Of a stretch of 33,627 nucleotides of DNA, positions 1 to 33,627 are shown piece by piece. Position 1 is the stretch's first letter, and every line of letters begins with the position of its first letter. The position numbers were made by a program, and so were the translations under genes. The stretch comes from a bacterium (GTDB lineage: Bacteria > Verrucomicrobiota > Verrucomicrobiia > Limisphaerales > UBA11358): assembly GCA_021813325.1 (NCBI GenBank), contig JAKALA010000048.1, positions 1 to 33,627 on the forward strand, read 5' to 3'. A model generated the notes under the pieces. It had not been told where the DNA came from and searched no databases. It worked only from the letters and a program-made list of their open reading frames with translations.

Positions 1-35
1 CCGCCTATGGGAGAAAATCCTCAGCCCTTTTCCCA

Positions 36-48
36 ACTGCAATGCAGT
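36..48. repeat. 13-bp perfect palindrome at left edge
   Basis: ACTGCA and TGCAGT flank a single A, about 35 bases before the first gene. It could be a small operator for that gene or chance. No T-run follows, so it is not a terminator. Confidence 0.25.
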
Positions 49-82
49 CGAAAATCGCCCGGCATTCACCAGCTAAATCAGC

Positions 83-610
83 ATGAAAAATCAATCTCTA
101 TTGCAGCGTTCGAGGGCCAACGCGCCGGAACTCGCCGCAGATGCCGGCGAAGTCGAATGGCCAATTACCCGTCGGCGGTGTTGGTGGCGCAAGTTTGCCG
201 ATTCCGCGAGCCAAGCGCTCGCAACCATGGCCGATCCGGCGGAACGGCGCGTTCAGGAGCAGGAATTTCTGCAGACGTTGGCGCGTGTGCGGCGGCAGAA
301 TTATCTGGCTGGCAAACTCGCTCTCGATAGGGAAGGCCGGGAACGGGAGCGGGTGAAAACGCAGCGGGATGACCAGATCCGGAGGCAGTTTGCGAAAGAA
401 TATGAACCCATGGGCCGTCAATTCAATCACTTATTCATGGCCGATTCGTTTGCCAGCCCGGATTTTAGCTCACAATTGATGGCGTGCCACCATGCTGAAT
501 CACTGTTGCGGGATGCGATGCTTGCCCCCTCGGCGCCGCCGGTTCCTGCCTGTGTGAAAATCACCCATCAAACGGAATCAAGGCGAATCAAACTCAATTT
601 GTGTCGTTGA
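83..610 (+). CDS. hypothetical protein, charged, helical middle
   Basis: I do not recognise this 175-residue protein. Its middle (about residues 50-115) is rich in Arg, Glu, Gln and Lys and looks helical, possibly a coiled coil. There is no signal peptide, membrane segment or known motif. Codon use in the middle resembles the neighbouring genes, which favours real coding over chance. The start is uncertain because no clear ribosome-binding site precedes the ATG, and later ATGs (for example residue 49, MADPAERR) are possible. It converges on the reverse-strand reductase gene with about 25 bases between stops. The 3' part is less convincing than the middle. Confidence 0.5.
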   Translation: MKNQSLLQRSRANAPELAADAGEVEWPITRRRCWWRKFADSASQALATMADPAERRVQEQEFLQTLARVRRQNYLAGKLALDREGRERERVKTQRDDQIRRQFAKEYEPMGRQFNHLFMADSFASPDFSSQLMACHHAESLLRDAMLAPSAPPVPACVKITHQTESRRIKLNLCR

Positions 611-635
611 GCATTCGTGTCGCGCCGAAAAACAC

Positions 636-1337
636 TTATTTCCGCCGGGAAAACCTTGTGAATAACTCGCCATCAATTGGCTTCATCCAATCAATTTTGA
701 ACGCTTTTGATTGCGCCAGCCGCTTGCATCCGACTCCTTCGGCAAGGGTTGGCGCCGCTTTGCCGCCAAAAATTTGGGGGCAGATGGTGAGGTTTATTTC
801 ATCCACCAAGTCGGCCCGGAACAGGGCTTCATTCAGATCTCCCCCCCCTTCGCCCAGGAGCCGTAGGATGTTCCATTTGGCCCGGAGCCATTCCAAGGCG
901 AGGCGGAAATTGATTTCCTTCCGCCCGCAGATTTTGACTTCGTCGGCCAGTTTCTGAAGCTGTCTCAGCCGGCTCGCTGAAGCCCGTGCGGTGGTCAGGA
1001 TGATGATGGGCGAGAACCGGGTTTGAAATATTTTTGCCGCCGGATCAATCGACCCGCTGCCGCTCACCACGATGCGAGCCGGATGCTCGGCGAGATGATG
1101 CTTGAGCCGGCAACGACGGAATTTCTCGCCGCCGTTATCCAAAATGCTCTCCGAGATTTCCACCGTCCGCGCACCGCACATCACCGCATCCGCCGTGGCT
1201 CGAAGTTCGTAAAGATGGGCCAAATCCCGCTTGCTGCCGAAGGCATGAACCGACCGGTTGGCGGTGGCGATTTTCCCGTCAGCCGTCATCGCCATGTTGA
1301 CGAAAACGAAGGGTAGTTTTCCGCGGTTGTTTTTCAT
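636..1337 (-). CDS. RibD C-terminal-domain reductase
   Basis: This 233-residue protein belongs to the RibD_C / dihydrofolate reductase-like fold family. Members use NADPH to reduce a ribosylaminopyrimidine in riboflavin synthesis, or related substrates. Visible motifs are an N-terminal MAMTADGKIA segment, the GARTV region near residue 55, the glycine-rich LLGEGGGDLNEALF nucleotide-binding stretch and a later FGGKAAPTLAEG. No deaminase domain is present, so this is a stand-alone reductase rather than a full RibD. It follows queA on the same strand after 7 bases and is probably co-transcribed. A run of eight G residues on the coding strand lies in the glycine-rich motif. Whether it serves riboflavin or another pathway cannot be told from the sequence. 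Confidence 0.85.
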   Translation of the reverse strand: MKNNRGKLPFVFVNMAMTADGKIATANRSVHAFGSKRDLAHLYELRATADAVMCGARTVEISESILDNGGEKFRRCRLKHHLAEHPARIVVSGSGSIDPAAKIFQTRFSPIIILTTARASASRLRQLQKLADEVKICGRKEINFRLALEWLRAKWNILRLLGEGGGDLNEALFRADLVDEINLTICPQIFGGKAAPTLAEGVGCKRLAQSKAFKIDWMKPIDGELFTRFSRRK

Positions 1338-1344
1338 GGTCAGG

Positions 1345-2418
1345 TCACAAAATTAGCATGGCGTCGCCATAACTGAAGAACCGGTAACGCTCGCGAATGG
1401 CTGCTTGATACGCCGACAAAATCAACTCGCGTCCGCCGTGTTTTTCGCCCGGCGCGGCGAAGGCGCTGACGAGCATGAGCAAGGTGGATTCCGGCAGATG
1501 AAAATTGGTGAGCAGCGCGTCCACGATTTTAAATTCCGCCGGCGGACAAATGAAGATGTCGGTTTTACCCGCATAAACCTTGAGTTTTCCGGCGTTCAGC
1601 CGCGCCACGGTTTCCAGCGCGCGCGTTGCGGTGGTGCCCACGGCGATGACCCGGTGGCCGGATTTTTTTGACTCGTTTATCGCCTCGACGGTTGCGGAGC
1701 TGATTTCAAAACGCTCGGAATGCATCTTGTGATCGACGACGTTTTCCACTTTTACCGGCAGGAAAGTTCCCGCGCCAACGTGCAAGGTGAGGAAGGCAAT
1801 TTTAACGCCGCGCCCGCGAATTTTTTGGAGCATTTCCGGCGTGAAATGCAACCCCGCTGTGGGGGCGGCCACCGACCCGGCGGGTTCCGAAAAAACGGTC
1901 TGATAACGCTCCCGATCTTCGGTTTTTTCCACAGGCCGTTCAATGTAAGGCGGCAAGGGCAATTCACCCAACTTGTCAAGCTCGTTGAATAAATTTTCCG
2001 GGCTGGAAAAGCGCAAACGCCGATGGCCTTCGTCGTTCGTGGCGATGACGGTTGCCAGAATCTTGGCGCCTCGACCACTTTTGTCTTGCAATTGAATCTG
2101 GGTTCCGATTTTGGCTCTTTTCCCGGGGCGCATCATTGCCCACCAGTCGTTCGGGCCGCATTCTTCGAGCAGTAAAATCTCAAATTGACCATCGGTTTTG
2201 ACATTTTTGCCGTGCAACCGGGCGGGGATCACCCGGGAGTTGTTAAGCACCAAAGTATCGCCCGGAACCAGAAACTCCAAAAAGTCCGGAAACTGGCGAT
2301 GCTCCCATTTTTGAGTTCTCCGATTAACGACGAGGAGGCGCGAACCGTCCCGGCGGGGAGCAGGTTGTTGGGCAATCAACTCCGGCGGCAGATCAAAACG
2401 AAAGTCGGCAGTTCGCAT
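1345..2418 (-). CDS. queA: S-adenosylmethionine:tRNA ribosyltransferase-isomerase QueA
   Basis: QueA transfers and isomerises the ribosyl group of S-adenosylmethionine onto 7-aminomethyl-7-deazaguanine in tRNA, giving epoxyqueuosine. Family signatures are clear: the N-terminal FRFDLPPELIAQ, LVLNNSRVIPARLHG, the SVAAPTAGLHFT block, LHVGAGTFLPV, the ICPPAEFKIVDALLTNFHLPES region and the C-terminal YRFFSYGDAMLI. The chosen ATG gives MRTADFRFDL and a 357-residue protein of usual length. A longer frame reaching 2460 adds 14 residues that do not fit the family. The gene is divergent from mraZ and sits just upstream of the RibD-like reductase. Identification is secure. Confidence 0.96.
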   Translation of the reverse strand: MRTADFRFDLPPELIAQQPAPRRDGSRLLVVNRRTQKWEHRQFPDFLEFLVPGDTLVLNNSRVIPARLHGKNVKTDGQFEILLLEECGPNDWWAMMRPGKRAKIGTQIQLQDKSGRGAKILATVIATNDEGHRRLRFSSPENLFNELDKLGELPLPPYIERPVEKTEDRERYQTVFSEPAGSVAAPTAGLHFTPEMLQKIRGRGVKIAFLTLHVGAGTFLPVKVENVVDHKMHSERFEISSATVEAINESKKSGHRVIAVGTTATRALETVARLNAGKLKVYAGKTDIFICPPAEFKIVDALLTNFHLPESTLLMLVSAFAAPGEKHGGRELILSAYQAAIRERYRFFSYGDAMLIL

Positions 2419-2454
2419 TGGCCATAGCGTAACGAAAGCGGCCTTGGGCTGACA

Positions 2455-2480
2455 ATTCACAACCCCGGCAAATTGTGAAT
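2455..2480. repeat. inverted repeat in queA-mraZ divergent region
   Basis: ATTCACAA and TTGTGAAT are exact 8-base inverted arms separated by 10 bases. They lie between the divergent queA and mraZ genes and upstream of the mraZ promoter. The arms have the opposite orientation to a CRP site, and no T-run follows. A regulator site for queA is possible. Confidence 0.35.
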
Positions 2481-2519
2481 AACTTTTGAATAATTAACGG
2501 TTTCGGAACCCGAAATCCA

Positions 2520-2550
2520 TTGACAAAAGTGGGGCAAAGTGGGTAATAAT
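2520..2550 (+). promoter_or_regulatory. probable mraZ/dcw promoter
   Basis: A consensus -35 box, TTGACA (2520-2525), is followed after 18 bases by TAATAA (2544-2549, extending to TAATAAT), a plausible -10 box. The first mraZ codon is about 50 bases downstream, and the MraZ-box array overlaps the promoter. This is the best promoter seen by eye in the window and probably drives the start of the dcw cluster. Confidence 0.7.
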
Positions 2551-2564
2551 GGAGCGTTGTGGGT
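2530..2564 (+). promoter_or_regulatory. MraZ operator: four direct repeats at 10-bp period
   Basis: Four pentamers start at 2530, 2540, 2550 and 2560: TGGGG, TGGGT, TGGAG and TGGGT, each separated by exactly five bases. Known MraZ operators are direct repeats of TGGGN spaced by five bases upstream of mraZ, so the match is strong. The array covers the promoter spacer and -10 box and runs past it. This fits autorepression by MraZ blocking RNA polymerase. The third repeat (TGGAG) is the only imperfect one. Confidence 0.85.
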
Positions 2565-2598
2565 CACTTTTGCCGTTTTGGCAATCGTGGTGAATAAA

Positions 2599-3063
2599 AT
2601 GAGCGATGTCAAAACAGTCTCGCGGACTTACTACAATTCCTGCTATCAGCACGGGATTGATGAGAAGCGGCGTGTGCAGATCCCGGCAAAGTGGCGTCCC
2701 GAAGAGTCGGGGACCGAATTGACCGTGGTTTTGTGGCCCAAGCACCCGATTGGAACCTGTTTGCGGGTGTTGCCGCCGAAAAAGATGGAGAAACTCATGG
2801 CGGACATTGATGCCATGCCCAACAGCGATCCCAGCAAGGTGGTGCTCAAGCGGCGGATCGGCAGCGGGTCCACGCAGGTCACGCTCGATAAATCGGGCCG
2901 GATTTGTATTCCGGACGACATGGCGCGGCAGGCGGACATCAAAGACGAGGTGCTGCTGGTGGGTTTGCTGGATCGTTTTGAAATTTGGAATCCAGATCTT
3001 TACGAGAAGGTGAAGGCGGCGGACGAAGTGCTCGCGGCCAAAGCTTTCGAACTGATGGAATAA
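2599..3063 (+). CDS. mraZ: MraZ transcriptional regulator
   Basis: MraZ is a DNA-binding regulator with two SpoVT/AbrB-like domains. It forms a ring and controls the dcw operon. Two half-domains are visible: YQHGIDEKRRVQIPAKWR near the N-terminus and LDKSGRICIPDDMARQADI in the second half, followed by VLLVGLLDRFEIWNP, typical of the family. The ATG at 2599 gives 154 residues, close to the usual length. A frame beginning at a GTG at 2539 would start inside the operator and is rejected. It is the first gene of the dcw run, and the next gene starts two bases after its stop. The four MraZ boxes just upstream imply autoregulation. Confidence 0.95.
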   Translation: MSDVKTVSRTYYNSCYQHGIDEKRRVQIPAKWRPEESGTELTVVLWPKHPIGTCLRVLPPKKMEKLMADIDAMPNSDPSKVVLKRRIGSGSTQVTLDKSGRICIPDDMARQADIKDEVLLVGLLDRFEIWNPDLYEKVKAADEVLAAKAFELME

Positions 3064-3065
3064 CT

Positions 3066-3554
3066 ATGAATCTTGGAAAACTACTTGGCGCAGGCAAAAG
3101 TTTTTTTGGCGGTCGCGGCAACGTGGCCTACCGGGAAAACAAGAACGTCTATTTGCCGAAGTTCAACTCGGATAAGAATCCCTTCGCCGGCAAAAAGGAA
3201 AGTTCTGAAGAGACCGCCAAGCCGGCGGCAACCGCAAAGGTTTCGAGGCTGGTCTCCGCTTCGTCCGGTCCAGCCCCGGCACAAACGTCGGCTCGTCCGA
3301 CGCGCGCTTTGGCTTGGACGGATCGGTTGAATCCGTTTCGTCCTTCCGAGCCGGTCGCACCCTTGATGGTGAATGCGGTTCAAACGGAGCTTTCTTTGGA
3401 TGCGGTAAAAGTCATCCATAACGACCTGTCTGATGCGGATATTGAAGTGGTTCCCGTGAAATCAAACACCGGCGCGGGCGCCGAAGTTCCGGTTTTGCCG
3501 CCGGCGCGGCGTTCCTGGGAATTTATGGGCGAACGGTTGGCGAGCGCTCGTTGA
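3066..3554 (+). CDS. unknown low-complexity protein between mraZ and rsmH
   Basis: This 162-residue protein is not recognised. It starts with a short basic and glycine-rich segment (MNLGKLLGAGKSFFGGRG). A long stretch rich in Ala, Pro, Ser, Thr and Lys follows and looks disordered (about residues 35-95). A more structured part with alternating hydrophobic and acidic residues (around VQTELSLDAVKVIHNDLSD) comes next, and the tail is basic. There is no membrane helix or signal peptide. It starts two bases after mraZ and its TGA overlaps the TTG start of rsmH, so it is embedded in the operon and probably translationally coupled. Position suggests a division or cell wall link, but no function can be assigned. 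Confidence 0.8.
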   Translation: MNLGKLLGAGKSFFGGRGNVAYRENKNVYLPKFNSDKNPFAGKKESSEETAKPAATAKVSRLVSASSGPAPAQTSARPTRALAWTDRLNPFRPSEPVAPLMVNAVQTELSLDAVKVIHNDLSDADIEVVPVKSNTGAGAEVPVLPPARRSWEFMGERLASAR

Positions 3555-4495
3555 CATGCGCAGTGCCCAAATTCATTCACAAATCAGTGATGGCGGCGGA
3601 GGTGTTGGACGCCCTGAAGCCGCGTCCGACCGGTCGTTACGCCGACGGGACGCTCGGTGGAGCTGGTCACGCGGGGCGCATTCTAGCCGCGAGTTCGCCG
3701 ACTGGATGGTTGTATGGGTGCGATCGCGATGGCGTCGCGGTTGAGAACGCCCAGGCCCGGTTAAACGCGCCGTTTGCGGGGCGATTTGAGATTCGGCGCG
3801 GAAATTTTTCGGAGCTGGCCGAATGGATTCCGGCGGAGAGTTGCGACGGTGTGTTGTTGGATTTGGGGGTTAGTTCGCCACAGTTGGACGAGGCGGAACG
3901 GGGGTTCAGCTTTCAACAGGACGGTCCGCTGGACATGCGGATGGACGACCGCCAGCCGTTGACGGCGGCGGATCTGGTCAATCAAGAGAGCGCTGAATCG
4001 CTGGCCAAGATTTTTTGGGAGTTGGGCGATGAGCGTGATTCGCGCCGGTTTGCCAAGGCCATTGTGCATGATCGGGCGTTGCAAAAATTTGCCACCACGC
4101 GGCAGTTGGCCGAATTGATCGAGCGCCTGGCGCCGCGCCAGGGCAGGAAGGCGCATCCGGCCACGAAAGTGTTTCAGGCGCTGCGCATCGCGGTGAACGA
4201 TGAAATCGGTTCGCTGAGGCGCGGATTGGATGCGGCGGTCGCCATTTTAAAGCCGGGCGGACGGCTGGCGGTAATTACCTTTCACTCGCTTGAGGATCGC
4301 GTGGTGAAAGAGTTTGGCCGCGAGAAAAGCCGGGACTACACGTTTCCCGGCGCTGTGGATGTGCCGGAGTTGCGCCAACCGCGCATCCCGGAATTGAAGT
4401 GGGTTTCGCGCAAGGCGATTTTGCCCGGCGAAACCGAGTTGGCAGAAAACCCGCGCAGTCGCAGCGCGCAGTTGCGGGTGTTGGAAAAAATTTAA
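3551..4495 (+). CDS. rsmH: 16S rRNA (cytosine-1402-N4)-methyltransferase RsmH (MraW)
   Basis: RsmH methylates N4 of C1402 of 16S rRNA using S-adenosylmethionine. Its gene is a constant member of dcw clusters. Seen here: HKSVMAAEVLDAL at the start, the DGTLGGAGHAGRIL binding loop, DGVLLDLGVSSPQLD, the GFSFQQDGPLDMRMD block, HPATKVFQALRIAVNDE and the VITFHSLEDRVVKEF segment. The length, 314 residues, is standard. The start is a TTG overlapping the preceding stop (TTGA). A GTG four codons later is an alternative, and there is no ATG before the conserved region. Ten bases separate it from the ftsL-like gene. Confidence 0.95.
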   Translation: MTCAVPKFIHKSVMAAEVLDALKPRPTGRYADGTLGGAGHAGRILAASSPTGWLYGCDRDGVAVENAQARLNAPFAGRFEIRRGNFSELAEWIPAESCDGVLLDLGVSSPQLDEAERGFSFQQDGPLDMRMDDRQPLTAADLVNQESAESLAKIFWELGDERDSRRFAKAIVHDRALQKFATTRQLAELIERLAPRQGRKAHPATKVFQALRIAVNDEIGSLRRGLDAAVAILKPGGRLAVITFHSLEDRVVKEFGREKSRDYTFPGAVDVPELRQPRIPELKWVSRKAILPGETELAENPRSRSAQLRVLEKI

Positions 4496-4504
4496 AGAGT
4501 TCAC

Positions 4505-4885
4505 ATGGCAAAGAATCGCAAAAATCAGGCGGCGGCGATCCGGTTTGGACCGGCGCTGAAGGCTTCGTTTTTATGCCTGCTTATTGGCGGCTCGGGCATC
4601 GGTTTTGTCTGGGAAAAAGGCCAGAATTACCAGTTGGGACAGCAGATTCACCAACGCGAAGTCCGGCTGAACCGGCTTCAGGCGGACAACAAACAGCTCG
4701 ACGATCAAATCGCGTTCCTGCGTTCGCCGGTGATGCTGGATCGCCGGGTAAAAGAGTTGCAGCTCGGTCTTGCCCCCATGACACCGTTGCAGGTCGTGCG
4801 CCTGGTTGAACCAATCGCGCCGCCGCCGACCTCCAATCCGCCGCGCCAGTTGGTCCAACGGACTGGCAGCCGCCGGACGCCCTGA
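4505..4885 (+). CDS. FtsL/DivIC-like division protein
   Basis: This 126-residue protein has the layout of FtsL or DivIC. A short basic cytoplasmic tail is followed by one membrane helix (about residues 19-35, ALKASFLCLLIGGSGIGF). A coiled-coil-prone segment comes next (about residues 44-80, LGQQIHQREVRLNRLQADNK), then a proline-rich tail. FtsL works in a complex with FtsB and FtsQ that activates FtsW-FtsI. Sequence identity is too low in this family for certainty, but the position between rsmH and ftsI is the usual ftsL slot. The C-terminal tail, rich in Pro and Arg, is longer than typical. An untranslated gap of about 80 bases follows. Confidence 0.8.
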   Translation: MAKNRKNQAAAIRFGPALKASFLCLLIGGSGIGFVWEKGQNYQLGQQIHQREVRLNRLQADNKQLDDQIAFLRSPVMLDRRVKELQLGLAPMTPLQVVRLVEPIAPPPTSNPPRQLVQRTGSRRTP

Positions 4886-4966
4886 GAACTCATCGATTTC
4901 AGGCCGCCGCTCGTGACGCCGTTGGTTGAGGAACCGATCGCCACGGGCGGTTGGCCACACTTTCAA

Positions 4967-6847
4967 ATGACCAATAAAAAGCAAATCCGTCGCGCTGCGC
5001 TTCTCCTTGCCTGCCTGGGGGCCGCGTTTGCCGGCCTGGGCTATCGCCTGGTGGATTTGCAAATTTTGTGTCATGACGAACTGCGCGAGCGCGCCGAGCA
5101 AAATACCCAGCGGGAAATTTGGCGGACGCCCCGGCGGGGGGATATTCTGGATGTGACCGGCAATATCCTGGCCACCAGCGTCCCGGTGAAAACCATCTGC
5201 GCCGATCCGTCGCTGATCGGGAACCTTCAGCCCGTGGTTGCCCATGCCCTCGCGCCGCTGCTGCAAATGAACGAGTCGGATCTGACCATCCGGCTGACGC
5301 CGCGGATCGGCCGCAATGACAAGGGCGAGACGGTCACCAACGGATTGCATTACGTGCGGCTGGCCAAAAATATTCCCGAAGACACCTGGCTGAAGATCGC
5401 CGCCACGATGAGCGATTTGACCTTCGGGATCGATGAAAAAAAACTGTCCCGGGACAACCGCGCATTTTTACGCAATCTCCGCGAGCACGCCGTATTTTCG
5501 GAGCCGGATCAAATGCGGGTGTATCCGAATGGCGCTCTGGCTTCACAAGTCATTGGCTTCCCCGGCAAGGAAGAAACGCCGGTGGGCGACCATGTCCTTG
5601 CGCAAATCGTGGGGCGCGACGGCATTGAACTGTCCCTGCAGAAGCAACTCAGCGGCGTGGCTGGCTGGAAGCTGACCGAAGTGGACCGCCGCCAACGCGA
5701 ACTCGTCGCCCAACGCGATGAAGATGTTCATGCGCGCAATGGCCTCGATGTGGTGTTGACCATTGACGCCGCCGTGCAGCACATCGTGGAAACCGCCCTG
5801 GCGGAAGCGCTCCAAAAACACACGCCCAAAAGCATCACCGGCATCGTCATGCGACCGAGCACCGGCGAAATTCTGGCGCTGGCCTCGCTGCCGAACTACG
5901 ACCCGAACCAGCCCAACACCATCACGCCGGAAACGCGCGACCGGGTCATTACCGACGTGATGGAGCCGGGTTCGACGTTCAAAATCGTGGTGGTTTCGGG
6001 CGCGTTGAATAATGGCGTGGTGAAGTTGACGGACCAGTTTGACTGCGAACACGGTCATTTTGCCTTTGCCGGCCGGGTTTTGCACGACGCGGAGCCGCAC
6101 GGCATTTTGAACGTTGAAGAGATCATCACCAAATCCTCCAACATTGGCGCGGCGAAAATCGGTATCCAACTCGGGGCGCAAAACCTTTACGACTATGCCT
6201 GGAATTACGGCTTTGGCCAGCGCACGGGGATTCCGCTGCCGGGCGAGGCGCGCGGTTTTTTATATCCGGTGAAGGACTGGAGCAAAGTTTCCATTGCCCA
6301 GATTCCAATGGGACATGGCGTGGCGGTGACGCGGCTGCAGATGCTTTATGCGATGGGGGCCATTGCCAATGGTGGCTGGCTGATGCGGCCGATGATCGTG
6401 AACCGCCTCCAGGAACATGACGGCAGCGTGGTGCAACGTTACGCGCCGGAACGTATCCGCCAGGTCATCAGCCCGAAAGCGGACGCGGAAATCATCGAGG
6501 CGTTGAAGACCGTGCCCACCAAGCAAGGCACGGCGCCGGATGCGGCCCTGAAAAATTATGTGGTCGCCGGCAAAACCGGCACGGCGGAAAAGGTTGAGCA
6601 CGGTGCCTATGTGCATGGCAAATATGTAGCGTCGTTCATCGGCTTTTTCCCGGCGGACAATCCGCAGTTGTGCATTTCAGTGGTGATGGACGAGCCGAAG
6701 GAAGGCTATTACGGCGGCCAGGTTTGCGGGCCGGTGTTTCGCGACATCGCGGAACGGTGCGCCAGCTACTTGAATATTCCGCCGGATGCCAATTTGGCCA
6801 CCAATTCGCCGGCGCTGGCGGTGGAAAGCCGGCAGCATAAATTTTGA
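4967..6847 (+). CDS. ftsI: septal class B penicillin-binding protein FtsI (PBP3-like transpeptidase)
   Basis: FtsI is the DD-transpeptidase that cross-links septal peptidoglycan together with FtsW. A cytoplasmic stub and a membrane anchor (about residues 8-25) are followed by the dimerisation domain and the transpeptidase domain. All three active-site motifs are present: STFK with Ser336, SSN at 390-392 and KTGT at 536-539. The ATG at 4967 gives MTNKKQIRRAALLLACL and 626 residues. A GTG at 4913 would add 18 residues before the membrane anchor and is less likely. No PASTA domains follow. The next gene begins three bases after the stop, where murE is usually found. Confidence 0.95.
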   Translation: MTNKKQIRRAALLLACLGAAFAGLGYRLVDLQILCHDELRERAEQNTQREIWRTPRRGDILDVTGNILATSVPVKTICADPSLIGNLQPVVAHALAPLLQMNESDLTIRLTPRIGRNDKGETVTNGLHYVRLAKNIPEDTWLKIAATMSDLTFGIDEKKLSRDNRAFLRNLREHAVFSEPDQMRVYPNGALASQVIGFPGKEETPVGDHVLAQIVGRDGIELSLQKQLSGVAGWKLTEVDRRQRELVAQRDEDVHARNGLDVVLTIDAAVQHIVETALAEALQKHTPKSITGIVMRPSTGEILALASLPNYDPNQPNTITPETRDRVITDVMEPGSTFKIVVVSGALNNGVVKLTDQFDCEHGHFAFAGRVLHDAEPHGILNVEEIITKSSNIGAAKIGIQLGAQNLYDYAWNYGFGQRTGIPLPGEARGFLYPVKDWSKVSIAQIPMGHGVAVTRLQMLYAMGAIANGGWLMRPMIVNRLQEHDGSVVQRYAPERIRQVISPKADAEIIEALKTVPTKQGTAPDAALKNYVVAGKTGTAEKVEHGAYVHGKYVASFIGFFPADNPQLCISVVMDEPKEGYYGGQVCGPVFRDIAERCASYLNIPPDANLATNSPALAVESRQHKF

Positions 6848-6850
6848 GTC

Positions 6851-7582
6851 ATGAGCGAGTCACGTCCACAACTGTTCGGGATGCTGGCCGGTTTGTTTCT
6901 GGCGACCGGTTTGGTGTTTTCCTCCATGCTGGGCACCACGGCGTGGGGCAAGATCAAGAATTCACAATTCATCACAGTCAAAGGTTCGGCCCGCAAAAAT
7001 ATCGAGTCGGATCTCGCGGTGTGGCGCGGAAGTTTTTCCGTGGAGGCGGAAGATTTGCTGGATGCCCAGCGGAAAGCGCAATTGAACCGGTCGGTCGTGG
7101 CGCAATTTTTGACCGATGCCGGCATCACCAACAGCACGTTTGCGCCGGTGACCATCGAGGAATTGAAAACCATGAAGAAAGACCCGGATGGCTGGACACT
7201 TCAGCGGACCAGCGGCTATCGGTTGACTCAAACTGTGCGGGTGGAATCTGCCGATGTTAACCGGATCGCTAAGTTGGATACGACGCCCTTGCTTGAAAAA
7301 GGCGTGCTGTTCACGACCTTTTCGCCGGAGTTCATTTACACGAGCGTTGCGGAGGCCAAACTGGAATTGCTGGCATCGGCGGCAAAAGACGCCCGGGCGC
7401 GGGCCGAACAAATTGCGACGCAAGGCGGACGCGGCATCGCCCAGTTGCACGATGCCGATCAGGGCATATTTCAAATCACGCCCCGCCATGAAACCCAGAC
7501 GAGCTGGCAAGGTGAAAATGACACTTCGTCGCAGGAAAAGACCATCACCGCCGTCGTCACCGCGACATTTTTATTGAAATAA
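6851..7582 (+). CDS. SIMPL-domain (DUF541) membrane-anchored protein
   Basis: The protein (243 residues) has an N-terminal hydrophobic helix (about residues 8-32) that serves as anchor or uncleaved signal. A SIMPL/DUF541 domain follows: ITVKGSARKNIESDLAVW at the start, then the typical helix AKDARARAEQIA and FQITP near the end. SIMPL proteins are periplasmic or outer-membrane associated and poorly understood (BP26-like). It lies three bases after ftsI and four bases before murF, taking the position of murE in standard clusters. No MurE ligase motif is present. A role in envelope biogenesis is inferred from position only. Confidence 0.85.
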   Translation: MSESRPQLFGMLAGLFLATGLVFSSMLGTTAWGKIKNSQFITVKGSARKNIESDLAVWRGSFSVEAEDLLDAQRKAQLNRSVVAQFLTDAGITNSTFAPVTIEELKTMKKDPDGWTLQRTSGYRLTQTVRVESADVNRIAKLDTTPLLEKGVLFTTFSPEFIYTSVAEAKLELLASAAKDARARAEQIATQGGRGIAQLHDADQGIFQITPRHETQTSWQGENDTSSQEKTITAVVTATFLLK

Positions 7583-7586
7583 AGCA

Positions 7587-8972
7587 GTGGAAACGCGTTC
7601 TCTGAAATATTTGGCTGATGCTTGTGGGGCTGAAATCAATAGCGGCGACCCGAATCTGGCGATCACCAACATTGCCACCGACTCGCGTCAGGTGAAAGCC
7701 GGCGATCTGTTTGTGGCTTTGCGGGGCGAGCGCTTTGACGGCCACCAATTTCTAAATGAAGTCGCGGACAAAGGCGCGTCCGCTGCGTTGGTGGAAAAAG
7801 GGTCGCTGACCAGTTCCAAGCCGCCGTGTGCAATCCTGGCGGTGGATGATGTCCGCGTGGCGTATGGGCAAATTGCCGCGAGGTATCGGCAGGATTTTAG
7901 TTTGCCGGTGGTCGCGGTGGCGGGTTCAAACGGCAAGACCACGGTGAAAGAATTAATCGCGTCCGTTTTGCGACAAAAGTTTTCGACGCTCTGGAGCGAA
8001 GCCAGTTTCAACAACGACATCGGCGTGCCGGCGACGTTGTTGCGGCTGGCGGCCACGCATCAGGCGGCGGTGTTGGAAGTCGGCACGAATCATCCCGGCG
8101 AACTCGCGCCGCTGGTGCGGCTGGTGCAGCCGAAATTTGGGGTCATCACCAACATTGCGCGGGAACATTTGGAATTTTTTGGCGACATTGCCGGGGTGGC
8201 CCAGGAAGAAGGCTGGCTGGCGGAATTGATGCCGGCAGACGGAACCTTGATTCTCAATGGCGACAGCGAATGGGCTGAGGTCATCGCCGCCCGGACCAAG
8301 GCCGGCGTGTTGCGGGTCGGTTTTGGTGAAAAGAATGACTGGCGCGCCAAATCCGCCCGGCTGGACAAAAGCGGCGTCACTTTTCAAGTGCTGGCGCCGA
8401 ACAGTGAATTTTCCGGCGAATACCGGGTGAATTTGCTTGGGCGACACCAGGTGGTCAACGCGTTGCTGGCGATCGCCGTGGGCGCCGTGCACGGTCTGAC
8501 GCAGGTGGAAATTCAGCGCGGCCTCGCGGAATGTCAGCCGGCCAAAATGCGCCTCAATTTCTGGGAGGCCAACGGCGTGCGCGTGTTGGACGATTGCTAT
8601 AACGCCAACGCCGATTCCACACTGGCCGCCTTGGAAACATTGTGCGCGTTGCCTTTGCAAGGCCGGCGCGTGGTGGTGCTGGGCGACATGGCGGAACTGG
8701 GCGCACACAGTGAGGCGGCCCACGCCGAAGTGGCGAAACGGGCGGCGGAACTGGGCATCAACCAGTTGTTTGTGGTGGGCAAAATGGCGGCGGTCACGGC
8801 GCGGGCGGCGCGCGCCGCCGGCCTGGTGCGCGTGTTTGAATTCGCCGAAGTGGAAGGCGCTGAACGCGCCGTGAAGAATTTTTTGCGCCCGGGCGATGTG
8901 GTGCTGTTGAAAGCATCCCGCGCCGCGCGGCTGGAACGCATCGCCGACCGGTTAAAAGCGGTGAAGAACTGA
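7587..8972 (+). CDS. murF: UDP-MurNAc-tripeptide:D-alanyl-D-alanine ligase MurF
   Basis: MurF adds D-Ala-D-Ala to the UDP-MurNAc-tripeptide in the cytoplasm using ATP. The N-terminal TDSRQVKAGDLFVALRGERFDGH binds the nucleotide sugar. The ATP loop is GSNGKTT, with Lys117. The central domain has EVGTNHPGEL and TNIAREHLEFF, and the C-terminal domain has DDCYNANADST and VVVLGDMAELG. The length, 461 residues, is normal. The start is GTG; no upstream ATG exists before the stop of the SIMPL gene. It is the only Mur ligase in the window: MurC, MurD and MurE are absent from their usual slots. mraY begins one base after the stop. Confidence 0.95.
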   Translation: METRSLKYLADACGAEINSGDPNLAITNIATDSRQVKAGDLFVALRGERFDGHQFLNEVADKGASAALVEKGSLTSSKPPCAILAVDDVRVAYGQIAARYRQDFSLPVVAVAGSNGKTTVKELIASVLRQKFSTLWSEASFNNDIGVPATLLRLAATHQAAVLEVGTNHPGELAPLVRLVQPKFGVITNIAREHLEFFGDIAGVAQEEGWLAELMPADGTLILNGDSEWAEVIAARTKAGVLRVGFGEKNDWRAKSARLDKSGVTFQVLAPNSEFSGEYRVNLLGRHQVVNALLAIAVGAVHGLTQVEIQRGLAECQPAKMRLNFWEANGVRVLDDCYNANADSTLAALETLCALPLQGRRVVVLGDMAELGAHSEAAHAEVAKRAAELGINQLFVVGKMAAVTARAARAAGLVRVFEFAEVEGAERAVKNFLRPGDVVLLKASRAARLERIADRLKAVKN

Positions 8973-8973
8973 A

Positions 8974-10155
8974 ATGATTTATTATTTGAGCCAGCAACTT
9001 TTGGATGCCGCGCACGGCAGCGATTGGGAACCTCGCCTGTCGTTTTTGCGGCTGTTCAAATACATCACGGTCCGAAGTGCCGGCGCGGCGATGACGTCGT
9101 TGTTTTTAAGCTGGTGGTTTGGCCCCAACATCATCCGCTGGCTCAAGGCGCAAAAATTCGGCCAGGAATACGCCGATAAAGCGGAGGCGGCCGGTGTCTC
9201 GCAAACGCGTTTGGATAAAAAGGGGACGCCCACTATGGGCGGACTTTTGATCGTGGTTTCGCTGGTCGTTTCGACGATGCTTTGGGCGCAATGGAACGCG
9301 CAGGTCGAGTTGACGATGTTGTCGGTCTTGGTGCTGGCCGGCCTGGGTTTTTACGACGACTACGCCAAAATCCTGAAACAAAGCGGCGGCGGCACTCCGC
9401 CGCGGGTGAAACTGGTCACGCAGTTGGCCCTGGCCACGTTCGTCGGGATTTATTTGTGGAATTTGCCGGCGCGGAGCGAATTGTTTTTGGTGACGACCAA
9501 GCAGGTCTGGCACAGCAATTTGGTTTCCGTGTTGATGCTGCCGTTTTACAAATATCCCATTCATATCGGCGCCGTGTTGGGCGTTTTGATTGTGATTCTG
9601 GCCATCATGGGCAGCTCCAATGCGGTTAATTTGACGGACGGACTGGACGGGTTGGCCATTGGTTGCACGCTGATCACGGGTTTTGTGTTTTTGATTTTCA
9701 CGTATCTGGCCGGGAACGTCACGGCGGCCAAATATCTGCAGATCCCCTATGTGCCGGGCGCCGGGGAATTGACGGTGTTTTGTTCCGCGCTCATTGGCGC
9801 GGGCCTCGGCTTTCTATGGTTTAATTGTCATCCGGCCCAGGTGTTTATGGGGGATACGGGGTCACTGGCGCTCGGCGGCGCGTTCGGCATTGTGGCGGTG
9901 TTGATCCATCAGCCTTTTGTGCTGGTCATCGCGGGTGGCGTGTTTGTGGCGGAGGCCGTCTCGGTGATCCTGCAAAAGGGGTGGTTCAAATTCACCCGGT
10001 TGCGCACGGGAACGGGACAGCGGATTTTTCTGATGGCGCCGTTGCACCATCACTTTGAGAAAAAGGGCTGGTATGAGTCGCAGGTCGTGATGCGGTTTTA
10101 CATCTTGTGTGTGTTGTGCGCGGTGTTGGCGCTGGCCACGTTGAAGCTGCGTTGA
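8974..10155 (+). CDS. mraY: phospho-N-acetylmuramoyl-pentapeptide transferase MraY
   Basis: MraY moves phospho-MurNAc-pentapeptide to undecaprenyl phosphate, forming lipid I at the inner membrane. About ten hydrophobic segments are visible. Conserved sites are KKGTPTMGGLLI, the LGFYDDYAKI aspartates, SSNAVNLTDGLDGLAIG, FMGDTGSLALGG and the MAPLHHHFEKKGW loop. The length of 393 residues is slightly above the common 360 because of a longer N-terminal region, as in several Gram-negative groups. The gene is followed by a 296-base stretch without a convincing gene, where murD would usually stand. Confidence 0.96.
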   Translation: MIYYLSQQLLDAAHGSDWEPRLSFLRLFKYITVRSAGAAMTSLFLSWWFGPNIIRWLKAQKFGQEYADKAEAAGVSQTRLDKKGTPTMGGLLIVVSLVVSTMLWAQWNAQVELTMLSVLVLAGLGFYDDYAKILKQSGGGTPPRVKLVTQLALATFVGIYLWNLPARSELFLVTTKQVWHSNLVSVLMLPFYKYPIHIGAVLGVLIVILAIMGSSNAVNLTDGLDGLAIGCTLITGFVFLIFTYLAGNVTAAKYLQIPYVPGAGELTVFCSALIGAGLGFLWFNCHPAQVFMGDTGSLALGGAFGIVAVLIHQPFVLVIAGGVFVAEAVSVILQKGWFKFTRLRTGTGQRIFLMAPLHHHFEKKGWYESQVVMRFYILCVLCAVLALATLKLR

Positions 10156-10451
10156 ACAGAGAAATTCGGTGAAAAACAACAAAAAAATGACATTTGGAAG
10201 GCGCTTTGCTGCTTGCACGGCAGACGGACGGTTGTTATCACTTTCCGTCAGAGCGGCAAGGCGTGTGCCGGCCAGCGAGAGTGTGTCAAAAGTTCATCTT
10301 TCTGCCGGTTGTTTTTCTTTCAGTGAAACCACGTTTCGCCCGATCAACATTGAACCATTTAAGCGCTGTGGAGTTTTTCGAGGGAAAGCTTCGCGCGCAC
10401 AACTCAAAACCATAAATCACCTCGAACCAAGGACGCCATTGCGCCAAACCT
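10156..10451 (+). other. 296-base gap after mraY at the usual murD position
   Basis: No convincing gene is seen. A frame from a GTG at 10169 to 10459 (96 residues) is open, but its codon use differs from the neighbours, it is rich in rare Arg codons, and it overlaps the LysM gene start by 8 bases. Its translation has no recognisable motif and no MurD signature. No terminator hairpin with a T-run is visible. The stretch may hold an internal promoter or be the scar of a lost gene. Confidence 0.5.
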
Positions 10452-11285
10452 ATGAATAATCCGAATCCGTTCGTTCCCCGGGGCTCGCTGCTGGAAAAAC
10501 AAAGCCAGCGTCGTTCCGGCCTCAAGCTGGCCGTTTTCTGCGTGCTCGCCGTCAGTGTCACCGGCCTCGTGGCCATGCTCATTCAAGGGTGCAAGCGGGA
10601 GAAGCCGAGCACCGACACGGATATGAATCCGCCGTCCTTGGGTTCGTTTGACACGAATCCTCCGGCGGTGATGGAAACCAATCCGCCCATGCTGCCGTTC
10701 TCGAATGCGCCGGTAATGTTGCCGCCGTCGGCTTCGAATCCGCCGTCCGTCGCGCCAGTTCCCGCACCGCTTCCCCTGCCGGAACCGGCGCCCCTCGCGC
10801 CGACCGCCGCGCCGCAGCCCGGGTCTGAATACACCATCCAAAAAGGCGACACGCTGGCCGTCATTGCCAAGAAAAACGGCGTGAGCCTGAAAGCGTTGCA
10901 GGAAGCCAATCCCGGCGTGGTGCCCACAAAATTGAAGATCGGCCAGAAATTGGTCATTCCCGCCGGTGGCAGCCCCTCCAGCTCCAAACTTGCGGCCCCC
11001 TCGGCTCTCGGTGTGGAAGGCTCGACTACCGTTTATACGGTGAAATCAGGCGATACCCTCACTCGTATTGCCCGCAGTCATGGCACCACCGTCAAAGCCA
11101 TCCAAGCCGCGAATGGCCTGCTCACCACCAAGATCAAAGTGGGTCAAAAGCTGAAAATCCCGGGCAAGGCTGAAGTCGCGCCTGCCGTTCCGGCGCCCGC
11201 TCCGGTCGTTGCTCCCGAACCCATGCCGGCCCCGGTGCTGCCTCCGCCTACGACTCCGGCTCCGGCCCCGGCCCCCGGCCAATAA
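10452..11285 (+). CDS. membrane-anchored protein with two LysM domains
   Basis: A 277-residue protein with a basic N-terminus and a hydrophobic segment (about residues 24-45) ending in LIQGC. Cys47 could be lipidated although the -2 Gln is unusual, so a membrane anchor is the alternative. A proline-rich linker (about 55-125) is followed by LysM 1 (about 126-170, YTIQKGDTLAVIAKKNG) and LysM 2 (about 194-237, YTVKSGDTLTRIARSHG), then a Pro/Ala tail. LysM binds GlcNAc-containing glycans such as peptidoglycan. No catalytic domain is visible. Its place between mraY and ftsW suggests an envelope or septal wall-binding role, which is inference. Confidence 0.88.
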   Translation: MNNPNPFVPRGSLLEKQSQRRSGLKLAVFCVLAVSVTGLVAMLIQGCKREKPSTDTDMNPPSLGSFDTNPPAVMETNPPMLPFSNAPVMLPPSASNPPSVAPVPAPLPLPEPAPLAPTAAPQPGSEYTIQKGDTLAVIAKKNGVSLKALQEANPGVVPTKLKIGQKLVIPAGGSPSSSKLAAPSALGVEGSTTVYTVKSGDTLTRIARSHGTTVKAIQAANGLLTTKIKVGQKLKIPGKAEVAPAVPAPAPVVAPEPMPAPVLPPPTTPAPAPAPGQ

Positions 11286-11323
11286 TCCGGTCGTAACTGC
11301 GGCTGCATTTTGAACAACTTGAA

Positions 11324-12484
11324 GTGAAAGTCGCTGTCACAACGTTGACTGTTTGCGTCGCCAGCCTTTTGGTTTTGGGGCTGGTGATGCTTTACAGTTC
11401 CAGCATGGTGATGGTGGACCGGCGCACCCATTCTGAAATCGGGGCGCACATGCTGCAAATGCAAATGGCCTGGTGTGTTTTGGGCGCCATCTTGTGCTTT
11501 GTGGTCGCGGCCTTGGACTACGAAGTCTTGAAAAAATTCGCCTGGTCATTGTTCTTCGCCACGCTGTTTCTGGCCGGCCTGGTCTTCGTTCCGCACATCG
11601 GCATCAACCTGAACGGCGCCCACCGCTGGATTGGAAAATTCGGCGTCACCTGCCAGCCTTCTGAGTTCGTCAAGATAAGTCTGATTGTGCTGGTGGCATG
11701 GTATGGCGACCGCTGCCAGCGCAAAATGCACACGTTCAAAATGGGGATTCTCGTTCCGGGCATCATCATTGGCGGCGCGCTGGGGTTGATCTTCATCGAA
11801 CCGGATCGCGGCACCACGATTTTGATGGCGGCCGTTTGCGGCACCATGCTGATGATTGCGGGCATCCGCTGGATGCATGTCGTTCCTCCCGTGCTGCTGT
11901 TGCTGGCGGGACTCGCCTATTCCCTGACCCACGATGCCATGCGCAGCCGCCGCATCATGGCGTGGCTGCATCCGGACGCTCATGCCAGTGGCGCCGCCTT
12001 GCAGGCCGAACAGGCCAAAATCGCCATTGGCTCCGGCGGCTTGACCGGGCTTGGCCTGGGTGATGGCCGGCAAAAACTGGGTTTTTTGCCGGAAATTCAC
12101 AGCGATTTCATCTTCGCCAACATTGGTGAAGAACTCGGTTTCATCGCGGCTATTCTCGTGGTGCTCGCCTTCTTTTTGATTGCCGTGTGCGGACTTTACA
12201 TCGCCCTGCGTTCACGCGACCAGTTCGGCTGCCTGCTCGCGGTGGGCGTCACTGCACTGATCAGTTTTCAATCGCTCATCAACATTGGCGTCGTCACCAG
12301 TCTCCTGCCGAACAAAGGCATTGCCCTTCCGTTTATCAGCGCCGGAGGTTCCAGTCTGGTGGCCATGCTGACGGGGGTGGGCATTTTGTTGAGCGTCGCC
12401 CGGCAGGCGCGATCCGCCGACGTGGCAGTGTCAGATTTCGTCTCCAAGTCCAACGATAATCCGTTTGCCGCCAAGGCAACATGA
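11324..12484 (+). CDS. ftsW: septal peptidoglycan glycosyltransferase FtsW (SEDS family)
   Basis: FtsW polymerises lipid II at the septum with FtsI. Ten or so membrane helices are visible. SEDS signatures are GLVMLYSSS near the start, NLNGAHRWI, QPSEFVKISLI, FIEPDRGTT, the loop PEIHSDFIFANIGEELG (with the conserved Asp used in catalysis) and the C-terminal NIGVVTSLLPNKGIALPFIS with SAGGSSL. The length of 386 residues is normal. The GTG at 11324 is the only start before the first helix. Its stop overlaps the murG start (ATGA). Confidence 0.95.
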   Translation: MKVAVTTLTVCVASLLVLGLVMLYSSSMVMVDRRTHSEIGAHMLQMQMAWCVLGAILCFVVAALDYEVLKKFAWSLFFATLFLAGLVFVPHIGINLNGAHRWIGKFGVTCQPSEFVKISLIVLVAWYGDRCQRKMHTFKMGILVPGIIIGGALGLIFIEPDRGTTILMAAVCGTMLMIAGIRWMHVVPPVLLLLAGLAYSLTHDAMRSRRIMAWLHPDAHASGAALQAEQAKIAIGSGGLTGLGLGDGRQKLGFLPEIHSDFIFANIGEELGFIAAILVVLAFFLIAVCGLYIALRSRDQFGCLLAVGVTALISFQSLINIGVVTSLLPNKGIALPFISAGGSSLVAMLTGVGILLSVARQARSADVAVSDFVSKSNDNPFAAKAT

Positions 12485-13656
12485 ACGCTCCCCAACCGCA
12501 CCGGCCCTTGATTGCCATCGCGTGTGGCGGCACGGGCGGACACCTCTTTCCCGGAATTGCCGTGGCGGATCAATTGAAGCAACGGCACTGCGACGTGGCT
12601 TTGCTCATTTCACCCAAAGAGGTGGATCAGCAAGCGGTGAAGGCGGTTTCCGGAGTCGAGATTTTCACTTTGCCAGCCGTCGGATTGCAGAACCGAAATT
12701 ATTTTTCGTTCGGGCGCAGTTTCTTCAAATCGTTCCGTGCCGCCCGTCAAATTTTTAAATCGCGTCCGCCGGCGGCCGTGCTGGCCATGGGCGGCTTTAC
12801 CAGCGCCCCGCCCGTGCTGGCCGCCCGCAAGTTTGGGGCAAAAACTTTTTTGCACGAATCCAACACTGTCCCCGGCAAAGCGAACCGGTTTCTGTCGCGG
12901 TTTGTGGATGCGGCGTTTGTGGGATTTCCGGAATCCGCCGGCCGGTTGCGCAGTCAAAAGACCCTGGTGGTCGGCACCCCGGTTCGCCCGAAGTTTTTTG
13001 CGGCTGACATGGGTAATCCATCTGCGTGTCGCGTCCAACTGGGACTGGACCCGGCATGGCCAACGATGCTTGTGGTGGGCGGCAGCCAGGGAGCGCGCGG
13101 TTTGAACGATTTGGTCCTGTCCACCTTGCCGTTGCTCGCGGCTCAACCCTGGCAGTGGTTACATCTTACCGGCCCGGCGGATTTTGAAAAAGTGCAATCG
13201 GCGTATGCGAAACTGGGAGTAAAATCGGTTGTGAAATCGTTTCTCGCAGAAATGGATCTGGCTCTTGGGGCGGCGACCGCCTGCATCAGCCGGGCCGGCG
13301 CATCGTCATTGGCTGAAATGGCCGCCACGCGAATTCCTTCCGCATTGGTGCCGTTGCCGACTGCGGCGGATAACCACCAATTTCATAATGCTGCGGCGTT
13401 CGCGAAAACAGGCGCAGCGTGTTTGGTGACGCAACGGGAAACGTCGCCAGCCGAATTTGCTAGGATTTTGACGGACTTGATGGGCAATGAAATGAGCCGG
13501 CAGAAAATTCAATCCGCCCTAGCCCAGTGGCATTCGCCAGATTCCGCCGCGCAAATTGCCCGAAATATTCTCGATTACTCGGGTGTCGAGAGTTCAAAAC
13601 CCGAACCGGATAATCTGGTTGATAAACCGGTCGCAGAGCGTCGCCTGGTGGCATGA
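12481..13656 (+). CDS. murG: UDP-N-acetylglucosamine:lipid I GlcNAc transferase MurG
   Basis: MurG adds GlcNAc to lipid I to make lipid II on the inner face of the membrane. The N-terminal GGTGGHLFPGIAVA loop, the MGGFTSAPPVLAA region, HESNTVPGKANR, the VVGGSQGARGLND loop of the second Rossmann domain, ISRAGASSLAEMAA and PLPTAADNHQFHNA are all present. The protein has 391 residues, about 30 longer than usual, because of a polar C-terminal tail after AAQIARNIL. The start overlaps the ftsW stop and the stop overlaps the murB start, so translation is likely coupled. MurC, often next, is missing. Confidence 0.95.
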   Translation: MNAPQPHRPLIAIACGGTGGHLFPGIAVADQLKQRHCDVALLISPKEVDQQAVKAVSGVEIFTLPAVGLQNRNYFSFGRSFFKSFRAARQIFKSRPPAAVLAMGGFTSAPPVLAARKFGAKTFLHESNTVPGKANRFLSRFVDAAFVGFPESAGRLRSQKTLVVGTPVRPKFFAADMGNPSACRVQLGLDPAWPTMLVVGGSQGARGLNDLVLSTLPLLAAQPWQWLHLTGPADFEKVQSAYAKLGVKSVVKSFLAEMDLALGAATACISRAGASSLAEMAATRIPSALVPLPTAADNHQFHNAAAFAKTGAACLVTQRETSPAEFARILTDLMGNEMSRQKIQSALAQWHSPDSAAQIARNILDYSGVESSKPEPDNLVDKPVAERRLVA

Positions 13657-14573
13657 ACCGCATCGCCGATTTATCCGTGCAGTTGAGCGGCTGCGTTTCG
13701 TCGGAGACAATCATCCGGCGCGACGAACCAATGGCGCGTCACACCACCTTGCGGGTGGGCGGACCGGCGGATATTTACGTTGAACCCGCCGGCGAAGCGG
13801 ATTTGGCGGCGGTTTTGCGGTTTTGTTCCGAGCAGCGATTGAACTGGCTGGTGATCGGACGCGGTTCCAATTTGGTGGTGCGGGATGGCGGCATTCGCGG
13901 AATCGTCGTGGCATTAAGTTCACCGGTTTTTGCCCAGATTACGCAAGCTGGCCATTGCCTGCGCGCCGGAGCCGGCGTCCGGCTCAAGCAGTTGGCCGTG
14001 GAAGCGCGGCGATGGGGTTTGAGTGGTTTGGAGTTTTTGGCGGGAATTCCCGGCACGGTCGGCGGCGCCTTGCGCATGAACGCCGGGGCGATGGGCGGCG
14101 AGACCTTTAGAATTGTGGTGTCGGTGCGGATGATGACTGAGTCCGGCGAAATTCAAGAGCTGGTTCCGGCGGAAATGACGGTGACGTATCGAAACTGTCA
14201 GACCTTGAAGTCTAGGATCGCGCTGGCCGCGGTTTTTCAGGGCGTGCCGGCCGAACGCAAGGCCATCGAAGCAAAAATGAAAGCGGGCAGCGAGAAACGC
14301 TGGAGTTCCCAGCCGGCGGCACCCAGCGCGGGGTGCATGTTTAAAAATCCGACGGCCATTCCCGCCGGCAAATTGATCGATGAACTGGGTTTGAAAGGCG
14401 CCAGCGTGGGCGGCGCCCGGATTTCGTTGGAGCATGGAAATTTTTTGGTGAACGACGGCGGCGCATCGGCGAAGGAAGTTTTGGCCTTGATGGAACTGGC
14501 GCAGGCCAGGGCAAAGGCTGAGCGCGGGATTGAATTGCATCCGGAAGTCGAGATAGTTGGCGTGGATGGTTGA
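13653..14573 (+). CDS. murB: UDP-N-acetylenolpyruvoylglucosamine reductase MurB
   Basis: MurB reduces UDP-GlcNAc-enolpyruvate to UDP-MurNAc with FAD and NADPH. Seen: the HTTLRVGGPADI FAD segment, IGRGSNLVVRDGGI, GLEFLAGIPGTVGGALRMNA, YRNCQTL, the SAGCMFKNP block and the C-terminal HPEVEIVG with the catalytic Glu. The proton-donor position, Ser in E. coli MurB, is Cys228 here. A Cys at this site also occurs in some other MurBs to my knowledge, and it could act as proton donor. The compact 306 residues suggest a type II enzyme. It is not fused to MurC. The start overlaps murG by four bases. Confidence 0.94.
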   Translation: MNRIADLSVQLSGCVSSETIIRRDEPMARHTTLRVGGPADIYVEPAGEADLAAVLRFCSEQRLNWLVIGRGSNLVVRDGGIRGIVVALSSPVFAQITQAGHCLRAGAGVRLKQLAVEARRWGLSGLEFLAGIPGTVGGALRMNAGAMGGETFRIVVSVRMMTESGEIQELVPAEMTVTYRNCQTLKSRIALAAVFQGVPAERKAIEAKMKAGSEKRWSSQPAAPSAGCMFKNPTAIPAGKLIDELGLKGASVGGARISLEHGNFLVNDGGASAKEVLALMELAQARAKAERGIELHPEVEIVGVDG

Positions 14574-14580
14574 CTTCCAA

Positions 14581-14592
14581 AATGGTTCCATT
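14581..14592. promoter_or_regulatory. candidate operator before the toxin-antitoxin pair
   Basis: AATGG and CCATT form a short inverted repeat around TT, in the 30 bases between the murB stop and the antitoxin ATG. Ribbon-helix-helix antitoxins usually bind short palindromes at this position. The arms are only five bases, so chance is possible. Confidence 0.3.
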
Positions 14593-14603
14593 ATGGTTGC
14601 GTC

Positions 14604-14843
14604 ATGATCACGATCACCATCAAGGGGCTGTCCAAAGAGGCCCATCAGGCGCTGAAAAAGCGGGCGGAAACGCATGGCCGCAGCCTGAACACGGAGGCCA
14701 TCGCGGTGCTGGAATCCAGCGTGCGCAGCCAGCCGGTGGAAGTGGAAGGGGTCATTCAGCGCGCCCGACAATTTCGCAATTCCCTGAAGTTTAAAGTCAC
14801 CGCCGCCGACCTGAAACGATTCAAGGAACGGGGTCGCGCGTGA
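14604..14843 (+). CDS. FitA/Arc-like ribbon-helix-helix antitoxin
   Basis: A 79-residue protein whose N-terminus (MITITIKGLSKEAHQALKKR) fits the beta strand and first helix of FitA-like ribbon-helix-helix antitoxins. The second helix follows at about residues 27-42 (SLNTEAIAVLESSV). The C-terminal part (about 50-79) would be the toxin-binding segment. Its TGA overlaps the GTG start of the PIN gene (GTGA), typical of vapBC/fitAB pairs. Antitoxins of this type usually repress their own promoter with the toxin. The gene lies 30 bases after murB, inside the dcw run. Confidence 0.85.
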   Translation: MITITIKGLSKEAHQALKKRAETHGRSLNTEAIAVLESSVRSQPVEVEGVIQRARQFRNSLKFKVTAADLKRFKERGRA

Positions 14844-15247
14844 TCGTGGTGGACAACAGCGTGCTGGTTTCGTTCTGGCTGCCCGGCGAGTTCGCCAGCC
14901 GGGCGGAGCTGGTCAAAGCCCGGGATGAAGTCTGGGCGGCGCCGATCGTGTGGCGGTCAGAATTTCGCAGCGTGTTGTCGGCGTATTTAAAACGGAAGCT
15001 GTTGACGGAAGCCGAGGCGAACGCGGCATTTTTGAATGTGCAGAAGGATTTGGGCGCGAATGAATATTCCGTGCCCACCGACCGGGTTTTGAAACTGGCG
15101 CAACTGTCGGATTGCAGCGTTTATGACTGTGAATACGTCGCCTTGGCGCAGGATTTAAAAGTGCCGTTGGTGACAGCGGATCGGCAGATTTTAAAGGCCT
15201 TTTCCCAAATTGCTGTGTCGCTGGAAAAATTTGGAAAACAACAATGA
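14840..15247 (+). CDS. PIN-domain toxin, VapC/FitB type
   Basis: VapC-family toxins are magnesium-dependent ribonucleases, often cutting tRNA or rRNA. In this 135-residue protein the four acidic residues expected for a PIN active site appear intact: Asp5 in VVDNSVL, Glu41 in WRSEFRSVL, Asp96 in VYDCEYVALA and Asp114 in LVTADRQIL. No frameshift is visible. The start is GTG, overlapping the antitoxin stop. The stop overlaps the ddl start (ATGA), so the toxin is coupled on its 3' side to an essential cell wall gene. The preserved active site suggests a working toxin, not a relic. Confidence 0.9.
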   Translation: MIVVDNSVLVSFWLPGEFASRAELVKARDEVWAAPIVWRSEFRSVLSAYLKRKLLTEAEANAAFLNVQKDLGANEYSVPTDRVLKLAQLSDCSVYDCEYVALAQDLKVPLVTADRQILKAFSQIAVSLEKFGKQQ

Positions 15248-16185
15248 GTCAAAAGTTGAACATTACTGTGATGCTGGGCGGACCCAGTGCCGAGCGCGAA
15301 GTCTCCTTGCGTTCGGGCGCGGCGGTGGCCCGGGCGTTGCGGTCACGGGGCCACATCGTAAATGAGCTGGACCCCAAAACGCCGGAATGGCAATTGCCGG
15401 AGCAGACGGATGTTGTTTTTCTGGCGTTGCATGGCACCTATGGCGAGGACGGCACGGTGCAACGGCAGTTGGAACATTTGGGTGTGCCTTATACCGGTTG
15501 TGATGCCGAGGCCAGCCGCATCGCTTTTGACAAAGTGCTGACCAAGCAATGCTGCATTGCCGCGGCGGTGCCGACGGCGCAGTTTCGGACGGTGGATTCC
15601 TTGGCGGCGCCATTTCCGGAGAATTTGTCCGTTCCCTTGGTGGTGAAACCTTCGCGGCAAGGTTCCAGCGTCGGGCTGCGCTTTATCGAGCGGATGGAAG
15701 AATGGCCATCCGCGCTCGCGGAAGCGCTCAAGTATGATTCCGAGGTGCTGGTCGAGGAAAAAATAATCGGCCGGGAAACGACGGTGGGCATCGTGGATGA
15801 CCAGCCGTTGCCCGTGGTGGAAGTGCGTCCGAAACAGGGAAGCTACGACTATCAGAACAAATATACTGTCGGCATGACGGAATATTTTTGCCCGGCGGAT
15901 TTTGCTGCGGCCACGACCCGGCGCATTCAGGAAGCGGCACTCGGAGCTTTTCGGGCGGTGGGCGGCCGCGATTATGCCCGCGTGGATGTGATGGTTCGTC
16001 CGGACGGTGCCCCGGTGGTTTTGGAAGTGAATACCCTGCCGGGCATGACGGAAACCAGTTTGTTTCCCAAGGCCGCGGCGGCTGTCGGGATGGATTTTGC
16101 CGCGCTTTGCCAGCGCATGGTTGAACTGGCGTTGGTGAGAAAAGGTGCAGACGGCGCCATCGCAAGAAAGCCGGCTGTCGCGTAA
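15244..16185 (+). CDS. ddl: D-alanine:D-alanine ligase Ddl
   Basis: Ddl joins two D-alanines using ATP, giving the dipeptide that MurF attaches. Motifs: VMLGGPSAEREVSLRSG at the N-terminus, FLALHGTYGEDG, the ATP-grasp segment PLVVKPSRQGSSVG, VLVEEKIIGRETTVGI, the omega-loop region SYDYQNKYT and the metal-binding VVLEVNTLPGMTETS. The Tyr in the omega loop and DYQNKY are consistent with a D-Ala-D-Ala rather than D-Ala-D-Lac enzyme. The length of 313 residues is normal. Its ATG overlaps the toxin stop by four bases. About 40 bases separate it from ftsQ. Confidence 0.95.
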   Translation: MSQKLNITVMLGGPSAEREVSLRSGAAVARALRSRGHIVNELDPKTPEWQLPEQTDVVFLALHGTYGEDGTVQRQLEHLGVPYTGCDAEASRIAFDKVLTKQCCIAAAVPTAQFRTVDSLAAPFPENLSVPLVVKPSRQGSSVGLRFIERMEEWPSALAEALKYDSEVLVEEKIIGRETTVGIVDDQPLPVVEVRPKQGSYDYQNKYTVGMTEYFCPADFAAATTRRIQEAALGAFRAVGGRDYARVDVMVRPDGAPVVLEVNTLPGMTETSLFPKAAAAVGMDFAALCQRMVELALVRKGADGAIARKPAVA

Positions 16186-16224
16186 AAATGGGGATCAGGC
16201 CGTTGTCTGTGAATTTTTTGAGGA

Positions 16225-17190
16225 ATGTGGTTTAGACGCAAACATAGCAAAAATCGCCGGTTGCACAGTTCCCATGTGCTGGACGTGAAGCTGCGCTCGG
16301 ATCAAGTGCGGGCGGCCCGTGCGCGCATGGGCACGTATTTGGTGCTGGCGGTGTTGGGACCGTTCTTTGGTTTGTATCTGCTGTGGCGCGTTGGCGCGGT
16401 GCTGTTAAATGTTTTTGTCTATGAAAATGCGGATTTCGCGATCCAGCACGTCGAGGTCCAGACCGACGGGGTGATCGCGCCGGATGAGTTGCGCCGTTGG
16501 GCGGGAGTGAAACCGGGCGCGAATCTGTTTGCCCTTGATCTGGCCGAGGTCAAACGGCGATTGGAAATGGTTTCAACCATTGAATCCGTGTCTGTGGAGC
16601 GAGTCCTGCCCAAGACCTTGCGGATTCGCGTGGCGGAACGAGATCCGATTGCGCAAGTGAATGTCCCGAGAACCGACGGTCCGAATGAAGTCGTGGTATC
16701 TGTCTATGAACTCGATGCGGATGGCGTGGTGATGCAGCCGCTGGACCCGCGGCGCTGCACGGTGCCATTGGCGCAGATGAATTCGCAACTGCCGGTGATT
16801 GTCGGAATGAACGCGTTTGAATTGCAGCCCGGCCGGCGGGTGGAGGCGCCGCTGGTGCAAACGGCCCTGGAATTAATCGCGGAATTCGCCAAATCGCCCA
16901 TGGCCGGACTGGTGGATTTGCAGCGGGTGGACATATCCGCTCCCGGCGTGGTGGTGGTGACGACCGGGCAAGGCAGTGTCATTACTTTTGGTCCCGACGA
17001 CATTGATCAGCAGTTGCGGCGGTGGCGGCAGATTTACGACTTGGGATTGAGCCAGCAGAGGTCCATTGCCACGGCGGATTTGGCGGTGGAAAATAATGTG
17101 CCCGTGCGCTGGATGATGGCCAGTGCCGTGCCCCCAACGGTTGCCCCCAAGGCAGCCAAACCTAAAAAAACGCGGAGGAAAAATGTTTGA
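16225..17190 (+). CDS. ftsQ: cell division protein FtsQ (POTRA domain)
   Basis: FtsQ links early and late divisome proteins and binds FtsB-FtsL in the periplasm. The 321-residue protein has a basic cytoplasmic tail and one membrane helix (about residues 38-62). A POTRA domain follows, beginning FAIQHVEVQTDGVIAPDEL and including ANLFALDLAEVKRRLEMV and LRIRVAERDPIAQV. The beta domain after it is less conserved. The C-terminal tail is Lys/Arg-rich. The ATG at 16225 follows GAGGA with very short spacing. Its end overlaps ftsA by eight bases. The order ddl-ftsQ-ftsA-ftsZ supports the call. Confidence 0.9.
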   Translation: MWFRRKHSKNRRLHSSHVLDVKLRSDQVRAARARMGTYLVLAVLGPFFGLYLLWRVGAVLLNVFVYENADFAIQHVEVQTDGVIAPDELRRWAGVKPGANLFALDLAEVKRRLEMVSTIESVSVERVLPKTLRIRVAERDPIAQVNVPRTDGPNEVVVSVYELDADGVVMQPLDPRRCTVPLAQMNSQLPVIVGMNAFELQPGRRVEAPLVQTALELIAEFAKSPMAGLVDLQRVDISAPGVVVVTTGQGSVITFGPDDIDQQLRRWRQIYDLGLSQQRSIATADLAVENNVPVRWMMASAVPPTVAPKAAKPKKTRRKNV

Positions 17191-18394
17191 CGATGCCAAC
17201 ATCATTGCCGGTCTGGAAATCGGCACTTCAAAAATATGTGTCGTGGTCGGCGAACAAAACGCCGAAGGTGTTTTGAACATCATTGGCGTGGGCCAGTCGC
17301 GTTCGCGCGGCGTGCGCAAGGCCGAGATCATCAACCCCGAGCAGGTCGAAGAGGATTTGCGGGCGGCGATGTTTGAGGCCGAGCAAATGGCCAATGTGGA
17401 AATCCGCAGCGTTTATCTCGGCGTCAGCGGCGGCCATGTTCGCGGGTTCAACAACCGCGGGGTGCATCCGGTGGTTTCGGCGGATCGCGAAATTACCGGC
17501 GACGATGTGGATGACGTGGTCAAGAACGCCAAGGCCATCAATCTACCGGCGGAAAACACCGTGATTCATGCGGTGCGGCAGCATTTTTTTGTGGATGGTC
17601 AGGATGGCGTGACCAACCCGGTCGGCATGTTGGGCGCGCGCCTGGAAGTGGATATGCATGTCATTCATGGCAATGCCAACCGCCTGCAAAATGTCATCCG
17701 GCTGGTGCGCGCCACCTCGCTGGAGGTGGATGAAATTGTGTTCAATGGGATCGCCACCGCGATTGCGCTGTTGAGCAGCGAACAAAAGGAGCTGGGCGCG
17801 CTGGTGATCGATATTGGCGGCGGCATCACGGAATACGTGGTGTATTCCGACGGGGTCATTCGTCACAGCGGCGTGCTGGCGGTGGGCGGAGATCATGTTT
17901 CCAACGATCTGGCCTACGGTTTGAAGGTGCCGTTGAGCCGGGCGGAAAAATTAAAGCTGGAGCATGGCAACGCGTTGTTGGCCGATGAAGCCAAAGGGCA
18001 GTCCATCAGCATCACCAACTATCTGGGTCTTGAGCTCAAACGGGTGAATGTTGAACATTTGCAACGGATCATGTCATTGCGCTTGGAAGAAATTTTCCAA
18101 TTGATCGCGCAGGATCTGGAGTCGGTGGGTTTGACCGATTATTTGCGCGCCGGAGTTTTTCTCTGTGGCGGCGGCTCCCGCGTGCCCGGCCTGGTCAATC
18201 TGGCGGAAAAAGTCTTCCAGATGAATGTCTCCTTGGGCCAGACCAGCGCCATCAGCGGGTTGACGACGGCATTGGATCAGCCGGAATTTGCCACGGCCAT
18301 CGGCCTGGTCAAATTTGGCTCGCTAAAAAATCGCCGCCGGGCGGAACGACCGTTTTTAAAAGGACTGTTCAGCCGGTTACTTCCCAAATCTTGA
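17183..18394 (+). CDS. ftsA: cell division protein FtsA
   Basis: FtsA is the actin-like ATPase that ties FtsZ filaments to the membrane. Seen: IIAGLEIGTSKICVVVGE (phosphate 1), the SHS2 (1C) region with VYLGVSGGHVRGFNNRG, ALVIDIGGGITEYVVY (phosphate 2) and LCGGGSRVPGLVNLAE (adenosine loop). The C-terminus FLKGLFSRLLPKS forms the expected amphipathic membrane helix. The ATG at 17183 is preceded by a GGAGG ribosome-binding site, one of the clearest in the window, and gives 403 residues. It overlaps the ftsQ stop. ftsZ starts 10 bases later. Confidence 0.96.
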   Translation: MFDDANIIAGLEIGTSKICVVVGEQNAEGVLNIIGVGQSRSRGVRKAEIINPEQVEEDLRAAMFEAEQMANVEIRSVYLGVSGGHVRGFNNRGVHPVVSADREITGDDVDDVVKNAKAINLPAENTVIHAVRQHFFVDGQDGVTNPVGMLGARLEVDMHVIHGNANRLQNVIRLVRATSLEVDEIVFNGIATAIALLSSEQKELGALVIDIGGGITEYVVYSDGVIRHSGVLAVGGDHVSNDLAYGLKVPLSRAEKLKLEHGNALLADEAKGQSISITNYLGLELKRVNVEHLQRIMSLRLEEIFQLIAQDLESVGLTDYLRAGVFLCGGGSRVPGLVNLAEKVFQMNVSLGQTSAISGLTTALDQPEFATAIGLVKFGSLKNRRRAERPFLKGLFSRLLPKS

Positions 18395-18404
18395 AAGGCC
18401 GACC

Positions 18405-19625
18405 ATGGAAAATCCAGAAATTCCCCAGCCGCCGGTTCTCTTGGAAAGCAGCGACGCCATGTCGGTGCGCATCTTTGGCGTGGGCAATGCCGGAGCCGCA
18501 TTGCTGGAAGCGCTGTCGCAAGCCGAATTTGCCGCCGCTCACTTTGCCGTGATCAATACCGACCCGGTTGCGCTGCAAAATTCCTCGGCAACCGTGAAAA
18601 TTAATTTGGAAAACAAGCTGCTCCGCGGACTGGGCACCGGAGGCGACCCGGATCGAGGCCGCGCTCTGGCGGAGGAACAGTTTTCCGTGCTCAAGGCGGC
18701 GTGCGAAGGCGCCAAAGTGGTTTTTATCGTGGCCGGGTTGGGCGGTGGTGCGGGCAGCGGCATCAGTCCGGTGCTGGCCCGGGCGGCCAGGGAAGCCGGC
18801 GCCTTGGTCCTGGCGTTTGTGTCCATGCCGTTTGATTGTGAGGGCAACCGCCGGGAATCGCAGGCGCAAAATAGCCTGGAGCAGCTCAAACAGTCGGCTG
18901 ATGGCGTCATTTGCCTGCCTTGCCAAAAGATTTTTAAATTGATCGACGAGAACACGAGCCTGGTTGAAACCTTCCGTTTTACCGGTGGATTTTTGCTGGA
19001 AGGATTGCGCGGCGTGTGGCAATTGCTGACCCAGCCGGGGTTGATTCAAGTGCATTTTGTCGATCTTTGCGCGCTCCTTCGCGACCGGCACGCGGAAAAT
19101 GCCTTTGCTTTTGTGGAAGCTTGCGGACCAGGCCGGGCGCGCGACGCGGCGGAAAAAATCATTGCGCATCCGCTCTTTGACGAAGGCCGGGCGTTGGCCG
19201 AATCCGACGCGGTGCTGGTCAGTCTCATGGGCGGCAAGGATCTATCCATGGCCGAGGTCAACCGCGTGATGGATCAGATCAAACGGCATTGCGGTCATGC
19301 GCAGATCATCATGGGAGCAACCGTGAATGAGGCCGCGAAGGAAAAACTTTGGGTCACGGTTATTGCGGCCAAACAATCCCAGACTCCGGCGAGCGTCATC
19401 CCGCGCACCGAAGTCCGCCCCGTCCACTCTGTTCCGGCTCAACGTGAGGTGGTCATGCCGCGGCCGGCATCGCGTCCGCGCCGTTCCAGCAACAAAATGA
19501 TCCAGTCGCAACTTCCATTAAGCATTGTTTCCAAGGGACGTTTTGACAAGAGCGAGCCGACCAAGCACAACGGCGAGGATTTGGATGTGCCCACGTTTTT
19601 GCGACGTGGCGTGCCGCTGAACTGA
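18405..19625 (+). CDS. ftsZ: divergent FtsZ with altered GTPase residues
   Basis: FtsZ is the tubulin-like protein that forms the division ring. This 406-residue protein aligns along the full family: GVGNAGA (25-31), NTD (51-53), GTGGDPDRG (77-85), the tubulin loop, PFDCEGNRR (142-150), the T7 region and a C-terminal tail DLDVPTFLRRGVPLN that matches the FtsA-binding peptide. Key positions differ. The signature GGGTGTG is GGGAGSG (113-119). The guanine-side IPN is LPC (171-173). In the T7 loop the usual NVDFAD reads QVHFVD (215-220), so the first catalytic Asp is His217 while Asp220 is kept. GTP binding or hydrolysis may be weakened or altered. Position after ftsA and the intact tail argue that it is still the working FtsZ. 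Confidence 0.88.
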   Translation: MENPEIPQPPVLLESSDAMSVRIFGVGNAGAALLEALSQAEFAAAHFAVINTDPVALQNSSATVKINLENKLLRGLGTGGDPDRGRALAEEQFSVLKAACEGAKVVFIVAGLGGGAGSGISPVLARAAREAGALVLAFVSMPFDCEGNRRESQAQNSLEQLKQSADGVICLPCQKIFKLIDENTSLVETFRFTGGFLLEGLRGVWQLLTQPGLIQVHFVDLCALLRDRHAENAFAFVEACGPGRARDAAEKIIAHPLFDEGRALAESDAVLVSLMGGKDLSMAEVNRVMDQIKRHCGHAQIIMGATVNEAAKEKLWVTVIAAKQSQTPASVIPRTEVRPVHSVPAQREVVMPRPASRPRRSSNKMIQSQLPLSIVSKGRFDKSEPTKHNGEDLDVPTFLRRGVPLN

Positions 19626-19627
19626 AC

Positions 19628-19972
19628 CTAGTCCTTATCCCAATCCACCAGAACGTTGTTGGTGTCGAACTTCAGGCACAGCCGGCTTTCCTGGGCGTCC
19701 AATCGCGACACATTAAAGCTGGGGGAGCGAGTGTAGTAGCCATTGTCTAAATCCACGGTGTTTCCGTTCATGGAGTAGTGCGAGATCCATTTTGCCAGCA
19801 TCTGGCCATCGGGCAGGGTTTCCACGGCGACCGGCTGGCCCAATTCTTCCACCGCCTCGGAGTAGGTCAATTGGCCGATACGGTTGTCCCAGGCGCTGGT
19901 CATGGTGGAACAACTCGTCAGAAAAAAAGCCGCACAAAGCGGCGGATATAAACAAACCGACTTAAAAGTCAT
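19628..19972 (-). CDS. small putative lipoprotein
   Basis: The 114-residue product starts MTFKSVCLYPPLCAAFFLTSC, with a hydrophobic stretch ending in a lipobox (LTSC, Cys21), so it is likely a lipoprotein. The mature part (LTYSEAVEELGQPVAVETLPDG and an aromatic region after it) loosely recalls small BamE/OmlA-like lipoproteins, but this is not secure. A longer frame starts 12 codons upstream and would bury the signal. It ends two bases from the ftsZ stop, convergently, and no terminator is visible between them. The upstream sequence around 20030-20075 is AT-rich and may hold its promoter. Confidence 0.7.
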   Translation of the reverse strand: MTFKSVCLYPPLCAAFFLTSCSTMTSAWDNRIGQLTYSEAVEELGQPVAVETLPDGQMLAKWISHYSMNGNTVDLDNGYYTRSPSFNVSRLDAQESRLCLKFDTNNVLVDWDKD

Positions 19973-20073
19973 GCGGGAAAATTTAATGTTTCCGAATCTT
20001 GCCCGCAAAGAACAAAACGACGCCTGTTGTGTAACCTGCTTGTTTTTAATTATTTATATTTAACTTGACAATT

Positions 20074-21030
20074 TTAATTGATGTCTTCGGAGGGTGGTTT
20101 TGAGGTTTGCTCAACGTCCGTTGAAAAGGTCGCCAGGAGGGGGCGATGATCGGAGCCAGTGCCCCAGTTGGGGATCGTCGGAATATACGTTTCCGGTTTC
20201 AGCCAATGCTTGGCCATTTCCGGGCTGAGAAGCAAATAATCGATTCGCGAGTAGGAATCTTCCGCTCCGTAGTAGTGGGTCCAGGTAATACTCCTGGGTT
20301 CATAGCCCGGGTTGAGGTTGGCGTCAGTATCGCCGTTGCGTTCCGCAGGGCGGGTGTCCGTGAGTTTGAGTCGGCCGTGTCCGATCACTTCCTTGGTGGA
20401 CGGCGAAGTTTTCACATCATTAAAATCGCCCAACACGATGAGGCCGGTGTCGGGATTTCGGGTGAGCCGTTGATCGACGAAACCGCGCAAAATCCTGGCT
20501 TCCTGAAGGCGAAGTTCCGCTTCATCAGCCACGGGAGACGGACGGCGGGATTTCAGATGGGCCACGAACACATCGAAAATGAAGTTGGTGGCCGCGCGAA
20601 TTTCGACTTCCGCGAATCCCCGGCTCACGTTGAAGCGGCGCCCATCCAGCAAAAAGTCGTCGTTGGTGTGAGGATGGCGTGAAACAATCGGCAGCTTGCT
20701 CAAGATGGCCACATGGATGTTGGTGTCAAACGCCTGCACCTGTTCCCAGTAGGGGAAATTCTGGCCGGCGGTTTTGAGGGCGGCGCGCAATTCGAGCAGG
20801 GCGTTGGTGGTCCCCATTTCCTCCAGGGCCAGCACGTCGGGATTCATGGCGCAAATGGTTTCACGTATCTTGGCCTTGGCCGCCTCGGATTTGACGAAAT
20901 GCCGGGATTCGGTGGGCTGATCGAGATAGTTTTCCACGTTGTAAGTGGCAACGCGGAAATTGACCGCGCCTAGATTGGAGCCGAGCAACAACGTAAATGC
21001 CAGCGTGGAAAAGAATTTTGCCTTCGTCAT
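20074..21030 (-). CDS. exported endonuclease/exonuclease/phosphatase-family protein
   Basis: A 318-residue protein with a signal peptide (about residues 1-22, FFSTLAFTLLLGSNLGA) and a full EEP domain. The metal- and phosphate-binding motifs are visible: RVATYNVENYL, LALEEMG (metal Glu), VFVAHLKSRR, VLGDFND, SRIDYLLLS and GSDHRPLLA. EEP enzymes hydrolyse phosphodiesters in nucleic acids, lipids or inositol phosphates. The substrate cannot be told, but export points to extracellular nuclease or phosphodiesterase activity. It is divergent from folE2 (about 130 bases apart), and that region carries a palindrome described separately. Confidence 0.9.
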   Translation of the reverse strand: MTKAKFFSTLAFTLLLGSNLGAVNFRVATYNVENYLDQPTESRHFVKSEAAKAKIRETICAMNPDVLALEEMGTTNALLELRAALKTAGQNFPYWEQVQAFDTNIHVAILSKLPIVSRHPHTNDDFLLDGRRFNVSRGFAEVEIRAATNFIFDVFVAHLKSRRPSPVADEAELRLQEARILRGFVDQRLTRNPDTGLIVLGDFNDVKTSPSTKEVIGHGRLKLTDTRPAERNGDTDANLNPGYEPRSITWTHYYGAEDSYSRIDYLLLSPEMAKHWLKPETYIPTIPNWGTGSDHRPLLATFSTDVEQTSKPPSEDIN

Positions 21031-21109
21031 GAGGTGAAAAAAGTGACAAATGCCGCCGGCTTTTCAAGTGAACAATTTTAATGGGCTGTTCTGGGCCAGG
21101 GATACCACT

Positions 21110-21128
21110 TGCAAATGAAGCTTTTGCA
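21110..21128. promoter_or_regulatory. inverted repeat upstream of folE2, candidate Fur/Zur-family operator
   Basis: TGCAAA (21110-21115) and TTTGCA (21123-21128) flank seven bases, making a 19-bp dyad about 30 bases before the folE2 ATG. Nineteen bases is the usual size of a Fur-family site. The same arms recur before the ZIP gene with a shorter spacer. Assignment to Zur is inference. Confidence 0.4.
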
Positions 21129-21157
21129 TCAGTGTCCAAAACTGTTACCTTCCCAGC

Positions 21158-22024
21158 ATGTCTCGACGCAGCAAAACTATTTTGGCGACCACTCCCTTGG
21201 ATGACAAACAAAGCGAGCGCGACACGCGGGAACTGCGAATTGACAAGGTCGGTGTGCGTGGTTTGCGGTTTCCGATTCAAGTGCGGGATCGCACGCGGCG
21301 GGTGCAGAACACCGTCGCAACTTTGGGCATGTTTGTGGATCTCCCCGAGGAATTCAAAGGCACGCACATGAGCCGTTTCGTGGAGGTGCTCAATGCCCAT
21401 GGAGACGTGATTCACGTGGAAAACATCACGGAAATACTGCAATCGCTCCGGCAGAAATTGCATTCCGCCACGTCGCACATTGAGATTGAGTTTCCTTACT
21501 TCATGAGCAAGAAGTCGCCGGTGTCGCGAAAGGAGAGCTTGATGGATTATGTGGCGCGATTTGATGCCGCCGCCTGTGGCGACGAAACGGATTTTGTGCT
21601 GACGGTGAAGGTCAATGTCACCACGCTTTGTCCGTGTTCCAAGGCGATCGCCAAATATGGCGCGCATAATCAGCGCGGCCAGGTCACGGTGTCGCTGCGG
21701 TTTAAAAAGATTGTCTGGATCGAGGAAGTCATCGAAATGGTGGAGGCTTCCGCCAGCTCGGAGTTGTATGCCTTGCTCAAACGACAGGATGAAAAAAACG
21801 TTACCGAGCGAGCTTATGAAAATCCCGTGTTTGTCGAGGATTTGGTGCGAAATGTAGCGTTAAGGTTGAACGCGCATCCGCTTGTCACTTGGTATAAGGT
21901 GGAAGCGGAAAACTTTGAAAGCATTCACAACCACAACGCCTACGCCTGCATCGAGAAACGCCGGGAAATTCCCATAAAACAGGCAAAACCGCCCGTTTTG
22001 AAAAATCCTGCCCCGCAGTCATAA
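21158..22024 (+). CDS. folE2: GTP cyclohydrolase FolE2 (type IB)
   Basis: FolE2 converts GTP to 7,8-dihydroneopterin triphosphate, the entry to folate and, in many bacteria, queuosine synthesis. It does not need zinc, unlike FolE. Seen: VGVRGLRFPIQVRD near the start, GTHMSRFVEVL, the TTLCPCSKAIAKYGAHNQR block (Cys158, catalytic region) and the C-terminal NFESIHNHNAYA motif. The length is 288 residues, as expected. In several lineages folE2 is induced by Zur under zinc shortage. Here it lies upstream of other zinc-sparing genes, a transporter and a Fur-family regulator. queA, at the other end of the window, may use the same pterin-derived pathway. Confidence 0.95.
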   Translation: MSRRSKTILATTPLDDKQSERDTRELRIDKVGVRGLRFPIQVRDRTRRVQNTVATLGMFVDLPEEFKGTHMSRFVEVLNAHGDVIHVENITEILQSLRQKLHSATSHIEIEFPYFMSKKSPVSRKESLMDYVARFDAAACGDETDFVLTVKVNVTTLCPCSKAIAKYGAHNQRGQVTVSLRFKKIVWIEEVIEMVEASASSELYALLKRQDEKNVTERAYENPVFVEDLVRNVALRLNAHPLVTWYKVEAENFESIHNHNAYACIEKRREIPIKQAKPPVLKNPAPQS

Positions 22025-22125
22025 AATACCTTGAAAATTTTAGTGGATTATTTGGCGCACTTTGCTAAATTCCCGCCCCTTTGAAGCATTGGCCATTCAG
22101 GTTTTGGCCGAAAATGATTTGAGTT

Positions 22126-22722
22126 GTGATTGCCAAAAAAAAAGAAATCAAGAAGGCTCCAGTGCGGAGCGGATTAAAAACTGTGGCCACATCGGCCGCG
22201 ATCTTGGGGCGTCCGGTGGCCAAACCCAGTGCCGGGCCTGACCTGAAAAAAGTGAAGCCGGAATGGCAGGGTTTCTATTTGAACCTGTTGGAATTGCGCG
22301 CTCAACTCGTCAAGCAAATGAGCGGCCTGGCGGCGGAATCAGCGCAGGAACTGGCCGGTTACAGCCTGCACATGGCCGACTCGGGCACGGATAATTTTGA
22401 CCGTGATTTTGCCTTGAGTTTGTTGTCATCCGATCAGGATGCCGTTTACGAAATTGAGGAAGCGCTCAAACGTATCGAACGGAAAACCTATGGTATCTGT
22501 GAGCTGACCGGCAAGCCGATCCCGAAAGCGCGTTTGGAAGCGATTCCATGGACACGTTTTACGGTGGAAGCCCAGGCGCAGTTGGAACGGGAAGGTGCCC
22601 TGAAATCGCGCCGCTTGGGCACGCTCGGCACGATTGATTCAGTCGGCACCAACACCGAGGTCGAAGGCGAAGAAGAAGAACACGCCGACGAACCTTCAAA
22701 AGCAAACAAAGAGAAAGAGTAG
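22126..22722 (+). CDS. DksA/TraR-like protein lacking three of four zinc cysteines
   Basis: DksA-family proteins bind the RNA polymerase secondary channel and modulate the stringent response. This 198-residue version has a Lys-rich N-terminus, a helical middle (about 48-120) and the family's finger region YGICELTGKPIPKARLEAIP. The canonical four-Cys zinc finger is reduced: the first Cys is kept (Cys125), while the others are Thr128, Thr146 and Ala149. It should fold without zinc, like the C-minus DksA2 class. The acidic C-terminal tail (about 179-198) is unusual. The start is a GTG. rpmG follows after three bases. Confidence 0.88.
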   Translation: MIAKKKEIKKAPVRSGLKTVATSAAILGRPVAKPSAGPDLKKVKPEWQGFYLNLLELRAQLVKQMSGLAAESAQELAGYSLHMADSGTDNFDRDFALSLLSSDQDAVYEIEEALKRIERKTYGICELTGKPIPKARLEAIPWTRFTVEAQAQLEREGALKSRRLGTLGTIDSVGTNTEVEGEEEEHADEPSKANKEKE

Positions 22723-22725
22723 TCT

Positions 22726-22893
22726 ATGCCCCGAGAAGTCATCACCATCGAATGCACTGAAGCGCGCAAGGAAGGCAAGTCGCCCTCGCGCTATACCGCC
22801 ACCCGCAACAAAAAATTGCAGCCGGAAAAGCTGGAGGTCAAAAAATACAATCCCGCTCTCCGCCGCCACACGTTGCACAAGGAAATCAAATAA
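22726..22893 (+). CDS. rpmG: 50S ribosomal protein L33, cysteine-poor form
   Basis: A 55-residue L33: [36 protein letters not shown] and [10 protein letters not shown] follow the family pattern. In zinc-ribbon forms two CxxC pairs are found. Here only Cys10 remains; the others are Ala13, Asn42 and Leu45. This is a zinc-free (C-minus) L33. The gene starts three bases after the dksA-like stop and ends three bases before rpsR, so the three are probably one operon. Confidence 0.93.
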
Positions 22894-22896
22894 TTT

Positions 22897-23151
22897 ATGC
22901 CTCGCAAGACGAATACCGAAAAGTCCGACAAGCGTGGAAACCGCACCCGCGAAGCCCGCGCGCCTCGCCCCAAGCCGAAGATCGATTTCACGATTGACGC
23001 GCTGGATTACAAGAATACCAACCTGCTCCGCACCTTTGTGACGGATCAAGGCCGGATTCTGCCGCGCAAATACACCGGCCTGCCCGCGCCATACCAACGC
23101 CGCATGACGGCGGCGGTCAAGCGCGCCCGGCAGATGTTGTTGATGAAGTAA
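22897..23151 (+). CDS. rpsR: 30S ribosomal protein S18, cysteine-free form
   Basis: An 84-residue S18 with a basic N-terminal extension, then IDALDYKNTNLLRTFV, GRILPRKYTGLPAPYQRRM and the C-terminal AVKRARQMLLMK helix that binds 16S rRNA. It contains no cysteine, so it cannot bind zinc as Cys-containing forms do. Usually rpsR sits with rpsF, ssb and rplI; none of these is here. That suggests either a second copy or a lineage-specific arrangement with rpmG. A hairpin terminator follows directly. Confidence 0.93.
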   Translation: MPRKTNTEKSDKRGNRTREARAPRPKPKIDFTIDALDYKNTNLLRTFVTDQGRILPRKYTGLPAPYQRRMTAAVKRARQMLLMK

Positions 23152-23157
23152 TTTTCG

Positions 23158-23197
23158 CCGCCCGCTGTGCGATTTACGCCGGCAGGGCGGTTTTTTT
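23158..23197 (+). terminator. rho-independent terminator after rpsR
   Basis: CCGCCC (23158-23163) pairs with GGGCGG (23185-23190) and is followed by seven T residues. The 21-base loop is long but has internal pairing potential. It ends the dksA-like/rpmG/rpsR operon and separates it from the ZIP gene. Confidence 0.75.
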
Positions 23198-23209
23198 ATG
23201 ATTTAATAT

Positions 23210-23224
23210 TGCAAACCATTTGCA
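23210..23224. promoter_or_regulatory. perfect dyad upstream of ZIP gene, candidate Fur/Zur-family operator
   Basis: TGCAAA and TTTGCA flank CCA, about 20 bases before the ZIP ATG and directly after an AT-rich TTTAATAT that could be a -10 box. The arms match those upstream of folE2. A regulator bound here would block initiation of the ZIP-Fur pair. Which regulator binds is inferred from the neighbouring Fur-family gene. Confidence 0.45.
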
Positions 23225-23245
23225 GTTAGACTTTCTCACCGAGCC

Positions 23246-23974
23246 ATGGAATATCTGATTTTAATCTCCAGCATCGTGCTGGGCGCGGCCACCGTCTTCG
23301 GATTGCATTTGACCGATGCGCGCCGGGTGAAGGTTTTAAACGCGTTCACGGGGGCTTATTTGATCGCGCTGGTGATGCTGCATTTGCTCCCGGACTTGTA
23401 TGAGGTGGAGCCTGGCGTGACGGTCAAACCGCTCATCATCGGCGGGTTTATTTTGTTTGGATTCTTTCTTCAAATTGCCATGGATTCCATCTCCATGGGC
23501 ATTGAACACGGCCACGCGCACGAAATTCATGGCCGGATGGCATTCGGCATTCTTGCGGGTTTGTGCATTCATGCCTTTGTCGAGGCGCTCGCGCTGGGGC
23601 AATCGCCGGATCATCAGACCGCGCATGATCATGCCGCGCATCATTTCCTGCTCGTCAGCGTCGTCGTGCATAATTACCCCATTTCAATCGCGTTGCTGGG
23701 AATGCTGCTTCAAAGTGGAATGCGAAGATCCTCCGCGCTGATGTGTCTCGGATTGTTTGCGATCATGGCGCCTATTGGGATGTTTGTCAGCAGCTTTACC
23801 GGTTTGGCGGATTATTCGCGTTATCTCATGGCCATAGTGATTGGCATTTTCATGCATATTTCGACCACGATTTTATTTGAGAGCGAAGACCACCACCGAT
23901 TTCCCCTGGGCAAAATGTTTGCGGTGTTGGTGGGGTTGTTTTTGGGGGTGGCCAGCGTGATTTTTGAGGCATGA
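23246..23974 (+). CDS. divergent ZIP-family metal transporter
   Basis: ZIP proteins carry zinc or other divalent metals into the cytoplasm. This 242-residue protein has about seven to eight hydrophobic segments and two His-rich loops (about 88-96 and 123-133). One membrane motif, HAFVEALALG (His109, Glu113), fits the ZIP TM4 pattern. The second, HNYPISIALLG (His142), keeps His and Pro but has Ile where a metal-binding Glu is common, so selectivity may differ. A terminator lies between it and rpsR, and a dyad precedes it. Its stop overlaps the start of the Fur-family gene (ATGA), tying transport to regulation. Confidence 0.82.
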   Translation: MEYLILISSIVLGAATVFGLHLTDARRVKVLNAFTGAYLIALVMLHLLPDLYEVEPGVTVKPLIIGGFILFGFFLQIAMDSISMGIEHGHAHEIHGRMAFGILAGLCIHAFVEALALGQSPDHQTAHDHAAHHFLLVSVVVHNYPISIALLGMLLQSGMRRSSALMCLGLFAIMAPIGMFVSSFTGLADYSRYLMAIVIGIFMHISTTILFESEDHHRFPLGKMFAVLVGLFLGVASVIFEA

Positions 23975-24429
23975 GAAAGTCCTGTCAACATCCCAGGCAC
24001 GAAGGGCAGGAATTGTCGTCGCTAACCGGACGCCTGCGCCGGGAAGCTCGCAAAGTCACCGGCCCCAGGGCGGCAATTTTGGAGATCCTCCGTCACCACC
24101 CCCATCCGTTGACCATCAAGGAAGTGTTCGAGGAGTTGCCCAAAAGCGGATGTGATTTGGCAACGGTTTATCGCGCCATGCAAATGATGGAAAAGCTGGG
24201 AATGGTGAAGCGCTTCGACTTTGGCGACGGGGCGGCCCGGTTTGAATTGATGAATGAAGGGGATAATGGCCACCACCATCATCTGATCTGCACCCGATGT
24301 GCGCAGGTGGTCAGAATTGAAGAATGCTTTCCTGCCGAGATCGAACGGCAAATCGCGTCCAAAAACGGCTACCAAGCCGTGACCCACCGGCTTGAATTTT
24401 TTGGAATCTGCCCTGACTGTCAAAAGTAA
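23971..24429 (+). CDS. Fur-family metalloregulator, probably Zur
   Basis: A 152-residue Fur-family repressor. The winged-helix domain is visible (about 28-90, GPRAAILEILRHHPHPLTIK and LATVYRAMQMMEKLGMV). The dimerisation/metal domain has HHHHLICTRC with Cys107 and Cys110 and the C-terminal GICPDC pair (Cys147, Cys150), which form the structural zinc site. Family members sense iron, zinc, manganese or peroxide. Zur is favoured here by translational coupling to a ZIP transporter and by the folE2/C-minus ribosomal neighbours, but the sequence alone does not settle the metal. The N-terminus before residue 16 is not conserved, so a later start is possible. A strong hairpin follows. Confidence 0.9.
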   Translation: MRKSCQHPRHEGQELSSLTGRLRREARKVTGPRAAILEILRHHPHPLTIKEVFEELPKSGCDLATVYRAMQMMEKLGMVKRFDFGDGAARFELMNEGDNGHHHHLICTRCAQVVRIEECFPAEIERQIASKNGYQAVTHRLEFFGICPDCQK

Positions 24430-24460
24430 AAATGGCGGCCATTACCTGCCGCCATTTTTT
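24428..24460. terminator. bidirectional terminator between the Fur-family gene and a small reverse gene
   Basis: An A-rich, ATGGCGGC-containing arm (24428-24439) pairs with its exact complement (24448-24459) around an eight-base loop. A T-run follows on the forward strand and an equivalent run on the reverse strand, so it can stop transcription from both sides. It overlaps the stop codons of both convergent genes. Confidence 0.9.
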
Positions 24461-24623
24461 AGATGGATTCCTCGGCCACCCAGTCACCGAGTTGTAAATA
24501 CTCCCTGATTTTACGTCTTTCGTGTCGGTTCTTTTGGGCTTTTTTGTTATGATGTTCAGTTTTGCGGAACGGATGTTTCTGATTGCGAATTGCTTCGCTC
24601 ATCGCTTCGAGTGTTTTCATCAT
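24459..24623 (-). CDS. small basic protein, 54 residues
   Basis: A short frame with a good ribosome-binding site (AAAGGA, about 9 bases before the ATG) and a stop inside the shared terminator. The product starts MMKTLEAMSEAIRNQKHPFR. A highly basic, His/Arg/Lys-rich middle follows (HHNKKAQKNRHERRKIREY) and it ends LGDWVAEESI. No family is recognised. The charge suggests nucleic acid or ribosome binding. A second ATG one codon later is equally possible as start. It is on the same strand as prmA, about 130 bases downstream of it. Clean boundaries make a real gene likely. Confidence 0.65.
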   Translation of the reverse strand: MMKTLEAMSEAIRNQKHPFRKTEHHNKKAQKNRHERRKIREYLQLGDWVAEESI

Positions 24624-24751
24624 CACTTTTTCCTTTCATCAGATTGATAGCGTAAACAATGCCACCGGCCATCAGCCTGAAAACTGTTACTAATCTTCAC
24701 GCTAACCTGCACTTTATCGACCCTGCACCCTTGCACGCTGTTCAAATTTTT

Positions 24752-25651
24752 TCAACTAAAACAAAAAGCGCCAGAACACCACTCCCCTTCAACTTGTTGT
24801 GATATGACGGTTAAGCCTAAATCGGCAAACGCCTTTGAAACTTGAGCAAATTCGCCGGCCAGAATGCCTGCCAGCACCAGGGTGCCATCCGGTTGTAAGC
24901 GGTTCACAATCCGTTGCTTCTCGGCAATCAACAAATTGGAAATCAAGTTAGCACACACCAGATCAAAGCGTTTCGACGCTTTCATTGGCAAGCGGGTTAC
25001 ATCGCCACGTTTAAGTTTGATTTTAGCTCCCACGCGGTTCTTCCGGACATTTTCCCGGGCAACGCGCACCGCCTCTGGGTCAAAATCAAATGCTTCAACG
25101 GGTTTATAGCCAAGCTTGGCCGCGGCAATGGCCAGAATCCCGGAACCGGTGCCGATGTCTAGAAATGACATTTTCTTTCCGCCTTTGTGACAACGCACAA
25201 TTTCGCCGAGGCAAAATGAGGTCGTGGGATGCTGCCCCGTGCCGAAGCTCAGACCCGGATCAAGGATGACCACGGACTGTTTTTTGCGCGGTTTCTTTTG
25301 GCTCCAGCTTGGCTTGATCAGTAGCGCTTTGCCGATTTCCATCGGGTGAAAATGTTTTTTCCACGATTCGGCCCAATCTTCGCGCCTGACTTTACCGATT
25401 TCTACCGTGCCCGGATCGGTTTTGATGTCGCACTTTTTGATGCGCTCAAGCCCGGCGGTGACGGCGGCACGCGTGGCTTGGGCATCGAACTTTTGCTCGC
25501 AAAAAACGCTGACAGTGCTGACGCCCGTTTCCAGGTTGAAATAGGTGGCCGCTACAGTGCCGAGCATTTCGCCCAGCATTTCAGCCACGGCATCCTCTGC
25601 TTCAAGCGTGGTGGTTACAGATATTCTCCACAGTGGTTTGGTCGATTTCAT
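24752..25651 (-). CDS. prmA: ribosomal protein L11 methyltransferase PrmA
   Basis: PrmA trimethylates ribosomal protein L11 with S-adenosylmethionine. Seen: an N-terminal L11-recognition domain (about 1-90), the REDWAESWKKHFHP linker motif, ILDPGLSFGTGQHPTT, the SAM loop FLDIGTGSGILAIAAAKLG, AFDFDPEAVRVARENV and VCANLISNLL. The length of 299 residues is normal. The usual NI(L/V) after the motif IV region reads NLIS, a small variation. It follows the histidine phosphatase gene on the reverse strand after about 50 bases. Confidence 0.92.
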   Translation of the reverse strand: MKSTKPLWRISVTTTLEAEDAVAEMLGEMLGTVAATYFNLETGVSTVSVFCEQKFDAQATRAAVTAGLERIKKCDIKTDPGTVEIGKVRREDWAESWKKHFHPMEIGKALLIKPSWSQKKPRKKQSVVILDPGLSFGTGQHPTTSFCLGEIVRCHKGGKKMSFLDIGTGSGILAIAAAKLGYKPVEAFDFDPEAVRVARENVRKNRVGAKIKLKRGDVTRLPMKASKRFDLVCANLISNLLIAEKQRIVNRLQPDGTLVLAGILAGEFAQVSKAFADLGLTVISQQVEGEWCSGAFCFS

Positions 25652-25700
25652 GGACAGATGATTATCAAAAGCGGCGGTGGCGGCGCCGGTGGCAAATTTT

Positions 25701-26357
25701 TCAACCCACCAGATCGCGCCATGGCGTAAAATTCAGCAACTCGATTTCAGCCATGTGCGCGTGCAAGGCAACCTGGGTGATGCTTGCGTATTCCACTTCA
25801 AACGCGTTTGTCTTGGGCAGGGGCAATTCCAAAAGAATCGCCAGCAATGCCCGGATAACCCCGCCGTGACAAAATACCGCGACATTTTGACCGGGATGTT
25901 TATGAATGATTTCCCGCAGGCAGGGCTTCAGACGGGCGCGAAACGATTTGCCGCTTTCGCCGTTCGGAGCGCCGGGTTTCTCAATTTGCTCCAGCCATTC
26001 ATGCACCGGGAATTTGAACTTGTCGCGCACCGTGATCCAATCCAATCCCGTCCAATCGCCGAAATCAATCTCGCGCAGGTCGTGATAAATGGTCTGTTCG
26101 TGACGGCCGGTTTTCAGCGTCGGGCCGAGCGTTTGCTGGACGCGCTTCATGGGGCTGGCGTAAATGGCGTCAATCGTTTTGGCCTGGAGATATTCAGCCA
26201 GAATTTTGGCCTGACGCCGGCCTCTTGGCGAAAGGTTCATGTCGATGCGACCGCCGAAAACACCTTGAAATGGGACTTCAACTTCGCCGTGCCGGATTAG
26301 CAACAACCGCGTGGCTGGCGGAGCGGAAGCCAATTTACGCCGGGATGGTTTTGCCAT
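25701..26357 (-). CDS. histidine phosphatase (phosphoglycerate mutase-like) protein
   Basis: The 218-residue protein has the family's catalytic RHG motif (LLLIRHGEVEV, near residue 24), an arginine in ASPMKRVQQT, the DLREIDFGDWTG segment and the second catalytic His in VAVFCHGGVIRALL. Family members include cobalamin (CobC), glucosyl-3-phosphoglycerate and sugar-phosphate phosphatases; the substrate is unknown here. The ATG at 26357 is used because a longer open frame would overlap rph by about 145 bases and adds no family sequence. The start lies four bases after the rph stop, so the two are likely co-transcribed. Confidence 0.9.
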   Translation of the reverse strand: MAKPSRRKLASAPPATRLLLIRHGEVEVPFQGVFGGRIDMNLSPRGRRQAKILAEYLQAKTIDAIYASPMKRVQQTLGPTLKTGRHEQTIYHDLREIDFGDWTGLDWITVRDKFKFPVHEWLEQIEKPGAPNGESGKSFRARLKPCLREIIHKHPGQNVAVFCHGGVIRALLAILLELPLPKTNAFEVEYASITQVALHAHMAEIELLNFTPWRDLVG

Positions 26358-26361
26358 GCGG

Positions 26362-27099
26362 TCAGTCTTGGGAAATGGCTTGCTGTTGGGCCGCCAGCAA
26401 TTCGCGGATGCCCGCTTTGCCCAGGGACAGCAAATCGGCGAGTTGGGCATCGCTGAAGGTGGCTTCTTCCCCGGAGCCTTGCAACTCAATGAATTCACCC
26501 GCTCCATTCATCACAAGGTTCATGTCCACGGATGCGGCCACATCTTCCGTGTAACAAAGATCAAGGAGCGCCGTGCTATTGACGACGCCGATGCTGACCG
26601 CCGCGACGCCGGAAAGAATGGGGTTTTCGGCCAGTTTTTTTTCGGTCAACAAACGTTTCACGGCGAGCGAGAGCGCGACAAAGGAACCGGTGATGGCCGC
26701 CGTGCGGGTGCCGCCATCGGCTTGCAGAACGTCGCAATCCACGCAAAGGGTCCGGGATCCCACTTTTTCAAGATCGATCGCCGCCCGGATGGACCTGCCG
26801 ATGAGCCGCTGGATTTCCGAGGATCTTCCATCCAATTTTCCCTTGGCAATGTCGCGGGGTTTGCGGGTTAAGGTCGAGTAGGGGAGCATTGAATATTCAG
26901 CGGTCAGCCAGCCGCCGGAAACGCCTTGTTCCTTCATCCAGCGCGGCACATTCTCCTCAATCGTCACCGCGCAAATGACGCGGGTATGGCCCCATTCGAT
27001 CAAGGTGGAACCGGCCGCGTGGGGCGCGATGCCGTTTTGAAACCGGATGGGACGAAGTTGATTTACTGTGCGACCGTCGGCGCGAGTGGGATCAGCCAT
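26362..27099 (-). CDS. rph: ribonuclease PH
   Basis: RNase PH is a phosphate-dependent 3'-5' exoribonuclease that trims tRNA ends. Seen: RADGRTVNQLRPI at the start, GSTLIEWGHTRVICAVT, WLTAEYSMLPYST, the KPRDIAKGKLDGRSSEIQRL segment, IGRSIRAAIDL, VDCDVLQADGGTRTAAITG and the C-terminal EFIELQGSGEEATFS. The length of 245 residues is typical. It heads a reverse-strand set (rph, histidine phosphatase, prmA, small gene). Confidence 0.96.
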   Translation of the reverse strand: MADPTRADGRTVNQLRPIRFQNGIAPHAAGSTLIEWGHTRVICAVTIEENVPRWMKEQGVSGGWLTAEYSMLPYSTLTRKPRDIAKGKLDGRSSEIQRLIGRSIRAAIDLEKVGSRTLCVDCDVLQADGGTRTAAITGSFVALSLAVKRLLTEKKLAENPILSGVAAVSIGVVNSTALLDLCYTEDVAASVDMNLVMNGAGEFIELQGSGEEATFSDAQLADLLSLGKAGIRELLAAQQQAISQD

Positions 27100-27133
27100 A
27101 TCGGAGTAATTTTACTGCGGCGGGGTGTCAAAG

Positions 27134-27170
27134 CAACGCGGAAACTTGTGAGCCGGAAATCTCCGCGTTG
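27134..27170. repeat. 9-bp inverted repeat between the glycosyltransferase gene and rph
   Basis: CAACGCGGA (27134-27142) and TCCGCGTTG (27162-27170) are exact inverted arms around 19 bases. No T-run follows on either strand, so a classical terminator is unlikely. It may be a weak terminator of the upstream reverse gene or an mRNA leader structure of rph. Confidence 0.4.
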
Positions 27171-27218
27171 ATTCTTCGGATTATCCAGTTTTCTTTGCGG
27201 CCAAAACAGCGGGCGTCG

Positions 27219-28766
27219 CTACGGTCGAATGAGCGCGGTGAGTTTCCAGTTCCTAAACTTCACCATGTCCAAGCCTTCCACCGAAATAAGCGTTCCATTC
27301 GTGTCGGGCAGTTTCGCCAGTTCGCTGGTCGGCACCACCAGCATGAGCGGAGGGGTGTTGGTTAAAAAATTCCGGGCCTGCTTCACGTCTGCGAGCATGA
27401 CTTTATTGGTGGTGATACTGCGAAAACGCCACACCTGACTGGGTTCCGTATAGCCAAAACAACCGATTTTGGTGTCCGGAGTGAGGTGCGATTGGGTGGC
27501 GCGCCAGAGGTTTTCGGTGAGCAGATGTGTTTCTGCAAACGGGAAAAATCCCAAGGTCACCACGAGAACAAATCCCGTCATCGCCGCCAATCGTTTGCCG
27601 GCCCACGCCGCGATGTTCGGCGACCGGGCGATTTGAAGCGCCAGCCAGAGCGACAAGCATGGGAATGCCGGCATCGTGTAATGCGGCAATTTGGTTCGCA
27701 CGAATGAGAAAATGAAAAATACCAACAATGCTTGAATGAACAGATACCAGCCGAGATCGTCACTTTTGCGCTTTGGCCACCAGCGCATGATGTTAGTCGG
27801 GATAAATAAAAAGAATGAAAACCCACGCAATATTTTAATAGTCAAATTCCACCCAACGCTTTTAAGTCTTTGCTTTTGAAACCAGGACTCAAAAACTTCC
27901 GGATTACCAATCGTCCAGGGCAAAAAGCTAACTATAAAAGTCACAAAATACAGCGGCATCAACGCGATGAAGCCGGCCAGACCTTTGAGTCCATGGCTGT
28001 CGATGACGCCGATGGAGCGGTTGAACACATGTTCGCCCATGCCTACCGACCAGAATTGGCCATTCGTTTGTTGCAAGGCCGGTCCGCCCCATAAAGCGAC
28101 CAGCGCCACCGTGACGCACAATCCCACGAAGGTTTCATTGACAGGCAATCGGAACTTGTCCTTTTGAACCATGCGTCCCGCTATCATGCCGCCAAGTGGC
28201 AGCCAGGCGACCGGGCCTTTGGCCAGAAAGCCAAAAGCCATCGCAATGTAAAAAATCCACCAATAAAGTTTCCGGCGAACCTGATCGGGGCGGGTGAGTT
28301 CCCAGCCGCTCCACGCGGCGAGTGTGACAAAAAAGACCATGGCCATGTCGGCGGTGGCCACGCGCCCGATGATGGCCACGTGCAGTCCGGCAACATACAT
28401 GATGCCCGCCAGAAAGCCTGTTTTGGCATCGGCAATTTTACGTCCCCACCGCACGAGCAGCAACGCGGTGGCCGTGGTGAACAGCACCGATGGCAGGCGG
28501 GCGGCAAAACCATTTGTTCCCAGCACGCAATAACTCGCAATCTGGCACCAGTAAATCAACACGGGCTTGTCGAACCGCCAGTCGCCATTGAACCACGGCA
28601 CAATGAAGTCGCCGCGTTGCAACATCTCGCGCGAGGCTTCGCCGAAACGCGCCTCGTCACGATCGGTGAGCGGCAGGATCCAGTTGCCGGCCAGCAGCAA
28701 CAGCAAGCTGATGATGATGATCGAGCGTTGCGGCCGGGCGGCGAGTTTGTTGAAAAAGGCTTCCAT
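27219..28766 (-). CDS. ArnT-like polyprenyl-phosphate sugar transferase
   Basis: A 515-residue integral membrane protein of the ArnT/PMT (GT-C) superfamily. These enzymes move a sugar from a polyprenyl-phosphate donor to lipid A or another acceptor on the outer face of the inner membrane. The key first loop is present: LTDRDEARFGEASREMLQRG, followed by NGDWRFDKPVLIYW. Roughly a dozen hydrophobic segments follow, then a soluble C-terminal part. The sugar and acceptor cannot be deduced; ArnT proper uses L-Ara4N. The ATG at 28766 gives MEAFFNKL directly before the first helix; an upstream TTG is less likely. It is divergent from the PAP2 gene. Confidence 0.85.
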   Translation of the reverse strand: MEAFFNKLAARPQRSIIIISLLLLLAGNWILPLTDRDEARFGEASREMLQRGDFIVPWFNGDWRFDKPVLIYWCQIASYCVLGTNGFAARLPSVLFTTATALLLVRWGRKIADAKTGFLAGIMYVAGLHVAIIGRVATADMAMVFFVTLAAWSGWELTRPDQVRRKLYWWIFYIAMAFGFLAKGPVAWLPLGGMIAGRMVQKDKFRLPVNETFVGLCVTVALVALWGGPALQQTNGQFWSVGMGEHVFNRSIGVIDSHGLKGLAGFIALMPLYFVTFIVSFLPWTIGNPEVFESWFQKQRLKSVGWNLTIKILRGFSFFLFIPTNIMRWWPKRKSDDLGWYLFIQALLVFFIFSFVRTKLPHYTMPAFPCLSLWLALQIARSPNIAAWAGKRLAAMTGFVLVVTLGFFPFAETHLLTENLWRATQSHLTPDTKIGCFGYTEPSQVWRFRSITTNKVMLADVKQARNFLTNTPPLMLVVPTSELAKLPDTNGTLISVEGLDMVKFRNWKLTALIRP

Positions 28767-28843
28767 TCGCTGGTTGCAGAAATTTGAGCGGACACTAGCG
28801 ATTTGAGATTCTATTTGCAAGCGCTACGCGGTAAGGTGGCCCC

Positions 28844-29515
28844 GTGACAAAGCCCGTCAACCCGCAGCGGAAATATATTTTTTGGCTGATCGCCGGCATC
28901 CTGGCCGTGGCCGCCGCATTTGCTTTGGATAATGCGGTGGATGGCGCTCTCGACGTGACGAAAGCCGCGGCATTGAAATCATTTGCCGACTGGTGTTCCA
29001 AGCTGGGGGAAGGCTGGGTGCCGGCGGTGGTGGGCGTTTTGTTCGCGCTGGCATATCTGGTTGGGAATCATCCCAAGACTGCGGCGCGGATTTTCTTTGT
29101 GGCGCTCACTTGCGAATTCACCGGTCTGGCGGCGACCATTTTGCGGGTCTTGTTTGGGCGGACACGGCCCAATAACCTGGAATTTCCGCAGGGATTTTAT
29201 GGCGTCTGGCATGACGGCCATTGGATTATCGGACAGTATAAATTCAGTTCGTTTCCTTCCGGTCACGCGGCAACCGTGGCGGGGGTGGCCGCAGCCGCGT
29301 GGTTGCTGCATCGGGGCTGGGGTGCGGTTTTCGCGGTCTATGCGCTGGCGGTAATCTGGTCGCGCGTGGCGCTGCAATGTCATCACTTGTCGGATGTGCT
29401 GGCCTCGACCGTCTTATCCATTGCCATGGCGATATGGTTGAAGCGAATTCTACTGCCATTCACGGAAACCCAGTTCAGCCGGTTGAACCGGAAACTATGG
29501 AAAAATCGGTTTTAA
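28844..29515 (+). CDS. PAP2-family phosphatase
   Basis: A 223-residue membrane protein with about five to six helices and the three PAP2 motifs: LFGRTRP, SFPSGHAA and SRVALQCHHLSDVLAS. PAP2 enzymes in bacteria remove phosphate from undecaprenyl pyrophosphate, phosphatidylglycerol phosphate or lipid A. The start is GTG, and no upstream ATG lies in frame. It is divergent from the ArnT-like gene, and both act on polyprenyl or lipid phosphates, so a shared pathway is plausible. The stop overlaps the upp stop by four bases convergently. Confidence 0.9.
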   Translation: MTKPVNPQRKYIFWLIAGILAVAAAFALDNAVDGALDVTKAAALKSFADWCSKLGEGWVPAVVGVLFALAYLVGNHPKTAARIFFVALTCEFTGLAATILRVLFGRTRPNNLEFPQGFYGVWHDGHWIIGQYKFSSFPSGHAATVAGVAAAAWLLHRGWGAVFAVYALAVIWSRVALQCHHLSDVLASTVLSIAMAIWLKRILLPFTETQFSRLNRKLWKNRF

Positions 29516-30144
29516 GTTCCAAATAACCGGTCGCCGGCATCTCCGAGACCGGGAAGAATGTAGCCAACCGAATTCAACTGCCGGTCAATGGCCGCCGTGA
29601 AAATGGGCAGCCTGGGATAACTCTTGCACACCCGGCGAATACCTTCAGGCGCGGCGACCAGGCTCACCAGGCGAATATTTTTGGCGCCTTGTTCGCTGAG
29701 GAAATCCAGCGCGGCCACGGCGCTGCCGCCGGTGGCCAGCATGGGATCAATCAAAATAACTTCGCACCGTTCCAGTTTTTTGGGCAGGCTTTTGTGGTAG
29801 AAATGGGCGCGCAAGGTGGATTCCTCACGTTTCAAACCCAGAAAGCCGACGCGGGCGTGCGGAATGAGTTCCAGAATCCCATCGTGCATGCCCAGGCCCG
29901 CGCGCAACACGGGCACCAAAACCACTTCGCGTTCCAACTGCGAGCCGGTGGTTTTTTCCATCGGCGTGCGCACCGCGATCTTTTTTACCGCAAACGAGCG
30001 CGTGGCTTCATAGGTCATCAGCGCGGCGATTTCTCCCAGCAGCCGGCGGAATTCCTGGGGCTGCGTCCGCTCGTCACGCAACCGCGTCAGGTTGTGCTGC
30101 ACCAGCGGATGCGTGATGACAGTGACCTTCTTAATCACGCTCAA
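29512..30144 (-). CDS. upp: uracil phosphoribosyltransferase
   Basis: Upp salvages uracil to UMP with PRPP. Motifs: HPLVQHNLTRLRD at the N-terminus, VPVLRAGLGMHDGILELIP, the PRPP loop VILIDPMLATGGSAVAAL and the C-terminal GYILPGLGDAGDRLFGT. The length of 210 residues is normal. The likely start is a TTG overlapping the sppA stop (TTGA); a GTG two codons later is an alternative. It follows sppA on the reverse strand. Confidence 0.95.
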   Translation of the reverse strand: MSVIKKVTVITHPLVQHNLTRLRDERTQPQEFRRLLGEIAALMTYEATRSFAVKKIAVRTPMEKTTGSQLEREVVLVPVLRAGLGMHDGILELIPHARVGFLGLKREESTLRAHFYHKSLPKKLERCEVILIDPMLATGGSAVAALDFLSEQGAKNIRLVSLVAAPEGIRRVCKSYPRLPIFTAAIDRQLNSVGYILPGLGDAGDRLFGT

Positions 30145-31316
30145 GGCTGATACAGGAAGTAGGGCAGGCCGGCGCGCAGTTTGGGAATATCCGCACCCAG
30201 ATCCAGCTTGATGTCGTGCGCCTGGCTGCTCTGGCCAAACATCGATAGGAAATTCGAGAGATCATACCGTTCGCGGTATTCGACCAAGTTGGCGCTCTTG
30301 ATGTTGGCAATGTCCATGGCCCGATCAACCGAGTCATCGAAGTCGCCCAACTCATCCACCAGGCCGATTTCCAGCGCCTGTTTGCCGGACAGCACGCGTC
30401 CGTCGGCGTAATTTTGCCAATCATCGGCCAGCGCCTTGCCTTCGTGCTTGTTCAATTCATGCGCGGCACCACGTCCATCGGCGACCACGGATTTAAATTG
30501 CTGATAGGTTTCATTGATCAGATTTTGCACCATGGCGTGTTCTTCCGGCGGAATTTCCGAAGGCTCCCGTTCGCCGCTCAACATGTCTTTGAATCTGCCG
30601 CTCTTGAAGGTCATCGGGGCGATCCCGACTTTGTCCATCAAGCCGCGGTAGTTCCAGCCGTGCATGATGACGCCGATGCTGCCGGTCAAGGTCAGTTCGT
30701 TGGCCACGATCCAGCGGCTGCCCGAAGCAATGTAATAGCCGCCCGAAGCCGCGAGGCTGCCCATGGAGCAAATGACCGGTTTGCCTTTGTGACCGGGTTT
30801 GCCGGATTCGCCGGGCGCGTCCGCTTCAAATGCGCGAATCGCCTTGTAAATTTCGTCGGAGGCCAGCACTTCGCCGCCAGGTGAATCCATTTTAAGAATC
30901 ACTGCTTTGACCCGATGATCCTCAGCGGCTCGGTCAAGCTGGGCTTGAACCACATCCACCAGATTGTTTCCAGCGCCATCAAAATCGTGGCCTGAAATAA
31001 TTCCCTCGATGGAAATGACGGCGATCTTGTTCTGGGATTTGTTGTTTTCCAGCACAAATTCCTCCAGTCGCGGTCCCACTTCGCGACCGGACCCAAAGGC
31101 CTCCGGATGCAGGCCGCTCCCGAAGGACAGCGCGCTGCCGATGAATTGCGTCAGGTTGCCAAACAGGCTGAACATCAACAGCACGAGCAGAATGATCGCA
31201 AAAATCATCCAGCCCCGGCTCTTGCGCGGCTTGGGCGCCGGCGGCGGCGCGATAAAGGGTGGTGGTGGCAACGGCGGTGGTGGCGTTGCCGCCGGCGGAT
31301 AGGAGTCCATTTCCAT
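30141..31316 (-). CDS. sppA: signal peptide peptidase SppA (S49 family)
   Basis: SppA digests cleaved signal peptides in the membrane. The 391-residue protein has a proline-rich N-terminal cytoplasmic tail (about 1-33) and one membrane helix (about 36-58). An S49 domain follows, with LKMDSPGGEVLASDEIY, the serine motif MGSLAASGGYYIAS, LTGSIGVIM and a Lys-containing TFKSGRFKDML. It has one S49 domain, like the short Bacillus type. The proline-rich tail is unusual. Two ATGs (31316 and 31310) are possible starts. Divergent from yhbY. Confidence 0.92.
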   Translation of the reverse strand: MEMDSYPPAATPPPPLPPPPFIAPPPAPKPRKSRGWMIFAIILLVLLMFSLFGNLTQFIGSALSFGSGLHPEAFGSGREVGPRLEEFVLENNKSQNKIAVISIEGIISGHDFDGAGNNLVDVVQAQLDRAAEDHRVKAVILKMDSPGGEVLASDEIYKAIRAFEADAPGESGKPGHKGKPVICSMGSLAASGGYYIASGSRWIVANELTLTGSIGVIMHGWNYRGLMDKVGIAPMTFKSGRFKDMLSGEREPSEIPPEEHAMVQNLINETYQQFKSVVADGRGAAHELNKHEGKALADDWQNYADGRVLSGKQALEIGLVDELGDFDDSVDRAMDIANIKSANLVEYRERYDLSNFLSMFGQSSQAHDIKLDLGADIPKLRAGLPYFLYQP

Positions 31317-31445
31317 AGTGCGCGCAAACTAACGCAAACCTGGCAGGCCGGCAAATGGAAATGCCAATTTGATGTCATCGTTTGGGGGACCAGTGGGAAC
31401 GATAATTTGCCTGCATTGAACGGCGGTTTTTGCCATGATGCAGCC

Positions 31446-31748
31446 ATGTTTTCGTTGACCAACGCTCAAATTCGTGAATTTAAAGCCCGCGCCCAACATC
31501 TCAAGCCCGCTTTGAAGGTGGGCCACGAGGGGCTGTCGCCCCAGTTCATTGCCGCGCTGGATGAAGCCCTCAAGCATCACGAACTGATCAAGGTGAAATT
31601 CTCCGATCTGAAGGATCAGAAGAAGGAACTTGCTCCGCAATTGGCCGAAAAAACCGGCAGCCGGCTGATCATGCGCGTCGGCAATGTCGCCGTGCTGTAT
31701 CGTCCGCAGCCCGAGGAAACAGCTGCGGCTCCGGACGAAGTCGATTGA
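31446..31748 (+). CDS. yhbY: YhbY-like CRM-domain RNA-binding protein
   Basis: A 100-residue CRM-domain protein: LTNAQIREFKARAQHLKPAL, KVGHEGLSPQFIAALDEALK and the GxxG-like loop region EKTGSRLIMRVGNVAVLYRP. YhbY binds pre-50S ribosomal particles. The ATG at 31446 fits the family start; the open frame upstream is not part of it. The C-terminal tail is acidic. It converges on hemC with about 30 bases between them, without a strong terminator. Confidence 0.92.
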   Translation: MFSLTNAQIREFKARAQHLKPALKVGHEGLSPQFIAALDEALKHHELIKVKFSDLKDQKKELAPQLAEKTGSRLIMRVGNVAVLYRPQPEETAAAPDEVD

Positions 31749-31777
31749 GCCAGCTGCAGCCAGCCGCCACGGCCGGC

Positions 31778-32743
31778 TTATTTCAATTCGTCGGCGATGT
31801 GCTGGCCAAGCTGCGCGGCTTCCGCTGCCGAACGGATGGCTTCGCCGCGTTTCACTTTTTCATCGCGGAATGAAATGGCCTTGAGCGAAATGCGGTCACC
31901 GGCAATGACGGCGTGTGCGCCCACGGGACTCTGGCATCCGCCCCCCATGCCCCGTAGAAATGCGCGTTCGGCTGTGACTGCCTGGAAAGTGTCGGGATGA
32001 TTCAATTTGGCGCAGATTTTTGCGATGCGTTCATCGTTTGCACGGGTCTCAATGCCGATGGCTCCCTGTCCAACGCACGGGAGCATTTCATTGAGACTCA
32101 ATACGGTCGCCAGCATGCCGGCGGGGACGGATTCCCCCTGAATCGTGCCGTCGGAATTGATTTTGAAGTTGAGCCGCGTCATGCCAGCCAGCGCCAGGAT
32201 TGTGCCATCAATCTCGGGTTTATCAGCAACCTTTTGCATGCGCGTGGCGACGTTGCCACGAATTTCCTCGATGTTCAGGTCTGGGCGCAACGCCAGCAAC
32301 GATTGCTTCCGGCGGGTGCTGCTGGTTGCGATGGTTGCGCCTTGCGGCAAATCATTCACCGTTAAATGAGGTGGAAATCCGCGTCCGGCTGAACCCGTTG
32401 CGCGGTAGATCATCACATCGCGAACATCCTCGCGCTTGGGTGTGGCGGCCAGAATCAAGCCCGTGGGAAGTTCCGTCGGCAAATCCTTCAAGCTGTGAAC
32501 GGCCAGGTCTGCCTCGCCATTGAGCAGCGCGACTTCAAGTTCCTTGGTGAACAACCCTTTGGGCAGGCTCGGGTCGGTTTTGGCCATGGACGCCTTCTGC
32601 AATTTATCGCCGGTGGTTTTGATGATCTGTAATTCAAAATTGAATTCCGGAAAAGCGGCGCGACATTGGCCCGCGATGAAATTGGCCTGCGCCAGCGCCA
32701 GCGCGCTGCCGCGGGTGCAAATGATGATGGGTTTGTCAGCCAT
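31778..32743 (-). CDS. hemC: porphobilinogen deaminase (hydroxymethylbilane synthase)
   Basis: HemC links four porphobilinogens into hydroxymethylbilane for heme and related tetrapyrroles. Seen: CTRGSALALAQANFI, KGLFTKELEVALL, DLAVHSLKDLPTELP, ATSSTRRKQSLLALRP, the EEIRGNVATRMQKV block and the cofactor loop GGGCQSPVGAHA, where Cys270 would carry the dipyrromethane. The length of 321 residues is normal. The sequence upstream is gene-poor and marks the end of the ordered region. Confidence 0.95.
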   Translation of the reverse strand: MADKPIIICTRGSALALAQANFIAGQCRAAFPEFNFELQIIKTTGDKLQKASMAKTDPSLPKGLFTKELEVALLNGEADLAVHSLKDLPTELPTGLILAATPKREDVRDVMIYRATGSAGRGFPPHLTVNDLPQGATIATSSTRRKQSLLALRPDLNIEEIRGNVATRMQKVADKPEIDGTILALAGMTRLNFKINSDGTIQGESVPAGMLATVLSLNEMLPCVGQGAIGIETRANDERIAKICAKLNHPDTFQAVTAERAFLRGMGGGCQSPVGAHAVIAGDRISLKAISFRDEKVKRGEAIRSAAEAAQLGQHIADELK

Positions 32744-33107
32744 AATTGCTTAACCACAGATGGACACAGTCTGTAGCATAAAATGCAGATAAAAGGAAAC
32801 TAGCAAATGGTTGGAGAAACTAAAGACTATTCGGGGTAAATCGGGTTAATTTTCGGCTATCCCTGCGAGCTTTTACTGACAGTTTGACTGAATGCGACAT
32901 GAGGTTGCTTGAACAACTGTTTGTTATGGATAGTTCATAAACAAACCTGCGGTTCCGTCCGCAGAATCTATCGGCACCGGCGTGACTGGCAACGGTCGGG
33001 TCGGAAGCTGCCGAGACAATGTATCTCCACCGACACGGTGTGGGAATGACCGCGAGGCATTTCCATGACTGCCAGCGTCAAGGCGGTCGGAGGGCTAGAC
33101 CGGATGA
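32744..33107. other. gene-poor stretch beside hemC
   Basis: No gene is supported here. Short open frames on both strands lack family motifs. At 32750-32769 the sequence TTAACCACAGATGGACACAG resembles an intergenic sequence that, from memory, recurs in Verrucomicrobia-like genomes; this needs a search. The composition is less coding-like than the rest of the window. Confidence 0.5.
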
Positions 33108-33272
33108 CACGCCCAACCATTCCCCACGACGCCGAATGTTCTGGCGCATTATCCTGATACTGCCACCGGCGCACCCTATCTGGTGGGTGTTTCTAGTGCC
33201 GTGGCTTCACAGCGGCTTTTTGATTATTTCAACACATACGATTTTGCATTGAGGAGCGGCACCTTTTCATAG
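33108..33272 (+). pseudogene. start-less coding remnant
   Basis: A 54-codon frame after an in-frame TGA reads, near its middle, PNVLAHYPDTATGAPYLVG then VSSAVASQRLFDYFNTYDFA. It looks protein-like but has no ATG, GTG or TTG before that region. It probably is the 3' end of a gene whose 5' part was lost or frame-shifted. The family is not recognised. An AGGAAAG sequence just after its stop precedes the next small frame, suggesting an old operon. Confidence 0.4.
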
Positions 33273-33287
33273 GAAAGAAATAACGCG

Positions 33288-33461
33288 ATGAAGCCTGATT
33301 TGAACTACCACTACACAGAAGGTGATACAAACGTGGAAATTTACGTTCCAAGCTTCGGTGATCGGTTTTATTACGACAGCATTTTGCCCCTTGACGAACG
33401 CACCGTTGCATTTCCTGCTAATCGCTTCGAGATCACTACTGTCCGGTTAAGTTTTCGGTGA
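33288..33461 (+). CDS. small hypothetical protein, possibly truncated
   Basis: A 57-residue product starting MKPDLNYHYTEGDTNVEIYV, with an AGGAAAG ribosome-binding-like sequence about 10 bases upstream. It is unknown. Its last codons run into a sequence (about 33434-33456, CACTACTGTCCGGTTAAG) that resembles an insertion-sequence end, so the frame may have been cut short by an insertion. The window ends 166 bases later without a recognisable transposase. Confidence 0.4.
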   Translation: MKPDLNYHYTEGDTNVEIYVPSFGDRFYYDSILPLDERTVAFPANRFEITTVRLSFR

Positions 33462-33627
33462 CAGCGAATTTGACTTGGTAAAACCGACATGATTTCGCTG
33501 TTAGAGGGTGTTACGAAAGCCAAAGCATGACACTTTGATTTCATTGGGCATTTTGCGAATTTGTGTTGTATGTCGGCGAAACTGACCTTGCGGTTTGCCG
33601 CTCAAGGTCCAGCGGGAGTTGAACTGG

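Follow-up and report, generated by a model that had tools for sequence, protein, structure and literature searches.

The window, the whole stretch of 33,627 nucleotides that was analysed, contains a run of six genes on the plus strand: folE2 for a GTP cyclohydrolase I of the FolE2 type (21158..22024; PF02649, 317 bits), a dksA-like gene with one of the four zinc-finger cysteines left (22126..22722; PF01258, 40 bits), rpmG for L33 (22726..22893; PF00471, 63 bits), rpsR for S18 (22897..23151; PF01084, 75 bits), a gene for a ZIP-family metal importer (23246..23974; PF02535, 70.9 bits against a cut-off of 35.1) and a Fur-family regulator gene (23971..24429; PF01475, 96.2 bits against a cut-off of 23.1). 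All six proteins scored above their Pfam family cut-offs, and the open reading frames and Pfam matches bear out the gene positions and strand of the initial annotation. NCBIfam also names the L33 and S18 proteins and recognises FolE2 by an equivalog model (NF010200, 284.4 bits against a cut-off of 215). The DksA-like protein fell below every NCBIfam DksA cut-off (48.5 versus 105 and 47.2 versus 115.5), and the ZIP protein, which matches the C-terminal half of the PF02535 profile, had no NCBIfam match. The cysteines had been counted correctly: the translations show one in the DksA-like finger, which reads CELT...FTVEAQ, one in L33 and none in S18. Since the ZIP stop codon overlaps the fur start codon as ATGA (23971-23974), the proposed translational coupling of these two genes fits the sequence.

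The dksA-rpmG-rpsR block is parted from the ZIP unit by an intrinsic terminator (23157..23197, plus strand), a G+C stem followed by seven T residues with a folding energy of -24.5 kcal/mol, which is absent from the listing of a promoter and terminator consensus scan. Between this terminator and the ZIP gene lies an operator-like palindrome, TGCAAACCATTTGCA (23210..23224, no strand assigned), which is conserved before a transporter and fur in relatives. The consensus scan placed a terminator-like stem-loop with a T-run behind fur (24433..24458, plus strand), which is likely to be the end of a two-gene zip-fur unit. Over the region, the scan returned 7 promoter-like sites versus 2.6 expected, to which we give little weight, and 7 terminator-like sites versus 6.7 in shuffled sequences, so that there was no excess. 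No riboswitch or other RNA element was matched by Rfam up to an E-value of 1 in positions 20500-24900.

To quantify the conservation of the palindrome, we scanned the sequence after rpsR in 87 homologous loci and counted matches with at most one mismatch. The palindrome was present in 40 of the 41 loci that contained both a transporter and fur, in none of the 6 with a transporter and no fur on contigs that were long enough, in 1 of 11 with fur alone and in none of the 27 with neither gene, while both znuA loci on contigs that end before fur also carried it (2/2). Three control palindromes of equal spacing reached one mismatch in 1 of the 87 loci. The difference between 40/41 and 0/6 was significant (Fisher p 6.5e-7, uncorrected for the relatedness of the loci). 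The importer in the slot was of type ZIP-A, ZIP-B, ZIP-C or ZnuABC; importers are swapped while the predicted operator and the regulator stay, and the candidate operator is conserved before ZIP as well as ZnuABC genes.

In the 4.28-Mb genome to which the window belongs, positions 23210-23224 are the sole exact match to TGCAAANNNTTTGCA. Allowing up to two mismatches raises the number of sites in this genome to 73, and the genes were inspected at seven of them (the exact match, five with one mismatch and one with two). As judged by eye, none of the five one-mismatch sites stands before a metal gene, and on the sites inspected a wider regulon in this genome was rejected. The znuA cluster of the same genome (contig C25) had no box within two mismatches, and with other spacers the best match in the 1060 bp tested had three. 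In the window, no box within three mismatches was found before folE2 or dksA, the best match having four mismatches in each of three places: ahead of folE2, between folE2 and dksA, and inside dksA-rpmG-rpsR. In 50 relatives the sequence upstream of folE2 was long enough to be searched, and it held a box at one mismatch in two of them and at two mismatches in another four. A weak operator before folE2 was considered and rejected, as an alignment with 15 relatives shows a promoter-like block directly before the ATG and not the palindrome.

In one set of relatives, six (G004, G017, G019, G021, G022 and G024) have fur behind rpsR without a transporter, and in these an exact box is found elsewhere, before ZIP-C, before genes for a small protein and a TonB receptor, or before znu genes. 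An NRAMP gene (L283; PF01566, 463 bits) is preceded by one box and a FeoB-like gene (L278; Gate domain 68 bits, FeoB_N under the cut-off) by another. None of the queried gene types was located downstream of 12 of the 42 boxes in one set and 3 of the 17 in another.

The initial annotation had interpreted the Cys-poor genes as a regulated backup set for zinc limitation, and such a set needs Cys-containing partners of dksA, rpmG, rpsR and folE. A search of the own genome, the assembly of which is 95% complete, recovered no such partners: there was exactly one L33, one S18 and one PF01258 (DksA-type) gene, and zinc-type FolE (PF01227) was not found. FolE was present in 1 of the 40 genomes searched, the own genome not being among the positives, and L33 and S18 occurred in exactly one copy in 39 of the 40, the last genome (73% complete) having zero copies. 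L31 with four cysteines and L36 with three cysteines and a histidine are zinc-type single copies in the own genome, and the idea of a wholly zinc-free ribosome was therefore rejected.

The Cys-poor block recurred in 90 of the 94 loci from relatives of the order, the remaining four ending too early. As for the clustering, the dksA-rpmG-rpsR order was kept in 90 of 90 loci, but neither transporter nor fur was found behind it in 27 of the 87 homologous loci, nor in 5 loci from other families of the class. L33 had one cysteine in 93 of 93 loci of the order and S18 zero or one in 90 of 90, and DksA fingers with 3, 2 or 1 cysteines all occurred among the relatives. Outside the order, L33 had one cysteine in all 17 loci read from the class and three in the 15 loci that could be read out of 30 belonging to the phylum's other classes. 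Outside the class, one locus (L366) likewise has a one-Cys L33 and two (L364 and L365) have a Cys-free L33 of another type. Because they are single copies that recur in relatives, with a terminator at the end of the block and no operator to them in the window, the folE2, dksA, rpmG and rpsR variants are read as lineage-standard sole copies and not as a regulated backup. Of the two findings named at the outset as refuting a backup set, sole copies and constitutive expression, the first is thus observed.

We also aligned the regulator with its relatives, giving 73 Fur family members, in which the fragments L220, L175 and L307 were kept, as was L276, which looks like a member of another subfamily. 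The window protein scored below every NCBIfam Fur, PerR and Zur cut-off (27.2 bits versus 167 for the Zur model). The two CxxC motifs of the structural zinc site are conserved, each of the four columns being Cys in 70 of the 73 rows and gapped in the other three. In Zur, the sensory ligand with the highest conservation is a cysteine, C88 in E. coli (PMC4219657); the corresponding column contains Phe or Tyr in 70 of 73 and no Cys. The window regulator has no cysteine between residues 62 and 105, and four relatives have one somewhere in this stretch. Two other cysteines were both present in 66 of 73: C61, which directly precedes the LATVYR stretch in the DNA-binding domain, and C119, which follows the first CxxC by nine residues. 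The equivalents of E81, H88 and H90 in E. coli Fur were identical in 64, 64 and 70 of the 73, and H33 aligns to Pro in 72. The closest solved structure carries the label ferric uptake regulator. The genome's other Fur-type gene adjoins sufB and resembles PerR, Irr and Fur.

For the importers, 23 ZnuA rows were collected, one of which was the query a second time, leaving 22 distinct slot- or box-linked proteins. All 22 had His at the three conserved positions, as in the solved binding protein YcdH, and the protein of structures 6ru4 and 6r3z likewise has His there. L155 and L156, ABC binding proteins of a second type that are also box-linked, have Glu at the third position, which would fit manganese or iron. 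The best NCBIfam match of the two slot ZnuA proteins tested was to the zinc protein AztC, below the cut-off, as was every NCBIfam match of the ZnuA- and ZupT-like neighbours.

We put a probability of about two in three on a reading in which sole-copy, zinc-free housekeeping genes lie beside a separate, self-regulated zip-fur uptake operon, probably for zinc. Of the compact zinc-limitation response proposed initially, the ZIP and Fur-family genes are retained as a predicted operator-controlled unit, but a regulated backup formed by the four Cys-poor genes is not supported. FolE2 and the products of dksA-rpmG-rpsR would perform housekeeping functions with proteins that dispense with the usual zinc sites, outside the local metal operator. 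We infer that, under an ample supply of the metal, in all likelihood Zn2+, the Fur-family protein would bind the palindrome at 23210-23224 and block zip-fur transcription. When the metal is scarce the repressor would come off and the importer would be produced, the repressor being remade along with it through coupled translation. For a large uncultured group, this provides a metal-uptake regulon predicted down to its operator, regulator and targets; no description of it was found in the open-licence literature searched. The locus also cautions against taking a ZIP and a Fur gene close to FolE2, DksA and Cys-poor ribosomal proteins as a sign of a zinc backup unless Cys-rich partners exist.

A single zinc-limitation response of all six genes, with the Cys-poor proteins as backup, has precedents, since PMC6103462 confirms that Zur regulons elsewhere hold such paralogues, as had been stated for other phyla (folE2 and dksA in Pseudomonas, rpmG2 and rpsR2 in Streptomyces), and the boxes before folE2 in a few relatives point the same way. 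In the window, however, these genes are sole copies, have no operator in front and are of the form that is standard in the relatives read, a terminator lies before the ZIP unit, and the block often occurs without the transporter and fur; we regard a joint response as highly improbable. The block might instead go back to a backup set under Zur control whose members took the place of the zinc originals and turned constitutive, with the uptake operon as the last regulated part. The step from three cysteines in L33 of other classes to one within the class and the varied DksA fingers would agree with such a history. It is nonetheless doubtful: the graded loss of DksA cysteines points to in-place erosion, L31 and L36 stayed zinc-type, one-Cys and Cys-free L33 proteins occur outside the class, and the adjacency of block and zinc module looks secondary because related families have the block without the module.

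A different question is the metal, which is most likely zinc to judge from the swapped partners. Because the Zur sensor cysteine is missing and boxes stand before NRAMP and FeoB-like genes, the regulator could also be a Mur- or Fur-like sensor of manganese or iron in a regulated, non-zinc operon with a ZIP that imports the same metal. The largely identical E81, H88 and H90 columns, the label of the nearest structure and the Glu in L155 and L156 favour such a sensor. A known example is Mur of rhizobia, a Mn-sensing Fur homologue that represses metal uptake genes (PMC5575495). The present regulator shares Fur-family membership with Mur, but its predicted targets are mostly ZIP and ZnuABC with one NRAMP; the literature searched yielded no sequence for the Mur operator. 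We consider a manganese or iron sensor rather unlikely, given the Pro in the H33 column, the joint presence of C61 and C119, the ZIP and ZnuABC types of the exchanged importers, the YcdH-like histidines, the match to AztC and the other Fur/PerR-like gene already next to sufB. The swapping of ZIP and ZnuABC types while the operator stays constant is a natural experiment that would tie the atypical sensor to its metal.

The predicted self-regulated uptake operon resembles the Zur uptake operons of Proteobacteria, Actinobacteria, Firmicutes and Cyanobacteria (znuABC, zupT and TonB receptors) in having a Fur-superfamily gene with two CxxC motifs, a palindromic predicted operator before importers and, in relatives, box-linked TonB receptors and ZnuABC. 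It differs in that the usual sensory cysteine is absent and two other cysteines are conserved. The candidate operator TGCAAAYNRTTTGCA is unlike the Caulobacter Zur sites and the E. coli Zur motif TRWNAYRWTATAWYRTNWCA, as given in PMC4176598 and PMC6103462, respectively. Tentatively, it is possible that Verrucomicrobiota subdivision 3 has a separate Fur-family branch of zinc sensors, with a site rebuilt from C61 and C119 in place of the usual Zur cysteine, an operator of its own and a cassette of exchangeable importers in a single chromosomal slot behind rpsR. In Cupriavidus metallidurans, the ZIP importer gene zupT is a Zur target according to PMC6103462. The ZIP importer of the window would likewise answer to a Fur-superfamily regulator, but here the regulator and importer genes overlap and the importer types are swapped in one fixed slot.

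All six genes lie on the + strand where the initial annotation had placed them (21158-24429; folE2, dksA, rpmG, rpsR, zip and fur), and the family profiles agree. In the window, folE2 is located 101 bp upstream of dksA, and dksA, rpmG and rpsR are separated by 3 bp each. A terminator stem 3' of rpsR (-24.5 kcal/mol by RNA folding) is followed by seven T, and a 15-bp operator-like palindrome, TGCAAACCATTTGCA (23210-23224), lies between this terminator and the ZIP gene (start 23246, + strand), so that the locus divides into two units, one that ends at the terminator and one that starts behind it. The proposed translational coupling of zip and fur fits the window sequence, which has an ATGA overlap of the ZIP stop with the fur start. 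With a probability of about two thirds, we read the locus as a well-conserved two-gene metal-uptake operon, probably for zinc, adjoining ordinary lineage-standard genes. The ZIP/fur pair of the zinc-economy locus proposed earlier stands and the six-gene set does not, since the genes for proteins short of the usual zinc-binding Cys (C-minus) are lineage-standard. Ahead of folE2, a promoter-like block, TTTTGC ... TGTTACCTT in the window (21120-21157), is present in most of 15 aligned relatives and ends about 6 bases 5' of the ATG, a distance that hints at a leaderless folE2 mRNA.

Of 94 loci from relatives, 87 had 400 bp or more of sequence behind rpsR, where we searched for the palindrome with at most one mismatch; the other 7 were set aside. 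The site was present in 28 of 29 loci with ZIP-A and fur, in 6 of 6 with ZIP-B and fur and in 6 of 6 with ZnuABC and fur, that is, in 40 of 41 loci that contain both a transporter and fur (34 exact), and also in both loci where the contig ends after ZnuA, before fur could appear. It was found in none of the three loci with ZIP-A and none of the three with ZIP-C that lack fur, in 1 of 11 with fur alone and in none of 27 with neither. Fisher's test of 40/41 versus 0/6 gave 6.5e-7, which overstates the association as the loci are related. A match within one mismatch to any of three control palindromes of equal spacing was seen at a single locus of the 87 (L056). In many aligned promoters the palindrome comes straight after a T-run and frequently takes the longer form AATTGCAAAYNRTTTGCAATT. 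That the palindrome goes with a neighbouring fur whichever of the unrelated transporters is present is our chief reason to think that the regulator may use it as its operator. A weaker site with 2 mismatches is located within zip (23909-23923), 62 bp upstream of the fur start; similar weak sites occur at equal distance from fur in L078 and L063. The window's weak site may reflect codon use only.

The C-minus proteins had been thought to be a backup set with Cys-containing paralogs elsewhere. A copy-number search of the window's own genome (4.28 Mb, 95% complete) yielded a single gene each for L33, S18 and PF01258 (DksA-type) and no FolE, which argues against a backup set; L31 and L36 are of the zinc type. 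Exactly one L33 and one S18 were present in 39 of 40 genomes searched, own genome included, neither was found in the remaining one (73% complete), and FolE was present in 1 of the 40.

For comparisons among relatives, we selected 38 loci by L33 and 80 by DksA (best 80 of 296), and removal of 24 with identical dksA DNA left 94, the window itself being outside the set. All 93 L33 proteins found have a single Cys; of 90 S18 proteins, 80 are Cys-free and 10 have one Cys; and the DksA finger retains the first Cys alone in all 92 pattern-fitting loci and, by eye, in 2 others. Conservation of gene order was observed for dksA-rpmG-rpsR in 90 of 90 loci with all three genes; the other 4 had <800 bp available after the dksA start. 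folE2 is located within 1.5 kb upstream of the block in 51 of 85 loci. In other orders of the class, all 17 loci read have a one-Cys L33, 5 of them contain the block and 2 of these 5 have folE2 behind it. Outside the class, L33 has three Cys in the 15 loci read of 30 collected, while three further loci differ (one-Cys in L366; Cys-free and of another type in L364 and L365), a scatter suggesting that the zinc site was lost repeatedly or passed horizontally. DksA-type fingers with three, two and one Cys left occur in L349, L350, L362 and loci of the order, and look like graded finger loss in related families. In 87 loci, no palindrome with <3 mismatches was found within dksA-rpmG-rpsR and none with <2 in the 300 bp upstream of dksA. 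Before folE2, one mismatch was reached in 2 of 50 loci and two in 4 of 50; the best match there in the window has 4.

Across 40 relatives, the exact palindrome occurs at 38 sites versus 7 for the backward control (summed per-genome counts). Of 17 boxes re-scored from 20 regions, 14 have a relative of ZIP, Znu, small protein/TonB or Fur downstream, and three (L160, L163, L165) do not. The six relatives with fur behind rpsR and no transporter there each have a box elsewhere: ahead of ZIP-C (G021, G022, G024), or of a small secreted protein and a TonB-type receptor (G004, G017, G019), and in G019 also ahead of znu genes. Order-wide, 53 of 146 genomes contain the site, with 67 sites versus 4 (summed per-genome counts) for a control that contains CpG and is an imperfect null. 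Our reading took in 42 of the 67, with 9 more covered separately. Downstream relatives of ZIP, Znu, Fur, TonB or the small protein were seen at 30 of the 42. The other 12 include order members with NRAMP (L283) and FeoB-like (L278) genes, where a similar operator may serve another Fur-type protein or another metal, a TauE-like gene (L301) and small His-rich proteins (L276, L290) for which no Pfam model passed its cut-off.

The small secreted protein is some 100 aa long, has the pattern C..LH..H......DC....AHG and is matched by no Pfam model above its cut-off. It occurs in relatives (L149, L152, L153:3982-6843, L154, L161, L293, L296), mostly with the palindrome directly ahead and often a TonB-type receptor behind. 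In the own genome (L367:3708-4034, where L367 is contig C25, 16000-28000) a porin-like gene and znuA follow, and L367 contains a small protein-porin-ZnuA-ABC cluster; no palindrome within 2 mismatches was detected at this znuA cluster.

Zur regulons with paralogues of folE2, dksA, rpmG and rpsR, TonB receptors and zupT are known (PMC6103462), and a Caulobacter Zur is linked to TonB receptors (PMC4176598). In the open-licence literature we found, among the matches listed, no description of a Verrucomicrobia Zur regulon and no paper titled on Akkermansia Zur.

Zinc is favoured in that a single slot carries either ZIP or ZnuABC. Three His are invariant among 22 distinct ZnuA-type proteins, and in an alignment of one of these they match the His of 6ru4/6r3z (a solved protein labelled as a probable adhesion protein) and of B. 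subtilis YcdH, a zinc protein. Manganese-type binding proteins have Glu at the third His place. Against zinc, a second, box-linked type of binding protein (L155, L156) has Glu there, and boxes precede the NRAMP and FeoB-like genes. Again in favour of zinc, the other Fur-type gene of the own genome (L115:3775-4239, contig C36), directly before sufB, appears to encode a PerR/Irr/Fur-like protein, which leaves the fur of the window free for another metal.

The sensory zinc ligands of E. coli Zur are His77, Cys88, His96 and Glu111, with C88 the most conserved among Zur proteins (PMC4219657). In 70 of 73 regulator sequences the C88 column is occupied by Phe or by Tyr, and residues 62-105 of the window regulator contain no Cys. 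As for E. coli Fur, the His33 column is Pro in 72 of 73, the Glu81, His88 and His90 columns are kept in 64, 64 and 70, and the Glu101 column is Glu in 60 and Arg in the window protein. In 66 of 73 sequences both C61 and C119 are present, two cysteines for which E. coli Fur has no equivalent. In its targets the regulator would resemble a Zur; its sensory site, with C88 absent, the Fur columns partly kept and C61/C119 conserved, has the standard form of neither Zur nor Fur.
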